Source: Nostoc linckia FACHB-104 | GTDB taxonomy: Bacteria > Cyanobacteriota > Cyanobacteriia > Cyanobacteriales > Nostocaceae | Assembly (NCBI RefSeq): GCF_014696615.1 | Contig: NZ_JACJQJ010000008.1 | Coordinates: 1-64,000, forward strand | Direction of reading: 5' to 3' | Length of the DNA stretch: 64,000 nt | In this document: in pieces, positions 1 through 64,000 of the stretch | Layout: every line of letters begins with the position of its first letter | How positions within the stretch are numbered: position 1 is the first letter of the stretch | Notes under the pieces: model-generated | What the model was told of the DNA's origin: nothing | What the model saw: the letters and a program-made list of their open reading frames with translations, nothing else | Database searches by the model: none | Position numbers and translations under genes: made by a program

Positions 1-289
1 TGAGGACACCATGCTCATTACCACTATATTGTTTTCTGACTATTTCTATTTCTTCAGAATACCTTTTATCTAAAACGCTATCATCAAATATTATGTAACC
101 ATTAGCATCAGGCTCAACTACCTCTTTCACGTTATCCCATAATAAACGAGGTGTTAACTTTTCTCTTCTCAAATAATAGTTAATTGCATCATGGCTAATA
201 CTTTCTAAATGCTCTGCTAAATTGGTAACTGTATAATTAATCTGACTACTTAATAAGTATTGGCAGTAATTTAGCTTAGTAAATCTCAT
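1..289 (-). CDS. IS701-like transposase, N-terminal part (cut by window edge)
   Basis: The minus strand is open from an ATG at 289 to the window edge, about 96 codons. It begins MRFTKLNYCQYLLSS and contains HLESISHDAIN, TPRLLWDNV and the segment YIIFDDSVLDKRYSEEIE. These look like the N-terminal part of cyanobacterial DDE transposases of the IS701 group, in which the DD-containing segment holds the first catalytic Asp. A second in-frame ATG at 304 adds five residues. The gene continues beyond base 1, so its integrity cannot be judged. The right end of the element may be the GCGTAAGTCCT motif at 452-462. The family call is from recognition of the sequence, not a search. Confidence 0.75.
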   Translation of the reverse strand, partial: MRFTKLNYCQYLLSSQINYTVTNLAEHLESISHDAINYYLRREKLTPRLLWDNVKEVVEPDANGYIIFDDSVLDKRYSEEIEIVRKQYSGNEHGVL

Positions 290-449
290 TACCGTAAGCA
301 ACATTTATCTAATACAACCTCTACCTATTTTCTCATGAATATTTCATGCTTTGCTTCCAATACACCGACTTCTATTACGAATACAAGGCTTTCGGAATCA
401 GATTTAACTAATACCTATGTACTAGCAATTGGCGATCGCATTGTGCCAG

Positions 450-465
450 TTGCGTAAGTCCTGAT
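450..465. repeat. Possible insertion-element end, shared with MITE at 28.7 kb
   Basis: The 16 bases TTGCGTAAGTCCTGAT recur exactly at 28799-28814, at the right end of a miniature inverted-repeat element. Here they sit about 160 bp upstream of the transposase start. This suggests, but does not prove, that they mark the right terminus of that insertion sequence. Confidence 0.4.
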
Positions 466-474
466 GAAAAATGA

Positions 475-1605
475 CTAATTATTAATAGGTAAATTCACAA
501 TAAATGTTGTGCCAATTCCTGGTTTACTAGCAAAAGAAATATTACCACCATGTAAATCTACATAATACTTCACAATAGCTAGACCTAAACCATTGCCAGG
601 AATTTTCCCTACATTACTAGCTCTATGAAAAGAATTAAATAAATTTTCTTGATCTGCTACAGGAATCCCAATACCTTCATCTTGGATGCGAAAAATAACT
701 TCTCCCGTTACGTAAAACACATCAAAGCGAACGTTACCACCTACAGGTGAGTATTTGACAGCATTTGCCAGCAGATTACTCAGAATATGGTATACCATTT
801 TCCCATCTAATTTAATTAGATGGGAATTTTGTACAGTGGAATTATTTTCTATATTTGCCAAACTACCGTGGACAGTAAATATAATTTTGTGATTTTCGCT
901 AGCACTGAGTTGTATATCTTGTAATAAATCTTGGCAGAATTTTTCTAAATCTAATGGTGTTGGATTAAATTGCAATTTTTCATTTTCATCTTTGCTCATC
1001 AATAAAACATCAGTCAATAAATTATCTAAATGTTTTACAGATTTTTGAATATGGCTAAGATATTCATCTCTTTTTTCCTCATTAAACTGCAGGTTGTAGT
1101 TTGATAATAATTCAGTACAAGTTAAAATATTATTTAAAGGATTACGAAACTCATGACTAACCATTGAAACAAATTTATTTTTAATGGCTCTATTTTCTTT
1201 TTCTTTTTCTAATGCTTCCCGCATCACCACTTCTATTTGATGCTTGTTTAAAGCAATTTCAATGGTAGTAATTAATTGAGTTTCTTCAAATGGTTTAAGT
1301 ATATAACCAAATGGTTGTGTGGTTTTGGCTTTTTGTAAATGAGTTTGGTCTGAATAAGCAGTTAGATAAATCACTGGAATATTAAAAAGATGACCAATTT
1401 CGGCAGCTGCTTCTATGCCACTCATATCACCTTTAAGCATGACATCCATTAAAATTAAATCTGGACGAATTTCTCCAGCTTTTTCAACTGCTTGTCTCCC
1501 ATAGGCAGCAATTTCTGGGACAATATATCCAGCTTTTTCTAGACAACTTTTGATGTCAAAAGCAATAATTATTTCATCTTCAACTACCAATATTTTTTCT
1601 TTCAT
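475..1605 (-). CDS. Receiver-histidine kinase hybrid (REC-HisKA-HATPase)
   Basis: This 376-residue soluble signalling protein has an N-terminal receiver domain at about residues 3-120, with phospho-acceptor Asp54, Thr82 and Lys104. A linker leads to a HisKA domain whose H-box VSHEFRNP holds His151. The C-terminal HATPase_c domain shows an N-box (SNLLANAVKYSP), a G1 box (DEGIGIP) and a G2 box (GNGLGLAIV). It has no membrane segment. The receiver-first order suggests a relay intermediate that receives phosphate from, or is tuned by, another kinase. It starts 6 bp after the stop of the upstream CBS-PAS-GAF kinase on the same strand, so the two are almost certainly cotranscribed and probably act in one pathway. 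No output regulator lies next to them. Confidence 0.92.
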   Translation of the reverse strand: MKEKILVVEDEIIIAFDIKSCLEKAGYIVPEIAAYGRQAVEKAGEIRPDLILMDVMLKGDMSGIEAAAEIGHLFNIPVIYLTAYSDQTHLQKAKTTQPFGYILKPFEETQLITTIEIALNKHQIEVVMREALEKEKENRAIKNKFVSMVSHEFRNPLNNILTCTELLSNYNLQFNEEKRDEYLSHIQKSVKHLDNLLTDVLLMSKDENEKLQFNPTPLDLEKFCQDLLQDIQLSASENHKIIFTVHGSLANIENNSTVQNSHLIKLDGKMVYHILSNLLANAVKYSPVGGNVRFDVFYVTGEVIFRIQDEGIGIPVADQENLFNSFHRASNVGKIPGNGLGLAIVKYYVDLHGGNISFASKPGIGTTFIVNLPINN

Positions 1606-1611
1606 AAATTC

Positions 1612-4326
1612 CTATCTCTGTTCACTAAAAGTAATTGTAAATGAAGTCCCCAACGATGTATTAAAGGTAATTGTTCCTTGTAACTGCTCTACTAAGCTCC
1701 AAACTAGTTGTAATCCAAGAGATTGATTTTTATAAGTTTCTATATCTTGGGATAGCCCTATACCATTATCACTAATATTTAAGAAATATTGATTTTTGGT
1801 TGTTTCAAGCATCTCTATATAAATATCCCCCTGTCGCTCATCGGAAAACGCATATTTTATGGAATTAGAAACCAATTCATTAATAATTAAACCGCAAGAA
1901 ATAGCAGTATCTATTTTTAGAAAAATTTTATCTATTTTTAAGTGAGTCTTGATGTTTAGTTTAATTCCATATGAACGTAGTAAATTACTAACCAAACTTC
2001 TTAAATAATCAGAAAAGTTAATTTTCGATAAATTATTTGATTGATATAAGTTTTCGTGAATTATTGCCATAGCTCTGACACGGTTATGGCTATCTTGAAA
2101 AAGCTCACAAGCTTGCTCATCATTAATATATCTAGATTGCAAACGCAACAAACTAGAAATAATTTGCAAATTATTTTTTACTCGATGGTGAATTTCTTTC
2201 AATAAAATATCTTTTTCTTTTAGAGACACCTTAAGTTTGTTTTCTGCTTGGGTGCGAGCCGTAATATCAGTATTTGAGCCAGCTAGAAAACACATATTAT
2301 CCTGAGGATCTCGCAAAAGTGTACCTCGGCTCAGAAACCATATACAAATACCATCTTTTTTTAGCATTCGGTGTTCAATTTCGTATTTTAAAGTTAACCC
2401 TGCTAAATATGTATACACTGCGTTTTTTACTGATTCCACATCATCAGGATGAACCAATTTTAGCCAATCATCAAAATATTTAGGAGTTTCCTGTTCCGGA
2501 TAACCAAGCATGGCTTTTAAATTGGGATCTATATAGATTTCGTTGGTTTTAATATTCCATTCCCATATTCCTACTTTCCCTGCATTAATAGCTCGTATAT
2601 ATCTCTCTTCGCTAATTCTTAATGCTTGTTCTACTCGCTGGCGTTCCAAAGCATTACCAATAATTTCACCAACCATTCTGAGCATGATAATGCTATCTTC
2701 TGTCCAAGTTTTTGTAGTCTTTACGGAATCAAATTGCAGGTAACCAATTAATAAGCCACTACATACTATAGGCACGATAATTAGAGACTGAATAGTTTGG
2801 GTGGGTAAATCTAGTGTTTTGTGATTTACGGCGATTAATAAATTCTCAATATTAGGTATATGAATCGTTTCAAAATTGCTGAGTTTTTCTCTTCCCCAAG
2901 ATAAAACCGCATTGCTAATATCCTGTAAATTATGAATTTGTCCTTCTAAAGATTGTGCATACCACTCATAAGTATTGCTATCTGCAAATACAAATACATA
3001 AGCGCGATCAACATTTGTGATTTCGCCAATCAACTGTAATGCTTGATTGATACCGTTTTCAATTTCATTAGGCGCAAGATTGATAAAATGTGTAGATATA
3101 GCAGTAGTGAGTTTTTCAAATTCAACTCGATATCTTAAAGCTTCTTCAATACGTTGGCGTTCCCTAATCTCTTCCACCAATCGTTTATTAATATCTTGTA
3201 ATTCTTTAGTTCTTTCTTCTACACGAATTTCTAGTTCTGCTTTGGCTTTTTGTAAGGCTTCTTGTACTTGTTTACGTTCAGTAATATTGCGAATAATAGC
3301 AATAATCTGTTGCTGAGTTGAAGGTAAAATCCGCGCTTCAAAAATTTCTTCTTTACCAGCTATTGATAATAAATATTCAATCGTAACCATGTTACCATTT
3401 TGCTGTGAATGGTAAATAGCAGTAATAAATTTGCTAGCAACATTTGGAGGAAGAACATCTTGGATCTTTCTTCCCAAAAAAAATTCTGGTACTACATATA
3501 AGTCTGATACATTTTTGGCATAGTAACTGAGAATTATGCCATCACTATCAAGACGAAAATACAAATCAGGAAAGGCTTGAAAAATTTCTTGTAAGTCAGA
3601 AGTTGTTTGCAGTAATTGCTCCTCTGTAGCAATGCGATCGCTTAGTTCTCGCTGTAACTTTTGATTAGCTTTAACTAACTCTGCAGTTGCTTGATTAACT
3701 CGCAGTTCAGATTCTGCTTCAGCATTTTTTAATGCTATATCTAAAGAACAACGCTGGGCAATTTCTAATTGTAAATCTTCTCGTGTTTTGACAAGTTCTT
3801 TTTGCAAACCCGCAGCTAAACTTTCTGGTGTGACAATTCCTAATAATTGCCCTCTATCATTGACAATAGGTAAATTACGTATGCTATATTGCTGCATTAG
3901 TGGCAATATTTTATTAACATCAAAATCCTCCTTTAAAGTAATTAAAGGGTGTTTCATAACTTCAGTAATTTTTACGGTGGATAAATTTATTCCAGAAGTC
4001 ATGAGTTGCAAAATATCTATCAGTGTTAATATCCCTAGTAAGTAGGAATTATCTACAACATATACGTAATCAATATTTGAATTTAATTGATGATTGACTT
4101 TAGTGTTATTGGTAATATTCAGTCTGTGAAATGTAGGGATTGATTTATCTGCAATTAATTTTCTTATTTGAGGATATGTATGCAAATTACAATTAGCCCA
4201 AAAATTACTTTTTTCCATGCCAATATCTTCCCTTTTTTGCCTGACATAACTGATAATTTCTTCGACTGTAGTATCAGGAGAGAAAGTTACGATAGAGTCT
4301 AGAATTGCATAGTCTGATAGTGGCAT
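1612..4326 (-). CDS. CBS-PAS-GAF-PAS sensor kinase, HisKA_2 type
   Basis: This 904-residue cytosolic sensor kinase has two CBS motifs at about residues 5-175 (the second contains [18 protein letters not shown]). A coiled coil follows, then a PAS domain at about 245-350, another helical linker, a GAF domain at about 403-562 and a PAS_3 domain at about 575-695 with the WLKLVHPDD signature. The transmitter is HisKA_2: [11 protein letters not shown] with the likely phosphorylated His714, followed by HATPase_c motifs ([18 protein letters not shown]). HisKA_2 kinases often signal to stand-alone receivers, which fits the receiver-kinase gene 6 bp downstream. CBS pairs usually bind adenine nucleotides, so energy sensing is possible. 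The ligands of the GAF and PAS domains are unknown. The GAF domain shows no obvious bilin-binding DRAYVF-Cys arrangement that I could confirm. Confidence 0.92.
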
Positions 4327-5212
4327 AATGTATGGGATGGCTAGATTGATACATCTATGGCTAGAGCAAAATATTCAATAAATATTGGCTACAGAAAATA
4401 CAAATTATCAAAAAGATGAATTTGTATTATGTCGAAAATTCGTAATTAATAATCATAAATTACGAATTCTGTAGTATTATTTTGCCCAAAAAAAATATAT
4501 TCCAGTCAACCAATTTTGAGGTTACTAATTACCCTATGCCTTTATCTCGGCTTAAATTCAGAGCTTGGGAAGAGCGAATTGTTACTGTTTTCAACCTAAC
4601 TTTTCTGGAAAATCGAAATTTTATATTCTGTATTCTCAATTCAAAATATAAAATTGAAACTGCGCCTATTGCCAGGACAAAAAACTAAAAAATCGTAATA
4701 GTTTCAGTAAAATCTATTTACGAACTATTTTTGGAAATCTATTCTGGAACTGAAATATTCTCAGGATGCTCGACCAAGATTACAAAAATGCAGAAAATGG
4801 TGAAACAATTTTTATTGCTACAACACTAATGGCAATGCTATACATAGTTTTCCATTACCTCAAATTTTGCTGTTATATGGGTAGACAAGCTGTATTAAAG
4901 ACAACTTTGTTGTGATTTTTTTGTAAAAAATTAATAACATTGCAACCCTGATAATCAAATCTCCAATTTATCTCCATATTTATCTATATGTCGTAACTAT
5001 AGATAAAAGGAGACAATTTGCTGTAGCCAGCTTAAGTCATAAATATTATCTTTACTTCAGTAATATTGCTTAAATATTCTACGTATAAGTATGTAATATT
5101 AATAACAATTTATCTAGAATTTTGTAGTGTAAGCATAGGCAGCACTTTTAACAGGGCACTTTTTTGGTGAACTTAGCCAGTAAATTAGAAGTAGGACGTA
5201 AAAAATAAACTG
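4327..5212. other. AT-rich intergenic region with divergent promoters
   Basis: These 886 bp separate the kinase operon (minus) from glcE (plus) and hold no convincing gene. A perfect 11-bp inverted repeat AATTCGTAATT / AATTACGAATT at 4437-4447 and 4458-4468, with a 10-base loop, lies about 110 bp upstream of the kinase start. It could be a protein-binding palindrome or a repeat remnant. Short open frames here look like chance. Confidence 0.5.
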
Positions 5213-6499
5213 ATGAATGCGATCGCTTCTTGTCTGGCATCTATCGTCAATGAAGAAAATGCTGTTTACCTTTGGGAAAATATTGCACCCACACTTAAAG
5301 AATCTATTGCCAAGACAATGGTTACGGGAAAACACCCCAGTTGTCTTGTCTACCCCAGTACCCAGGAACAACTAGCAGCCATTATTGCCGAAGCATACCG
5401 TCAAAATTGGCGTGTTCTTCCCTGTGGTAGTGCTAGTAAACTAAGCTGGGGTGGTTTAGCTCAAGATATTGATGTGGTTGTGAGTACAGAACGCATCAAT
5501 CGCCTAATTGAACACGCCGTTGGTGATTTAACGGTGACAGTAGAAGCGGGCATGAAATTTTCCCAAATTCAAGCTATTTTGGCTAATCATCGCCAATTTC
5601 TCGCCCTTGACCCTACTGCACCAGAGTTGGCAACCATTGGTGGTATAGTTGCTACAGCTAATACAGGTTCTCTGCGACAACGTTATGGTAGTGTACGTGA
5701 CCAGTTATTAGGTATTACCTTTGTCCGTGCTGATGGAGAAATCGCCAAAGCTGGCGGAAGAGTTGTGAAAAATGTGGCTGGATATGACCTGATGAAGTTA
5801 TTTACTGGGTCTTATGGCACATTGGGAATTATCACCCAAGTTACCTTTAGGGTTTACCCCCAGCAAGAAACATCAGCCACAGTAGTATTAACTGGCGAAG
5901 AGGCGGCGATATCGCAAGCTGCTGCTACCTTGCGAGGTTCGGCCTTAACGCCAACCCAGGCTGATTTATTATCCACTAAACTAGTTGATAGTTTAGAATT
6001 AGGTAAAGGATTAGGATTAATTGCCCGGTTCCAAAGTATTAGTGAGAGTGTCAACGAACAGGCAAATAGATTATTAGAAGTCGGGCAAACATTGGGTTTA
6101 GAAGGAAAAATTTATGTAGTAGAGGCAGAGGCTAATCTATGGCAGAGATTGCCAGAACAAATGCACTCTGATGTTCCAAATCTACCGATTACTTGCAAAA
6201 TAGGAGTATTACCGAGCGCGGCTGTAGAAGTTCTCAGTCGAGTAGAAATGGGGCTAATTCATATTAGTAGTGGCTTGGGAGTATTGTGCTTAAATAGCCA
6301 AAAGCAAGTTTTGCAAACTCGCGATATTTGTCAAAATTATGGTGGCTTTCTTTCGATTTTGGCTGCACCAGCTAAGGTGAAAGAAAAGTTTGATGTGTGG
6401 GGATACAAAGGTAATGCTTTAGATTTGATGCGTCGCATTAAAGCACAGTTTGATAGCAAAAATATTTTAAGTCCAGGTCGGTTTGTTGGGGGGATTTAG
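5213..6499 (+). CDS. glcE: Glycolate oxidase FAD-binding subunit GlcE
   Basis: This 428-residue flavoprotein is of the FAD_binding_4 class (PCMH fold). Flavin-binding segments are PCGSASKLSWGG (residues 70-81), ATIGGIVATANTG (140-152) and GGRVVKNVAGYDLMKL (181-196). The C-terminus NILSPGRFVGGI is characteristic of the GlcD/GlcE family. GlcE works with GlcD and GlcF to oxidise glycolate to glyoxylate in photorespiration. The iron-sulfur subunit glcF follows after a 160-bp repeat-bearing gap. GlcD is not in this window, which is common in cyanobacteria. A HIP1 site lies within the first codons. The call GlcE rather than GlcD rests on the linked glcF and on length. Confidence 0.85.
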   Translation: MNAIASCLASIVNEENAVYLWENIAPTLKESIAKTMVTGKHPSCLVYPSTQEQLAAIIAEAYRQNWRVLPCGSASKLSWGGLAQDIDVVVSTERINRLIEHAVGDLTVTVEAGMKFSQIQAILANHRQFLALDPTAPELATIGGIVATANTGSLRQRYGSVRDQLLGITFVRADGEIAKAGGRVVKNVAGYDLMKLFTGSYGTLGIITQVTFRVYPQQETSATVVLTGEEAAISQAAATLRGSALTPTQADLLSTKLVDSLELGKGLGLIARFQSISESVNEQANRLLEVGQTLGLEGKIYVVEAEANLWQRLPEQMHSDVPNLPITCKIGVLPSAAVEVLSRVEMGLIHISSGLGVLCLNSQKQVLQTRDICQNYGGFLSILAAPAKVKEKFDVWGYKGNALDLMRRIKAQFDSKNILSPGRFVGGI

Positions 6500-6543
6500 G
6501 GGATTGGGGACTAGGGACTGGGGACTGGGGATTGGGGATTGGG
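6500..6543. repeat. STRR heptanucleotide repeat
   Basis: Degenerate tandem heptamers of the type GGGGACT and GGGGATT run from the glcE stop codon into the glcE-glcF gap. The same family, on the other strand, is seen at 12241-12310. Confidence 0.85.
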
Positions 6544-6661
6544 AAATTCAGTTAATTAGGATAAGGCACAAATAATTTTACTCTTGAGTCTTGTACAGAC
6601 GCGATTAATCGCGTCTCTCCAACTCAGCACTCAGCACTCAAAAAAGAGGGGAAAAAGTAAT

Positions 6662-8017
6662 ATGCAAGTTTCGGAAAATTCTGTTGATAATACGGCGAGT
6701 ATCAAAAATTTGCAGGGGTTTGATGCGAGTCATCCACCCGATCCAAAGTTAATTGATAGTTGTGTACATTGTGGATTTTGTCTTTCTACTTGTCCCAGTT
6801 ATCGGGTGTTAGGGAAAGAGATGGATTCTCCCAGGGGACGTATCTATTTAATGGATGCGATTAATGAGGGTGAAATTGCACTGAATACAGCAACGGTAGA
6901 ACATTTTGATTCTTGTTTGGGGTGTTTGGCTTGTGTCACAACTTGTCCTTCTGGTGTGCAGTATGACAAGTTAATTTCTGCTACTCGCCATCAAGTTGAA
7001 CGCAATTATTCTCGCAGTTTACCCGATCAGCTGGTTCGGCAATTAATATTTACTTTATTTCCTAACCCCGACCTTTTGAGAATTTTACTTATACCTTTGA
7101 TGGCTTATCAAAAGTTGGGGGTTTCTAAATTCATTCGCGCTACGGGTTTATTGAAAAATATATCTCCCCGCCTAGCAGCAATGGAATCGATTCTGCCAGA
7201 AATTACTTTAAAAACATTTCAAAGTAATTTACCAACTGTTATCCGTGCAAAAGGTGAGAAACGTTATCGTGTGGGGATGATTTTAGGATGTGTGCAAAGG
7301 CTATTCTTTTCTCCTGTGAATGAAGCAACTGTGCGAGTGTTGACGGCGAATGGTTGTGAGGTTGTAATTCCCCCATCCCAAGGATGTTGTGCGGCGCTTC
7401 CCGAACACCAAGGACAAACAGAACAAGCAAAGGCTTTGGCGAGACAGATGATTGATAGTTTTGCCAATACTGATGTAGATTTTGTGATTATCAATGCTGC
7501 TGGTTGTGGGCATACATTGAAGGAATACGGTCATATTCTGGCAGATGACCCAGAATATCGGGAAAAGGCGCAAGCATTTGCTGCTAAGGTGAAAGATGCC
7601 CAAGAGTTTTTAGCGACGGTAGGTTTAACAGCGAAATTGCTGCCGATTACTGATAAACCTGTGAATTTAGTTTATCAGGACGCTTGTCATTTACTGCATG
7701 GGCAAAAGATTAGTGTGCAACCGCGTCAGTTGTTACGCCAAATTCCAGGGGTGAAGTTAAGTGAACCTTTGGATGCAGCTTTATGTTGTGGCAGTGCAGG
7801 TGTTTATAATATGTTGCAACCGGAAGTTGCGGAAGAATTGGGTCAGCAAAAGGTGCAGAATTTGCTGAATACTGGTGCAGAGTTAATCGCTTCTGCTAAT
7901 CCTGGTTGTACTTTGCAGATTACCAAGCATTTGCACTTGCAAGGTAAGAATATATCTGTAATTCACCCGATGGAGTTGTTAGATTATTCGATTCGGGGAG
8001 AGAAGTTGGGGAGATGA
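6662..8017 (+). CDS. glcF: Glycolate oxidase iron-sulfur subunit GlcF
   Basis: This 452-residue protein has two ferredoxin-type 4Fe-4S motifs, with Cys34/37/40/44 followed by Pro and Cys85/88/91/95 followed by Pro. Two CCG (heterodisulfide-reductase-like) modules come after: SQGCCAALPEHQG near 239-251, and DACHLLHG to AALCCGSAG at 340-380. It carries electrons from the flavin subunits of glycolate oxidase to the quinone pool or another acceptor. I prefer the ATG at 6662 to an in-frame start at 6584. GAGGGGAAAA lies just upstream of 6662, and the extra 26 residues would be encoded by intergenic repeat sequence. It is likely cotranscribed with glcE. Confidence 0.9.
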   Translation: MQVSENSVDNTASIKNLQGFDASHPPDPKLIDSCVHCGFCLSTCPSYRVLGKEMDSPRGRIYLMDAINEGEIALNTATVEHFDSCLGCLACVTTCPSGVQYDKLISATRHQVERNYSRSLPDQLVRQLIFTLFPNPDLLRILLIPLMAYQKLGVSKFIRATGLLKNISPRLAAMESILPEITLKTFQSNLPTVIRAKGEKRYRVGMILGCVQRLFFSPVNEATVRVLTANGCEVVIPPSQGCCAALPEHQGQTEQAKALARQMIDSFANTDVDFVIINAAGCGHTLKEYGHILADDPEYREKAQAFAAKVKDAQEFLATVGLTAKLLPITDKPVNLVYQDACHLLHGQKISVQPRQLLRQIPGVKLSEPLDAALCCGSAGVYNMLQPEVAEELGQQKVQNLLNTGAELIASANPGCTLQITKHLHLQGKNISVIHPMELLDYSIRGEKLGR

Positions 8018-8137
8018 GGGGGATGAGGGACTGTATAACCCAATATTTTCGGGAGTTTGTTGGGTTTCACTACTTACCCCTCTAAGGAAGCAAGCCACAA
8101 CCCAACCTTGTATCTTCATTCAGGTTTTTATCCTGGC

Positions 8138-8464
8138 TTATAGCGATATCACGGTTTCAGCAGATTGTCCCTGCGCGTGACGGGAGCGAAGATGTAAAGT
8201 GATTTCCGTATCAAGTCGCTTGAGGAAAATAAGGAGTTTTCCCTCGCTAAACCGTTGAAACTCTCCTTTCATTAAATGAGATACTTCTGGCTGGGGAATA
8301 CCAAGAAGTTCGCTAATTTCGCGCTGTTTGAGATTGCGTTGTTTTAGAAGGCGGAGTACCTGAATGCCTATTTTACCCCGCGTAAAAAGTTCATCTGCAT
8401 TCTCTAAACCGAGATCAGCAAATACATTACCACTACTTTCTTCAAAAACGGGTTCCTGAGTCAT
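8138..8464 (-). CDS. HigA-type antitoxin, XRE family
   Basis: This 108-residue protein has a central helix-turn-helix at about residues 45-68 (LKQREISELLGIPQPEVSHLM), typical of XRE/Cro-family antitoxins that pair with Gp49-like toxins. The N-terminal FADLGLENADEL segment is usual in this subgroup. Its start lies 2 bp after the stop of the toxin gene, giving the toxin-first order of HigBA-like modules. By analogy it neutralises the toxin and represses the shared promoter. Confidence 0.88.
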   Translation of the reverse strand: MTQEPVFEESSGNVFADLGLENADELFTRGKIGIQVLRLLKQRNLKQREISELLGIPQPEVSHLMKGEFQRFSEGKLLIFLKRLDTEITLHLRSRHAQGQSAETVISL

Positions 8465-8466
8465 TG

Positions 8467-8835
8467 TTATTTCTCCCTTGCTACCGCATCTTTATAGCGT
8501 TGTTTAATCAAGTCAACATCAGCCTGTGGGGTTTTAATTCCCTGCTTTGATTTCTTTTGAAAAGCGTGCAGGACATAAATTCTTTCTGCAATCTTAACTG
8601 CATAGACTGCTCTGTAAGTATCAGTATCGTAACGTTTGACAATTTCATATACCCCACTTCCAACTCCTTTAAAAGGCTTGGCATCCATTGGTGTTTCCCC
8701 TGCTTGCACCAATTGCAGTGCATAGCCTACTGATGCACGGACTTCTTCGGGAAATGAACGGATATTTTTGAGAGAGTCTCCCATCCAAACCAGAGGTCGT
8801 AAAGGAATTTCTATAATATCCTCATCTTCGTCCAT
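8467..8835 (-). CDS. HigB-like toxin, phage-derived Gp49-like family
   Basis: This 122-residue protein belongs to the RelE/HigB superfamily (Gp49-like). The segment GVGSGVYEIVKRYDTDTYRAVY is followed by VKIAERIYVLHAFQKKSKQGIKTP, the standard core in which basic residues contact ribosome-bound mRNA. By family it would be an mRNA interferase acting at the ribosome. It is the first gene of a two-gene operon with the antitoxin 2 bp downstream. The 264 bp upstream (8836-9099) hold no gene and should carry the autoregulated promoter. Confidence 0.87.
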   Translation of the reverse strand: MDEDEDIIEIPLRPLVWMGDSLKNIRSFPEEVRASVGYALQLVQAGETPMDAKPFKGVGSGVYEIVKRYDTDTYRAVYAVKIAERIYVLHAFQKKSKQGIKTPQADVDLIKQRYKDAVAREK

Positions 8836-9099
8836 TTTATATGGAATTTCCTATAAAAATATTGAGTCAGACAATAGCATAAAGTGTCCCCGCGACACCA
8901 CCAGGATAGATGTTGACACTTACAAGCAGGTATTTGGTATTCGATGGTGAAGAAATTTCAGTAGTACCAAATTCGTAATTCGTAATTAAGAAAGTCAGAT
9001 TGAGTTGGATTTGGCAGTTTGAATGTTTTGCTGAATTTTAGAGAATAGGTATAAAAATCCTAACTTCCTTTTCCCCATTACCGTATTACCCATTACCTT

Positions 9100-10533
9100 T
9101 CACTCGGCTTTTTCCCGCCTTTGTTGGAGTTTCATCATGATTTCGGCGTGCATTTCTCGTGTAATGGGGTAAAAGTAGGTTAAGACTAAACCCGCAATTA
9201 AACAAACGGTAGGTAAGGGGCCGACTGCTAGGCGGATAGCGAGTAATGCTGATTCCGGTTGTGTGGGTAGTGATGTTTGTCCGGCTACTGCTTCTTTAAA
9301 ACCGTATACTTGCAAGGCGTTTCCGACTAAAAATAAGCCGAAGGCTAAACCAAATTTTTGTAGTAACACCATAAAACCATAAAATACTCCTTCGCGACGT
9401 TGTCCGGTTTGGAGTTCATCTAATTCAATCACATCGGGAATCATTGACCAGGGAACAAGATAAGCTGTAGAGACACCAAACCCTGCCATGATTGCCATGA
9501 TGTACATTAAAGTAAGTTGACCAGGTTGCAAGAAATAAAGTCCGGCGGCGGCGATAATCCATAAAATCATGCCGAGAAAATAGACGATTTTTTTGCCCAC
9601 TTTTTTACTTAAATTACTCCAGAAAAATAGCATTACTAGCGCTGTTCCTTGTACAGCAATCATCACTGTGGGGACATCCGCTTCTTGCAGACGCATACAG
9701 TAAACGACAAAATAAGGAATAATACTAGCTGTAATCTGTACGCCTAACCAAGAACAGAGATATATACCAATGACGAAGAGAAAAGGTTTGTTGGTGAAGG
9801 CGATTTTTATTTGTTCAATGAAGGGAATAGATGGGGGTTCTTCTAGTTGAATGCGTTTAGCTTCAAATGCTAACACGCGATCGCGTGTGCCATAAACGCA
9901 CCAATATAAGCCCAATACCGAGATGATAGTACAAACTGCTGCTAATACTAAATATTGTTGTGCGCGATCGCTTATTACCGAAAAAACAATTTTTGACAAT
10001 ATTAAAGATAAAATGCTGCCACCGATGGAAAAGGTGAAGCGAAAACTGTTAAGGCTGGTACGTTCGTCATAATCTTGGGTGAGTTCTGGTGTCATTGCTG
10101 TATAAGGCAAATTGACCACGGTGTAAAACACCTGGGATATCAACCCAATTACTACGTAATACCAGAACAAACCCCAAACACTAAATGGTGGTACAATCCA
10201 CTGTAAGAAAAAGAATACTCCAAAGGGAATTGCCCCATATAATAACCAAGGCAGACGACGACCCCAGCGACGAGATTTTGTTTTATCGGTCAGAAACCCT
10301 ACAAATGGATCGTTGACAGCATCCCAAATTTTGCCCACCATCAAAATACTGCCAGCTAAACCCGCCGGAATACCAGCGACATTGGTAAAGAAAACCAAGA
10401 GAAAAAATATGGCAATATTGGCAGTAATTGCGGGGCCTAAATCACCTGCACCATAGGCTAGTTTGGTTTTAAATGGCAGTTTTTCACTGTAAGCAGAACC
10501 ATCAGCGGCAGAATCATTCATAATATCTTGCAC
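9100..10533 (-). CDS. GPH-family sugar:cation symporter (MFS, MelB-like)
   Basis: This 477-residue membrane protein has about 12 hydrophobic segments. The signature KIWDAVNDPFVGFLTDKTKSR at about residues 47-67, then RWGRRLPWLL, is diagnostic for the glycoside-pentoside-hexuronide:cation symporter family. The conserved Asp residues of helix II normally bind the coupling cation. The substrate is probably a sugar or glycoside taken up with H+ or Na+, but it cannot be read from the sequence. It is divergent from the phosphoribosyltransferase at 10593, separated by 59 bp. No sugar-utilisation genes are adjacent. Confidence 0.88.
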   Translation of the reverse strand: MQDIMNDSAADGSAYSEKLPFKTKLAYGAGDLGPAITANIAIFFLLVFFTNVAGIPAGLAGSILMVGKIWDAVNDPFVGFLTDKTKSRRWGRRLPWLLYGAIPFGVFFFLQWIVPPFSVWGLFWYYVVIGLISQVFYTVVNLPYTAMTPELTQDYDERTSLNSFRFTFSIGGSILSLILSKIVFSVISDRAQQYLVLAAVCTIISVLGLYWCVYGTRDRVLAFEAKRIQLEEPPSIPFIEQIKIAFTNKPFLFVIGIYLCSWLGVQITASIIPYFVVYCMRLQEADVPTVMIAVQGTALVMLFFWSNLSKKVGKKIVYFLGMILWIIAAAGLYFLQPGQLTLMYIMAIMAGFGVSTAYLVPWSMIPDVIELDELQTGQRREGVFYGFMVLLQKFGLAFGLFLVGNALQVYGFKEAVAGQTSLPTQPESALLAIRLAVGPLPTVCLIAGLVLTYFYPITREMHAEIMMKLQQRREKAE

Positions 10534-10592
10534 TCATATTAAAATAGAGAATTTGCGTGTGCTTTCAGTATTAGCCAAAAACTACATCCTTT

Positions 10593-11120
10593 ATGGCAGA
10601 CCTTTACGTTTCTTGGTCAGATTATCACCAAAAAATCGAACTACTGGCTGCTAAGATTTATCAATCGGGTTGGCAATTCAACCAGATTGTTTGTCTTGCC
10701 AGAGGCGGACTGCGAGTTGGAGATATTCTTTCCCGTATATATGACCAACCGTTGGCAATTTTAGCAACATCATCATACAGTGGCCCAGGCAAGCAAGAAA
10801 GAGGTGCATTAAACTTTTCTCGCCATATCACTATGACTACGGAAACTTTAGGTTCGCGGATTTTGTTGGTCGATGATTTGGTAGATTCTGGGGTTACACT
10901 TGAGCAAACTATCCCTTGGCTACAGCAATATAGTGAAAGTGCGATCGCAGAAATTCGCACGGCTGTAATTTGGTATAAATCTTGTTCGGTTATACAGCCT
11001 GATTACTATGTTGATTATCTATCAGACAATCCCTGGATTCACCAACCTTTTGAACCCTATGAATATATGAATCCTGCGGATTTAGCAGCGAGAATGAATC
11101 AAATAAAGGCTGAAGTATAA
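10593..11120 (+). CDS. Phosphoribosyltransferase-domain protein
   Basis: This 175-residue type I phosphoribosyltransferase fold has the PRPP-binding loop RILLVDDLVDSGVTL at about residues 89-103. An N-terminal CLARGGLRVGD segment (34-44) matches the pyrophosphate loop of xanthine/hypoxanthine-type enzymes. It resembles stand-alone Gpt-like proteins (COG2236), so purine salvage is plausible, but the base specificity is not evident. It is a single gene on the plus strand; its promoter region is shared with the divergent symporter. Confidence 0.85.
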   Translation: MADLYVSWSDYHQKIELLAAKIYQSGWQFNQIVCLARGGLRVGDILSRIYDQPLAILATSSYSGPGKQERGALNFSRHITMTTETLGSRILLVDDLVDSGVTLEQTIPWLQQYSESAIAEIRTAVIWYKSCSVIQPDYYVDYLSDNPWIHQPFEPYEYMNPADLAARMNQIKAEV

Positions 11121-11338
11121 AGGTTAAAACTATACCAATTCGTCATTACGACAGAAGGTTACAGCACAATACGCTTGGTTTAAAATCATTAGAGATTGAT
11201 TTTTCAGTTGTGGAATAAGCCAGTAGAATTGGGGGATTCTCCCCCAAACCCCCGATTGGGTGACGGTTGCGTCCCCCAAACCCCCTCCAAAATTATTGTG
11301 CTGTTTTTTGTTGAGTAACTATAGGGGTTTGCAGTATG

Positions 11339-12142
11339 CTAAAAATCCTCTGGATTTTCTCCTAATTCTCGCAAGCGTGCAGCTAAACGTTCTGCTCGTT
11401 GGCGTTCTGCTTCCGCCCTTTGACGTTCTGCGTCTGCGCGTCTAGATTCGGCTTCCGCGCGTTGGCGTTCTGCGTCTGCGCGTTGGAATGCTACTTCTTC
11501 TGGTAAGAAAACTAAATTTGACTCGCGGTCATAAAATCGTAACCAAGGCGCAGTTTCTCTGTCTATTGTTCCTTCCCAGGTTCCTAACCAAAATCCTAAG
11601 GTTTCGCACCATAACCAGCCACTTTCATTAGCAACTAATGGCTGATAGCGAAAATTAGCATCTAAACGCCATCCTTGCAAGGAGTTAGAGTCAAAGGGAT
11701 CAAAAACAAAATAATCTCTAGTTCTAAAAACTCCTTCATAAAGATGCTTTTTATCGCCTAAATCTACATTTTTGGTTGAGGGTGACATTAATTCTACAAT
11801 CACATCTGGGTAGCGTCCGTTTTCATCCCAGACAACCCAACCTTGGCGAGAACTAGTCTCTTCGACGTTGAGAACCACAAAAAAATCCGGCCCTTTGAAA
11901 TCCCGATTTCGCGCCTGTATCCGGCTATAGTAAACAAACATATTACCGCCAACAAAATAATCATTGCGGTCTGACCATGCTTGTTGCAATGACCGGATTA
12001 AAACGTTCATTCCAATACGGTGGCGGTTACTTTCTAAAGGTTCTCCGTCATCAAATATTAAATCTGTTGGTGGTGGCGTAGGTTCCCAGTCTGAGTCAGG
12101 GGGCGCTGGGATACTCTGGCTTTCAGTAATGTTAGTTGACAT
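11339..12142 (-). CDS. Uma2 family (DUF820) nuclease-fold protein with coiled-coil tail
   Basis: This 267-residue protein belongs to the Uma2/DUF820 family, abundant in cyanobacteria and built on the PD-(D/E)XK fold. Core residues are GPDFF (Asp86), YPDVIVELMSPSTK (Asp113, Glu117) and GDKKHLYE (Lys131/132). The tail from about residue 215 is a charged coiled coil made of repeated RADAERQRAEAE-like units, followed by RLAARLRELGENPEDF. Family members are common and often single genes. Their biological role is unclear, although an endonuclease function has been proposed from the fold. Plain gap sequence flanks it on the downstream side (11121-11338). Confidence 0.85.
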   Translation of the reverse strand: MSTNITESQSIPAPPDSDWEPTPPPTDLIFDDGEPLESNRHRIGMNVLIRSLQQAWSDRNDYFVGGNMFVYYSRIQARNRDFKGPDFFVVLNVEETSSRQGWVVWDENGRYPDVIVELMSPSTKNVDLGDKKHLYEGVFRTRDYFVFDPFDSNSLQGWRLDANFRYQPLVANESGWLWCETLGFWLGTWEGTIDRETAPWLRFYDRESNLVFLPEEVAFQRADAERQRAEAESRRADAERQRAEAERQRAERLAARLRELGENPEDF

Positions 12143-12157
12143 GGCATAACGTGATAT

Positions 12158-12310
12158 TTGTCATTTGTAATTGGTTATTTGTAATTGGTTATTTGTCATT
12201 GGGTAATTGGTAATTGGTAATTGGTAATCTCTCCCCTTGTCCCCAATCCCCAATCCCCAATCCCCAATCCCCAATCCCCAATCCCCAGTCCCCAGTCCCC
12301 AGTCCCCATT
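12158..12310. repeat. Two adjacent heptanucleotide STRR blocks
   Basis: Bases 12158-12228 are degenerate TAATTGG / TTATTTG repeats. Bases 12241-12310 are ten heptamers: six CCCCAAT, three CCCCAGT and one CCCCATT. The array ends 2 bp before the stop codon of the AEC transporter. Confidence 0.9.
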
Positions 12311-12312
12311 CC

Positions 12313-13230
12313 TCAAAACAGCCATAACCAAACTGGTAATGTAATTAATAATACTATTGCTCCTACGGCTAAGGCTGTCACAGCTAAATCGCGATCGAGA
12401 TTGAAGGTTTCCGCAATTACTAAAGTAGCAAACGCTGGTGGCATAGCCATTTGTAGGACAATTACTTTAGCGGCTGAACCAGTAACCCCAAAAAACGGTA
12501 AGGTGCAACCTAGAACAAGGGGAACTATCAACATTTTAATTCCCAAGCTCATTCCTACCTGTGGGATATTGCTCCAGGACTTTAATTTTGATAGTCGCAT
12601 CCCAATTAATACTAGGGATAATGCCAAAGATGTCCAAGCCAATTTATCTAAACAAAATACCACCACCAAGGGGATTTTTACCTGTCGCAACAGTAAACCA
12701 AAGCCGAAACTCCATAAAGCCGGATTAATCATGATTGCTTTGGCTATCTCTCTATAACTATGCTTACCATTGCCGAAACTTGCTCCTAGTACTACTCCTA
12801 AGCCATAAGAACCAAAGAGTGTGCCTAGTAAATCGTAGAACAATGCCCAAGCGAAGTATTTTTCTCCTACCATTGCTAGGGTAATGGGAAAACCTAGGTA
12901 ACCTGTATTCCCTACCATTGCTGCTAATAGGAAACTTCCTTGAGTTGGTGGCTGCGGCATGGTATTTGTGAGATAGGCTTGTCCTTTAATTGCTAGCCAA
13001 GCCAAAAAAGCCCCTAGGAAAATGGCAAGGTATGCGATCGCAGGTGCAATCCAAATCTGCCCTGATAAGTCTGTTTTGTATAGAAAAAATACAATGCTTA
13101 TAGGTACTCCTACCCAAAAAAGGAAGTGAGCTACACCTGAAGGAACTGTGCTAGGTAATTTACGTCCGAGGACGAATCCAATCAGGACTAGCCCCACTAA
13201 CTTGACATATAGTACTAAAAGATTTATCAA
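12313..13230 (-). CDS. AEC-family (auxin efflux carrier-like) transporter
   Basis: This 305-residue integral membrane protein has about ten hydrophobic helices in the two five-helix halves typical of the AEC family. The segments [16 protein letters not shown] and [20 protein letters not shown] match the conserved crossover helices of each half. Bacterial members export or take up small organic acids such as malate or malonate; the substrate here is unknown. It is a single gene on the minus strand. Its 3' end abuts a heptanucleotide repeat array. Confidence 0.87.
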
Positions 13231-13331
13231 GGTTGCACCTAAAAACGCTGACGTAAAATGCTAACGCTTGCGTTTATTTTTTTCCAGTCTACAATCTGTT
13301 ATGGCTATTCAAAAAAAGCAGGAGTGAACTC

Positions 13332-14165
13332 TTGAATAAAGCTGGGTTTTCTGGAGAACCTCAACACTCTTCGGCTGCTTCTGGTGATGATATTCCAGCA
13401 GCTTTACGCGATACTCCCGATGCTAAACCTCAGGTAGGCTTAAAACCGATGGTTTTGCTCGTTGGTGGAGTATTAGCTTTTGTCCTGCTTGCTGTGGGTA
13501 GTGGCTTTGTGTTTTTCATTCTTTCACCAAAAAGAACAGCCAATTCTCAACCTTCACCAACTAGTTTACCGACACCAACATCTGATAGTTCTGCTAGCTC
13601 TCAGAGTACTAATACTGATACTATCTTGGGGCATTTAAAATATGCAGAAGCTCCAGAATCAGAGCTAGCATCTGTTTCTCGCGATGGGCGTATTAGAATG
13701 CGAAAACCTGCTGCGGAAAAGTTTCAAGAGATGAAACAAGCAGCACGCAGCGCAGGTGTAATTTTAGTGCCAATTTCTGGCTTCCGTTCTGTTAAAGAAC
13801 AAGAGCAGTTATTTTTTGCTGTGGGCGCGCAACGCAATCAAACACCAGCCGAAAGAGCTGCACTGAGTGCGCCCCCTGGTCATAGCGAACATCACACAGG
13901 CTATGCTGTAGATATTGGTGATGGAGCAGTTCCAGCCACTAATCTACAAGCTAACTTTGACAATACCAAAGCTTATCAGTGGCTCGCAGCAAACGCTGCC
14001 CGTTTTGGTTTTGAAATGTCCTTTCCTAAAGATAACCCTCAAGGTGTCAGTTATGAACCTTGGCACTGGCGTTTCGTAGGCGATCGCGATAGTTTAGAAA
14101 CCTTCTACAAAGCCAAGAATTTAAAACCAACCCCCTCACCCACAACAACGCCCAATAGTTTGTAA
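13332..14165 (+). CDS. D-alanyl-D-alanine carboxypeptidase, VanY family (membrane anchored)
   Basis: This 277-residue protein has a cytosolic N-terminus, one transmembrane helix at about residues 40-64, a Ser/Thr/Pro-rich linker (65-97) and a VanY/LAS metallopeptidase domain. Zinc-site motifs are complete: Ser185-x-His187-x-x-Gly190-x-Ala192-x-Asp194, and Glu242-x-x-His245-Trp-Arg247. It should trim the terminal D-Ala from peptidoglycan peptides on the outer face of the inner membrane. The start is a TTG, chosen because AGGAG lies 8-9 bases upstream and the nearby upstream GTG runs into a stop. No vancomycin-type genes are near, so a housekeeping wall role is more likely than resistance. Confidence 0.9.
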   Translation: MNKAGFSGEPQHSSAASGDDIPAALRDTPDAKPQVGLKPMVLLVGGVLAFVLLAVGSGFVFFILSPKRTANSQPSPTSLPTPTSDSSASSQSTNTDTILGHLKYAEAPESELASVSRDGRIRMRKPAAEKFQEMKQAARSAGVILVPISGFRSVKEQEQLFFAVGAQRNQTPAERAALSAPPGHSEHHTGYAVDIGDGAVPATNLQANFDNTKAYQWLAANAARFGFEMSFPKDNPQGVSYEPWHWRFVGDRDSLETFYKAKNLKPTPSPTTTPNSL

Positions 14166-14235
14166 TACCCTGCGGGTTCGCCTTTAGGCGTTCTCGTTAG
14201 AGTAGCCGCTACGCGTCTACATAATTTGTAATTAA

Positions 14236-14278
14236 CAAAAGTTTCAGACAAGGATTTATACCATGTCCGAAACTTTTG
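14236..14278 (+). terminator. Hairpin after VanY gene
   Basis: A 15-base inverted repeat (14236-14250 and 14264-14278) has one mismatch and a 13-base loop. The arms are CAAAAGTTTCAGACA and TGTCCGAAACTTTTG. There is no long T-run, so it may be a processing or factor-assisted terminator. Confidence 0.5.
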
Positions 14279-14335
14279 CTATTTGTCTAATCAAAGTTCT
14301 GCCCAGATTTCCGACTTTTTGAAAAAGTTTTGTAG

Positions 14336-14401
14336 GGTGTGTTAGGCGCTTATTTCCAATATGATTTGTCACGAAAGAACTATACTAGCGCCTAACGCAC
14401 C
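14336..14401. repeat. Miniature palindromic repeat (GGTGCGTTAGGCGC type)
   Basis: Inverted arms GGTGTGTTAGGCGCT (14336-14350) and AGCGCCTAACGCACC (14387-14401) match at 14 of 15 positions. Related TGCGTTA/TAACGCA repeats lie at 33847-33874 and 60603-60628. This fills part of the 460-bp gene-free gap 14166-14626. Confidence 0.7.
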
Positions 14402-14626
14402 GTCGTATGGATGGTGCGTTAATTAATACCATTTTATCGTCATCATTATATAGAGATTGACAAAGAATATTAAATATTATCCCTAAACTAAGCTGATGCT
14501 TCAGGGTAGAGCGAAAATTTTAATTAGGATCAGTCCATCTACCTAATTGCATAAAACCTTTTCATCAAACCTAATACTTATTGAACGCAGCCTAATACTA
14601 AATTTTTAATTTTTTGGAGTCAGAAA

Positions 14627-15010
14627 ATGAAAGTATTTTCTCATGTTTCCCAGATAGCAGCTTTAGTTGCTATCGTAACCCCAATTATTACTATAGATAC
14701 TGCTCATGCACAGCAGAGCTATCCCTTGACCTGTCGTGGTGGTGGTACGCTGAGTATACAAAACAATGGTAGCAATGGTGTAAAAATCAATTTCCAAGCA
14801 GGCCCAGGAGCAGCACCTCAGGGTTTATCTCCTGGTCAGTGTACCTGGTCGGATCGAGCTTTTAGGTCTGGTGAGCCAACAACTATCTGCGATAGTGGAG
14901 TAAGTGCAGCGCAATATGTAGCTTTGTTCGTTCGCTCAGATCAGTATCCAATTTTGCAAGTTTACAACGATGGTCACGGCTGTATGAAAGTGACCAGAGT
15001 TGGCCCTTAA
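14627..15010 (+). CDS. Small secreted four-cysteine protein, unknown
   Basis: This 127-residue protein has a clear Sec signal peptide: Lys near the start, a hydrophobic core at residues 9-22, and likely cleavage after AHA at residue 28. The mature part of about 99 residues has four cysteines (36, 72, 88, 119), suggesting two disulfides in the periplasm or outside the cell. I do not recognise a domain. A good ribosome site (GGAG, 9-10 bases before the ATG) supports the start. It is monocistronic, with repeat-rich gaps on both sides. Confidence 0.75.
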   Translation: MKVFSHVSQIAALVAIVTPIITIDTAHAQQSYPLTCRGGGTLSIQNNGSNGVKINFQAGPGAAPQGLSPGQCTWSDRAFRSGEPTTICDSGVSAAQYVALFVRSDQYPILQVYNDGHGCMKVTRVGP

Positions 15011-15102
15011 AGATGGTTTATAAAGTAAACCATAAATTTTAGGGTGCGTTAGCGATCGCATAACGTACTGATGCAAATTCTTTATGTAGCTGCATAAAAT
15101 TC

Positions 15103-15177
15103 GATCCCCCCTAACCCCTTGAAAAAGGGGGGGAAAAGAATCAAATTCCCCCTGTTTAAGGGGGATTTAGGGGGATC
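15103..15177. repeat. GATCCCCC...GGGGGATC palindromic repeat
   Basis: A 75-bp element begins GATCCCCCCTAACCCC, has an internal G-run, and ends GGGGGATTTAGGGGGATC. This is a common type of mobile-like interspersed palindrome in cyanobacteria. It lies in the gap between the four-cysteine protein and the tail-anchored coiled-coil protein. Confidence 0.8.
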
Positions 15178-15349
15178 TAAATATGTGCAACTTCACATTA
15201 AATTGGTATGAGAAAGATGATGTGTTACGGCTAATTATAACTCTCTTAAGTTCTGAAATCCTTGCACAGCCGTAACACACCCTACATCTGCTGCTTGGGA
15301 AAAATGCATGATATCCATTATTTATTAATATTATGCAATAGCAATTGAC

Positions 15350-15814
15350 TCAATATCTCTGATGCAGAATCAGAGTAAATAAGTAAAATCCAGACACAGC
15401 AAATATAAAAATTATAGTGGCAGAATATACTATTACATCCTTTAAAAGAAATAATATCCAATCTTTTCTCAGTTCTTGTTTAAACTTTAGTTCTCGCAAC
15501 TTGCGCTCAAGTTCAGTATCTTCTTTAGAAGGCAAACTAAGATAACCATTTGTATATATCTCATCAATAATTTCTTCACTAGAATCTTTTTCTTGCCAAT
15601 TATCAACCTTGGCGACAAACCTATCTAATGTATTATGCGCTTGATTTGATGCAAGCGCTAAATTATCATTTTTAACCTTCTCTATTTCTGCCAATGTATT
15701 AGAAGTTTGATTTGATGCAATTACCAAATTATCTTTTTTCAGCTTCCCTAATTCTTTTTTAATCACTTTTTTGACAGTTTTGGTGATCAAAGCTTCTAAT
15801 TTTTTTGTCGCCAT
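15350..15814 (-). CDS. Coiled-coil, C-terminally membrane-anchored protein, unknown
   Basis: This 154-residue protein has a Lys-rich N-terminal helix and two copies of a K(K/N)DNL-ASNQ--NTL motif (about residues 26-41 and 48-63). A charged helical region with KEDTELERKLRELKFKQELRKD follows, then one or two hydrophobic helices at about 124-150. The layout suggests a cytosolic coiled coil tethered to a membrane at its C-terminus. No family is recognised. Codon usage and a clean reading frame support a real gene. It is convergent or tail-to-tail with nothing nearby. Confidence 0.65.
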   Translation of the reverse strand: MATKKLEALITKTVKKVIKKELGKLKKDNLVIASNQTSNTLAEIEKVKNDNLALASNQAHNTLDRFVAKVDNWQEKDSSEEIIDEIYTNGYLSLPSKEDTELERKLRELKFKQELRKDWILFLLKDVIVYSATIIFIFAVSGFYLFTLILHQRY

Positions 15815-15996
15815 GTGTTGTTAAAAGATTTTCTTGCATAGCCTTGCTGCTTAGATTTTACCGGAATTGAATGTTAAGCAAATGAAGTGGCGGCTACTGT
15901 AAGCGAATTTAATGATTAACATACTTGGGTTGCTAATTACGGAAAATCTTACTACTACTCTCCGTAAGCTTGATTGCATGTATTATCCCAATCCAT

Positions 15997-16227
15997 AATT
16001 GCTGTTTTTGATACTACAATTGCTATTTCGGAGACTACAATTGCTGTTTTTGATACTACAATTGCTATTTCGGAGACTACAATTGCTGTTTTTGATACTA
16101 CAATTGCTATTTCGGAGACTACAATTGCTATTTTCGATACTACAATTGCTGCTTTTGAGACTACAATTGCTATTTTCGATACTACAATTGCTACTTCTGA
16201 GACTACAATTGCTATTTTTGAGACTAC
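15997..16227 (+). repeat. 21-bp minisatellite, 11 units
   Basis: Eleven contiguous 21-bp units have the consensus AATTGCT-N9-A-ACTAC. The first six form three exact copies of a 42-bp dimer (15997-16038, 16039-16080, 16081-16122); later units vary mainly at two or three inner positions. The unit is a multiple of 3, so frames stay open on both strands and encode heptapeptide repeats (TTIAxFD/TTIAISE on plus; NCSLxNS on minus). The plus frame (TTG at 15974 to 16396) overlaps the start of the next gene by ATGA, but it has no clear ribosome site. Confidence 0.95.
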
Positions 16228-16392
16228 AATTGCTAACTACGTTTATCTGGAAACCATTGATAGACAAAGACAGACGAGTAAAAACACAGATATACTCCCA
16301 ATTATGAGAGTAATTAAATCAACAAAACTACTCATCTCAGTTATCAAGACACTCCACTATCTTGAAAGAGAAGGAATTGAGGAGTATCTCCC

Positions 16393-16821
16393 ATGACTGT
16401 GACAACTCGCGGTTCTGGTGCTGTGGAAAAAGCCCAACGTCGTCTTGCTTTGCTGAAATCTATTAATGAGAATCTAGATTTAGGACATGGATTAACAATC
16501 GAAGCCTATAGTCGCTTAATTGAGAATACCCGTGCTAGTGTGGAAGCACATAATACGCTTTTATCTAATCTGGAAGAATCGCGTAAGACAATAACCCAGA
16601 TGGACAAAGAACTCGCAGAAATGTCTCAAAGGATGCTGGGTGGAATTGCAGCAGTCTATGGTAAAAACAGCATGGAATATTCCAAAGCTGGCGGTTCTAA
16701 TCGCAAGCGTGGTAGTCAAAAATTAACTTCGCCAGTTCCTCCAGTGGTAGAGGTTCCCGCTACTCAACCCGTCCCGACTGCAATTTTACCAGAGTCAACT
16801 AACGGGCGAGTTAAGAATTAG
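16393..16821 (+). CDS. Conserved cyanobacterial hypothetical protein, helical
   Basis: This 142-residue, probably soluble protein is mostly helical in residues 5-95 (VEKAQRRLALLKSINENLDL, then a Leu/Glu-rich stretch). The tail (105-142) is disordered, with Lys/Arg and Pro/Val. It resembles short hypothetical proteins of filamentous cyanobacteria, but I cannot assign a function. The ribosome site GAGGAG sits 6-12 bases before the ATG. The start overlaps, as ATGA, the end of an open frame that runs through the upstream minisatellite, so translation coupling is conceivable. Confidence 0.7.
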   Translation: MTVTTRGSGAVEKAQRRLALLKSINENLDLGHGLTIEAYSRLIENTRASVEAHNTLLSNLEESRKTITQMDKELAEMSQRMLGGIAAVYGKNSMEYSKAGGSNRKRGSQKLTSPVPPVVEVPATQPVPTAILPESTNGRVKN

Positions 16822-17860
16822 TATTGTATATCTATACTATAAAGCGATCGCCTGTTGCGAAAGTGCGATCGCTTCGTTTATCCCCTGTTCCGATGTCTTT
16901 AAGGCAAAATCCAGTTTTCGAGTTGTAGCCCAGTGATGTAATTGTAATGACGAGTATTGTTAGTAACTAAATTATTATTTTCTCTAAGTGTAAAACTAAA
17001 AACAAGTAGGGGCAAAATTAGTGAATCCGCTGTGAGCGTACACACAAAGACTGAAAAGTTTATCTAGAGAGGGTTTCAGAAAATTTTTTTCACCCTTATC
17101 GTAAAAAATGAGATGTTGGGTCAACTGAATACACATTTGAAGCTGTACTTTTTAAACCTCACTGAATTTTGCAGCCTGAAACTATTATGGCTACGTGAGC
17201 AAATGTCTTCCCAAAAAATTTAAGGTTAAATTGACACATAAAAAACAAAATTTCTTACTGGTTTTGATGCTAAATATCAAATTTATTTTTGTAACCATCT
17301 CATAGTAATGCTGATAAGTATTACATAGCAGCTTTTGTCATGTTTACTACTTTTTCCTCTATTTTTGATTGCTAAAATTTGAGATTTAAAAGGCTAGGCA
17401 TACAGGGAATTACCTTAGTAAATAGCTTTAGTAAAAAGAGAACTAAATTATTGTGCGTTATCAAGCTGTATATTTTTTTTCTTAAGCGATTTCATATAAA
17501 GATGATATTAAATATTATATAAAGATAATGTTTAGACAAGTATTATCCGCAGACATTCTTCATCTATCTGCTTATACTTACTGAAGTATTTGTATATTCT
17601 ACAGATACAATTCCAAAATTCACATAAACCTTAGTGTAATTAATGTTAATTCATGAATTACTGCTGCATAAGATTAGCTTTTTGGCTAGATCTTAAATAA
17701 GTCATGAATTATTGAAATTACTGATTACAGTAGTAAATCAAGTAATTTTGCGCCTGGATCAACCGTAGAAATCACAAGGTTTTTAGGCTGCTAATTACAC
17801 AGCCTAGCTTTTGCATGACTCACCAAAATTAACATCATCTCAAAAACTGGATATATAGCT
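16822..17860. other. Long AT-rich intergenic region
   Basis: These 1039 bp hold no convincing gene. A hairpin of two HIP1-containing arms, AAGCGATCGC (16842-16851) and GCGATCGCTT (16865-16874), follows the helical protein and may terminate its transcript. The remaining 950 bp are AT-rich and probably contain the promoter and a long leader for the RTX protein at 17861. Confidence 0.5.
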
Positions 17861-19858
17861 ATGACTGACAAAAATACACAGTGTAAAAACATCACCACTT
17901 ACACCACAACCACAACTAAATTTGTAAGTTCTACTAATTACAAATACACTAATGGATTCTTATCCAGTGCTACTGTTGATACGAATAGCGATGGAATTGT
18001 GTCTCAAAGTATCTATTACAAAAACAAATCTATATACACACAAATAGATTACGATGGGGATGGGATAATTGATGATATATTCAGTACTAACTTCTATCCT
18101 GATGGAAAAAAATCTGAATTTAGAGATGATTTGTCTGTTGCATATTTTGAAGGAAATGATGGAGATAGTGATGGAGACGGACTTACAGAATATTATATTT
18201 CCATCAACACTTACGATCGTTATGGTAATCTGACAAGTTATTTGGAGGGTACACTCTTTTCTGCATCGGGAACTCAAGTAAGGGAAGAAGGAATTTACAC
18301 TAATGTGTACGATGCTAACGGTCGTTTAATTTCTGTCATTAGAGACTATTTTATTGATGGAAATCCAGACTATATCAGTACCTATACTTATGATAGTAAT
18401 GGCTATTTAATTTCCGTTAAATTAGACTCAAATGCTGATAATAAGATAGATTTAATCACTGATTATACCTATAACACTAGGGGACAAAAAACTTCAGAAT
18501 ATAGTTATAATCCTGCTACTGGTAAAGCTCTTTCCAAAAAGTTATATACTTACGATGACAATAGTCGTCTAATTTCAGAAACTTTTGATAATCGTGCGGA
18601 TGGTATTTTAGATTATCTTAGAAGCTACACTTACGACCCTAATGGTCTTTTGATTTCAGAAAATTTTGATGATCGTGCGGATGGTATTTTAGATGTCATT
18701 TACATTTACGATAGCAATGGTAGGGTAATTGTACAAAAATTTGCTGATAATGGTGATGGTGAAATAAATTTGATCATCAGCAACACTTACGATGTTTTTG
18801 GTAACCTCAGTCATAGCAGTTATGATTACGGTGCGGATGGTAGTATTGAGTCTGAAGAAATATATACATATACATACAAAGTATTTGCCGCTAACTATGA
18901 CACCAATAATGATGGCATTATTGATCAAGTCATCAGCTATCAATACGATTTATCTACTAGACAATTAATCGCCAAAAACATTGATAGTAATAATGATGGC
19001 ACGACTGACAGCAAAATAACTTACAGTTATGCTCAGAATCAAGTTATAAAAGAGAGTATTGATAATAATCTAGATGGGATCGCAGATGATGTTTATCAAT
19101 ATAACTATGATGCTAATGGTACTTTGATTAGCAAAACCTACGACAAAGGTAATAATGGTTCAATTGAACAGACCATCTCTTACACTTACAATAGCAACGG
19201 TAAAGCAGCCACTGAAAACACTGATAATAATGGAGATGGTTTAGCTGATTTAGTAACTAACTACAGCTATGATGCTGATGGTAATCTGACAAATTCCACC
19301 ACTAATGCAGTGATCAGAACTCAATTCATCGTTGGTAGTAATTACAAAGATAGATTATCGGGGAATGATGGTCTTGATAATATTTCCGGTAACAATGGCA
19401 ATGATGAACTTTATGGTTTAGGGGGTAATGATACTCTTGATGGTGGTAACGGAAGTGATTTGCTAGTGGGTGGTGCAGGTGCAGATGTCCTCACAGGTGG
19501 TAACGGGCCTGATACATTCCGCTATGTGGCTTTGGGTGATTCTTTGTTAAGTAATTACGATAAAATTACAGATTTTAATATTAACACCGATCGCATTGAT
19601 GGCATTAATGCAGTTAGTAAGCGGAGTGTATTTCACGGAGGTACAGTCAAGAGTCTGAATGCTGATGATATTAAAGTTGTATTAACTAATAATGCTTTTG
19701 TTGCTAAAGGCGCAGCTACTTTTACTTTAAGTAATGGTGCAAGTCAACAAACATTTGTAGCACTGAATAATGCTGTTGCTGGTTTTTCGTCCGATACAGA
19801 TGCGATTATTGAGATTACTGGTTTTGCAGGTAGTTTGAATAATTTAGCGATCGCTTAA
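17861..19858 (+). CDS. RTX-type secreted protein with RHS-like repeats carrying calcium-type loops
   Basis: This 665-residue protein has no N-terminal signal peptide. Residues about 20-480 are a long array of imperfect repeats of 25-35 residues that pair an RHS/YD-like strand (YTYDSNGYLIS) with an EF-hand or thrombospondin-3-like loop of the form DxNxDGxxD. I count about 14 such loops (for example DTNSDGIVS, DYDGDGIIDD, DTNNDGIID, DNNGDGLAD). Residues about 500-555 are classic RTX nonapeptides (GGNDTLDGGNGSD, GGAGADVLTGG), followed by the usual C-terminal region (DTFRY, DFNINTDRIDG). This points to export by a type I system and folding on calcium outside the cell. No secretion genes are adjacent. 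The function may be adhesive or surface-layer-like; that is inference. Confidence 0.85.
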   Translation: MTDKNTQCKNITTYTTTTTKFVSSTNYKYTNGFLSSATVDTNSDGIVSQSIYYKNKSIYTQIDYDGDGIIDDIFSTNFYPDGKKSEFRDDLSVAYFEGNDGDSDGDGLTEYYISINTYDRYGNLTSYLEGTLFSASGTQVREEGIYTNVYDANGRLISVIRDYFIDGNPDYISTYTYDSNGYLISVKLDSNADNKIDLITDYTYNTRGQKTSEYSYNPATGKALSKKLYTYDDNSRLISETFDNRADGILDYLRSYTYDPNGLLISENFDDRADGILDVIYIYDSNGRVIVQKFADNGDGEINLIISNTYDVFGNLSHSSYDYGADGSIESEEIYTYTYKVFAANYDTNNDGIIDQVISYQYDLSTRQLIAKNIDSNNDGTTDSKITYSYAQNQVIKESIDNNLDGIADDVYQYNYDANGTLISKTYDKGNNGSIEQTISYTYNSNGKAATENTDNNGDGLADLVTNYSYDADGNLTNSTTNAVIRTQFIVGSNYKDRLSGNDGLDNISGNNGNDELYGLGGNDTLDGGNGSDLLVGGAGADVLTGGNGPDTFRYVALGDSLLSNYDKITDFNINTDRIDGINAVSKRSVFHGGTVKSLNADDIKVVLTNNAFVAKGAATFTLSNGASQQTFVALNNAVAGFSSDTDAIIEITGFAGSLNNLAIA

Positions 19859-19954
19859 CTGAGATTATTCAGTAATATGGTGCAACACGGTTCAGTGAAG
19901 GATAATTGTAGCTTGGGTTGAACGTAGTCAAACCCAACAACTAACTGAAAATTT

Positions 19955-20045
19955 TGGTTTACTCTGCGGGTTTGGGGGTTCACATACTCTACGGTAAGGC
20001 GTTCCGCCTACGACGGAAACCGCCAAGCCTGCGACCCCCTCACCG
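19955..20045. repeat. Interspersed palindromic repeat
   Basis: The stretch contains AAGGCGTTCCGCCTACGACG and a nearby CCGCCAAGCC, typical of cyanobacterial interspersed repeats, in the gap between the RTX gene and the convergent ThDP enzyme. Related GC-rich pieces occur at 14173-14217, 31489-31523 and 52146-52195. Confidence 0.55.
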
Positions 20046-20146
20046 CTGCTTGTTTACGTTCCTCATGACCGCAGATACACCCATCAAAACGCCTTTTATC
20101 TGCGTTCATCTGCGTGCATCTGCGGTTAATTATTCCAACTATAATC

Positions 20147-22360
20147 TTAATGCACTAACTCAATCGCTCTTTTCGTCAACGCCTCCGCAGTCAACCCATT
20201 AAACGCCATCAACTCACCAGCACTCGCGGTAGTTTCCCCACGCTTCCATGCAAAAGTATCGCGCTTAGAATTACTCCGCAACATAATTGGTTCCAGCATC
20301 GCCGGCGCACCACCAGTAACACCAATTAACGCATCGCCATCAAATAATTCAGCAAATTTGGCATCATCTAAGAAACCACCATCTGCTTCAGAACAAGTAT
20401 CCCATGCAGTATCATCAGGACGATATAAACGGCGGGGATTAATAACAGAAACTATCTTCGCACCAATACCTTCAGTTTCTAAAAATGCTGCTGCTTCAAA
20501 TACTGGCATTAATGTCATATCACCAATGACAGCAAACACAACTTGTTTATCGCCTGGAACTTCATGCAATACTACTGCACCGTCGCGTAAACCTTGACGA
20601 GTTTGTTCTAAAGTAGTGCGAATTGGTAAAGGTGATTTACTTGCTGTAATCACAATTCCCTTATTTTTTGTTTGCAATGCCCAGTCATAACAAGCTTGAA
20701 TACTGTTAGCATCGGGGGGGAATAATGGGAACACATTGCCAGTTCGCATTAAGGAAGCAAAATAAGCTTCGATTTCAGGACGTTGGTGAGTCCAACCATT
20801 ACGTCCTTGCTCTAATGCACCGGCAGTAAATAATGTAATTGTTGAGGGAGTTTGACGGCGCAATTCTGCCATTGCTTGAGTGACAGTTTGCCAAATTGGT
20901 AATCCGTTGATGGCAAAAGATTCGTAGGAACACCACAATGTTCTAGCACCCATTAACGATAAACCAGCAGCTAAACCAGCACAAGCATCTTCACTCAAAG
21001 GTTCATAAACTTGTCCGTTGGGTGCTTGATTATATAAGTCGTCAGTTGTGGGGTGAATAATCTTTAATGCTTGGTTAATATTGGCAATTCCAGATGCTTC
21101 GTTACCATCGGCGTTAGTTACTAAGAAATTCGGGTCTTTTTTCCCGACAATTCCTACTAATCTTCCCATTGCAGTTGTCGAAACTTTTGGTTCGCCACCT
21201 ACTGCATATTCTTCTAAAGGTAATTCGCCTAAGTCTGGTAATGGTAATTCAAATTCTGTTACCACGGTTTTCGCAGCAGGGCCACCACCAGCACGTTCGG
21301 CGTTTGTCCGCACAATTTGCCAAGCTTCCGCAGTTAAAGCACGTTCTTTTAAAGCGCTGACAATATGGGGAGCATCTAACGTATCTTTAGGATAAAGGTT
21401 GTGAGATTTTGCACCTCTGGCGTGAACTCCCGCACCTTTGAGTTGTTTAATGATGAAGACTGTCAGCTTACCACTCAAAGCAGAACGTGCTGCTTTATCG
21501 ACTCCCAAAAGTACAGCTTTGGTGAAGGCTAGACGCTGCTCAAAGGAGAAGGCGCTACTATCAACATAATCGCCAGTTTGGTTTTGGTCGTCAAATTCCT
21601 TAGCATCGACTAACACAACTTCGGCAAAACCATTACCTTGCCAGTATGCTGTCATCTGTTCGTTGGTTTTCAGAGAAACCATACTGTGATGTTCTTGGCT
21701 GTAACCGTTCCACACCAGCACTGGTAAGAAGTTAGTAACGCTGGGATAAGCAGTGTTAAAGTGAGCCATTGAACTCATGATATAAGGTTCACCTAACCCA
21801 CCATCCCCCAGGGTGAAGGGGAATAATTTATCTTTATGCAGCAGTGCGGCGGACATGGCGAAGTGTTGCCCTTGTCCTAAAGGCCCTGCAGGTGCGAGAA
21901 TACCGGGTATGTAACCGGAAAGATGCCCTAACAGTCCATGCTTTTCGCGGAAGCGATCGCGCAATTGTTGGACAGTCAAAATACCCATATCCTCTAAAGA
22001 GCGATCGAGGAACATGGCACTATAAAATCCAGGGGCGTGGTGACCGACTTCCGTAATAATGTTTTTGTACCCTAACATGACCAGAGCCGCGTAAGCTTCC
22101 GCTTGGCTAGCAAATCCACCAGGGTGACCAGAAGCTTTACTACCTGTGATTTGTAGCGTCAGGTAACGTAGAGCATCGGCAGCCAGTAAAGTTTGATATA
22201 CGGCTACTGGATCATTCGGATCTGCGATCGCTACTTTGCCTGATTCTATAGCAGGGTTTGCACCATAGGTTTCAAAACCTGGTAACGCTTCGCCAAAATA
22301 TTGAATTCCTTCGCAAAAATTAGGAAGCGCTGAAGATGCTTTAGGCGTGGTTGCTGTCAT
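20147..22360 (-). CDS. Phosphoketolase/transketolase-superfamily ThDP enzyme
   Basis: This 737-residue enzyme binds thiamine diphosphate. The N-terminal half has SKASGHPGG, a GHHAPGFYSAMF segment, and the ThDP-motif region GDGGLGEP followed by PVLVWNGYS. The C-terminal half has SYESFAI, GWTHQRPEIEAYF and FPPDANSI, which line up with phosphoketolase segments (SCYEAF, HQDPGF, LPPDAN). It is shorter than classic phosphoketolases of about 790-820 residues and lacks their GDGEAETGP motif, so it is a divergent member. If active as a phosphoketolase it would split xylulose-5-P or fructose-6-P to acetyl-P. A transketolase-like activity cannot be excluded. It is a single gene, with its promoter opposite CYP110. 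Confidence 0.8.
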   Translation of the reverse strand: MTATTPKASSALPNFCEGIQYFGEALPGFETYGANPAIESGKVAIADPNDPVAVYQTLLAADALRYLTLQITGSKASGHPGGFASQAEAYAALVMLGYKNIITEVGHHAPGFYSAMFLDRSLEDMGILTVQQLRDRFREKHGLLGHLSGYIPGILAPAGPLGQGQHFAMSAALLHKDKLFPFTLGDGGLGEPYIMSSMAHFNTAYPSVTNFLPVLVWNGYSQEHHSMVSLKTNEQMTAYWQGNGFAEVVLVDAKEFDDQNQTGDYVDSSAFSFEQRLAFTKAVLLGVDKAARSALSGKLTVFIIKQLKGAGVHARGAKSHNLYPKDTLDAPHIVSALKERALTAEAWQIVRTNAERAGGGPAAKTVVTEFELPLPDLGELPLEEYAVGGEPKVSTTAMGRLVGIVGKKDPNFLVTNADGNEASGIANINQALKIIHPTTDDLYNQAPNGQVYEPLSEDACAGLAAGLSLMGARTLWCSYESFAINGLPIWQTVTQAMAELRRQTPSTITLFTAGALEQGRNGWTHQRPEIEAYFASLMRTGNVFPLFPPDANSIQACYDWALQTKNKGIVITASKSPLPIRTTLEQTRQGLRDGAVVLHEVPGDKQVVFAVIGDMTLMPVFEAAAFLETEGIGAKIVSVINPRRLYRPDDTAWDTCSEADGGFLDDAKFAELFDGDALIGVTGGAPAMLEPIMLRSNSKRDTFAWKRGETTASAGELMAFNGLTAEALTKRAIELVH

Positions 22361-22558
22361 GCTGAATACCTTAAAAGGATGAGGAGAAACTGGAGATGCT
22401 CGTCCAAATTAACAAAAATTTTACAACTTCCAGGTTGTAACAGTTTATTGCACTTTCGCAACACAAAGATAAGCAGCTTCTATGAGTCATTCCAAAAAAT
22501 TTAATGTTTTTCTTTGTGCTTCATTGGCAAAACAGAAATAAACCACAAGACCAAGCCT

Positions 22559-23932
22559 ATGAAACTACCCAACGGCCCGAAATCTCCAGCGTTTGTCCAG
22601 ATGCTTCAGTGGATTTTCCAACCCATGCCGTTTATGGAGGCTTGTGCCGAACGCTATGGCGATATTTTCACTATGCAATTAAATCCGCCTGTGGTGTTTG
22701 TGAGCAACCCTGAGGCGCTACAGCAAATTTTAACTAGCGATACCAAGGAATTTGAAGCCCCCAGCGATTGGAACAAAGTTTTTGAACCCATGCTAGGGAA
22801 AAATTCTGTAATTACAGTCAGTGGGGAAGTACATCGCCGTCAACGCCAGTTATTAATGCCGCCGTTTCACGGTGATAGAATGCGTACTTACGGCCAAGTG
22901 ATTAACGATGTCACAGCGCAAGTAATTAGCCAATGGGAAATAGGCAAAACCTTCTGTGCTAGGTCAGCTATGCAAATCATTACCATGCGGGTGATTATGC
23001 AAGCTGTATTTGGATTATACGAAGGGCCACGCGCCCAAGAGTTAGAGCAAGTTTTAGCAACAATGCTCAACGAAAACTCCCCCTTAAGGGTAGTTGAACT
23101 TTATTTTCCGGCTCTCCGCCTAGATTTTGGCCCTCGCAGTTCTTGGGGAAGATTCCTCCGCCGCAGAAAGCGAGTACATCAACTCCTTAATGAAGAAATT
23201 CAGGAACGGCGTGAAAATCCCGACCCATCGCGCACAGATATCCTCAGCTTACTTATGGCGGCGCGTGATGAAGCAGGGGAAGCCATGACTGACGAAGAAA
23301 TACGCGATGAATTAATGACGCTGTTAACTGCAGGACATGAAACCACAGCCACAGCCCTGACTTGGGCATTGTACTGGATTCATAAATTACCATCAGTTCA
23401 GCAAAAACTAGTACAAGAAATCGATAGTTTGGGTGAGAAATCAGACCCCAGTAGCGTTTTTAAATCCCCATATCTCAACGCTGTCTGCTGCGAAGCCTTG
23501 CGGATTTATCCAGTGGGAATGCTGACTTTTCCACGTGTAGTTAAAACACCCGTGTCTTTATGTGGTCATGACTTAGAACCCGGCACAATCGTACTTGGTT
23601 CCATTTATCTCACCCATCAACGCGAAGATTTATACCCACAACATCAAGAATTTCAACCAGAAAGATTTTTAGAACGTCAATTTTCACCTTACGAATTTTT
23701 GCCTTTTGGCGGTGGTGCAAGACGCTGTATAGGCATGGCATTTGCCCAATTTGAAATGAAAGTAATACTAGCAAAAATTCTCTCAAGTTGGGATTTGGCA
23801 TTAGTTGATCAGAATCTTGAGATTCTTCCAAAGCGTCGTGGTTTAGTTACAGGGCCAAATCGCAGCATTCAATTAATAGCAAAAAAACAGCATCAGCTAC
23901 CATCTCGGACTTTAGAATCAAGTAGCATTTGA
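22559..23932 (+). CDS. Cytochrome P450, CYP110 family
   Basis: This 458-residue soluble P450 has all family motifs in place: the oxygen-activation helix AGHETTA (residues 258-264), ExxR at Glu312-Arg315, the PERF segment, and the haem loop FGGGARRCIGMAFA with ligand Cys390. The opening MKLPNGPKSP is characteristic of cyanobacterial CYP110 proteins, which act on fatty acids, alkanes or terpenes. The substrate is unknown here. I choose the ATG at 22559 over an in-frame start at 22514, because the extra 15 residues are not like the family. No ferredoxin or synthase genes are adjacent. Confidence 0.92.
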   Translation: MKLPNGPKSPAFVQMLQWIFQPMPFMEACAERYGDIFTMQLNPPVVFVSNPEALQQILTSDTKEFEAPSDWNKVFEPMLGKNSVITVSGEVHRRQRQLLMPPFHGDRMRTYGQVINDVTAQVISQWEIGKTFCARSAMQIITMRVIMQAVFGLYEGPRAQELEQVLATMLNENSPLRVVELYFPALRLDFGPRSSWGRFLRRRKRVHQLLNEEIQERRENPDPSRTDILSLLMAARDEAGEAMTDEEIRDELMTLLTAGHETTATALTWALYWIHKLPSVQQKLVQEIDSLGEKSDPSSVFKSPYLNAVCCEALRIYPVGMLTFPRVVKTPVSLCGHDLEPGTIVLGSIYLTHQREDLYPQHQEFQPERFLERQFSPYEFLPFGGGARRCIGMAFAQFEMKVILAKILSSWDLALVDQNLEILPKRRGLVTGPNRSIQLIAKKQHQLPSRTLESSSI

Positions 23933-24020
23933 AGTCTGAAATTATCCTATTCAACGTAGATGGTAATAATTTTTACTTCATTTTTCATCTTTTCTCAACT
24001 TTAACATAGGCGATCGCACT

Positions 24021-24042
24021 GGCACAGCAATGCTGTGCCTTT
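24021..24042 (+). terminator. Hairpin after CYP110
   Basis: GGCACAG-CAATG-CTGTGCC is followed by TTTAAAA. The rest of the 347-bp gap 23933-24279 is AT-rich, with no gene seen. A related hairpin follows the methyltransferase at 62250-62278. Confidence 0.55.
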
Positions 24043-24279
24043 AAAATATGTTGGGTTGCAATACTTGAGAAGCAAATACTTTACTTCAATCACCATTGTG
24101 TAAGTTTCTGCTGAAGGAAGATAGATTATCACCTCATGAAAATGTGCATTTTATACATGGAATTTTTGGAAGATTTAACAACATTTTAAACAAAACAAAA
24201 TCTGTCTTTAGCAAGAAGTAAATTAACCTTGAATAAAAAGAAACTGAATAAGTCTGTTTAGTCATTAAACATATTTGCA

Positions 24280-25290
24280 ATGAAACCTGAAGTCTCTGTA
24301 ATTATTCCCTCATATAATACTGAAAATTATATTTATCAGGCTATAGATTCAGCCTTAAACCAAACTCTAAAAAATATTGAAATAATTGTGGTTGATGATG
24401 CCTCTACTGATGGTACATTAAATGTATTAAAAAATTTTAATGATCAGCGATTAAAGATATTAGTCAACCAAAAAAATATTGGTGTAGCAGGTACGCGTAA
24501 TCGCGCTTTAAAAGTAGCTAAAGGTCAATGGGTTGCTGTTCTTGACTCTGATGATTGGTATGCACCGGAGCGATTAGAAAGACTTTTACAGGTGGCATAC
24601 TCAGAAGACGCTGACATGGTTGCAGATGATTTATATTTTATAGAAGATGGACAAGACTACCCCTGGAGTACATTAATTAGTCAAAGTGGTGAGTCTATTA
24701 ACCAAGTAAAATTAATCGAACCAGCACTTTTTGTAGAAACAGATATGTATGGTCAACAGGGTTTACACCTTGGTCTGTCAAAACCTATATTTAAACGAGA
24801 TTTTTTAATTAGTAATAATATTGAATACGATGAAAGACTAACCATAAATGAAGATTTTTGGCTAGCTTTGCAATGTTTAGTATATAGAGCCAAATTTATA
24901 TTGCTACCAGAACAATATTATTTTTATCGCTCTCGTTCAGGTTCGTTAGCGTCTTCAGTGTCTGCAGGAGTGAATAAAAACCTTGTAAATCTTGAACTAA
25001 CTTGCCAGAAAATTCAAGATTTTATGAAACTGAAAGATATAATCAATTGCCATCCTAATTTAGCTCAAGCTTTATCTAAAAAACTTAAAATTAGCCAAAA
25101 ACATTTAGATTATTATCGTGTTGTTACGACTCTTAAAAAAAGGCAATATTTAAATTTTTTCAGGCAAATAACATCCAATCCATATTTCTTTATTCATCTT
25201 ATTTTCAGGCTTCCAGGCATAATTAAGAGGAGAATTCAATATTATATTTTAGGTGATAAATCTACATTTAGTCTGGCACATTTAAAATAA
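24280..25290 (+). CDS. Family 2 glycosyltransferase
   Basis: This 336-residue GT-A fold enzyme has the N-terminal motif VSVIIPSYNTENYI, VVDDASTDGT (Asp39/Asp40) and the metal/nucleotide-sugar motif VLDSDDW (Asp89, Asp91, Asp92). A later TINEDFWLALQ segment supplies the likely catalytic acidic pair. The C-terminal 100 residues are basic and contain hydrophobic stretches that may associate with the membrane. It probably transfers a sugar onto a polysaccharide or lipid, but donor and acceptor are unknown. It is a lone gene with low GC content compared with its neighbours, as is common for surface-polysaccharide genes. No cluster of other glycosyltransferases surrounds it. Confidence 0.88.
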   Translation: MKPEVSVIIPSYNTENYIYQAIDSALNQTLKNIEIIVVDDASTDGTLNVLKNFNDQRLKILVNQKNIGVAGTRNRALKVAKGQWVAVLDSDDWYAPERLERLLQVAYSEDADMVADDLYFIEDGQDYPWSTLISQSGESINQVKLIEPALFVETDMYGQQGLHLGLSKPIFKRDFLISNNIEYDERLTINEDFWLALQCLVYRAKFILLPEQYYFYRSRSGSLASSVSAGVNKNLVNLELTCQKIQDFMKLKDIINCHPNLAQALSKKLKISQKHLDYYRVVTTLKKRQYLNFFRQITSNPYFFIHLIFRLPGIIKRRIQYYILGDKSTFSLAHLK

Positions 25291-25394
25291 AAAAATTAGG
25301 CATGAAAATCAGCGATATTTTAATTAAAAATATTATCTCCATCGAACTCACATTAAATGCGATCGCTAATCTCTATCTCCTTGCGATCAAAATT

Positions 25395-25422
25395 AGAGGG
25401 GTAGTTTTACAACCACCCCTCT
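25395..25422. terminator. Hairpin between GT2 and ndhD 3' ends
   Basis: AGAGGGGTAGT (25395-25405) and ACCACCCCTCT (25412-25422) pair with one mismatch. The hairpin lies between convergent genes and could serve both strands; neither side has a long T-run. Confidence 0.5.
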
Positions 25423-25473
25423 AATCCCCTCATATTTAGAATTTACTTGCAGCACCCTTAGAGAAAAATATAA

Positions 25474-27090
25474 TTACTCAGTAATATTAACCAAATTATC
25501 TACTTGAGAAGCAGCTAATGTTGGAGCTTGAAACAGACGTGAATAGAGGCTAGATGGTTCTTGGTGAGCCACAACTGGTAGAACTTGGCGTGCATGAGCA
25601 GCTAATTCTACTGTCTTCACATCATAAGTTTGAGTGATTAATTTGGGATACAAACCAATTCCGATGATGGGAACTAAAAGACAAGCAGTAATAAACAGTT
25701 CGCGAGGTTTAACATCAGGAATGAAGTTATCTAAATGTAACTCTTCGCTTTGCTTACCATAGAACACTTGACGCAACATCGACAGTAAGTAAATCGGAGT
25801 TAAAATTACACCTACTGCTGATAGCAGTACAACTACAACCTTAAAGCTAGAACTGTAAACATCGCTGCTAGCAATACCCAAGAACACCATCAATTCACCG
25901 ACAAAGCCACTCATTCCAGGTAAAGCTAAAGAAGCCATTGAACCGGCTGTAAATAAAGCGAAGGTGCGGGGCATTACTTTACCCATACCGCCCATTTTAT
26001 CCATCATCAAGGTGTGGGTACGTTCGTAAGTCACACCAGACAAGAAGAACAAGCTAGCAGCAATTAAACCGTGAGAAACCATCTGGAGAACAGCGCCGCT
26101 GATCCCAATTTCTGTATAGGAAGCAATCCCAATTAACACAAACCCCATGTGGGCAATTGAAGAGTAAGCCAACCGACGTTTGAGGTTTGTTTGAGCAAAG
26201 GCGCAACAAGCACCGTAAACAATATTTACTACACCCAAGATTGCCAACACTGGCGCAAAGGTAACATGGGCATTAGGTAACATTTCAATGTTGAAGCGGA
26301 TTAGTGCATAACCACCCATCTTCAGCAACACACCAGCCAAAATCATGGAACCAGGTGCAGATGCTTCACCATGTGCATCAGGTAGCCAAGTATGTAGAGG
26401 AAAAATTGGCAGTTTCACGCCAAAGGCAATTAAGAAACCCGCGTAAACTAATAATTCCAAAGCTTGAGAATAATTCTTCATTCCCAGAGCCGCCATATCA
26501 AAGGTGACGGTGTCTCCAGAAAATGCCATTGCAAAACCAGCTACCAAGATAAATATTGATGCGGCAGCAGTGTAGAGAATAAACTTAGTAGCAGCGTAGC
26601 GGCGGTTTTGTCCACCCCAAATTGAAATCAGCAGGTACACAGGTACTAGCTCGATTTCCCACATTAAAAAGAACAATAATAAATCTTGGGCAACAAACAC
26701 GCCAAGCTGGGCGCTGTACATTACCAGCATTAATCCATAAAATAAACGCGGCTTGTTGGTAACTTTCCAAGCCGCGAAAATTGCGAGGGTGTTAATTAAA
26801 CCGGTAAGTAACACTAAAGGCATTGATAAGCCATCAACTGCTACAGACCAATTCAAACCTAACTGTGGTACCCAAGAATATTTTTCTACTAGTTGGAAAC
26901 TTGAACTTTGAAAGTCATAGTTATGCCAAAAGGCATAAATCATTAGTGCAAAGTCTGCTAGCGCTACTCCTAAACCATACCAGCGGACTGTTTTACCTTC
27001 TTTATCGGGGATAAAGGGGATGGCTATTGATGCCATCAGGGGCAAGAGAATTATGGCGGTTAGCCAAGGAACTTGAATAGGACTCATCAC
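25474..27090 (-). CDS. ndhD: NAD(P)H-quinone oxidoreductase subunit 4 (NdhD)
   Basis: This 538-residue protein of about 14 transmembrane helices belongs to the proton-translocating antiporter-like subunits of NDH-1. It has the expected conserved segments: [17 protein letters not shown] with the key Glu of the entry channel, [30 protein letters not shown], and [19 protein letters not shown] with conserved Lys residues, plus [16 protein letters not shown]. It sits in thylakoid membranes and takes part in respiration and cyclic electron flow. The sequence fits the D1/D2 respiratory clade better than the D3/D4 CO2-uptake clade, since no ndhF3 or cup genes are near. That subtype is inference. Confidence 0.93.
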
Positions 27091-27758
27091 TTATGACAAT
27101 CGTTTTGCGTTTTTGCTTTTAATTGCAGTATATGAACCAATTTGTACTTTTGTAAACGTAATTTATCCCTATACTAGCAAATCTTTAGATTTTGATAGAG
27201 ATAAATACTCATCTGTTTTGCCGTTCACCATTCTAATTGTAAAGTTTTGCAACGTCAATGTGGGGTGAATCTTTCTATTTATTTGATTTAAATATTTATA
27301 GAGAATGTGAAAATTCCATAAAAAAGGCGGCTGTGCCACCTTTTTGGTTAGATATATGATTATGTCGAAGGTGAGATATTTGGCTGTTATATATGGAGTG
27401 AACCTTGTAACAGTAGCCAAATAAAGAACTTGATAAGTATTAATTACTAAGGAGTGTGTACTCGCTTTATTATGAAGCTAGCCGATTCTTCTCTCCATAG
27501 TTTTTGATTCACAAGTCAAGGCGAATGGTGAAGTGTACCAGAAGAAAGCAGAAGAACTAGGGGAACAGAGGAGAGAAGTTTTCAGTTTATATATAGATGC
27601 ACGACGTAACGCACCCACTTTCGCAAGATTTAGATACCCGACTTTTCCAAAAAGTCGGGTATCTGGACACTGGACATCTGCTTTTGCTTCAGTAAGTCTT
27701 ATTCCACCCTATACGTATTTCAGCAATCAAATATGAACCCTAATAGGTATTGCTGAGC
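27091..27758. other. Intergenic region with a strong hairpin
   Basis: These 668 bp hold no convincing gene. A perfect 15-bp stem with a 3-base loop lies at 27632-27646 and 27650-27664 (AGATACCCGACTTTT and its complement). This is a common cyanobacterial intergenic palindrome built around an ACCCGACTTTT core. It is downstream of the lipoprotein gene on the minus strand. Confidence 0.6.
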
Positions 27759-28478
27759 TTACTTAAAAATCTGCGATTTTATTTCTTGCTCTATGGCATC
27801 GCTAATAATCTCCGTGCCCATAGCTGGTTTGTCAAGATTGACTCTCATAAAATTTGTTTTATCATTTGCTGTAAATTTTTTATCATTATCAGAGTCTTTA
27901 ATAACTTTAATAAATAAAGCATTTTGACTGGGAACAATTACCCAATTCAGAATTTGAGTATTATTCGGGGTGATTTGGAGCAAATTTCGTCCTGATAAAT
28001 CCGATAGATAACCAGCGATCGCATCTGCACTGTTAAGTTTTTTATCAGCGTTGGTATCTTGCTCTACGATTCTATATAACCAAAATCGCGTAGGTGTTTT
28101 ACCTGGTATTTTGGTTTCCAAAAACTCGTAGCTATTAATCAGCGCTTTTTTATTCAATAACAGGTGGCTTTCTCCATCTTGTTTTTGATAAAAAATAAAA
28201 TTATATAATTGGTTTTCTCTACCTGAAGAACGCGAAATACTATAATCGCTGTCTTTCTCTAAATATTCTCCGGGGAGAGTTACAGGAATCATCAGATAAT
28301 CTGATTGCTCTTTAATAATTAAATCGCCATAGGTAATATTTTGTTGTGCCTTTTTTTCTTGAGTTGCATTGGCTTGTGTCTGCTCTATTCTTCTATTAGA
28401 AGTGGGCACACATGATGCCGCAAGTAAAGTTATAAATATTGCTGTAGTAATTTTCTTTTGAAAGCAATTAATACTCAT
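27759..28478 (-). CDS. Lipoprotein with two EF-hand-like loops
   Basis: This 239-residue protein has a lipoprotein signal peptide: basic KK, a hydrophobic core, then LAASC with lipidated Cys23. The mature part contains two calcium-type loops, DTNADKKLNSAD (residues 141-152) and DSDNDKKFTAND (195-206), each spaced as in EF-hands or dockerin-like repeats. The rest is likely beta-rich (LYNFIFYQKQDGESHLLL, RFWLYRIVE). Function is unknown. It is presumably anchored to the periplasmic face or outer membrane and may respond to calcium. It is monocistronic, with long non-coding DNA on both sides. Confidence 0.8.
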   Translation of the reverse strand: MSINCFQKKITTAIFITLLAASCVPTSNRRIEQTQANATQEKKAQQNITYGDLIIKEQSDYLMIPVTLPGEYLEKDSDYSISRSSGRENQLYNFIFYQKQDGESHLLLNKKALINSYEFLETKIPGKTPTRFWLYRIVEQDTNADKKLNSADAIAGYLSDLSGRNLLQITPNNTQILNWVIVPSQNALFIKVIKDSDNDKKFTANDKTNFMRVNLDKPAMGTEIISDAIEQEIKSQIFK

Positions 28479-28684
28479 TTAAATCTCCAAGCTAGATGTT
28501 TTGTTGTCTATTGTATTCCTAGCTGGAAATTATTCATAATTGGATGAAAATTGTAAGCCCTAAGTACCCAAATACAGGCTTTATTTATTAATTTAAGTGT
28601 CTTCTGAAAGAAGAATTTATAAGATTATGATTGGATTATTCTCAGGATAAATAAACTGTTATTCTTTTTTCTTTGTCTCTTTCT

Positions 28685-28810
28685 AGGACTTACGCCAAAG
28701 TCACGGAGTTACGTCATTACAAACATAGCGACGTAATCGCCTAAAATTATGGGATTGCTTCCCTACACTATGTTCCGGTCGCAATGACAAATTTTGTTTG
28801 CGTAAGTCCT
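28685..28810. mobile_element. 126-bp MITE with AGGACTTACGC ends
   Basis: Perfect 11-bp terminal inverted repeats, AGGACTTACGC (28685-28695) and GCGTAAGTCCT (28800-28810), bracket an internal imperfect palindrome (a GTCATTAC arm near 28713 and a complementary CAATGAC arm near 28781). No reading frame is present. The right end plus flank matches 450-465 near the IS701-like transposase. A target duplication is not evident. Confidence 0.75.
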
Positions 28811-28890
28811 GATAAAATCTGATCGCTATATTTATGTAGAATAAATCTACTTATAATATATATATTTTTTAATTATATTTAAAACTCAAA

Positions 28891-28914
28891 AACCTGGTCA
28901 TTGGTGACCAGGTT
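28891..28914. terminator. Perfect 10-bp hairpin
   Basis: AACCTGGTCA-TTGG-TGACCAGGTT is a perfect stem-loop in the 1059-bp gene-free region 28479-29537. No T-run follows, and no gene clearly ends at it. The rest of the region is AT-rich with short purine-rich repeats (29315-29355) and three GCTCCCT heptamers (29481-29502). Confidence 0.45.
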
Positions 28915-29537
28915 CGCTCGAATTCACTGTTTTCAAATCGTTAACTTTAATAAGTAGGTGGAGAAATCAACAACTAGGGTGGACTTAACAACTAACAACT
29001 TCAGCACCTTTCGTTTTTCCGCTTTGGGATTTGGCTTTGCCTTTTGTTCAAAGACTTTACGCCACTTAACTATAAATATGCTGAAACTTGCTTGGGCTGT
29101 ATGACAGGAGACACCGAGTCATTTGCCCTTTGGGTTTGGTTTTTTGTTATCTGGTGTCTTATGAATATAAAGATATCACTCCTAGCATTAGGAGAAAACT
29201 GTTGTTTACTAAAGTTGATGTTTTGTTTAATTCTGCAATACAGATTGAAGGTTGTATACGAATATGGTTGATATGTAGCGAATCTTTTCTGATTGAGGTA
29301 TTAGAAACAGCAGGTGGGCAAAGGGAAAAGGTGAAAGGGGAAAGGGAAAGGGAAAATTTCCCCTTCTCTTGTTTCCAACTTCTGCAAGCTGAATATGGCT
29401 AAGACAGTCATGCTTGGGGCGATCGCAATCATAAGCTAATCATTGTTTCTGCTGGTAAAAGCCGCAAACCCTCTCCCTTGCTCCCTGCTCCCTGCTCCCT
29501 GCAGTCTCAATGTGCTTACCCTTATATTAGGAAGGGT

Positions 29538-30497
29538 TTACCATTCCCACATAAGTTTACTTTCATCGAGATGATCGGTAACAATGCGCCCAATAGTATC
29601 GATTTCCGATATTTCTGCATCTGAAAGTTTTATCTCTCCAGCTACGGCGTTATCTTTTGCTTGTTGGGGATAACGCGCACCTGCGATCGCATTTGTTTGC
29701 GGTTGAGCAATTAACCAAGCTAGGGCTAACTGAGCCAAGGTAGCATTGTGTCTTTCTGCTATAGGGCGTAGTTTGTCTAAAGCTTGTTGGGCGCGTTCAA
29801 AGTTTTCACCTTGAAATAGCCTATTTTTAGCACGATTATCTGCAGGGTCAAATTGATGTCCGGGAGAAAATTTACCGGTTAATAATCCCTGGGCTAAAGG
29901 TGAATAAGCCAGAATAGAAATCTGATGTTCGACACAATAAGGCATTAACTCTTTTTCTACTGGTCGCCAAAATAGAGAATAGGGAGGTTGTAAACTATCA
30001 ATTCTGCCATATTGGGCGGCTTGGGCTAATTGCTCGCGAGAAAAATTAGAAACTCCAATGGCACGAATTTTACCTTGCTTTTTCAGGAAATTAAGAGCAT
30101 TCATAGTCTCCTCAATCGGGACTATTTCAGTATTAAAAGCACCAGATGGCCAATGAATTTGGTATAGGTCTATGTAGTCAGTTTTTAAATTTTCTAAAGA
30201 CCGTTCGCAAGCGGCGATTACTTGGTCATACTTAAGATGATTCGCAAAAACTTTTGTGGCGTACTCTACTTGCGATCGCACATCTGATAAAGCTTCAGCT
30301 ACAATGCGTTCAGAGTGTCCATCACCATAGACCTCAGCCGTATCAATTGTGGTAATTCCTGCTTCAAATGCGGCTCGAATTGTTTTAATAGAGTCATCAT
30401 CTTCAATACCCACCCACATTCTTTTACCAGCTTGCCAAGTCCCCATTAAGATAGGTGTGATTTTGACATCTGATGTTCCGAGAGTTCGCTTTTCCAT
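29538..30497 (-). CDS. Aldo/keto reductase
   Basis: This 319-residue (alpha/beta)8-barrel NADPH-dependent reductase has the catalytic tetrad Asp52, Tyr57, Lys82 and His115. It also has the family motifs DTAEVYGDGHSER, LYQIHWPSG, AIGVSNFSREQL and LAYSPLAQGLLTGKF. It reduces aldehydes or ketones; the physiological substrate is unknown. It resembles general-stress or YajO/YccK-type aldo/keto reductases. Its promoter region faces the divergent DUF1802 gene across 81 bp, so the two may be coregulated. Confidence 0.92.
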   Translation of the reverse strand: MEKRTLGTSDVKITPILMGTWQAGKRMWVGIEDDDSIKTIRAAFEAGITTIDTAEVYGDGHSERIVAEALSDVRSQVEYATKVFANHLKYDQVIAACERSLENLKTDYIDLYQIHWPSGAFNTEIVPIEETMNALNFLKKQGKIRAIGVSNFSREQLAQAAQYGRIDSLQPPYSLFWRPVEKELMPYCVEHQISILAYSPLAQGLLTGKFSPGHQFDPADNRAKNRLFQGENFERAQQALDKLRPIAERHNATLAQLALAWLIAQPQTNAIAGARYPQQAKDNAVAGEIKLSDAEISEIDTIGRIVTDHLDESKLMWEW

Positions 30498-30578
30498 AGT
30501 TCCTAATTCATATCCCTGGATAGTTTCAGACTGTAACGGTATTAGCGTGAAATTAAATCAGAGTTAAAGTAGATATCC

Positions 30579-31172
30579 ATGAATTTGACCACAACTTTTC
30601 ATGCACTCAAAGAATGGGCAGTTGCTATTGATGCCTTAGAAAATGGCAACACTATTATGTTGCTTCGCAAAGGCGGTATCCATGAACAGAATGGACGTTT
30701 TCAAGTTGCTCATCACCAGGTTTTACTCTACCCTACATTTGAGCATCAACAAACTTTTATGCTCAAATCTGAGTATGCTAATCTTGTCTGCCCAGTCACA
30801 TCTGGCTGGCATCCGGAAACGGTTCACATCAGTAGTTGGGCGGAAATTACCGATATTTTGCCTGTGAGGGATGAGTCAACTGTTAACAAGTTGCTTCCTT
30901 TCCATATTTGGAACGAGCATTTTATTAGCGATCGCTTAAAATGGAAAGCCCGTCAGCCTTTGTATATTCTCTTGCTCCGGGTTTATAAACTCGCACAAGT
31001 ACAGGAAATTCCTTATCTAACTAAATACGGTGGCTGCAAGTCTTGGATTGATTTAGCACAACCTATTAATATCCAAGCAGCAGAACCAGTTTTGCCTGAA
31101 TCTCGCTATCAGCAGTTAGTAGGGGAAATTCGCACGATTGTGGGCGATAAATTGTATGTCCCATCTTTGTGA
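30579..31172 (+). CDS. DUF1802 family protein
   Basis: This 197-residue soluble protein is recognised as DUF1802 from the N-terminal FHALKEWAVAIDALENGNTIMLLRKGGIHE, a central HHQVLLYPTFEHQ and the downstream WKARQPLYILLLRVYKL. The family is common in cyanobacteria and some other bacteria, often as a single gene, and has no established function. The length is normal. It is divergent from the aldo/keto reductase. Confidence 0.85.
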   Translation: MNLTTTFHALKEWAVAIDALENGNTIMLLRKGGIHEQNGRFQVAHHQVLLYPTFEHQQTFMLKSEYANLVCPVTSGWHPETVHISSWAEITDILPVRDESTVNKLLPFHIWNEHFISDRLKWKARQPLYILLLRVYKLAQVQEIPYLTKYGGCKSWIDLAQPINIQAAEPVLPESRYQQLVGEIRTIVGDKLYVPSL

Positions 31173-31658
31173 TCTGCCGATTTTTAATTGCACTTCTGGC
31201 AAGTATCCTAGCTGCTCACTCCTCTATTCCTCAAGGCTGAATTGCAGATGTGGCAAGGATACAGCCAAGTAAAGTTATCTCATAACTTTGAGTTTGCACA
31301 GCTTTAACATTAGCAAATATAAGTAATTCCGACTTGTGTAACTAGAAAAACAAATATGTGAACCATCACTTGTGACTTCAAATAGTAGCTCTTGTTACAT
31401 ACACTAGCAAAAACCGCAAGTAATATTAAAAAAACTTCACCCTGTATCAAGGAAGAGTATAGAACTTGGTTGGCTCTGTTATTTTTAGCCTACGGAAGAA
31501 GTCCGTTAGGGTAGCGGCTTGTGGGTAATTATCTGTTCTCAACCAATAGGAAATTCGCAGTTATTTCAAATAAGCAGAAAAATTATCCCAAAGGGTGATG
31601 TTGGTATTGACAAAAATCTGCAAATATGCAATATATGCTTAAAGCAAAGGAGTTTACC
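31173..31658. other. Intergenic region
   Basis: About 490 bp without a gene. It contains an interspersed repeat piece (TAGCCTACGGAAGAAGTCCG at 31489-31508 and a following AGGGTAGCGGCT). The end holds the AAAGGAG ribosome site of the next gene. Confidence 0.5.
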
Positions 31659-31919
31659 ATGCAAGGACAAATGTGCTGGTTATCTAGTTTAGGTGCTGAT
31701 GGGGAGAAAATTTTGCATTTGCAAGCTTCACCTAATCAGCCTTGGCGGCCATACAACGCTTGTAGGGAATATGCTGTTCCCGATTATAAAATACCAGGTG
31801 GTTCTAAAGGTTGGGCAACTTATCAAAAATTGCTGAAGGCTGGCTGGACTCTTGTACCAAGTGCTCGTGCTAACGAATTTGTCAACAATTATTCAGATTC
31901 AATAATCCAAAATCAATAG
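31659..31919 (+). CDS. Small hypothetical protein
   Basis: This 86-residue protein begins MQGQMCWLSSLG. The start at 31659 is preferred over an in-frame one at 31626, because AAAGGAG lies 7 bases upstream of it. It is soluble and Trp-rich (four Trp: in MCWLS, QPWRP, KGWAT and AGWTL) and has no recognised domain. A segment YAVPDYKIPGGSKGWATYQKLLKAGWTLVP suggests a compact fold. It is convergent with ggt. Function unknown. Confidence 0.65.
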   Translation: MQGQMCWLSSLGADGEKILHLQASPNQPWRPYNACREYAVPDYKIPGGSKGWATYQKLLKAGWTLVPSARANEFVNNYSDSIIQNQ

Positions 31920-31962
31920 TCCACAGTTCATCCTGAAGACTGTGGATTTAATTTATTAAACA

Positions 31963-33762
31963 TCAAAAACCCATAGCGGAACCTTCTCCGCGAGGATCGG
32001 CTGCGCCCTCTAAAGCCTTATCTGCCGTTACAACGATCGCATTAGCATTACCCCAAGGAGTCCTTTCCTTGATGTTGTGTCCACGTCGGCGCAATTCCTG
32101 TAACGTGACAGCATCCAAACCCCAAGGTTCTATTCGCAACTCATCGGGAAGCCACTGGTGATGTATGCGTGGAGCAGAAACCGCTGCACCAGCATCCATA
32201 CCATATTCCAAAACGTTGAGGATAACTTGCAAGACTTGGGTGATAATCGTGCTACCACCAGGCGCACCTACAGCCATTCGTAACTGACCATTTTCGGTGA
32301 CAATTGTAGGTGTCATGCTAGATAGCGGCGTTTTCCGAGGTGCGATCGCATTTGCTTCGTTACCAACCAAGCCAAAAGCATTAGGTACACCAGGTGCAGC
32401 AGCAAAATCATCCATCTCATTGTTCAGCACAATTCCTGTTCCAGGTGTCACTACACCTGCGCCAAACCCAAGGTTAATTGTAAATGTCAAACTAACGGCA
32501 TTGTGCTGTGCATCTACAACTGTTAAATGACTAGTTTCCGGCGATTCAGACAATTTGGGATTTCGGATTTTAAATTTTGGATTACTTAGTTGCATTAAAC
32601 CTAATGGTAGAGCCTGGCTAAACTGTTGTAGTGTTTTTTGGTCTACTGGTTTTACCTCTGTCGCAGGTTTAGCAACTTCCATGTTAATTTCTTGACGGCG
32701 TTTTTTAGCATAGGCGGTGCTAATGAGTTGCTGTATGGGAACTTTAACAAAATCAGGATCGCCTAGATATTGGGAACGATCTGCGTAAGCTATTTTCATT
32801 GCCTCTGTCAGCAAATGTAAAGCATCGGGGTGATGCCAGCCCCAAGATTTTAAACTGCTGTCCCCAATGATGTTTAAAATTTGTAATAGGTGAACTCCTC
32901 CCGAAGAAGGTGGTGGCATTGAGCAGATTTTAGCTTGACGAAAATTGCCACAAATAGGAGTGCGCCAAATGGGTTTGTAGGCTTTTAAGTCTGCCAAAGT
33001 AATTAACCCACCATTTTTAGCCATATCTGCGGCGATCGCTTGGGCAATATTACCTGTGTAAAAACTTTGGGGATTTTGGGCGATCGCTTCTAGAGTTTTG
33101 GCTAAGTCACGCTGCACTAATCTTTCCCCTGGCTGGTAATATTCACCATTGCGAGTAAAAATTTCCCGCGCCGCTGGGTTGCTAAGAATTACTTGCTTGC
33201 GATTTGCCAGAGCTGGCAAAGAACGGTAAGTTAGCAAAGGACTCAGGATAAAGCCATCTTTGGCGAGTGCGATCGCAGGTTTTACCACCTCTCGCCAAGG
33301 CAGCTTACCATAACGGCGATGCACTTCATACATTCCTGCCACCGTTCCTGGTGTCGCTACTGCCAAATAACCGTTGACACTTGCATTCGGACGCACGTTA
33401 CCTTGTGCATCTAAGTAAAGATTTTTTGTAGCCTTGATGGGTGCGCGTTCCCGAAAATCCAGCGCTTTCATTTCACCAGTTTTTTGGGAATGCATCAGTA
33501 AAAATCCACCCCCACCAATTCCCGCAGAAAAAGGTTCAACCACAGAAATTGCCAAGGTTGTGGCGACTGCTGCATCAACTGCATTCCCACCTTTGCGTAA
33601 CATGGAAATCCCTGCATCACTGGCTAAGGGATGGGCTGATACCACCATCCCCTGTTTACTGCGTAGGGGTATAGTAAAGGCAGCTGATACAACTTGGCTA
33701 TGAAGCAGAACGCTCAGAGAAAAGATGGTAAATGCAACGCGCTGCAATTTAGGATTACGCAC
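31963..33762 (-). CDS. ggt: Gamma-glutamyltranspeptidase (Ggt), repeat insert before cleavage site
   Basis: This 599-residue periplasmic Ntn-hydrolase is made as a precursor and cuts itself before a catalytic Thr. A signal peptide (residues 1-27) is followed by the large-subunit segment GGNAVDAAVATTLAISVVEP and the GIGGGGF loop. The small subunit begins at Thr410 (ETSHLTVVD, equivalent to TTHYSVVD of known enzymes). Later motifs GTGIVLNNEMDDF and GAPGGSTIITQV are intact. It hydrolyses or transfers gamma-glutamyl groups, as in glutathione breakdown. Residues about 393-405 (SNPKFKIRNPKLS) are encoded by an intergenic-type repeat inserted in frame just before the cleavage site, in a part that is usually flexible. 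The enzyme is therefore probably still active. Confidence 0.93.
   Translation of the reverse strand: MRNPKLQRVAFTIFSLSVLLHSQVVSAAFTIPLRSKQGMVVSAHPLASDAGISMLRKGGNAVDAAVATTLAISVVEPFSAGIGGGGFLLMHSQKTGEMKALDFRERAPIKATKNLYLDAQGNVRPNASVNGYLAVATPGTVAGMYEVHRRYGKLPWREVVKPAIALAKDGFILSPLLTYRSLPALANRKQVILSNPAAREIFTRNGEYYQPGERLVQRDLAKTLEAIAQNPQSFYTGNIAQAIAADMAKNGGLITLADLKAYKPIWRTPICGNFRQAKICSMPPPSSGGVHLLQILNIIGDSSLKSWGWHHPDALHLLTEAMKIAYADRSQYLGDPDFVKVPIQQLISTAYAKKRRQEINMEVAKPATEVKPVDQKTLQQFSQALPLGLMQLSNPKFKIRNPKLSESPETSHLTVVDAQHNAVSLTFTINLGFGAGVVTPGTGIVLNNEMDDFAAAPGVPNAFGLVGNEANAIAPRKTPLSSMTPTIVTENGQLRMAVGAPGGSTIITQVLQVILNVLEYGMDAGAAVSAPRIHHQWLPDELRIEPWGLDAVTLQELRRRGHNIKERTPWGNANAIVVTADKALEGAADPRGEGSAMGF
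32548..32586 (-). repeat. In-frame repeat insert inside ggt
   Basis: Read on the minus strand the segment is an AATCCAAAATTTAAAATCCG-type repeat, a kind usually found between genes in filamentous cyanobacteria. Here it adds about 13 codons within ggt without breaking the frame. Confidence 0.65.
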
Positions 33763-33846
33763 TTTTATACCATTTAGTTTAATGTGATGCTTTGCAATCT
33801 CTCATAAAATATCTATATTGAAAAGTATCTTTCGTCAGATTTGTAG

Positions 33847-33874
33847 AATGCGTTAGCCTTCGGCGTAACGCATC
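33847..33874. repeat. TGCGTTA palindromic repeat
   Basis: AATGCGTTAGCC and GGCGTAACGCAT pair with one bulged base. It is the same family as 14336-14401 and 60603-60628. It lies between the TPR gene stop and the ggt start. Confidence 0.55.
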
Positions 33875-33882
33875 GTCTATAT

Positions 33883-35208
33883 TTATAACTTCAATCCTAA
33901 TTTATCCATAAACTTTAACATCTTTTGGATTTGGTGTTTATCTCCTAACATCTGATAAATTTTATATGCATAACGGTAATAATAAATAGCTTCTTCAGAA
34001 TGATGTAACCTCTGGAGGGTATTTCCTAGAGTCAGAGATATTTTGGCTGCTTCTCGATTATTTTTCTGGGCTTGAGCGATGATCAAAGCAGACTGTAAAA
34101 ATCCCATTGCTTGAGAGAATCGTGCTGATGAATAATATATATAACCAAGATTAAATAATAGCTGTTGCTGATTTTGCTGATTTCCTATATCTTGCAAAAG
34201 ATTTACAGATTGCTGATAAGGTGCTAAAACACAATCCTGTTTCACTAAATTATGATGTGTAACACCAATTGCTTCTACAGGTTGCCGATTAATACTTAAA
34301 GATTCAAGCTTGTATTCTCTTGCTTGCTCAGATAAATTCATTTGAATGCACAAATCACTTAAGCCGTGCAAAATTACACTGCGGACTCTGGACTCGCCTA
34401 GTTCATCAGAAATATTTAGAGAAGTTGTCAAACAATCTATTGCTTGATGATAATCATGTAGTCCTTTATATGCCTGTCCCAGAATGTTAAAACTAATCAT
34501 CACCAGGCTTTGATTATCAATAGCTTTCGCTAGCAAGAGTGATTTATTACAATAATTAATTGCTTGCTGCCACTGTTGTAATTGGAGATAAATACTAGCA
34601 ATATTTCCTAGAGCATCACCTATAGCTTTGATATCCTCCATTTCTTGAGCAATTAACAAAGCTTTCTGTTCATATCTCAAGGATTCTTGGTAATTGCCTA
34701 GACACTGATAAACTTTGGCTAAAGATGCCAAAGCGCTTTTCTGGCAAGTGCGTTGATTTATTTCGCAACTAATAGCCAACTGATTTTTGAAATGCTCAAT
34801 TGCTATTTGGAACTGTCCCAAATTTTGGTAACTAGTGCCTAAAGCTGAGATTCCTGCAATGTGTAAGACTCTGTTCCCAGTCTCACAAGTAATTTTGACT
34901 AATTTTGTAAAATACTTAACCGCATCATAGTTTTGTCTCAATTGAAAATAACAATTACCTATATTGTATAAAGCTATTTCTTGCCAATCTTTAGCACCCA
35001 TCCGCTGAGATAAGGCAAGAAGCAGCTTATGATACTCTAAAGCTTGTGCAAAATTAAATAGTTTTTCGTAAATAGCTGCTAGCTGGCTTAAGCAAGTTAG
35101 TTCTTCCTGTAAAGCGTGACTGCGGCGACTAATTGACAGCCTCTCCAAGTAATAAGCAAGCCGCTTACGCAGGAGGTGCGTGAGATGTTGTTCATCTTCT
35201 CCCAACAT
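33883..35208 (-). CDS. Tetratricopeptide repeat (TPR) protein
   Basis: This 441-residue all-helical protein has about nine TPR units from residue 40 on. Examples are ALYNIGNCYFQLRQNYDAVKYF, AGISALGTSYQNLGQFQIAIEHF, SALASLAKVYQCLGNYQESLRY and LGNIASIYLQLQQWQQAINYC, spaced about 40 residues apart as in LGN/Rapsyn-type arrays. There is no signal peptide and no enzymatic domain such as CHAT or a kinase, so it is likely a scaffold or partner-binding protein. The N-terminal 30 residues are basic. It is a single gene, with an 800-bp AT-rich upstream region. Confidence 0.88.
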   Translation of the reverse strand: MLGEDEQHLTHLLRKRLAYYLERLSISRRSHALQEELTCLSQLAAIYEKLFNFAQALEYHKLLLALSQRMGAKDWQEIALYNIGNCYFQLRQNYDAVKYFTKLVKITCETGNRVLHIAGISALGTSYQNLGQFQIAIEHFKNQLAISCEINQRTCQKSALASLAKVYQCLGNYQESLRYEQKALLIAQEMEDIKAIGDALGNIASIYLQLQQWQQAINYCNKSLLLAKAIDNQSLVMISFNILGQAYKGLHDYHQAIDCLTTSLNISDELGESRVRSVILHGLSDLCIQMNLSEQAREYKLESLSINRQPVEAIGVTHHNLVKQDCVLAPYQQSVNLLQDIGNQQNQQQLLFNLGYIYYSSARFSQAMGFLQSALIIAQAQKNNREAAKISLTLGNTLQRLHHSEEAIYYYRYAYKIYQMLGDKHQIQKMLKFMDKLGLKL

Positions 35209-35991
35209 ATTGAGTAGAAAGTATAGTTTTTAACTTAGGTAAAATTTGACTAAATAAATATCCAGCCAAAAGTGATTACAGTAATACGTAACATGTTACT
35301 GGTAGCATTTGATAAATAGATTTGGTAAAGATTTTCTATTTTTCATATAAACTTTAAATTTTCTTACTCAAGCCTTTAATAACAGATGCTATTTAAAGTA
35401 TATATTCAGACAAAAATATTACCATTGTTTCGTATTTATACTTAAAAAGTTGGCATTCACTCAGTAAAATACTAGTTTTAAATCACACATTACTTATGAC
35501 ATAAAAATTCTCTAGAAGTTCCATAAGATAGCAAAAAAGCTGAAAGTGCAACTTTTATTATTGTAGTAATAAAATAGCAATTATCAAATTTATCTACTGA
35601 GTCTCTGGGAAATAGATGCTTTTGTGAAAGCTACAATTTTTTACTACATACTGAACTATTTTCCAGCTAATTTCGGCTAAATATCTAATTAAGCTGGAAA
35701 ATAAGCCTTAAGTAACTAAATTAATGTAAAATGTTTGGCATATTTGCTTAATCTAACTTTTAAATTATTTCTCTTCCTTAGAAGACCCTATAGTATAGCG
35801 ACGCTGAGGCATAGCGTTGACGAAATATTTTGCTATTTTCAACTTTAATCTCGAGTTTTTCTCCTTGCCCTAAGAGAGATACAGAATTTTATGGTTGCTT
35901 TTTTAAATTAATTATCAAATATAAATACCCCCCAGGATCAATTAACTTTTTGTCGGAAATTAGCAAATCATTGAAGAGTTGGCTGAGCTAA
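35209..35991. other. AT-rich intergenic region
   Basis: About 780 bp with no gene seen. The left part should hold the TPR gene promoter (minus strand). A repeat-like piece AGCGACGCTGAGGCATAGCG lies near 35797-35816. Confidence 0.4.
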
Positions 35992-36339
35992 AGAGATGAT
36001 GAATTTTTCAGGGTTGAAAATCAAGGGTTGCTGTTGGTTAGAAATTGCGATCGCTCTAGGAAAATTATCCGCGCAGAACTACCACCCCAATGCAAAAGTG
36101 AAGGCTGGATTCATCAAGCGCAACTGCGAACAGAAGAACGTATTTATGGCTTAGGGGAACGTGCTTCTACGCTCAATCTGCGCGCCGCTAAAGATGAACA
36201 GCAACAAAGTAAAACCTACTGGATGTGCAACTATGATGCTGCGGGGATGTATCCTCTGGGTTCAGATCCCATATATCTCTGCATTCCTATATATCTAGGT
36301 TTGCATTCTCTGGGTATTTCAGTTGAAAGTGCTGAGTAA
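35992..36339 (+). pseudogene. Remnant of a family GH31 alpha-glucosidase
   Basis: The frame open from 35992 to 36339 encodes about 115 residues that match the N-terminal part of cyanobacterial GH31 glycosidases: IRAELPPQ, ERIYGLGERASTLNLRAAKDE, then YWMCNYDAAGMYPLGSDPIY and CIPIYLGLH. A stop (TAA at 35989) blocks the frame upstream, and there is no good start. Similarity ends abruptly after IYLGLHSLG, followed by a stop. The catalytic barrel (over 500 residues) is missing and heptamer repeats follow. The gene is therefore a decayed fragment. Confidence 0.8.
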
Positions 36340-36377
36340 GCTAATACGCGTCTAAATTGCATAACTACTCATAAGAA

Positions 36378-36426
36378 CTGTTGACTGTTGACTGTTGACT
36401 GTTGACTGTTGACTGTTGACTGTTGA
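36378..36426. repeat. STRR: seven CTGTTGA heptamers
   Basis: Seven exact copies of a 7-bp unit lie just downstream of the GH31 remnant. Confidence 0.95.
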
Positions 36427-36606
36427 CAGCCCTCACAATGGATTGTGCAACTTAAAAGCCGAATAGCTTATTGAGTCAAAAGTTACTTCTTCCTTTCTAA
36501 CATTACCTATTACCCAATCCCCAATGTGGCACTTTGGCAACTACTTACAAAAATAACTGGATATATTGCATATATTACCAAGATGTTTTCACATATTATT
36601 CTAAAG

Positions 36607-36628
36607 ACAGGTGGCGACCTGTTTTTTT
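36607..36628 (+). terminator. Intrinsic terminator, first of three
   Basis: ACAGGT-GGCG-ACCTGT is followed by seven T. A second inverted repeat, TTGCCAAAA/TTTTGGCAA (36629-36654), is adjacent. No gene clearly ends here; the GH31 remnant is 270 bp upstream. Confidence 0.6.
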
Positions 36629-36835
36629 ATTGCCAAAAATTCGGCATTTTGGCAACTTTTGGAATTTTAGCTATGTTATTTTTAAATACATTGAGGATTG
36701 ACCCAGGTTGCAACATCATCAATAGGAGCAAATTAACTTTATTGTTGTTTGCCCTTTAATAATCCTGACGACCTATTAAACTTATTTGTGTATTTTTCCA
36801 GAGTACAAGGTGTATTACCGCTTTCAAGCTATCTG

Positions 36836-36857
36836 GACGGGATAATACCCGTCTTTT
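36836..36857 (+). terminator. Intrinsic terminator, second of three
   Basis: GACGGG-ATAATA-CCCGTC is a perfect 6-bp GC-rich stem followed by TTTTATT. Confidence 0.65.
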
Positions 36858-36937
36858 ATTATGCTTTTTAGTTAAGTATAAATATTGTTTTTTGTACTAT
36901 CAGCTTTTAGTGAATTTGAACACATCCTATAGGAAGA

Positions 36938-37031
36938 TGGCCGATTAAAAACAGAAAGAGTACATTAATTCGGGATGTTGTTATGCACTGGATTTATATA
37001 GAGGTTGGTGATGAGCCAAACCTTTTTTTTT
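36938..37031 (+). ncRNA. Candidate small RNA ending at a strong terminator
   Basis: The 3' end is a stem AGGTTGG (37002-37008) pairing with CCAAACCT (37016-37023, one bulge), followed by nine T, the strongest intrinsic terminator in this region. Upstream, TTTTAG (36905-36910) and TATAGG (36928-36933) with a 17-base spacer could form a promoter starting near 36938, giving an RNA of about 94 nt. There is no coding potential. The start is a guess; the terminator is clear. Confidence 0.35.
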
Positions 37032-37171
37032 ATTGAAAATCAAACAGCTTCCGGGGAAGTGAAGTATCGCAACAAGTAAACGGAAACAACCCTTAACTTT
37101 TAACCCTTCCCCTTTTCCCTTAAAAAAAGAAGCGATTACTTGTCCACACTCCCCGAAATCAGCCTTGTTAG

Positions 37172-38644
37172 CTAATTCAAAAGCGCTGCTGTTGATTTTG
37201 CAGATGGAACCACTTTTCTGACTTTACCATCGCTCTTAGATGTCACATAAATTTCACCAGCTTCGTCTACTCCCAAGCGGACATCTGAACGTTTGCTACC
37301 AATGATTTGGAGAAAAGAACTTTCTTTGTCACCGTCAAAGATTCTTAGTTCTTTAATTTTGGCTTGCTTACCATTAACTAGCTCATCTACAGGTACATGA
37401 AAAAAGCGTCCATCATTACCAAAGTCAGCAAAAACATATTGACCGACTAATTCGGGAATGGCTTTACCTCTATAAACATAACCGCCTGCGATCGCAACTC
37501 CATAAAAACCTGACCATTTTTCTGGCCTGTGATGAGCATATTGCGCTACAGGATAGGTATAACCATTCTGGGCATCATTTTTGGGTAATGGAAATAGAAC
37601 GTTCTCATTTTTTTCGTCTACTACCCAAGTTCCTTCTCGGTTTCCCCAACCGTAATTAGCACCTTTGATACCAAGATTAATTTCTTCAATAAAAGCCTGT
37701 CCAATATCGACAATCAACATTTTGTTTGTTCCTGGGGTATCCCAACTAAAACGATGGGGATTTCTCAACCCATAAGCCCAAATTTCCCCTAATGTCTGAG
37801 ATTTTCCATCTTTCGCAAAAGGATTATCTTCAGGGATACCATACTTACCATTAGCGCTATTCTTACCAAAAGGATCTATACGGAGAATTTTACCGAGGGG
37901 TGTGTTTAAATCTTGCCCATTATCTAAGGGGTCGGTGTGACTGACAGGAAAGCCATCACTCCCACCATCAGCCACAGCAATATATAGAAGACCATAATCG
38001 GCATCTCCAGGTTTAACATGAGGATGAAAGCCTAGTTGTCCAACATTGTGATCTGGGTATGGCTCCTCAATACGCATGATTTCCCGAACTTTACCTGTAA
38101 AGGTATTAGCAGCTGGGTTATCTGCTTTCCACTCCCGAATGACATCATGATGTGAGCTTTCTATAATATTTCCTTCGTTATCACGAATGGTTTTTCTCAC
38201 TGGAAAGTCAGGAATCCGATTATTTTTGTCTTCGCTATTTACTGTATAAAAAATTCCATTTTTAGCAAATTCTGGGTGAAACGCGAAATAGGCAAACCCC
38301 TGTTGTGAAGTCTCATCACCAAATCCCGAACATACTAAATTTTTGAGATTCATGTATAGGGATAGTTTGCCATTATTGATTACATAAAGCTTGCCCCGCA
38401 TATCGTTGACAAATAACCTGCCGCTACCATCACCTGCATGAGTTATAAAGTTTAATCTTGCTATTCTATCTCTGCCAATCCCACTCTGAGGAACTTGTAC
38501 TACTTCTTTCAGGCCTATAGCTAAATTTGATTTTTCAATTTTTGCTGGTAGGGGATTTGTAATTTGGGCAGAAGAAATATTGCAATAGATTAAAAATAAA
38601 AATGAGGCTAGGAAACTACAAAATAGAATATAAACTTTTTTCAT
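37172..38644 (-). CDS. PQQ-dependent sugar dehydrogenase-like protein (GSDH family)
   Basis: This 490-residue exported protein has a Sec signal peptide cut near residue 26 (ISSA). It is a six-bladed beta-propeller of the glucose/sorbosone dehydrogenase family, related to soluble PQQ-glucose dehydrogenase and hedgehog-interacting protein. Diagnostic blades are FAYFAFHPEFAKNGIFYT, YPDHNVGQLGFHP, LGKILRIDPFG, IWAYGLRNPHRFSWD and GANYGWGNREG. It probably oxidises a sugar or similar alcohol in the periplasm, if PQQ is available; no PQQ synthesis genes are in this window. It is a single gene. The plus-strand terminators at 36.6-37.0 kb point toward its 3' end. Confidence 0.88.
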   Translation of the reverse strand: MKKVYILFCSFLASFLFLIYCNISSAQITNPLPAKIEKSNLAIGLKEVVQVPQSGIGRDRIARLNFITHAGDGSGRLFVNDMRGKLYVINNGKLSLYMNLKNLVCSGFGDETSQQGFAYFAFHPEFAKNGIFYTVNSEDKNNRIPDFPVRKTIRDNEGNIIESSHHDVIREWKADNPAANTFTGKVREIMRIEEPYPDHNVGQLGFHPHVKPGDADYGLLYIAVADGGSDGFPVSHTDPLDNGQDLNTPLGKILRIDPFGKNSANGKYGIPEDNPFAKDGKSQTLGEIWAYGLRNPHRFSWDTPGTNKMLIVDIGQAFIEEINLGIKGANYGWGNREGTWVVDEKNENVLFPLPKNDAQNGYTYPVAQYAHHRPEKWSGFYGVAIAGGYVYRGKAIPELVGQYVFADFGNDGRFFHVPVDELVNGKQAKIKELRIFDGDKESSFLQIIGSKRSDVRLGVDEAGEIYVTSKSDGKVRKVVPSAKSTAALLN

Positions 38645-39009
38645 GTCTGTGGTTAAAGAAAATATTTAGCAATATGTTTTTGACTGCGGATAGCCAAAAG
38701 CAGCAGTGTTGATTTAGTAGAGTGATAACCCTGTTATCAGAACTATCTTCACTTTGCAATCAGGTACATATATCACGGTGATATTAAAAACTCAACTAGT
38801 CGCAACGGAATGAAATGAGCTAATGTCTATGTATGTAGTATTTTTTGGGTATTTATGAAGTTCCCACCTTGGTAAGCCGCTAGAAAGTTATCGCACCAGC
38901 GATTCCTTTTACAACTCGTACAGTTTTGTTCGTGGATTCCCCCGCCAACAGCCAGCGCTGTGAAGACTTTGCGTTGGTAATCAAATGTTGAAGACGGGAG
39001 AATTAGATA
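38645..39009. other. Intergenic region between divergent genes
   Basis: These 365 bp lie between the dehydrogenase and the MFS gene. A 64-codon minus frame (38827-39021) overlaps the MFS start and includes a CTSCKRNRWCDNF cluster. I could not match it to a family and do not call it. Confidence 0.35.
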
Positions 39010-40188
39010 ATGCCATTGCATGGTAAAAACAAAACTGCAAAGAGTGTAATTTTATTAACCATCATCTTTCTCGCTATTGAATTCTTAGACGAGGTGATTG
39101 ATGGTTTGTGTGGTGCGGCTTGGCCGTTAATTCGCCATGACCTAAATCTTGACTACGTGCAATTAGGAATGTTACTGACAATACCCAATACTATCAGTAG
39201 CTTAATTGAGCCGATTGTAGGAATCTGGGGGGATATTGGGAAGCGGCGACAATTAATATTGGGTGGAGGAGTAAGCTTTGCGATCGCACTCCTCCTTTTA
39301 AGCCAGAGCTATAATTTTTTATTATTATTAGCAGCCTTTGTGCTGTTTTATCCCGCATCTGGTTGCTTTGTTAGTCTTTCTCAAGCCACCCTGATGGATA
39401 TTCAACCGACGCGCCACGAACAAAATATGGCACGTTGGGCGTTAGCTGGTTCTGTGGGAAATGTAATTGGCCCCTTAATTTTAGCTGGCGCGGTGGCATT
39501 AAATCAAAGTTGGCGAAGTGCGTTTTTGGCATTAGCGCTGTTGACGCTGTTACTTGTGGGAATGTTATGGCAATTTCCCATAAAAACTGCAACTTCCCAC
39601 ATAGATGAACCACTGCATAGTTTCAAGGATGGAATCACCAATGCGTTAACAGCATTAAAACGGCGTAAAGTTCTGCTGTGGTTAACTTTATTGCAATTTT
39701 CAGATTTAATGCTAGATATTTTGCGTAGCTTTTTAGCACTGTACTTTGTTGATATAGTCGGTGCAAATAATACGCAAGCAAGTTTTGCTGTCACTGTTTG
39801 GTTAGGCTTTGGCTTGCTGGGAGATTTTTTACTCATCCCCTTACTAGAAAGAGTTCGGGGATTAAATTATTTAAAACTCAGCGCCACAATTGTTTTGTGT
39901 CTTTACCCAGCTTTTTTGCTGGTACCAAATACAAATATCAAATTAGTAATTCTCGGTTTGTTGGGTTTCTGTAATGCTGGTTGGTACTCAATTCTGCAAG
40001 GGCAATTATACACAGCTATGCCAGGGCAAAGTGGTACAGTAATGACGCTCAATAATTTGTTTGGTTTAGTTGGTGGTTTAATACCGTTGGTGTTGGGTTT
40101 AGTTGCTCAATATTATGGTTTACAAACTACTATGTGGTTGTTAATTGCTGCACCTATAACCTTACTCATCGCACTATTTGCCGTTTAA
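39010..40188 (+). CDS. MFS transporter
   Basis: This 392-residue protein has 12 predicted membrane helices. The motif-A-like loop after helix II reads GIWGDIGKRRQLILGGG, and acidic residues occur in helix I (FLDEVIDGL), unusual for the superfamily and suggestive of a proton- or cation-coupling site. The substrate is unknown; the length and pattern fit small-molecule efflux pumps. GGGAG lies 8-12 bases before the ATG. It is convergent with coaR (38 bp between stops), so a role in metal export is a tempting but unsupported idea. Confidence 0.85.
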   Translation: MPLHGKNKTAKSVILLTIIFLAIEFLDEVIDGLCGAAWPLIRHDLNLDYVQLGMLLTIPNTISSLIEPIVGIWGDIGKRRQLILGGGVSFAIALLLLSQSYNFLLLLAAFVLFYPASGCFVSLSQATLMDIQPTRHEQNMARWALAGSVGNVIGPLILAGAVALNQSWRSAFLALALLTLLLVGMLWQFPIKTATSHIDEPLHSFKDGITNALTALKRRKVLLWLTLLQFSDLMLDILRSFLALYFVDIVGANNTQASFAVTVWLGFGLLGDFLLIPLLERVRGLNYLKLSATIVLCLYPAFLLVPNTNIKLVILGLLGFCNAGWYSILQGQLYTAMPGQSGTVMTLNNLFGLVGGLIPLVLGLVAQYYGLQTTMWLLIAAPITLLIALFAV

Positions 40189-40225
40189 TTTTGAATATCA
40201 AGATGCAACGCCAGCTTTTCTGTTC

Positions 40226-41335
40226 TTAGTGACTAAGATAACAATGACAATCTGGCTTCTCAATTAGCGATTCTACCAGAGCATTAAGGGCTGTAGCCGC
40301 TAATAAACCTCCGCCTACAGTCCCTTCTACTGTAATAAAAGGTATCGATTGTTGCAGCAAAAGCCGCTTGGCTGCGGGAGCATGACTAAAGCCAATAGGC
40401 ATTCCAATCACTAATGCAGGCTGAATTTGTTGCTTATTTATAGCTTCGCAAACTTCCACCAGCACTGAAGGCGCATAACCAATTACTAAAATACAACCTG
40501 TGGTGAGTTGCTGTAATTTCTCTCGCCATTGCTGCTGTTCCCAAAAAGCCAGTTCTGCTTCTGTGGCAGTGGTAATGTGGGGATTATTAATCAATGTTTC
40601 TACTGGACAACCTAAATGGACTAATCTCGTATTATCAAGAGCAGCCGCTACTGTGGGGATATCGACAACAATTTGACAATTTGCAGAGAGAGCTTGACGA
40701 CTAGCTGCGATCGCATCTCGACTGAGCTTGACAAATGATACCAAACTCACATCACCACAAGCTAATACTAGTTGGGAAATTAGGTGTTGTTCAATCTCGG
40801 AACGTTTAGATAAGTCAGGTAACAACCGCTGCAAAGATTCCGCAAAAGCTTCTGGGTGAGTATGAATTTCCGCATCTAAGCCACTCCACAGTTGTTCTAA
40901 TCCGCCTAATCCCGTTTGGGTTTCGACTTCCAGTAACTTCAGCTGTGCTAAAACTTCCGCTTGGGTATTTTGACAATGCTGATCCCGCCCTAATAATCCT
41001 TCCAATGCGGATGCTGTTTGTCGCAGTTGGGAAATTTGCTGCATAACTGCGCGATACTGCTTTTGCAATTGCGCCATCAGGGTTTTTGTGGTGTCTGCTT
41101 CTGGTTCTACTTCCAGAATTTGCTGGATGTGGTTGAGTTGAAACCCTTGCTGCTTCAAAGCCACAATCCGTTGCAGCCTAATCACATCCTTCTCAGTATA
41201 AAGGCGATAATTGCTAGGCGATCGCACTGGTTGCGGTAGTAATCCTAATTGATGGTAATGGCGCACCATGCGCGGAGTAATCCCCCCACCCACAGCATCA
41301 GTAAGTTCTTTAATGGTTAAGCAACCAGTATTCAT
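40226..41335 (-). CDS. coaR: CoaR cobalt-responsive MerR regulator
   Basis: This 369-residue regulator has an N-terminal MerR winged helix (residues 7-75, ITPRMVRHYHQLGLLPQPVR) and a dimerisation coiled coil at about 80-135. Its large C-terminal domain is homologous to precorrin-8X methylmutase (CobH/CbiC): VIGYAPSVLVEVCEAIN, ALVIGMPIGFSHA and VEGTVGGGLLAATALNAL. The extreme C-terminus carries Cys363-His364-Cys365, the motif reported as needed for cobalt sensing by Synechocystis CoaR. It should activate coaT when cobalt is high. Here it is the last gene of a putative operon: it starts 3 bp after the TOPRIM-like gene. coaT is 1.9 kb away and divergent. Confidence 0.93.
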   Translation of the reverse strand: MNTGCLTIKELTDAVGGGITPRMVRHYHQLGLLPQPVRSPSNYRLYTEKDVIRLQRIVALKQQGFQLNHIQQILEVEPEADTTKTLMAQLQKQYRAVMQQISQLRQTASALEGLLGRDQHCQNTQAEVLAQLKLLEVETQTGLGGLEQLWSGLDAEIHTHPEAFAESLQRLLPDLSKRSEIEQHLISQLVLACGDVSLVSFVKLSRDAIAASRQALSANCQIVVDIPTVAAALDNTRLVHLGCPVETLINNPHITTATEAELAFWEQQQWREKLQQLTTGCILVIGYAPSVLVEVCEAINKQQIQPALVIGMPIGFSHAPAAKRLLLQQSIPFITVEGTVGGGLLAATALNALVESLIEKPDCHCYLSH

Positions 41336-41338
41336 GAT

Positions 41339-41881
41339 TTATTCCAACAACGGCAAAATTCTTTTTAGTTCTCCACAAGCCGCCTGAAGCGATGGCGGTG
41401 CATTTGCATCCAAGCCTTGGTAACACTGATTTACTAAGCTTTCAACATACGGCTTACAAGCTGACTCATTTTTGGTGAATTTTGAATATTCTGTTTCTTC
41501 GTCAACAGCTTCTCCTTGTAAATAATGTATCCAAGTTTCAATATTTCTTTTAGGTATAAAGATTGCTATAGCTTCATGAGGCTGACGAATTTGCTGGGAA
41601 TCTGCTATTAATGCATCATCTAATTGCTTTAGCCTTTTCTCTATCATTTCTTTATCAGCATCAATCAATACTACTAATATGACTGAAAGATAGTTCTTGC
41701 TTCGGTAGGCTTTCACCTCTGCGGCATAACTCTCTCTGACAAACTGTTCTCCTGCACCTTTGAGACAAAATTTAGTTCTGATGTTGCCAGTAAAACCGCG
41801 TTTTTTTAGAAAATGGCGAGCAAAAACTTCTTGTTGCCTATCTTCACATAGAATAACAATCTGTACTCTACGCTGATTCAT
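41339..41881 (-). CDS. TOPRIM-like protein partnered with ABC-class ATPase
   Basis: This 180-residue protein shows the layout of a small TOPRIM/DUF4276-like nuclease domain: QIVILCEDRQQEVFARHFL with acidic Glu13-Asp14, VVLIDADKE with Asp74-x-Asp76, and a later PKRNIETWIHYLQ (Arg112, Glu115). The start at 41881 lies inside the end of the ATPase gene (14-base overlap); an alternative ATG at 41899 would add six residues. Its stop lies 3 bp before coaR. By family logic (OLD, Gabija, PARIS-type ATPase-TOPRIM modules) it could be the effector nuclease of the adjacent ATPase. Exact family and activity are not established. Confidence 0.7.
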   Translation of the reverse strand: MNQRRVQIVILCEDRQQEVFARHFLKKRGFTGNIRTKFCLKGAGEQFVRESYAAEVKAYRSKNYLSVILVVLIDADKEMIEKRLKQLDDALIADSQQIRQPHEAIAIFIPKRNIETWIHYLQGEAVDEETEYSKFTKNESACKPYVESLVNQCYQGLDANAPPSLQAACGELKRILPLLE

Positions 41882-42986
41882 ACAGCCATCCCCGTGCAAT
41901 TAGTTCAGAAATGGGTAATCCAGTATTATCTGCCATTTCATTACTAATTTTTTTCACTCGTACTGGTGCATTACTTTGACGCTCAAACCAATAACCTATC
42001 GGTGATGCTAAAAGATAATCAATTAGTTGTGGATGATGAGAAATCAACAAAGACTGTAATTTTTGCTCGCTACAAAACTCATAAAGTTGAGTTAACCAAG
42101 GTTGGATTTCTGAAAGTGCTAAAAAATTTTCTGGTTCATCTATACACAGTGTATATTCTTCTGATTGAGTGCAATATAAAAGTGTGTAAAGAGCTATTAA
42201 TGCTTTTTGTCCATCAGATAGTTCTGTTAAGTAGTAATCAATTATTCTCGTTTGGTCTTCCTCATCTTTAAATCGTAATTTTAAACTTACATCTTTTTGG
42301 CTAAATTGTTCAAATTTTATGCTATTAAAGCCATTTATCACACTTTTCAAGACATGAATCAGTTCAGCAACTTTACCCTGATCCTGTGAAATGTAGCGAT
42401 ACCATGAGATAAAATTCTCCATTTTTTCTGTTAATTGTGTTTCTTCTTTTTCACTATTTCCAGAAATTAAACTAGGAATAATTTGGACAATAATAAATTT
42501 TCCTATCCTATTTTTGAACCAAGTCAACTTTTTGTTATCACTTCTGGGTACGAGCAGAGGGAGAATTGACTGCGACCAATCAAAAGGATATTTTGCACCA
42601 GCTAAATAATTATCATCAAATATTTGGACTTCACCCATATCAAACTTTAATAGAGGTAGGTTATCAAACCACAAACGTTCGTACCAAACATAGCTTTTAC
42701 CCTGATTATGTTCAATAGCAAGTTCATATTTATAAATACCACCATTACCACTAATATCAATATCAAAACGTTGCAGAGACATACTTTGCCAACGTGTACA
42801 ATCAGAAGGCTTAAAAACACCTTCAACTTTGCTATCACCACTCACAAAAGTTTGAATTTTACGCAAGACATCAAAAACTGTTGATTTACCTGTTCCATTA
42901 CCACCAAGAAACAGATTAATTGAGTCAAAATTAAGCTCAAAATTTACTAAGCCTCGAAAGTTATCAATATAGATTCGCTTTAACAT
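41868..42986 (-). CDS. AAA/ABC-class ATPase (AAA_21-like, OLD-type)
   Basis: This 372-residue ATPase has a Walker A GGNGTGKST (residues 28-36), an ABC signature-like LSDGQ (256-260), a Walker B with catalytic acid LCIDEPE (280-286) and the switch segment SHHPQLIDYL (316-325). The opening LKRIYIDNFRGLVNFEL is typical of OLD/RecF-type and AAA_21 ATPases. The segment between Walker A and signature, about 220 residues, is short and contains no long coiled coil. It is the first gene of the operon ATPase, TOPRIM-like, coaR. Such ATPase plus small nuclease pairs are frequent in anti-phage modules, so defence is an inference. It is not known as part of cobalt resistance. Confidence 0.85.
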   Translation of the reverse strand: MLKRIYIDNFRGLVNFELNFDSINLFLGGNGTGKSTVFDVLRKIQTFVSGDSKVEGVFKPSDCTRWQSMSLQRFDIDISGNGGIYKYELAIEHNQGKSYVWYERLWFDNLPLLKFDMGEVQIFDDNYLAGAKYPFDWSQSILPLLVPRSDNKKLTWFKNRIGKFIIVQIIPSLISGNSEKEETQLTEKMENFISWYRYISQDQGKVAELIHVLKSVINGFNSIKFEQFSQKDVSLKLRFKDEEDQTRIIDYYLTELSDGQKALIALYTLLYCTQSEEYTLCIDEPENFLALSEIQPWLTQLYEFCSEQKLQSLLISHHPQLIDYLLASPIGYWFERQSNAPVRVKKISNEMADNTGLPISELIARGWLYESA

Positions 42987-43179
42987 AAATCGTTTTCATC
43001 CCAATGCAACAACAACAATAAACTTTCTGGGCGACTGCAAGTCATGCGTCACTTGTTATAAGTTAGGGAATGCTTACACAGACAAAACCTATGTGTAATT
43101 TGTTTGTACAAATCCCGTAATTTCTCATCACTAGGGCTAGACGCAAAATATGAGACTCGCCATAGTCAACTCCCACACC

Positions 43180-43212
43180 GTTGACATTAACATTAATGTC
43201 AACGTTTAGTGT
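43180..43212 (+). promoter_or_regulatory. coaT promoter with CoaR-type operator
   Basis: A near-perfect inverted repeat GTTGACATTAAC (43180-43191) and ATTAATGTCAAC (43192-43203), 11 of 12 pairing, overlaps a -35 TTGACA at 43181-43186. A -10-like TAGTGT (43207-43212) follows after a 20-base spacer, the stretched spacing that MerR-family activators correct. It lies 28 bases before the coaT start, with coaR in the same locus. Binding is inferred. Confidence 0.8.
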
Positions 43213-43240
43213 GAGATAGTCCGCTTAGTTTCTCAATTTC

Positions 43241-45163
43241 ATGCTCTACCCACAGCATTTAACCAAATTCACCAAAGAACATGGAGATACCTTAGCAGCC
43301 TTAGTTTGTGGAGTGCTGCTATTTCTGGGTTGGTTCACCTTGCATCTTGGCTGGCTGGGATGGGCAATGTTGTTATTAACCGCAGCTTACGTGATTGGTG
43401 GTTATGAAAGCGCCCGTGAGGGGTTAACTACCCTCGTCAAGGAAAAACAACTGGATGTAGATTTGCTGATGATTGTGGCAGCGCTTGGTGCTGCTAGCTT
43501 GGGCTTATGGCGCAGGGAATACCATTTAATTATTGATGGGGCTATTTTAATTTTGATTTTTGCGATTAGTGGCGCATTAGAAGGCTACGCAATGCGGCGA
43601 ACTGAACGCAGTATTCGTAGTTTGATGAGTCTGACTCCAGATACAGCTAGGATTTCACGTCAAGGAAAAGAAGAGTTAGTTCCCATTCACCAGTTACAGG
43701 TCGGGGATGAAATTATTGTCAAGCCAGGAGAGTTAATTCCCACTGATGCTTTAATTGTCTCTGGTTACAGTACCCTCAATCAGGCTGCGATTACAGGCGA
43801 GTCTTTACCTGTGGAGAAGACAGTCAACGATGAAGTTTTTGCGGGGACAATTAACGGCTATGGGGCGCTAAAGCTAAAGTTGCATAAGCCAGCCACCAGC
43901 AGTTTGATTCAACGGGTGATTCGGTTAGTCGAACAAGCACAAACAGAAGCGCCACCTTCCCAAGAATTTATTGAGCGATTTGAACGGAAATATGCGCTAA
44001 TAATTGTCACCTTGGGCGTATTACTAGCAATTCTGCCGCCATTTATTTGGGGTTGGGATTGGGAAACTACAATTTACCGGGCGCTGACATTTTTGGTGGT
44101 AGCCTCTCCCTGCGCTTTGATGGCTGCTATTATGCCTACACTGCTGTCAGCGATTGCCAATGGTGCCAGACAGGGGATTTTGTTTAAAAATGGTGCCCAG
44201 TTGGAAAAGATTGGTCAAGTTAGAGCGATCGCATTCGATAAAACTGGTACTTTGACAACAGGGGAGTTGCAGGTCTGTGAAGTAATAGCTTATGGTAAAT
44301 ACTCGCAAGCTGATGTACTAACAGCCGCCGCATCTCTAGAATCATACTCAGAACATCCCATTGGTAAAGCTATTGTGCAGGCAGCCGCTAACATAGATTG
44401 GGTGGGCGCGCTGGAAGTGCAAGCTATCCCTGGAAAGGGAATTAGCGGTATTATTCAAGACCAGCAAGTAATGGTGGGAAATGCTGCCTTTATTGGGGAG
44501 TATGTACCAGAATTACCCCAGGATTTGCAGAATTTAACTCAATTTTGGGAACAAGAAGGCAAAACAGTTGTTTGGGTAGCCCAAACCAGAAGAGAAGATG
44601 GTTATGAGATTGTGGGTGCCCTTGCTATTGCAGATATGGTACGTGCTGAAGCAGCCGAAACGATTAGGCGCTTAAGAAATTTGGGCGTTGCTGAGATTGT
44701 GATGATTACCGGCGATAATCAGCGAACTGCCCATAGTGTCGCGCAAGCCGTGGGTATTGATCGCGTGTATGCTGAACTGTTACCAGAAGACAAGCTATCT
44801 GTGATTAGTGATTTACAGCAAAAATATCAAACAGTGGCAATGGTAGGCGATGGGATCAATGATGCACCAGCCCTCGCCCAGGCTTCTGTGGGTATTGCTA
44901 TGGGTGTGGCTGGTAGTGATGTGGCGCTAGAAACAGCCGATGTTGTCCTCATGGCCGATAAACTAGAAAAAATTGCTGTAGCCATGCATTTAGGTAGGCG
45001 ATCGCAAAGTATAGTTAAACAAAATATCGTTGTCGCCTTAGGTTTTATTCTGTTGCTACTCGTCGGTAACTTTCTCGGCAATATTAACTTACCCATCGGC
45101 GTAATTGGGCATGAAGGCTCTACGGTATTAGTAACTTTAAGCGGTTTAAGACTTTTGAAGTAA
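43241..45163 (+). CDS. coaT: CoaT cobalt-exporting P1B-type ATPase
   Basis: This 640-residue P1B-4-class ATPase has no N-terminal metal-binding domain, as in Synechocystis CoaT. The metal-site helix has Ser289-Pro290-Cys291 (SPC in place of CPC), and the last helices contain HEGST (624-628), both hallmarks of the cobalt-exporting subgroup. Other motifs are the actuator TGES, phosphorylation DKTGT (Asp333), SEHPIGKAI, MITGDNQRTA and VGDGINDAPAL. It should expel Co2+ (perhaps also other divalent metals) from the cytosol. It is monocistronic, driven by the operator-promoter just upstream and ended by the hairpin at 45256. Confidence 0.93.
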   Translation: MLYPQHLTKFTKEHGDTLAALVCGVLLFLGWFTLHLGWLGWAMLLLTAAYVIGGYESAREGLTTLVKEKQLDVDLLMIVAALGAASLGLWRREYHLIIDGAILILIFAISGALEGYAMRRTERSIRSLMSLTPDTARISRQGKEELVPIHQLQVGDEIIVKPGELIPTDALIVSGYSTLNQAAITGESLPVEKTVNDEVFAGTINGYGALKLKLHKPATSSLIQRVIRLVEQAQTEAPPSQEFIERFERKYALIIVTLGVLLAILPPFIWGWDWETTIYRALTFLVVASPCALMAAIMPTLLSAIANGARQGILFKNGAQLEKIGQVRAIAFDKTGTLTTGELQVCEVIAYGKYSQADVLTAAASLESYSEHPIGKAIVQAAANIDWVGALEVQAIPGKGISGIIQDQQVMVGNAAFIGEYVPELPQDLQNLTQFWEQEGKTVVWVAQTRREDGYEIVGALAIADMVRAEAAETIRRLRNLGVAEIVMITGDNQRTAHSVAQAVGIDRVYAELLPEDKLSVISDLQQKYQTVAMVGDGINDAPALAQASVGIAMGVAGSDVALETADVVLMADKLEKIAVAMHLGRRSQSIVKQNIVVALGFILLLLVGNFLGNINLPIGVIGHEGSTVLVTLSGLRLLK

Positions 45164-45255
45164 TCCGTAATTGAGCGATCGCAATTAGTAGTAGTAGTGT
45201 GGGCATTGCCCACAACATCAGAATCATCTGCAATTGAAAGGTAGAGAATGGCTAT

Positions 45256-45304
45256 TCTATACTCATTTCAGCGGTTTGAAACTGCTTTAATGAGTATAGA
45301 TTTT
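45256..45304 (+). terminator. coaT intrinsic terminator
   Basis: A perfect 12-bp stem, TCTATACTCATT and AATGAGTATAGA, has a loop that itself pairs (AGCGGTT/AACTGCT) and is followed by TTTTA. A smaller stem TGTGGGC-ATT-GCCCACA precedes it at 45198-45214. Confidence 0.75.
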
Positions 45305-46289
45305 ACTCCTAAGCGCCATTCAAAAGCAAAATACTAAAACTACTGGATTGTAGCTATTTTGCTGTTTGGAACTGCTAAGAGAATCTGTATTTCCGTTAAT
45401 CTGTATGATTAAATATTATGGGTCAAAAATATTTTTTGTTACCTAGTCAATATTACTGTTGTATTGCCTTTGGTACCGACCTAACATTTAGCCAGATTCT
45501 GATAAATTATTGATAAATTATAGAGGATGCCTGTATCACATTTTATAGGTGAAAAATATAAATTAAAAACTAAAATTATCTAGAAGGTACATTAATTATG
45601 AATATCTATATAACCCTAAAGTTACAAAGGAGAATTTTATAGCAAGGAGCCATCTCCCGAACTGTCACAAGACCACTAACCCAAAAGCGAAAGACGAACT
45701 TATAATACACAGCTTAGATACAGTTTTCAGCTATTTTTACTCCTAGCCGCCCACAATGGACTTTTAAATATATTTTAGTTAGTTCATTTTATATAAAATA
45801 AACAAATATATAATTTTTGTGGTCAGTCAATAGCGGCTTGAAACCGTTTATTCATAGGGTTTTAGATAAAAATTGCTGAGATGAACAGCAATTTAAAAAA
45901 CTCACCAGTTCGCTATGATATCTAAAATTTAATAATTATTACCTTTTTTGATGTCCAGGCTACTAAGTGAGCTTTTTAGTATTATTACTCAGTGAGCATT
46001 TTCTTGAGTTAAAGTTGCATATTTATATTGTTGTGTTACGCTATTCAACCAAATCTATAGATTCGTGAAATTTGTATTATTAATGACTCATAACATGAGT
46101 TATTAAAAACACCTAACTATAGACAGATGAAATTGGGAACGTTGCTATTAGCAACAACGTCAATCCGCCCGTTAAGACTACAACCAAGTCTAGGCAATAA
46201 AGCTAGAGCGCAATTGCTCATTGAACTCTTGAAAATTGCATTTCATCCTGCCCCAACCTAACCTCTAAAAAACTTAGGTATGATTACTC
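45305..46289. other. Long structured leader/promoter region of the GH65 gene
   Basis: About 985 bp without a convincing gene. Features near the 3' end are a small hairpin GTTGCT-ATT-AGCAAC (46142-46156) and an ACCTAA/TTAGGT pair at 46257-46280, just before the GH65 start. A 14-codon frame (ATG at 45598) has no support. The region may hold a regulatory leader. Confidence 0.45.
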
Positions 46290-49232
46290 ATGGTCAACTT
46301 ATCCGTTCGCGATTCCCAACAAAATCAGACACTGACTGAAGCTACAGACTGGAACGTTCTTGAAACAGTCTTTGACCCCGCTCAACTGCATCATAAAGAA
46401 ACTGTTTTTACTATTAGTAATGGTTATTTAGGAACGAGGGGTACTTTTGAGGAAGGCTATCCCGGCGATTCCACGGCTACATTAATTAATGGCCTATACG
46501 ATAAGGTTGTAATTTCCCATACAGAATTAGTTAATTGTCCCAGCTGGCTGCCCTTAGAGGTGAAAGTGGCAGGCGATCGCTTTAGTATGGACAGTGGTGA
46601 AATTCTCAATTACGAACGCCGCCTAGATTTGCGTTTGGGGATACTTAGCCGCGATGTGCGCTGGCGTTCACCCAAAGGACACACATTAGATTTCCACTTT
46701 GAGCGCTTCGCTAGTTTAGCAGATCAACATGTTTTAGCGATTCGTGCTCAGGTTACATCAATCGATTTTACAGGTGAAATTTCCTTTAGCGTTGGTTTAG
46801 ACTCTGAACCCCAGACCCAAGGTGTCCCACACTGGAAAGTTTTGAATCAAGGTGGTGTTGAGCAAATTATTTGGTTGTATAACCAAACTCGCCACTCAGA
46901 AATTCAATTGGGAATGGCTACTAAGTTGGTGGTAGAAGGCGAAAATGCACCACCTGTATGCTTAGAGAATGCGAATACTTCTCCAACTTTAACCACAACC
47001 TTCCAAGCCACACCTGGTAAAGCTGCTACTGTAGAAAAGATTGTTACCGTCTTTACCTCACGAGAAACAGAAATTCCCATCGCCGCAGCGCTACAACGCT
47101 TAGCAGATGAACCCCGTTACGCAACTCTGTTAGCAGCACATATCACCGCATGGGATCAAGTATGGCAAGACAGTGACATTATTATTGAAGGCGATCGCTA
47201 TGCTCAGTCAGTTGTCCGCTACAATCTCTTTCAAATCTTAGCTGTCGCACCTCGCCACGATGACCGTGTAAGTATTCCACCCAAAACCCTCTCCGGTTTT
47301 GCCTATCGTGGACATATATTTTGGGATACAGAAATTTTTATTCTTCCCTTGTTGACTTTAACCCAACCAGCCTTAGCCCGTAACTTGCTGACCTACCGCT
47401 ACCACACTTTACCAGGTGCGCGACGCAAAGCCCAAGAAGCCGGCTATCAAGGTGCTATGTATGCTTGGGAAAGTGCCGATACTGGTGATGAAGTTACACC
47501 TCGCTGGGTACCTCATGCCAGTGGTAACGGTGAATTAGTTAGGATTTGGTGTGGTGATATCGAAGTACATATCAACACTGATGTCGCTTATGCAGTTTGG
47601 CATTATTGGCAAACCACAGCCGATGATGATTGGATGCATGATTACGGTGCAGAAATTATTTTAGATACAGCCGTATTCTGGGAAAGCCGAGTTAATTGGA
47701 ATACCGAGCGTCAATCCTACGATATTTTAGATGTGATTGGCCCTGATGAAAATCACGATCGCGTAAATAATAACGCCTTCACCAATTTAATGGTGCGCTG
47801 GCATTTACAATCAGCTTTAGCGCTTTGGGATTGGATGAAGCAAGCTTATCCCGAAAAATCTGCACAACTGGCGCAACAACTCAACTTAACCACAGAGCGT
47901 TTGCATAAGTGGGCTGATATCCAAGAGCGTATCTTTGTGAATCAGGAGCAGTCAACTGGTTTAATTGAGCAATTTGAAGGATTTTACCAACTCGAAGAAA
48001 TCAATTTTGCCGATTACGAACCCCGCACTACATCTTTACAAGGTTTACTGGGAATTGAAGCCACCAGCCAAAAGCAAATTCTCAAACAGCCAGATGTTTT
48101 GATGCTGATTTATTTGTTAAGGGAACAGTATGACTACAAAACCTTAGCAACCAATTGGGATTACTACACCAAGCGCACCGACCATACCTATGGTTCCTCC
48201 CTTGGCCCAGCAATTCATGCCATCTTAGCTTGTGACCTCAATCAACCAACCCACGCCTATACACATTTTCTCCGTTCAGCATTGGTAGACTTGGAAGATG
48301 TCAGGCGGAATGCAGCCGAAGGAATTCACGCCGCCAGTGCTGGAGGAGTTTGGCAAGCAGTGGTATTTGGGTTTGCCGGCATTAAAATGACGGAATTTGG
48401 CCCAGTTGCTTCCCCACATTTACCTCCCACTTGGCAACGCTTAAAATTTAGGCTGCAATGGCGCAATCAGTGGTACGACTTCGACCTGCGACAAGAAACA
48501 GACATGGAAATTGCTAACCAACCAGCAGATGAAAATTTGCCAAGTTCCCAGCCAGAAATTCAAGGCGTAATCTTTGACTTAGATGGTGTGTTAACTGATA
48601 CGTCAGAATTACATTATTTAGGCTGGAAGCGAGTAGCCGATGAAGAAGGCATTCCCTTTGACCGCGAAGCCAACGACGCAATCAGGGGATTACCCAGAAG
48701 AGAAACCCTCATGCAAATTTTAGGCGATCGCCCCGTGACTGAAGCCAAAATTCAGGAAATGATGGAGCGCAAAAACAACTACTTTTTGCAATTAATTGAG
48801 GAAATCACCGCAGCTGATTTGCTTCCTGGAGTCGAAAACCTCTTAAAGGAATTACGCGCAGCCGGGATTAAAGTTGCTTTAGGTTCATCCAGCAAAAATG
48901 CTCAAACAGTCATTCAACGCTTGGGTATTGGCAATAAATTTGATGCCATAGCCGATGGCTATAGCGTCTCCCAACCCAAACCCGCACCAGACCTCTTTTT
49001 GTTTGCTGCCGAACAAATTGGTGTTGCACCAGCAAAATGTTTAGTTGTAGAAGATGCCACAGCTGGCATTGAAGCAGCTAGATCTGCTGGTATGTGGTCT
49101 GTAGGACTAGGGCCAATTGAGCGATTGGGCATAGCTAATGTAGTTTTACCCAGTCTGGAAAGAGTCAGCTGGCAAGACTTGCAACAGCAACTAGCCAACA
49201 GCCAAAAGTCAGCCGTATTGCAAGAGGCATAA
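46290..49232 (+). CDS. GH65 disaccharide phosphorylase fused to beta-phosphoglucomutase
   Basis: This 980-residue bifunctional enzyme has a GH65 part at residues about 20-735: N-terminal TISNGYLGTRGTFEEG, the (alpha/alpha)6 barrel with GHIFWDTEIFILP, general acid Glu487 in IGPDENHDRVNN, and KRTDHTYGSS. A HAD phosphoglucomutase follows from about 757: VIFDLDGVLTDT (nucleophile Asp763, acid Asp765), LGSSSKN, KPAPDLFL and VVEDATAGIEAA. The first half would phosphorolyse a glucobiose such as trehalose, maltose or kojibiose to beta-glucose-1-P. The second converts that to glucose-6-P. Fusing the two steps channels the beta anomer, which other enzymes do not use. Single gene with a long leader. Confidence 0.93.
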   Translation: MVNLSVRDSQQNQTLTEATDWNVLETVFDPAQLHHKETVFTISNGYLGTRGTFEEGYPGDSTATLINGLYDKVVISHTELVNCPSWLPLEVKVAGDRFSMDSGEILNYERRLDLRLGILSRDVRWRSPKGHTLDFHFERFASLADQHVLAIRAQVTSIDFTGEISFSVGLDSEPQTQGVPHWKVLNQGGVEQIIWLYNQTRHSEIQLGMATKLVVEGENAPPVCLENANTSPTLTTTFQATPGKAATVEKIVTVFTSRETEIPIAAALQRLADEPRYATLLAAHITAWDQVWQDSDIIIEGDRYAQSVVRYNLFQILAVAPRHDDRVSIPPKTLSGFAYRGHIFWDTEIFILPLLTLTQPALARNLLTYRYHTLPGARRKAQEAGYQGAMYAWESADTGDEVTPRWVPHASGNGELVRIWCGDIEVHINTDVAYAVWHYWQTTADDDWMHDYGAEIILDTAVFWESRVNWNTERQSYDILDVIGPDENHDRVNNNAFTNLMVRWHLQSALALWDWMKQAYPEKSAQLAQQLNLTTERLHKWADIQERIFVNQEQSTGLIEQFEGFYQLEEINFADYEPRTTSLQGLLGIEATSQKQILKQPDVLMLIYLLREQYDYKTLATNWDYYTKRTDHTYGSSLGPAIHAILACDLNQPTHAYTHFLRSALVDLEDVRRNAAEGIHAASAGGVWQAVVFGFAGIKMTEFGPVASPHLPPTWQRLKFRLQWRNQWYDFDLRQETDMEIANQPADENLPSSQPEIQGVIFDLDGVLTDTSELHYLGWKRVADEEGIPFDREANDAIRGLPRRETLMQILGDRPVTEAKIQEMMERKNNYFLQLIEEITAADLLPGVENLLKELRAAGIKVALGSSSKNAQTVIQRLGIGNKFDAIADGYSVSQPKPAPDLFLFAAEQIGVAPAKCLVVEDATAGIEAARSAGMWSVGLGPIERLGIANVVLPSLERVSWQDLQQQLANSQKSAVLQEA

Positions 49233-49312
49233 GGGTAAAGGGGGAAAGGGTAAAGGGAAAGGGTTAAAGGTTTTAGCCCCGCTTTACACAAAATTCCTCT
49301 TTTCTCATTTCA

Positions 49313-49339
49313 TCCCACTCTTTACCAAGGGTGGGATTT
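49313..49339 (+). terminator. Terminator after the GH65-PGM gene
   Basis: TCCCACTCTT (49313-49322) and AAGGGTGGGA (49327-49336) pair with one mismatch and are followed by TTT. Purine-rich AAAGGG repeats precede it (49232-49270). Confidence 0.6.
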
Positions 49340-49509
49340 CCCTTAAATATCAACAGTTTCCCCCTTTTCCCCAATGCCCAATTCCCCATTCCCCATGCTC
49401 ATTGTTAAGCAATGTAACAATATTGCCGTCAAAACGTTTTGCCGTCTTGACATCCAACAAGAGAACCGATAACGTTATATACATACCCGGGTAAGGCCGC
49501 CAAAGAGTT

Positions 49510-49857
49510 ATGCAAACTAAGCAAAAGGTTACTTTATATTTGTCACCAGAACTGCACAGGAAATTGAAGATTCGATCAGCAGTAGATTCTGAACCAATGT
49601 CAGAACTTGCCGAACGTGCTTTATTTTTCTACTTATCTAATTCTGAATTAGTTGAAGAAGTAGAAGCTTCTGTTTATGGAAGAACTCATAGAGTATATTC
49701 TTGTCCCAACTGTGAAAGTTCCCTGGTGCTACGTGATGGAGAACTGATTACTTTAGGTAATCAACCCGGAGTAATCGGTCAAGAACCTATCTCCATTGAT
49801 GAAATGGAAAAAGCTAAAACCCATCCCCAGGATGAGGAAGAGTTAGTCCCCTGTTAG
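49510..49857 (+). CDS. RHH-like DNA-binding protein with CxxC
   Basis: This 115-residue protein has residues 4-50 as a ribbon-helix-helix-like unit: strand KVTLYLSPELHRKLK, then SEPMSELAERALFFYLSN. A short part with YSCPNCESSLVLRDGEL (Cys65, Cys68) follows, resembling half a zinc ribbon, then an acidic tail ending in Cys115. This architecture is seen in small cyanobacterial proteins near ycf46. It may regulate or partner with the downstream ATPase, whose start lies 96 bp away on the same strand. Function is inferred only from fold. Confidence 0.75.
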   Translation: MQTKQKVTLYLSPELHRKLKIRSAVDSEPMSELAERALFFYLSNSELVEEVEASVYGRTHRVYSCPNCESSLVLRDGELITLGNQPGVIGQEPISIDEMEKAKTHPQDEEELVPC

Positions 49858-49953
49858 ATACGAATTATGAGTAGCTAAATTCATAATTCCTTCGGTTGTC
49901 GTCACCAAAAAAACGATGTCTGTACTGTACTTAGGTCTCAAGTAGGTCGATGT

Positions 49954-51474
49954 ATGAAAGAAGAGCTCAATATTCTAATTCAAGCTCAATACCCTTTAAT
50001 CTACCTTGTGACCTCCGAGGAAGAGCGGGCTGAGCAATCAATCTCCACCATCGCCCAGTTGTTAAAGCCTCAACGCCGAGTATTTGTTTGGACAGTAACT
50101 CACGGCATCGTGGAGTATGGTCAACCCCGGAATGTCACCCAACATAATACTGTTTCTCCTGAAGCAGCAATTGAGTGGATTATCCGGCATAAAGAACCTG
50201 GTATTTTTATTCTTAAAGATTTACATCCTTTTATAGATGCGCCAGCAACAACTAGATCGTTAAGAGATGCGATCGCAAGTTTTAAAGGCGCGCATAATAT
50301 ACCGAAAAACATTATTTTAATGTCGCCAGTCCAGCAAGTGCCTATCGAACTGGAAAAAGAAGTTGTAGTTCTAGACTTCCAATTGCCAGACATGGCCGAG
50401 CTGAACAAAGTTTTAACTCACCATTTAGATCAAAATCGTGGGCGCAGACTAACAACAGAGGCGAGAGAAAAGCTTCTTAGAGCCGCCTTGGGTTTAACCA
50501 AAGATGAAGCCGAAAAAGTCTATCGGAAGGCACAGGTAACTACAGGGCGTTTGACGGAAGATGAAGTAGATATAGTTTTATCGGAGAAGAAGCAACTAAT
50601 TCGGCGCAATGGTATATTAGAATACATTGAAGAAGATGAAACCATTGAAGCTGTAGGTGGCTTAGAAGAGTTGAAAAAGTGGCTAAAGCAACGCTCTAAT
50701 GCTTTCACAGAAAAAGCTAGAGAGTATGGTCTACCTCAACCTAAAGGGATGTTAATTCTAGGTGTTCCTGGTTGTGGTAAGTCATTGATTGCTAAAACTA
50801 CTTCCAGACTTTGGGGGTTACCAATATTACGCTTAGATATGGGTAGAGTTTACGACGGCTCAATGGTGGGTCGAAGTGAAGCCAACCTGCGTAATGCCCT
50901 CAAAACAGCAGAATCAATTTCTCCCACGATTCTGTTTATTGACGAGTTAGATAAATCCTTTGCTGGTAGTGCTGGTTCTGGTGATTCAGACGGTGGTACT
51001 TCTAGTCGGATCTTCGGCTCATTCTTGACCTGGATGCAAGAAAAGAAATCTCCTGTGTTCGTGATGGCAACCGCTAATAGAGTGGAAAGATTGCCTGGGG
51101 AGTTCTTAAGAAAAGGTCGTTTTGATGAAATTTTCTTTGTGGATCTGCCCACACCCGAAGAACGGGAAGACATATATAAAATTCACCTAACAAAGCGTCG
51201 TGAAGACATCACTAGATTTGATCTAGGACAACTAGCTAAGATGTCCGACGGCTTTTCTGGGGCAGAAATTGAACAAGCGATTGTTGCGGCGATGTACGAA
51301 GCTTTTGCCCAAGAACGCGAGTTCACCCAACTAGATATTATTGCTGCACTGAAGGCAACCCTGCCGCTGTCTCGTACGATGCAAGAACAGGTCACAGCTT
51401 TGAGAGACTGGGCCAGACAGCGCGCCAGACCCGCAGCATCCTCCGTTGCTGAATACCAGCGAATGGAGTTTTAA
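49954..51474 (+). CDS. ycf46: Ycf46-type AAA+ ATPase
   Basis: This 506-residue AAA+ protein is the homologue of plastid Ycf46. The N-terminal 230 residues (LNILIQAQYPLIYLVTSEE, PEAAIEWI, FILKDLHPFI) are the family-specific domain. The AAA module has Walker A GVPGCGKS (270-277), Walker B ILFIDELD (Asp330, Glu331) and a sensor 1 ATANR, then GEFLRKGRFDE with the arginine finger. The family is found in cyanobacteria and algae and has been linked to carbon or CO2 physiology, though the mechanism is unclear. It clusters with the RHH protein and ycf35. Confidence 0.93.
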   Translation: MKEELNILIQAQYPLIYLVTSEEERAEQSISTIAQLLKPQRRVFVWTVTHGIVEYGQPRNVTQHNTVSPEAAIEWIIRHKEPGIFILKDLHPFIDAPATTRSLRDAIASFKGAHNIPKNIILMSPVQQVPIELEKEVVVLDFQLPDMAELNKVLTHHLDQNRGRRLTTEAREKLLRAALGLTKDEAEKVYRKAQVTTGRLTEDEVDIVLSEKKQLIRRNGILEYIEEDETIEAVGGLEELKKWLKQRSNAFTEKAREYGLPQPKGMLILGVPGCGKSLIAKTTSRLWGLPILRLDMGRVYDGSMVGRSEANLRNALKTAESISPTILFIDELDKSFAGSAGSGDSDGGTSSRIFGSFLTWMQEKKSPVFVMATANRVERLPGEFLRKGRFDEIFFVDLPTPEEREDIYKIHLTKRREDITRFDLGQLAKMSDGFSGAEIEQAIVAAMYEAFAQEREFTQLDIIAALKATLPLSRTMQEQVTALRDWARQRARPAASSVAEYQRMEF

Positions 51475-51536
51475 AAGCTTTCTCCTGCTAACCCAGGGGG
51501 AAAGGCTAGCAGTAAATGCTAGCAGTTGATAGAAAA

Positions 51537-51563
51537 AAGCCGCGTATCATTTAAGTGCGGCTT
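51537..51563. terminator. Stem-loop between ycf46 and ycf35
   Basis: AAGCCGC (51537-51543) and GCGGCTT (51557-51563) pair. The poly-A run is on the left, so the T-run side would serve minus-strand transcripts; for the plus strand it is a plain hairpin that may process or attenuate. Confidence 0.45.
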
Positions 51564-51619
51564 CCCCAAAAACAAACCGTTGTCGTTGTTCTCAATCTTC
51601 TCTATTGGAGGAAACCCAA

Positions 51620-51970
51620 ATGTCTCACTTTAGCACTCTTCGCACCAAGATCACCGATGCAGAAATCCTCAAAGCATCCTTGCGCGACCTGGGTATCAGC
51701 GTAAAGACTGAAGCTGATGTTCGTGGTTATAACGGTCAGCGCGTCCGTTCCGACATCGTTGCTGTGCTGGAAGGCGAATATGACCTAGGTTGGTCTCGCA
51801 ACAGTGATGGTTCCTTTGACCTCATCGCTGACTTGTGGGGTGTTGCTAAAAAGCACAACCAAACTGAGTTAATCAACTCCATTAACCAAAAGTATGCTGT
51901 TAACAAGACCTTGGCTGAAGTAAAACAGCGCGGTCTACAAAACGCCAATGTGAAGTTGGTATTGCAATAA
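51620..51970 (+). CDS. ycf35: Ycf35 / DUF1257 protein
   Basis: This 116-residue soluble protein begins MSHFSTLRTKITDAEILKASL and continues DLGISVKTEADVRGYNGQRV, which identifies DUF1257 (Ycf35 in plastids). A near-canonical GGAGG lies 8-12 bases before the ATG at 51620; a TTG at 51605 overlaps the ribosome site and is rejected. The family is conserved in cyanobacteria and red-algal plastids. No biochemical role is certain. Strong terminator and ribosome site suggest high expression. Confidence 0.92.
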   Translation: MSHFSTLRTKITDAEILKASLRDLGISVKTEADVRGYNGQRVRSDIVAVLEGEYDLGWSRNSDGSFDLIADLWGVAKKHNQTELINSINQKYAVNKTLAEVKQRGLQNANVKLVLQ

Positions 51971-51999
51971 CAATTTCTCTGCGCGTTCCCAAAGCTGCA

Positions 52000-52037
52000 C
52001 GGGTTAACCAGGTTCTTAGCGGTTAGCCCGCTTTTTT
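52000..52037 (+). terminator. Strong intrinsic terminator after ycf35
   Basis: CGGGTTAACC (52000-52009) and GGTTAGCCCG (52021-52030) pair at nine of ten positions and are followed by CTTTTTTAT. Confidence 0.9.
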
Positions 52038-52145
52038 ATCGGGACTGAGATGTCAATTCTCAGCCCCGATTTTTGCTGTTCATACTTGTCAGTTAAGGGC
52101 AAAAGGGGAAAGGGGCAAGAAAAAACCTTTAACCCTTACCCTTTC

Positions 52146-52195
52146 ACCGTTCGGCTGACGCTCACGGCGTTCGCGAACAGCGTCCCGCAGGGAAG
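52146..52195. repeat. Interspersed GC-rich repeat
   Basis: CGTTCGGCTGACGCTCACGG followed by CGTTCGCGAACAGCGTCCCG is a frequent interspersed element in cyanobacteria. It lies in the 350-bp gap between ycf35 and the beta-propeller gene and contains TTCGCGAA. Confidence 0.7.
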
Positions 52196-52321
52196 CCTTT
52201 TCCCCAAACCAAATTCTGAGTTGAAAATCCTTAATCGAGCAGTATTGGGAGTGGGAGTAAATAGGCCATTGTAAAGTAAAATTTCTATGGCTACGATAAT
52301 TCCACCTATCTTTAGGTCAAT

Positions 52322-53239
52322 ATGGAAAATTCAGCAGGTTTACCCCTTATTTACGCGGATACGCCGATAGAATTAGCGCCAGCCAAAGTCATTACCTCGT
52401 TTCCTGTTAATACTTTTCTTGAAAATATAGCGATCGCACCTGATGGCACAATATTTGTAAGTAATCATGAAATTGGTACCATTGTTCGCATTACACCAGA
52501 TGGCAATCAGCAGATCCATGCCAGCCTTGAAGGTAAAGTCAGTGGTCTAGCTTTTACTCCAAATGCAGATTTAGTCACAACTGGATGGAATGCAGATTCT
52601 ATACCAGTAGTCTCATTAGTGACCGTAGATGGTAAAGTAGAAACCTTGCTAAATATGCCAGAGGCAATATTTCTCAACGGTCTCACTCCACTTTCTGGCA
52701 CTCAGTATTTAACTGCCGATTCCTACCGAGGTGCAATTTGGTTAGTAGATATTGCCCAACGTAGTAGCTCAATTTGGCTAGAACATCCAATGCTTGCTCG
52801 CAGCAATCCAGAAAATATTACTCCGGCTGCCAATGGTTTGAAGCGTTTTGGCAATGACCTCTATGTTTCCAACACAGAAAGAATGTTACTGTTGCGGATT
52901 CCAATTACTGCTGCAAATCAACCAGGTGAACTAGAAATCTTTGTGCAACAGACCAATCTTGATGATTTTGCCTTTGACGTAGAAGGTAACCTTTACGGAG
53001 CAACGCACATATACAACAGCATCGTGCGAATTTCACCAGATAGGAGTACAACTATCATTGCTCAAGCTGAACAGGGTGTAATTGGTAGTACGGCTGTCGC
53101 TTTTGGTCAACAAGAAAACGACAGCACCGCCATCTATGTGGTGATGAACGGTGGAATGTTTTTACCTTTACCCACAGGGGTTGTATCGGCAAATGTTGTG
53201 CGCTTGGAAGTAGGAAAAGTGGGTTATCCCTTGGGTTAA
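52322..53239 (+). CDS. SMP-30/NHL-like beta-propeller protein
   Basis: This 305-residue protein has no signal peptide. Blade-like segments recur: [78 protein letters not shown] and [24 protein letters not shown]. This is the pattern of SMP-30/gluconolactonase-like or NHL-type six-bladed propellers. Enzymatic metal ligands (Glu, Asn, Asp) are not certain, so either a lactonase-like hydrolase or a binding scaffold is possible. It ends 2 bp before the ABM-membrane gene, so they form an operon. Confidence 0.8.
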
Positions 53240-53241
53240 AA

Positions 53242-53796
53242 ATGCAAACACAACAAGAAGAGCAATTTGTGACCGTAGTCATTTCACAACTGGTTAAACC
53301 AGGATGCGAAAAAGATTACGAAGCTTGGATGAAAGAAATTATTGGTGCTGCAAAAACCTATTTTGGTCACTTGGGTACAAACGTGATTCGTCCCCAACCA
53401 GGTGGACGGCCAGAATATGTGATTATCCTGCGGTTTAACAACTATGAAAACTTAAAAGCCTGGATGACATCACGCGATCGCGAATATTGGTTAAATCAAG
53501 GCAAACATTTGGTGCAATCTGAACCTCATGTTCAAGAAATTTGTGGCTTAGAAGCCTGGTTTTCTCTACCTGGTCAACCTTTAAAAACTCCACCTCGCTA
53601 TAAAATGGCGTTGCTGACTTGGGCATCTGTATTTGTGTTGATTAATTTGTTGAATACTTTCTTAGTCCCCCTAATTCGGGGCTTACCATCTTTGATTATT
53701 TCGCTGGTTATCACCGTAACTATGGTTCTACTATTAACCTACGTTGTCATGCCTAGAGTCAGCCGTTTGTTTAGTAAGTGGTTATATGCCAAGTAA
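53242..53796 (+). CDS. ABM-domain protein with two membrane helices
   Basis: This 184-residue protein has residues 8-108 as an antibiotic biosynthesis monooxygenase (ABM) ferredoxin-like domain (VTVVISQLVKPGCEKDYEAWMK, PEYVIILRFNNYENLKAWM). A short linker leads to two transmembrane helices at about 122-145 and 149-171. Proteins of this layout are widespread and not functionally defined; the ABM part might bind a small aromatic or haem-like ligand. It is the second gene of an operon with the beta-propeller protein. Confidence 0.85.
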   Translation: MQTQQEEQFVTVVISQLVKPGCEKDYEAWMKEIIGAAKTYFGHLGTNVIRPQPGGRPEYVIILRFNNYENLKAWMTSRDREYWLNQGKHLVQSEPHVQEICGLEAWFSLPGQPLKTPPRYKMALLTWASVFVLINLLNTFLVPLIRGLPSLIISLVITVTMVLLLTYVVMPRVSRLFSKWLYAK

Positions 53797-53834
53797 AGAA
53801 TTGATATAAGTAATAGCTTGGCATCAAAAAATTA

Positions 53835-53857
53835 ACCCCTAGCATTCTGCTAGGGGT
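53835..53857 (-). terminator. Terminator of the SNase-like gene
   Basis: ACCCCTAGC-ATTCT-GCTAGGGGT is a perfect 9-bp stem. On the minus strand it is followed by TTAATTTTTT, so it ends the nuclease gene. It can also stop the plus operon. Confidence 0.8.
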
Positions 53858-53871
53858 GCTGGGAAAAATGC

Positions 53872-54720
53872 TTATGCAAAAATAGAGGAAGTATTGAGAC
53901 TAGCAAGCAGACGCTCTATACGAACATCTGACTCAAACACCATATCCTCAGGTTGGTACAGCATTCTTATCTTGTTACCATCAACCTTCAGCGCGCTGGA
54001 AAACTTTATCGAACGTTGATCGGGAATGGTAAAAAGCCGATCCTTTCCTTTTGATAACTCTCTGACGAAAGTTTTAATTCCTTTATCGCGATTAGATCGA
54101 CGTTGATAAAACGATTGTAACCGTCGCCAAAGTTTAGGAAAGATAGGTGGTAACTCTGAGAGTTCAGGAGGAATATCTATTAAAAATCCCTCCGTGGAGC
54201 GATCGCCAGACCAAATTCCTCGATTTGCTGTTCGTGCTTCTTTAGTTACAGCGACCATTTCATCGCGTAACTCTTTATAAAGGCTGTCATAAAACATTGG
54301 ATAGACATGACCCTGTTGGAGCAACTTGTAGTTAACGCTTTGACGCAGCAAGTCAACTTGAAGTTCGTCCCCTCTAGCGGTGTTATCCCAATCTGGTGGA
54401 TCGCCAGTAAACACAAAGCAAACAGGACGACCATTGCCGTCACTATGGTTAGATAAAATATATCCAGGTAACCCAGCTTTCTTACCTCCGAGTAATTCGA
54501 TATTCTGTTTGGTTGCATCTGAGGAGAAGGGTTGAATAGCTGCTTTTTCAAGAGCATCGATACCTTCGTAACGGAGCTGAACTTGTCCACCGCTCTTGAA
54601 TTGAATTCGACCCTCTAACTTATCAAACAAAGTATCATCCTCTGCCTGAAACCGAACGGAATCTCCATCGGGAAATCCACTGGTCGGGTCAAAAGTCCCT
54701 CGAATCAGCACAAACGGCAT
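53872..54720 (-). CDS. Staphylococcal nuclease-like protein
   Basis: This 282-residue protein has an N-terminal SNase (thermonuclease) OB-fold. The catalytic layout is kept: Asp20 in DGDSV, Arg50 and Asp55 and Glu58 in VQLRYEGIDALE, and Arg98 in GNGRPV. Spacing equals that of the classic enzyme except for an insertion of about 16 residues before Arg50. The C-terminal helix of the fold (ELRDEMVAVTKEARTANRGIWSGD) is followed by about 100 residues of unknown function (from about 180). There is no signal peptide, so it acts inside the cell or is exported in another way. Likely a Ca2+-dependent nuclease. Single gene. Confidence 0.8.
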   Translation of the reverse strand: MPFVLIRGTFDPTSGFPDGDSVRFQAEDDTLFDKLEGRIQFKSGGQVQLRYEGIDALEKAAIQPFSSDATKQNIELLGGKKAGLPGYILSNHSDGNGRPVCFVFTGDPPDWDNTARGDELQVDLLRQSVNYKLLQQGHVYPMFYDSLYKELRDEMVAVTKEARTANRGIWSGDRSTEGFLIDIPPELSELPPIFPKLWRRLQSFYQRRSNRDKGIKTFVRELSKGKDRLFTIPDQRSIKFSSALKVDGNKIRMLYQPEDMVFESDVRIERLLASLNTSSIFA

Positions 54721-55334
54721 AATCTTGTCCTTAGTGTGGAAAAGTGGAAGAGATTAATCACGGATACAATGATAACGAATATCATTTCGGGCTAAATTGC
54801 TAGAAAATACTTTTATTTTCGCGAAATCATTGATTTCACGTCAGAGATACTACCCTTCAAACTTTTTTAGAGTGAATTGTGCAGGATTTGGTAGCACTAT
54901 TTGGTGTCTATCCTACTTACATCACTAAGTATGAACAAAGGAAAGTAATTTCAGCATTACCCATATGGGTACTCTTTCTGTCTGAAAATTCCTCCCAGAA
55001 CTGTTTAAAGCTTTTCTTCGTGTACCTATGGAATTCTTCCTCCCCTGTTCACCAAAGCGATTGTATATTTTTTCAGTTGTAAATCCCTTATCCCAGCAGT
55101 ATCTCTTATCTTTACGCATAGAGGCCTAAAAAAGTCCGCAGGCTGAAATGCATTTTGAAAAGACATCAGATTTTGGCACTAATCGGCCCCTATTTGCGTC
55201 TATTATCTCACTTAGATCAACCTGCATCAGTTTTCCTGATGCAGTAATTTTATGTTTATATTCTATGAAATGTTATAAATTAACCTCAATTTTCAGCACA
55301 TCAATTTCTGCCCAATAGTCTAAAAATTATAATT
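54721..55334. other. Intergenic region with a perfect hairpin
   Basis: About 610 bp with no supported gene. A perfect stem-loop CTGCATCAG-TTTTC-CTGATGCAG (55222-55244), followed by TAATTTTATG, lies 91 bp before the GHL10 gene and may be a terminator of an unseen transcript or a leader element. Confidence 0.45.
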
Positions 55335-57521
55335 ATGCTCACTAATTTTAAAACTATAGTTAGACGATTTTCTGTATTTAACAAGGGTTTGCGCTCAATT
55401 AAGCGCCTTTTCTCCTTACTATTTGCAATATCATTTGCTACAGTTTTACTCATCAATAATTTCACTTCTGTAAAAGCTCAGGTATCAGAAGTACCTGCTA
55501 CAGAAATTCGTGGAGTTTGGCTGACTAATAATGACTTTGACATTTTAAGCGATCGCGCTAAACTGCAAGACACTATTGGTCAACTCCACCGCTTGAACTT
55601 TAACACCATTTATCCTGTAGTTTGGAATGATGGCTATACCAAATATCCCAGCGCCGTAGCGCAACGTGCAGGTATTCCGTTTTTCTTTAAAGGTAGAGAA
55701 GGACAAGATATCATTGCAGACATCGTTGCTCAAGCCCGTCGTCAGGGGGTACTCGCCATCCCTTGGTTTGAGTTTGGCTTTATGGCTCCCCTAACTTCCG
55801 AACTCGCATCTAACCATCCCGATTGGCTCACGCAAAAACAGGATGGAACCCAAACTTCCATTAGCGCTGCGGGTGAAGTGGCTTGGCTGAATCCCTTTCA
55901 CCCAGAAGTGCAAAAGTTTATTACTGACCTTGTCTTAGAAGTCATCACTCAATATGACGCTGATGGCATTCAATTTGACGATCACATGAGTTTACCGGTT
56001 GATTTTGGCTACGACAAGTACACAATTAACCTGTATACTCAAGAAACTGGCAGCCCTCCACCACCCAATCCTCACGCCCAAGCATGGAAGCAATGGCGCA
56101 CAGATAAAATCACAGCCTTTATGTTTCAGCTAAACCGAGCTGTGAAAGCCAGAAAACCCAATGCAATTTTCTCTGTATCTCCCAATTACTACGATTTTGC
56201 TTATAAATATCAATTGCAAGACTGGCTCACCTGGGTACGCTTGGGTGCTGTAGACGAGTTGATTGTCCAGCTTTACCGTAATGATTTGGACAGTTTTAAC
56301 AGTAAACTCACCAGCCCAGAACTTATAGAAACCAAACAATTAATACCTACTGGTGTTGGGATCATGGCTGGGTTGCGAAATCGCCCAGTTTCCATACAAC
56401 AAATTCAATCTCAAGTCCGGGCGGCTCAACAACAGGGTTTAGGAGTCACCTTCTTCTATTACGAAAGCCTTTGGGACTATGGACAAGAACCAGTAGCACA
56501 GCGCCAAGCTGGATTTCAAGAAGTGTTTGCTAATCCGGCTGTGCGCGATCGCTCTCAATTTATAGCCCGTAAGCCCAGTTTTAATACTATATCAGTTCCT
56601 TTATATGCTAAAGGTTCAGTCGGTCAGCGATCGCGTGGCTATTTTATGGAGTTAGCGATCGCAGGCGGTCAGCCAAAACGGGTTTTATTGGATACAGGCT
56701 CTGCTGGGCTGAGAGTTCCTAAAGAATTTCTAGGCAATGCTCCCATCAACAGAACAGGTCAAATTATCAAAGAAGTCTTAAGTGATGGTACTGTTCTGGA
56801 AGGAGAGTTAGTTTACACCAATATGCAACTTGGTCTTATCTCCACAGACGAACCTGTTCCCGTGCAGATTGTTACCGGTCGCCAATGTCTCCCCCAAAAG
56901 CCTAACTGCTCTGCAAAAAGTGGTACACCATTTTCCGGTATTATCGGTGTCAACTATTCAGAAAAGTCACTTCCCTATAATCCCTTGCGAAAGCTACCAG
57001 GAAACCTCAGTAACGGCTTAATCATTTCTGGTAATAGCGGTAGCAAAAACAAAGCCAGCCTAATTCTGGGTTTAACAGCTAATAATCAAAATGGTTTTAA
57101 GATGGTTTCCTTAAGTCCACAACCCGCGATTAATGGTATACCCGGTAACAGGTGGGACTCTCAGATTAACGGCGTTTGTGTAACTATTTCTGGTACTGCC
57201 ATGAAAAATACCTGTAATGGGAAAATGGTTGTTGATAGTGGAACAAACACTGGTTTTACCGAAGTTAAATCTGCTGCTCTCATGGGTAAACTCAAACCTG
57301 GTAGGTTACGCCCAGAAAATGCGCTGAAACTAGGAATTCCCGGGGTTTTAGACTACAGCCTCACACCAGGAAACCGTGACGGAATTAATGCATGGAACGT
57401 CAATGTCTCTGCAAAGGCGGAAAATCCTGTATTGGTGAATAGTGGGATGGCATTTTTTGATAAATACGATGTCCTACTCGATCCTGTGAATGGACAACAG
57501 GGTTTTCGTAGCCGTAGTTAA
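55335..57521 (+). CDS. GHL10 glycoside hydrolase-like protein fused to a pepsin-like domain
   Basis: This 728-residue secreted protein has a signal peptide/anchor at residues about 22-49. Residues about 55-420 are GHL10 (DUF187): EIRGVWLTNNDFDIL, IYPVVWNDGYT, AIPWFEFGFMA, GIQFDDHMSLP and VSPNYYDF, a barrel thought to cleave cell-wall or polysaccharide glycosides. Residues about 428-728 are a two-lobed aspartic-protease-like domain: VLLDTGSAGLRV (Asp453) and MVVDSGTNTGF (Asp634), the paired DTGS/DSGT arrangement, similar to DUF3443. Such bacterial domains may be proteases or only binding folds. I do not know this fusion as a standard architecture. Both halves are in one frame with no break. 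Single gene. Confidence 0.87.
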   Translation: MLTNFKTIVRRFSVFNKGLRSIKRLFSLLFAISFATVLLINNFTSVKAQVSEVPATEIRGVWLTNNDFDILSDRAKLQDTIGQLHRLNFNTIYPVVWNDGYTKYPSAVAQRAGIPFFFKGREGQDIIADIVAQARRQGVLAIPWFEFGFMAPLTSELASNHPDWLTQKQDGTQTSISAAGEVAWLNPFHPEVQKFITDLVLEVITQYDADGIQFDDHMSLPVDFGYDKYTINLYTQETGSPPPPNPHAQAWKQWRTDKITAFMFQLNRAVKARKPNAIFSVSPNYYDFAYKYQLQDWLTWVRLGAVDELIVQLYRNDLDSFNSKLTSPELIETKQLIPTGVGIMAGLRNRPVSIQQIQSQVRAAQQQGLGVTFFYYESLWDYGQEPVAQRQAGFQEVFANPAVRDRSQFIARKPSFNTISVPLYAKGSVGQRSRGYFMELAIAGGQPKRVLLDTGSAGLRVPKEFLGNAPINRTGQIIKEVLSDGTVLEGELVYTNMQLGLISTDEPVPVQIVTGRQCLPQKPNCSAKSGTPFSGIIGVNYSEKSLPYNPLRKLPGNLSNGLIISGNSGSKNKASLILGLTANNQNGFKMVSLSPQPAINGIPGNRWDSQINGVCVTISGTAMKNTCNGKMVVDSGTNTGFTEVKSAALMGKLKPGRLRPENALKLGIPGVLDYSLTPGNRDGINAWNVNVSAKAENPVLVNSGMAFFDKYDVLLDPVNGQQGFRSRS

Positions 57522-57923
57522 GGTATTAGTCTGTAGTTCATGTTGCGATCGCTTACATCAAGGCAAAGAGTAGTGCGATCGCACTAAAATTTTCATCTCG
57601 AAATATTTTCTTAAATTATATATCTACAATTTGATAGATAGATTCAAACACTCATCTTACTTCTCACGAGATATTTTATTATTAAAAATAGGCTGACAAT
57701 TTAATTAAGGATCTAAAAATAATATTTAATTTTTGCCAGTACAGGTACAGTTTCCAACAGATTCTTTTCGCTTCCCTGCCTATGGGAGTAATCTAACAAA
57801 TTCAATAAATTACTATATATTATTTTCTATCTTCCTACTTGCATATACCATACTATAGATACCCTCCTGACTCTGCAACGATTAAATTGAGTAGGTAAGA
57901 GGATACTAGGAGTATAGGAACCC
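57522..57923. other. Intergenic region
   Basis: About 400 bp. Two HIP1 sites lie near the left end (57545-57582). The rest is AT-rich, with the AGGAG ribosome site of the DUF2993 gene at its end. I see no gene. Confidence 0.45.
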
Positions 57924-58688
57924 ATGCCAGATCAGGAAAGGTTGGAGGAGCATTTATTATCACAAGCAGCAGAAAACACACTATCCGACCAACTGGACGA
58001 AGTAGAACAAATAAACGTAGATGTGCGAACCAATCTACTTAAAATTGTTCAAGGACAAGTAGATGAAGTTTCCCTAACTGGTCAAGGTTTGGTGTTCCAA
58101 AAAGACATCCGTGTACAGGAAATAAAAGTTAAAACAGATAGCGTTGCTGTCAATCCTTTAAATGCAATTTTTGGACAAATTGAACTGAATGAGCCAGTAA
58201 ATGCGATCGCTCGGATTGTGATGACATTAGCAGATATTAATCATGCTTTGTCTTCAGACTTAATTCACAATCAGTCACAAAAATGGGATTTAAATGTAGA
58301 TGGCAAAATTGTCAATTTTAATCTGCAAGAAATTCAAGTATCCCTACCGGGTAGCGGTAAAATAGAATTCGGGGGAACAGTGCTGCTCAATGAGATGGGA
58401 AACAGCCGCTTGTTAGGTTTTACAGCGAGACTTAAGCCATTTACCCATTCGCAACCATTGCTATTCGAGAGTTTCAACTGTACTCAGGGAGATGGTTTGT
58501 CAGTCAATCTCATGGCAGCATTAATGCAAAAGGTAAAAGAAATGCTGCAATTACCATATTTTGAATGGCAAAATATGCTATTAAGCATTAAAGATATGAA
58601 AGTACACACCGACAATATAATCATGTTGGTCAAAGCGCATGTTAAGCAAATACCATCCACAGATTCTATGCTTTCTCCTCAATCATAA
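57924..58688 (+). CDS. DUF2993 (LmeA-like) lipid-binding-fold protein
   Basis: This 254-residue protein is recognised as DUF2993 from the pattern VEQINVDVRTNLLKIVQGQVDEVSLTGQGLVFQKDIRVQEIKVKTDSVAVNPL. The family is common in cyanobacteria and actinobacteria and is thought to bind lipids or act on membrane glycolipids (LmeA in mycobacteria). There is no signal peptide; an amphipathic N-terminal helix is likely. It ends 77 bp upstream of crtO on the same strand, so cotranscription with a carotenoid gene is possible. Confidence 0.82.
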   Translation: MPDQERLEEHLLSQAAENTLSDQLDEVEQINVDVRTNLLKIVQGQVDEVSLTGQGLVFQKDIRVQEIKVKTDSVAVNPLNAIFGQIELNEPVNAIARIVMTLADINHALSSDLIHNQSQKWDLNVDGKIVNFNLQEIQVSLPGSGKIEFGGTVLLNEMGNSRLLGFTARLKPFTHSQPLLFESFNCTQGDGLSVNLMAALMQKVKEMLQLPYFEWQNMLLSIKDMKVHTDNIIMLVKAHVKQIPSTDSMLSPQS

Positions 58689-58765
58689 GAAAACTAGTAA
58701 CCCAGGTTTTTCTTAGTATTATTGTTGTAAATTTCTTCAAGCTACACCATTTCTAAATTACAAAT

Positions 58766-60460
58766 ATGCAAGAGTACGATGTTGTGATTATTGGTGCAGG
58801 ACATAACGGTTTAGTATGTGCTGCATATTTACTAAAAGCTGGCTATAGTGTCCTGCTACTAGAAAAGCGTTCTGTTCCTGGTGGTGCAGCTACCACTGAA
58901 GAATGTTTACCACAGGAAGCACCTGGATTTAAATTTAATTTGTGTGCAATTGATCACGAGTTTATACATTTGGGGCCAGTTGTTGAAGAATTAGAATTAG
59001 AAAAATATGGGCTGGAATATCTGGAATGCGATCCAGTAGTTTTCTGTCCTCATCCAGATGGAAAATATTTTTTAGCGCACAAATCCCTCGAAAAAACCTG
59101 TGCAGAAATTGCGCGTTACAATGAACGGGATGCGAGAAAATACGCCGAATTTACTGACTATTGGCAACGAGCATTAGGTGCAATGATTCCCATGTTTAAT
59201 GCTCCACCAAAGTCAATTATTGATATTGCTGGCAATTACGACATTACAAAACTGAAAGATTTATTTTCTGTCATTGGTTCTCCTAACAAAACGCTGGACT
59301 TTATTCGCAACATGATGACCAGTGCTGAAGATTTACTTAACGAATGGTTTGATGAAGAGTTTCTCAAAGCACCCCTAGCTAGGTTAGCAGCAGAACTGGG
59401 TGCGCCACCATCGCAAAAAACCATTGCTATTGGTGCAATTATGATGGCAATGCGTCACAATCCAGGTATGGCTAGACCTCGCGGTGGTACTGGCGCACTT
59501 GTCAAAGCCTTGGTGAATTTAGTTACAACTAAAGGTGGCGTAATTCTCACAGACCAGCACGTAGAAAAAGTCTTAATTGATGATAAAAAAGCAGTGGGTG
59601 TGCGTGTTGCTGGAGGCAAAGAATATCGCGCTAAATATGGAGTAATTTCTAATATTGATGCCAAGCGTTTATTCTTGCAAATGACTGATAAAACTGATAT
59701 TGATGCAGTCGATCCAGATTTGTGGGAAAGATTAGAACGCCGCATTGTTAACAACAATGAAACTATTCTCAAAATAGATTTAGCCTTAGATGAACCACTA
59801 CGTTTTCCTTATCATGAACACAAAGATGAATATCTTATTGGTTCTATCTTAATTGCCGATTCTGTAGCTCATGTTGAACAAGCACATAGCAAATGTACTT
59901 TAGGAGAAATCCCAGATTCTGACCCATCAATGTATGTAGTCATGCCTAGCGCTTTAGATCCCACATTAGCACCACCAGGTAAACATACAGTATGGATTGA
60001 ATTTTTTGCTCCCTATCAAATTGCTGGTGCAGAAGGTACAGGTTTGAGGGGTACAGGTTGGACAGACGAATTAAAAAATAAAGTAGCAGATAGGGTAGTT
60101 GATAAGTTAGCAACCTATGCTCCAAATGTCAAAACAGCAACTATCGCCCGTCGTGTAGAAAGTCCTGCGGAGCTAGGAGAAAGGCTAGGCGCTTACAAAG
60201 GGAATTATTACCACATTGATATGACATTAGATCAAATGGTATTTTTCCGCCCCTTACCAGAAATAGCCAACTACAAAACACCAATTGATAATCTCTTTTT
60301 AACTGGTGCTGGCACACATCCAGGTGGTTCAATTTCTGGTATGCCAGGACGTAATTGTGCGAGGGTATTCTTGCAAACTAAACATCCTATTGCTCAGACT
60401 TTGAAGGATGCCAGAGATTCAATTAAGTCTACTGTTGGCTCAGTATTTGGAATTATTTAG
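58766..60460 (+). CDS. crtO: Beta-carotene ketolase CrtO
   Basis: This 564-residue flavoprotein belongs to the CrtI/CrtO superfamily. The N-terminal FAD-binding Rossmann motif is DVVIIGAGHNGLVCAAYLL (residues 5-23), followed by EKRSVPGGAATTEE. Segments such as FNLCAIDHEFIHLGPV, RNMMTSAEDLLNEWFD, ARPRGGTGALVKAL and AGTHPGGSISGMPGRNCARVFL closely match the Synechocystis CrtO ketolase as I remember it. It should add 4-keto groups to beta-carotene to give echinenone, and acts at membranes. Length and the C-terminal flavin motif are complete. Confidence 0.92.
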   Translation: MQEYDVVIIGAGHNGLVCAAYLLKAGYSVLLLEKRSVPGGAATTEECLPQEAPGFKFNLCAIDHEFIHLGPVVEELELEKYGLEYLECDPVVFCPHPDGKYFLAHKSLEKTCAEIARYNERDARKYAEFTDYWQRALGAMIPMFNAPPKSIIDIAGNYDITKLKDLFSVIGSPNKTLDFIRNMMTSAEDLLNEWFDEEFLKAPLARLAAELGAPPSQKTIAIGAIMMAMRHNPGMARPRGGTGALVKALVNLVTTKGGVILTDQHVEKVLIDDKKAVGVRVAGGKEYRAKYGVISNIDAKRLFLQMTDKTDIDAVDPDLWERLERRIVNNNETILKIDLALDEPLRFPYHEHKDEYLIGSILIADSVAHVEQAHSKCTLGEIPDSDPSMYVVMPSALDPTLAPPGKHTVWIEFFAPYQIAGAEGTGLRGTGWTDELKNKVADRVVDKLATYAPNVKTATIARRVESPAELGERLGAYKGNYYHIDMTLDQMVFFRPLPEIANYKTPIDNLFLTGAGTHPGGSISGMPGRNCARVFLQTKHPIAQTLKDARDSIKSTVGSVFGII

Positions 60461-60494
60461 AGAAGACTCAAAATAAATTTTTCCATAGTTGTAG

Positions 60495-60598
60495 TAGCGT
60501 GGCAAGGCTAAAATAGTGCATTAGATTGGAAAAAATTCATCCCATATTAAACCGGATAAAACTAATTTATATTGCAACATTTAAGGCTTGCCACGCTA
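60495..60598. mobile_element. 104-bp MITE (TAGCGTGGCAAG ends)
   Basis: Perfect 12-bp terminal inverted repeats, TAGCGTGGCAAG (60495-60506) and CTTGCCACGCTA (60587-60598), flank about 80 AT-rich bases with no frame. The ends carry TA, consistent with an IS630/Tc1-like TA target, but this is a guess. Confidence 0.7.
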
Positions 60599-60602
60599 GT
60601 AG

Positions 60603-60628
60603 GGTGCGTTAACGCAGTGTAACGCACC
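60603..60628. repeat. GGTGCGTTA palindromic repeat
   Basis: A perfect 9-bp inverted repeat GGTGCGTTA / TAACGCACC has an 8-base loop. It is immediately next to the MITE. Confidence 0.8.
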
Positions 60629-60747
60629 TTGTTTATTTATTGGTAATGCGACAAATAAGCCAATTTCAATTGCACCGCATAGGCGCAGACGAAGCAGTGG
60701 TAAAAGTACTTATACAGTACTTTAAAGAAATGCGATCGCAAATATTA

Positions 60748-61056
60748 TCATTGTGGTGTCGAGGATTCGCGATTTTTGGGGAACAAGCTAATCAATGTAC
60801 GTAAAGCTTGGTTCACAGCCTCCCCATCAGGAAAATACTCTCGCACATCAGGATCGAGCATTACTGTTCCATCTTCGACAGTGAAGTGCTGTACAGTAGT
60901 TTGACCATCAGCTTGATGAATGGTAACAGTATGCCCACGCCGATAAGCTTGGTAGTGCTTTCCACGTACACCAGTTGTAAAATCGTATTCTGGAAGCATC
61001 TCATCTTTATCTGTGTTATCTGTCATATCAGATGGCTCAGAATTAACGTTGTTCAT
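60748..61056 (-). CDS. Antitoxin-like partner of BrnT (non-BrnA type)
   Basis: This 102-residue acidic protein has the segment MLPEYDFTTGVRGKHYQAYRRG, a hallmark of small antitoxin-like proteins encoded next to BrnT/RelE-fold toxins in cyanobacteria. The second half is TVTIHQADGQTTVQHFTVEDGTVMLDPDVREYFPDGEAVNQALRTLI. It lacks the ribbon-helix-helix of classic BrnA. Its start overlaps the toxin end by 14 bases (61043-61056), so translation is coupled. The antitoxin call is by context. Confidence 0.75.
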   Translation of the reverse strand: MNNVNSEPSDMTDNTDKDEMLPEYDFTTGVRGKHYQAYRRGHTVTIHQADGQTTVQHFTVEDGTVMLDPDVREYFPDGEAVNQALRTLISLFPKNRESSTPQ

Positions 61057-61321
61057 AAACTTTTTGTTCTGATTTAGTAGCTTGGCGACAACTGATGATA
61101 CGAATATTGAGTTGGCGTTCGGTATACACTACAATAAGCAATTTACCTCGCGCAGAAAGGCCAATATTAATATATCTTTCTTCATCAATTGAGTGTTTAG
61201 GGTCATTAATAGTAATTGCGAAAGGATCGTTGAATACAGTTTTTGCTTCTTCAAAGCTAATTCCATGCTTTCTAAGATTTTCTTTAGCTTTTTCTTCATC
61301 CCATTCAAACCCTAAGTCCAC
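61043..61321 (-). CDS. brnT: BrnT-family toxin
   Basis: This 92-residue RelE-like ribonuclease-fold protein is recognised as BrnT (DUF497): FEWDEEKAKENLRKHGISFEEAKTVF, then HSIDEERYINIGLSARGKLLIVVYTER, IRIISCRQATKSEQKVYE. The closing RIISCRxATKxE with basic residues is the family's active-site side. It would cleave mRNA and slow growth unless bound by the antitoxin. It is the first gene of the two-gene unit. Confidence 0.9.
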   Translation of the reverse strand: MDLGFEWDEEKAKENLRKHGISFEEAKTVFNDPFAITINDPKHSIDEERYINIGLSARGKLLIVVYTERQLNIRIISCRQATKSEQKVYEQR

Positions 61322-61476
61322 AAAACTATCCTTTTCTATAAAAGTTTAGTAACCTTTCATAACATTTCACTCAAAATTGTACCTTGTTCTGAATTAGTAA
61401 AGCTAGGAGTAATTTTCTTTAACAGTTCATCATGCTTTAAGATTGATGCATAAATGCAACACCTGACACCAGCGAT

Positions 61477-62202
61477 ATGCAACAACTATTTCCCGGTGAA
61501 GTATTTGCCAACACTGCTGATTTCGATACAGGTATTCGTCAGCTACTACCGCGCTATGACGAAATGCTGGAGGTAATTACCCGTTGTCTGCCTTCTACAA
61601 GTCTTCGCATTTTAGAATTAGGCTGTGGCACAGGTGAACTGAGCCTGAAAATACTCCAATGCTATCCAGATGCTCAAGTCATTGCCTTAGATTACTCGCC
61701 GCGAATGTTGCAATTTGCCCAAAGTAAAATTGCTGCAGATGGATATCAAAATCGATGGCAAGGTGTTGAAGCGGATTTTGGTGATTGGGCAAATAATCCA
61801 GAAAAATTTGATATAGGTACAGAATTTGATGCCTGTGTCTCATCTCTGGCTATTCATCATCTCCATGATGAAATGAAATTCAAGTTATTTCAGCAAATTG
61901 CTGTTAGCTTGAATCCTAATGGTTGTTTTTGGAATGCTGACCCTATCCTGCCAGAATCACCTGTATTAGTAGAAGTTTACCAAGCTGCGCGAGAGGAATG
62001 GGCTGCCCAACAGGGAAAAAACTTGGCAGAGGTTCGTGCTAAGGTGGGCAAAAGTACTACACAAGGCTACTCCAGCCAAGACCAGTTAGCTTCTGTGGAT
62101 ACTCATGTGCAAATGCTAACGCAAGCAGGGTTTTTAACAGTCGCAGTACCTTGGAAATACTATGGCTTGGCAGTGTTTGGCGGTTGGTTAGGCAAATTTT
62201 AG
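61477..62202 (+). CDS. Class I SAM-dependent methyltransferase
   Basis: This 241-residue Rossmann-fold enzyme binds S-adenosylmethionine: motif I LELGCGTGE (46-54), motif II around VIALDYSPRML, and FDACVSSLAIHHLHDE for post-motif IV. The substrate is unknown; it resembles small-molecule methyltransferases (methyltransf_11/25). It follows a short non-coding stretch on the plus strand, opposite to the toxin unit. Confidence 0.88.
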   Translation: MQQLFPGEVFANTADFDTGIRQLLPRYDEMLEVITRCLPSTSLRILELGCGTGELSLKILQCYPDAQVIALDYSPRMLQFAQSKIAADGYQNRWQGVEADFGDWANNPEKFDIGTEFDACVSSLAIHHLHDEMKFKLFQQIAVSLNPNGCFWNADPILPESPVLVEVYQAAREEWAAQQGKNLAEVRAKVGKSTTQGYSSQDQLASVDTHVQMLTQAGFLTVAVPWKYYGLAVFGGWLGKF

Positions 62203-62249
62203 CTCTTCAACTTGCTCATACATCGTTTTTAGGTATATGAAATACATAG

Positions 62250-62278
62250 CTAAAGGTACAACAATGTTGTGCCTTTAG
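62250..62278 (+). terminator. Hairpin after the methyltransferase
   Basis: CTAAAGGTACAACA and TGTTGTGCCTTTAG pair at 13 of 14 positions. The same hairpin family as 24021-24042. No T-run follows. Confidence 0.55.
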
Positions 62279-62486
62279 CATAATTGAGGGCAATTTTTAT
62301 AGTATAGGCTTTTGCTATAACGTAATAATCAGGATTTCAACGAAAATTAGGCATAAAATCCCTAAAAGAGTCTTTTAACTTTACCTCTGTGGCTTGCAAG
62401 ATTCGCAACCTGAATTAGCAATAGTTTCAGGGATTCCGGGAATACTGAAGGAGAGGCAAATCAAGACTTTAAGAAATTTTACTTTT

Positions 62487-64000
62487 ATGAATTGGTATTG
62501 TGCTATCAGTATTGTGGGAATATTGGGTATTTGCAATCTCACATTTGCACGCACCTGTGATGCTCAGATTGCAGCAGATGGTACTTTACCTACAATAGTT
62601 AATTCTAGCGATCATCTGAATTTCACGATTAGTGGCGGTAGCCAAGTTGGAGATAATCTATTTCATAGTTTTAACCAATTTTCTGTACCAACTGGTGGTT
62701 CTGCCAATTTTAATCATAATTTCTTGATTAAAAATATTATTAGTCGTGTTACTGGTATTGAACCTTCCTTGATTGATGGCAGAATTCGTACTCTTGGCAA
62801 GGCCAATCTCTTCTTAATTAATCCTAATGGAATTATCTTTGGCTCTAAATCAAAATTAGATATTGGTGGTTCATTTTTTGCCACAACAGCCAACAGTATA
62901 AAATTTGCTGATGGTAAAGAATTTAATACTACTACTGATACAAATCAGCCTTTACTAACTGTCAGTTTACCTATCGGATTACAGTATGGTAAATCATCAC
63001 CTATTGAAGTGAATGGAGCTAATCTTACAGTTCCCAAAAATCAAACACTGGCTTTAATCGGTGGTGATGTGACTATCAATAAAAGTAACTTAATTGCAAA
63101 TAGCGGACATATTGAATTAGGTGGAGTAGCAGGTTCAGGTATAGTTGGGCTTTCATTAATAGGAAGCCAGCCGCAATTTAGTTTTCCTAATGATTTGGCG
63201 AGAGCTAATGTATTAATTAATAATAATGCTTTGGTAACAACTACTGGGAGTGGAGGCGGTAGTATCCAACTAACAGGAAAGCAGTTAACTATTGAAAACT
63301 CGCGTGTATCTACTTCTACGCTAGGCGCAATTGCAGGCGCAAATATAATTTTAAATGCTTCAGATGCTGTTATCGTTACCAGCGATCGCACTGATAAAAG
63401 ATTTATCGATGGATTGTTTGCGGAAAATGATGGTAGTGGCGCTAGCTTAGGAATCACCATCAATACTAATAAACTTCAGGTTGAGGGCGAAGCTAGAATA
63501 TCTACAGTCACTTCATCTAACTCCTTAGGAAAAGGAGGAGATATAACCATTAATGCTACGGATGCAATTGAACTCAGTGGTGTTGACGCAAGGGACGAAA
63601 AGTCTTTCACTACTGGTTTAGTAACAGATATTTATGGTAGTGGATCTGGGGGAAATTTAACTGTTAATACAACAAAACTAACTGTTAAAAACGGAGCGCA
63701 ACTATCCGCAGCTACCTTTAGTGATGCAAAAGGTGGAAACTTAACAGTCAATGCCAAAAATGCTGTAGAACTATTGGGTGTTTCACCTTCTGATATTGTA
63801 GCAAGTGGTTTGTATACAGCAGTTCAAGAAGAAAGTAGCGGACAAGCAGGAGATTTAATAGTTAATACTGGACATCTTATTATCAGCGATGGAGCACAAA
63901 TTTTTTCTGGTACCCTGAGCATAGGGAATGGTGGAAACATAATTATTAATGCAAGTGATTATGTCAACTTAACAGGGGTTGCACCTATTACTAAATATTT
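62487..64000 (+). CDS. Filamentous-haemagglutinin-like secreted protein (cut by window edge)
   Basis: At least 504 codons are open from an ATG at 62487 to the edge, so the true protein is longer. Residues 1-27 are a signal peptide (IVGILGICNLTFA...CDA). The TPS domain follows (HLNFTISGGSQVGDNLFHSF, FSVPTGGSANF, GRIRTLGKANLFLINPNGIIFG), marking two-partner secretion. After it come beta-helix repeats such as GGDITINATDAIELSGV and GGNLTVNAKNAVELLGV. Such proteins are abundant in filamentous cyanobacteria and may end in CHAT or other domains outside the window. Its partner FhaC/TpsB is not seen here. Confidence 0.88.
   Translation, partial: MNWYCAISIVGILGICNLTFARTCDAQIAADGTLPTIVNSSDHLNFTISGGSQVGDNLFHSFNQFSVPTGGSANFNHNFLIKNIISRVTGIEPSLIDGRIRTLGKANLFLINPNGIIFGSKSKLDIGGSFFATTANSIKFADGKEFNTTTDTNQPLLTVSLPIGLQYGKSSPIEVNGANLTVPKNQTLALIGGDVTINKSNLIANSGHIELGGVAGSGIVGLSLIGSQPQFSFPNDLARANVLINNNALVTTTGSGGGSIQLTGKQLTIENSRVSTSTLGAIAGANIILNASDAVIVTSDRTDKRFIDGLFAENDGSGASLGITINTNKLQVEGEARISTVTSSNSLGKGGDITINATDAIELSGVDARDEKSFTTGLVTDIYGSGSGGNLTVNTTKLTVKNGAQLSAATFSDAKGGNLTVNAKNAVELLGVSPSDIVASGLYTAVQEESSGQAGDLIVNTGHLIISDGAQIFSGTLSIGNGGNIIINASDYVNLTGVAPITKY

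Follow-up and report, generated by a model that had tools for sequence, protein, structure and literature searches.

HEC-01, a candidate defence pair of PADLOC-DB whose name stands for Hma-embedded candidate, consists of two genes, one specifying an ATPase and the other a small second protein. Literature searches covering mainly open-access journal papers returned no paper on HEC-01 and PADLOC and named no comparable pair at a coaT-coaR locus. In PARIS (OLD class 4), the ATPase AriA and the TOPRIM protein AriB are likewise encoded by separate adjacent genes, as outlined in excerpts of PMC10568477 and PMC12796447. OLD-ABC/TOPRIM dyads, credited by PMC12839542 to Aravind and colleagues, also link a TOPRIM nuclease to an OLD-ABC ATPase; those treated in the available excerpt of that source accompany BREX-type systems, and none with coaR is mentioned there. 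The coaT/coaR locus of Synechocystis, as portrayed in excerpts of PMC7689651 and PMC4284471, shares with the locus described here a sensor that joins a MerR domain to a precorrin-isomerase-like one and carries a CHC motif, the position of coaR upstream of the exporter gene, and sub-optimal promoter spacing, whereas those excerpts describe no ATPase/TOPRIM pair separating coaR from the promoter.

Such a pair is present in the window, the 64,000-nucleotide stretch of Nostoc linckia FACHB-104 DNA analysed here (Table 1). We propose that it is probably an OLD-ABC ATPase/TOPRIM conflict module which, in some Nostocaceae-level cyanobacteria, has the CoaR operator region on one side and coaR on the other and is transcribed in the order ATPase-TOPRIM-coaR. 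The tight packing of the minus-strand trio described in an earlier note on this DNA was confirmed throughout: the open reading frames, their strand, the 14-base overlap of the ATPase and TOPRIM-like genes (41868-41881), and the placement of the coaR ATG (41335) 3 bases beyond the TOPRIM TAA. The open reading frame list had used an upstream TTG (41899) as the start of the TOPRIM-like gene, which has an ATG of its own at 41881. The other genes across 39010-45163, around the pair, are an MFS gene, coaR and coaT; coaT and the 22-base palindrome at 43181-43202 were absent from the earlier note. Because its C-terminus reads ...DCHCYLSH, the encoded CoaR keeps the Cys-His-Cys motif, which is tied to cobalt binding in CoaR in the portion of PMC7689651 available, and the combination of this motif with a MerR N-terminus and a CbiC-like domain identifies the protein as CoaR.

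Table 1. Features of the coaT-coaR locus in the window (feature, coordinates, strand, description or basis)
ATPase gene	41868..42986	(-)	OLD-type ABC ATPase, 372 aa
TOPRIM-like gene	41339..41881	(-)	180 aa; own ATG at 41881
coaR	40226..41335	(-)	MerR-CbiC cobalt sensor, ATG at 41335; Pfam CbiC 3.1e-49, MerR_1 1e-13
coaT-type heavy-metal P-type ATPase gene	43241..45163	(+)	divergent; Pfam E1-E2_ATPase 4.1e-46; NCBIfam TIGR01525 3.5e-175
CoaR-operator-like 22-base palindrome TTGACATTAATGTTAATGTCAA	43181..43202	no strand	matched across coaT-coaR loci
Leader of putative ATPase-TOPRIM-coaR transcript	42987..43180	(-)	GTGGGA, not a -10, at N20 from the palindrome's TTGACA

The ATPase and its TOPRIM-like partner

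Profile searches of Pfam and defence databases, as suggested in the earlier note, together with motif alignments, upheld its view of the pair as an ATPase with a TOPRIM-like partner. The window's ATPase is an OLD-type ABC ATPase with an SMC/Rad50/OLD-like fold, carrying a Walker A motif, an LSDGQ signature, a DEPE Walker B motif and an SHH H-loop, and the core motif residues are invariant among 61 aligned relatives. It matches Pfam AAA_21 (1.7e-15), has HEC-01A as its best match in PADLOC (3.9e-22, 76.8 bits), and matches OLD 6p74 by sequence in the PDB (3.8e-11); Foldseek matches of its AlphaFold2 model (mean pLDDT, 91.9) include Rad50 (4e-14), OLD 6p74 (4.3e-13) and PtuA.

The window's TOPRIM-like protein passes no Pfam cut-off, and some of its relatives weakly match DUF3226, DUF4276, RloB and HEC-01B. 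A TOPRIM nuclease is expected to carry, within a TOPRIM fold, a Glu after beta1 and a DxD after a later strand. The candidate catalytic residues of the window's protein are E13, present in at least 90% of 62 aligned TOPRIM-like relatives, and D74 and D76, invariant in the same alignment; according to the AlphaFold2 model (mean pLDDT, 91.2) and the alignment, E13 follows a strand at residues 6-12, and D74 and D76 follow one at residues 66-72. A Foldseek search of the PDB with this model returned no match at E <= 0.001 and was uninformative on the TOPRIM fold; the unconfirmed fold and the lack of a Pfam assignment count against the conflict-module reading.

A single HEC-01A model matches all 61 ATPase relatives, and the TOPRIM-like proteins match HEC-01B more often than any other family (31/62 at E <= 0.01). 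The resemblance to HEC-01 is nonetheless distant: the window's TOPRIM-like protein matches HEC-01B weakly (18.6 bits, 3.1e-4, with no curated cut-off shown), and the window's pair accompanies coaR. PARIS is characterised by an AriA-type ATPase, an AriB-type TOPRIM protein, a response to anti-restriction proteins and the cutting of tRNA. The AriA model PDLC02980 also matches 61/61 ATPases, HEC-01A outscoring AriA for that of the window, but AriB is absent among the 19 families matching any of the 62 TOPRIM-like proteins (E <= 0.01). The likeness to Gabija and PARIS drawn in the earlier note stands as a generic one and does not extend to membership: AriB models match 0/62 TOPRIM-like proteins, and GajA of Gabija fuses ATPase and TOPRIM and is adjoined by the helicase GajB, whereas here the genes are separate and no helicase is encoded in 39010-45163. 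Membership of AbiL was likewise rejected, AbiLii matching 1/62 proteins, RloB matching 2/62 at E <= 0.1, and the window's protein matching neither. From these profile comparisons, the pair is classified as a putative phylum-crossing OLD-type ABC ATPase/TOPRIM-like module, a distant relative of HEC-01 and not a PARIS system; its predicted architecture is split-OLD, like PARIS and HEC-01 in kind.

In the proposed mode of action, an oligomer of the ATPase would sense an infection-linked trigger, upon which an ATP-dependent change would free or activate the TOPRIM protein as a metal-dependent nuclease. The activated nuclease would then cut host or invader nucleic acid and the infection would be stopped, while CoaR would be produced by read-through of the ATPase-TOPRIM message.

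Operator, promoters and the putative shared transcript

The palindrome pattern has a single occurrence in the 9.39 Mb genome and is matched at no fewer than 19 of its 22 bases in each of 46 coaT-coaR loci. In the window it forms TTGACA-N20-TAGTGT toward coaT, and a coaT -10 of the type TAG..T is found in 44/46 loci. On the opposite side, nine of the 13 two-gene loci, including seven of the 11 whose frames are open, have a pair-facing TTGACA-N20 followed by a TATAAT-like hexamer, which agrees with TATAAT at 6/6 positions in eight loci and 5/6 in one. Non-standard promoter spacing of this kind is described for MerR-family targets in the accessible part of PMC7689651. No -10 stands at N20 toward the pair in the window, where the hexamer is GTGGGA (0/6 of TATAAT), and its congeners are likewise without one on the coaR side, which counts against the conflict-module reading as proposed; a CoaR-regulated MerR-type promoter facing the pair, with -35 and -10 elements and a 20-base spacer, is not predicted in the window. 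Control of the module's promoter by CoaR may be envisaged for the Nostoc clade only.

A further-reaching reading for the Nostoc clade, which we regard as unlikely, would make the locus a cobalt-gated immune operon: operator-bound CoaR would control both the exporter and the module through back-to-back long-spacer promoters, metal status would set the amount and also the activity of the nuclease, since such TOPRIM nucleases can use Co2+ (AriB, Cran1 and Ts OLD accept it in vitro, according to excerpts of PMC12409363, PMC12796447 and PMC7049728), and coaR, as third gene, would close the loop. If CoaR does drive the module in the Nostoc clade, metal homeostasis and a conflict module would be directly linked; if it does not, the coaT-coaR interval would be a small exchange site which may reveal further cyanobacterial modules.

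The pair and coaR apparently form one transcript in Nostoc-type cyanobacteria carrying the pair, as the earlier note had suggested; the support is indirect and comes from gene packing, the lack of promoter-like sites on the minus strand of the TOPRIM gene, and natural deletions. Among the 11 open-frame loci, the TOPRIM gene and coaR are separated by 3 bases in 10 and overlap by 4 bases in one. A separate coaR promoter inside the TOPRIM gene, the alternative raised in the earlier note, was sought by sequence prediction. The minus strand of that gene gave no promoter-like site, and that of the region 40100-43400 no terminator-like one; the total of promoter-like sites was close to chance (12 versus a shuffle mean of 8.7). 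In naturally deleted loci, coaR either follows the pair's leader or is joined to the beginning of the ATPase gene. In one such locus, G400, the coaR open frame begins with the first ATPase codons (MLKRIY), and co-transcription is supported because coaR there starts at the ATPase start codon.

The pair in coaT-coaR loci

Our census, at Nostocaceae level, examined 72 loci, 46 of which had coaT divergently upstream in the fetched stretch. Both genes of the pair were in place in 13/46 (11 with open frames), scarred or displaced in 11/46, and without trace in 22/46, and the suggestion that the pair lies beside coaR by chance insertion in this strain only does not survive these counts. Seven of the 46 loci had been obtained via the TOPRIM query and are biased toward the pair; without them, the pair is in place in 7/39 (all open), scarred or displaced in 10/39, and without trace in 22/39. 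Two of the 13 in-place loci, UCD121 and CHAB5824, have a stop in the TOPRIM gene, which counts against the conflict-module reading. A tail scar was called where the 120 bases before coaR outscored all 200 shuffles against the TOPRIM gene tail; seven loci with coaT bear one (the weakest being G053, G035 and G412), and shuffles predict less than one false call over the 72 loci. Of the other four scarred or displaced loci, G400 keeps the ATPase start and G034 a decayed TOPRIM gene; in G024 and NIES-4074 the pair is open and a full coaR lies 10.6 and 1.8 kb off, respectively, behind a coaR 5' fragment. Throughout the scarred loci coaR is full-length; because three genomes with broken coaR (G012, G008 and G049) were left out of the census, its retention applies solely to loci in which coaR can be read.

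It is possible, if rather doubtful, that the pair is a passenger at a permissive site between coaT and coaR, a variable interval bordered by conserved genes, where modules would be exchanged via flanking homology and the shared transcript would provide expression only. Other occupants of the interval are consistent with this, namely, a membrane protein of 514-537 aa at six loci (G052, G016, G046, G337, G343 and G251), the one searched having no Pfam match, a Gp49/HTH_37 pair (G021), a PemK/MazF-like protein (G018), an HTH_3 protein (G053), an RNase_T exonuclease (G165) and an unassigned 387-aa protein (G390). Three congeners (G002, G005 and G007), in which the interval is down to 86 bases, are also consistent with it. 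The pair is, however, the commonest identified occupant, being present, displaced or scarred in 24/46 loci (17/39 without the pair-found loci), and in 13/13 two-gene loci it points toward coaR, ending a few bases from it where the frame is open.

Between the window and Calothrix membranacea, DNA identity per 100 bases is 93-100% in the flanks and 63-85% in the cassette, with sharp edges. Synonymous divergence (dS) between the window and a congener is 1.36 for the ATPase gene, 0.80 for the TOPRIM gene and 0.09 for coaR; the excess of the ATPase value over that of coaR shows that the cassette has been replaced between conserved flanks. Rapid evolution of the pair was rejected as an explanation for the proteins being 74-76% identical between congeners, dS of the ATPase and TOPRIM genes being 9- to 15-fold that of coaR. 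Discordance recurs in L084/L087 (ATPase, 0.89; coaR, 0.29), and it is reversed in L081/L083 (ATPase, 0.25; coaR, 0.52). Other comparisons were not discordant: the window against L084, L087 and L009 gave near-saturated values of approximately 0.9-1.4 for all four genes, L091/L094 gave 0.24 and 0.13 for the pair versus 0.37 and 0.36 for the flanks, and L084/L099 gave 0.50 (ATPase) and 0.79 (TOPRIM) versus flanks of 0.38 and 0.37. Both genes are under purifying selection, with omega at 0.08-0.29 for ATPase and TOPRIM alike in the pairs compared. On a quick coaR tree, "pair in place" requires 8 changes, 6 of them forced by well-supported branches, and single clean vertical inheritance is not supported; on the ATPase tree 6 changes are required, and one origin is possible. 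As read from these alignments and trees, the pair has been repeatedly swapped and lost between coaT and coaR while coaR was retained. Loci thereby occur naturally in open, stopped, swapped, scarred or empty form, a range of states that makes expression coupling testable.

Wider distribution and possible roles

The pairing is near-obligate: in 78/80 fetched relatives from several phyla, the TOPRIM gene is immediately preceded by the ATPase gene. The survey of other genomes that the earlier note had proposed found the pair both with and without coaR. Across 388 genomes of the order, the TOPRIM-like protein occurs in 59 and coaR in 139, and the two coincide in 23 (overlap hand-counted from lists) versus 21.1 expected. 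A dependence of the pair on coaR at the genome level was not seen, and its dependence on cobalt is unproven because this co-occurrence is at chance level, a result which also favours the passenger explanation and counts against the conflict-module reading. A role of the pair in cobalt or B12 homeostasis proper is most improbable: its position in the coaT/coaR locus and the acceptance of Co2+ by the TOPRIM nucleases AriB, Cran1 and Ts OLD would accord with such a role, yet, besides the chance-level co-occurrence and the intact coaR of scarred loci, coaR is not in the fetched stretch of 67/80 relatives, some of these stretches being short contigs.

Searches of viral contigs, plasmids and phages found no relatives of the pair, which counts against the conflict-module reading, as do the neighbours of relatives outside the coaR locus, which, judged by eye from N-termini, are mostly housekeeping-like and not defence islands. 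These neighbourhoods could instead reflect a cellular non-defence role in genome maintenance or RNA processing, an explanation to which we assign little weight; it also draws on the 42-59% identity of TOPRIM-like proteins from other phyla to that of the window and on the archaeal OLD nuclease Cran1, for which the excerpt of PMC12796447 reports a function in the cell cycle and none apparent in defence. The patchy presence of the TOPRIM-like protein in the order and the repeated loss, decay and cassette replacement of the pair argue against it. Under the preferred conflict-module reading, an OLD-ABC/TOPRIM module would persist within a metal-sensor operon and not in a defence island.

Organization and identity of the ATPase/TOPRIM-like pair

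The tight minus-strand packing of an ATPase gene, a TOPRIM-like gene and coaR, to which the earlier note drew attention, was borne out, as the first two genes overlap by 14 bases and coaR begins 3 bases further on. Both genes of the pair are AT-richer than their flanks (GC3 of 0.22 and 0.28 vs 0.36 for coaR and 0.40 for coaT), with values still inside the range of the window's other long ORFs. Elsewhere in the window, an ORF at 15974-16396 is built from a repeated unit (..TTIAVFDTTIAISE..), likely a tandem repeat.

Features of the coaT-coaR locus in the window
Feature	Position	Strand	Basis or remarks
AAA_21-type ATPase gene	41868-42986	minus	ORF and Pfam
TOPRIM-like gene, 180 aa	ATG 41881, stop 41339	minus	ORF
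coaR	40226-41335	minus	MerR and CbiC domains; C-terminal CHC motif
coaT-type heavy-metal P-type ATPase gene	43241-45163	plus	upstream, divergent; profile matches
Palindrome TTGACATTAATGTTAATGTCAA	43181-43202		between pair and coaT

A TOPRIM profile scan of genomes yielded 200 relatives, the best 80 of which were retained; they span cyanobacteria, deltaproteobacteria, Chloroflexi, planctomycetes and other bins. Of the 80, 78 have an ATPase gene directly upstream; of the other two, one lies at a contig end and one is decayed. Among 62 TOPRIM-like proteins, D74 and D76 never vary and E13 hardly does, and 61 ATPases share without exception the core residues of the Walker A, signature, Walker B and H-loop motifs. 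Confident AlphaFold2 models were obtained for the TOPRIM-like protein and the ATPase (mean pLDDT of 91.2 and 91.9, respectively), the latter matching Rad50, the OLD nuclease and PtuA in a structure search. Because a PDB search with the TOPRIM-like model returned no match at E <= 0.001, the TOPRIM assignment rests on two observations: the motif residues follow the predicted strands at residues 6-12 and 66-72, and some of the 62 relatives have weak profile similarity (E <= 0.1) to DUF3226 (18), DUF4276 (7) or RloB (2).

Split ATPase and TOPRIM genes are classed as OLD class 4, or PARIS, in excerpts of PMC10568477 and PMC12796447, and OLD-ABC/TOPRIM dyads are described more widely in part of PMC12839542. 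The nearest PADLOC models are HEC-01A for the ATPase and HEC-01B for its partner; the AriA model of PARIS also matches the ATPase, but the AriB models find no match in the partner. The likeness to PARIS suggested in the earlier note is generic; we class the pair as a two-gene OLD-ABC/TOPRIM module akin to HEC-01 rather than as PARIS.

Occupancy and exchange of the coaT-coaR interval

The survey of other genomes for the pair with and without coaR, which the earlier note had proposed, took in 72 coaR loci, 46 of which have coaT divergent upstream. Both genes are in place facing coaR in 13 of these, scars or displaced copies are present in 11, and 22 retain no trace (7, 10 and 22 of 39, respectively, without the seven that the TOPRIM query brought in). 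Neither frame is interrupted in 11 of the 13 loci; in 10 of these 11, three bases separate the TOPRIM stop from the coaR start, the remaining locus (G041) having a 4-base overlap. In Nostoc UCD121 (L083) and Nostoc CHAB5824 (L087), the TOPRIM gene is interrupted by a stop while the ATPase and coaR frames are open; here, effector loss may precede sensor loss.

Tail scars, in which the TOPRIM 3' end abuts coaR, occur in genomes G044, G367, G021 and G340 and, more weakly, in G053, G035 and G412, while a decayed TOPRIM gene remains in G034. The open coaR frame of genome G400 begins with the ATPase's first codons (MLKRIY). In G024 and Cylindrospermum NIES-4074, a 5' fragment of coaR lies behind the open pair, and the complete gene is found 10.6 and 1.8 kb beyond, respectively. 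No more than 86 bases separate coaT from coaR in G002, G005 and G007, all three congeners of the window. The locus of Nostoc sp. WHI (L108 10576-11377) is decaying: behind the pair, the match to coaR is limited to residues 1-117 and 228-368, and coaT was not found in the fetched stretch.

Comparison of the window with Calothrix membranacea FACHB-236 (L086), of the same genus, revealed 93 to 100% identity per 100 bases in the flanks and 63 to 85% in the cassette, with edges just past the palindrome and in the final TOPRIM codons. The corresponding dS values are 1.36 for the ATPase gene and 0.80 for the TOPRIM gene vs 0.09 for coaR and 0.12 for coaT. L084 and L087 display the same pattern (0.89 for the ATPase vs 0.29 and 0.30 for the flanks), whereas it is reversed between L081 and L083 (0.25 vs 0.52 and 0.47), as expected if the cassette was transferred more recently than the flanks; the remaining comparisons are saturated or milder. 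Omega values of 0.08 to 0.29 indicate purifying selection on both genes. A quick tree of coaR needs eight changes to explain the state "pair in place", and supported branches force at least six of them. Other occupants of the interval comprise a 514- to 537-aa membrane protein (6 of 46 intervals), a Gp49/HTH_37 pair, a PemK/MazF-like protein, an HTH_3 protein, an RNase_T exonuclease and an unassigned 387-aa protein. We read the coaT-coaR interval as a putative small exchange site, of which the pair is the commonest resident identified. Two small minus-strand ORFs at 8138-8835 of the window resemble, by eye, the Gp49/HTH_37 pair of the G021 interval. In Nostoc-clade leaders, between palindrome and ATPase gene (e.g., L084 before 8896), a stretch (AACGCAGAGGGACGCTGAGGGAAGCGC...) resembles a dispersed cyanobacterial repeat, which may aid recombination.

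At genome level, the host genome and those of 97 relatives were searched; of these 98, the ATPase is matched at E <= 1e-20 in 16, 8 of them at E <= 1e-80, and coaR at E <= 1e-20 in 57, a few partial. Across 388 genomes of the order, the TOPRIM profile is found in 59 (E <= 1e-8) and coaR in 139 (E <= 1e-25), with both in 23 (counted from lists) vs 21.1 by chance, so that neither depends on the other at this level. Despite this chance-level co-occurrence, the linkage of pair and coaR is strong inside the host's family.

Putative operator and transcription

The palindrome is kept in all 46 loci at 19 or more of its 22 bases, and its pattern occurs once in the 9.39-Mb genome. Toward coaT, the window reads TTGACA-N20-TAGTGT, in keeping with the sub-optimal promoter spacing described for MerR-family targets, CoaR included, in the portion available of PMC7689651. 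Searches of the minus strand identified no terminator-like sites across 40100-43400 and no promoter-like sites within the TOPRIM gene. In the natural deletions, coaR directly follows the pair's leader or, as in G400, begins at the start codon of the ATPase gene; on this, the best evidence here, we take coaR as probably expressed from upstream of the ATPase gene.

Toward the pair, TTGACA-N20 followed by five or six of the six TATAAT bases is present in 9 of 13 pair loci, 4 of 11 scarred or displaced loci and 3 of 22 others, these being related lineages rather than independent samples. Control of the pair by CoaR is thus suggested for the Nostoc clade; it is not proposed for the window, since the N20 hexamer in the window and its congeners is GTGGGA or GTAGGA.

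Possible functions of the pair

An anti-phage action of the pair is inferred from its architecture; its relatedness to defence modules, its patchy distribution, and its exchange and decay speak for it. Three points speak against it: the neighbours of relatives elsewhere are, by inspection, mostly housekeeping genes, although four loci carry a further ATPase/small-protein pair nearby; no relatives of the pair were found in the viral, phage and plasmid sequences searched; and a cell-cycle role is known for another OLD protein (excerpt of PMC12796447). A bolder, cobalt-linked reading appears unlikely but is kept alive by one biochemical hook, as AriB, Cran1 and Ts OLD accept Co2+ in vitro according to passages of PMC12409363, PMC12796447 and PMC7049728.

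This further pair, an ATPase with a 249-aa partner that is DUF4276-like by eye, shares the stretch with the pair in L107 (10744-12544), L109, L118 and L120; in L107 it lies directly downstream. In genome G010 (L175:1959-6515), where coaT was not found in the fetched stretch, a caspase-like protein of 1519 residues (PADLOC caspase, 1.5e-16; HEAT-ARM model, 9.2e-17) is encoded on the coaR strand and ends shortly before coaR, and a similar ORF is present in genome G054 (L178).
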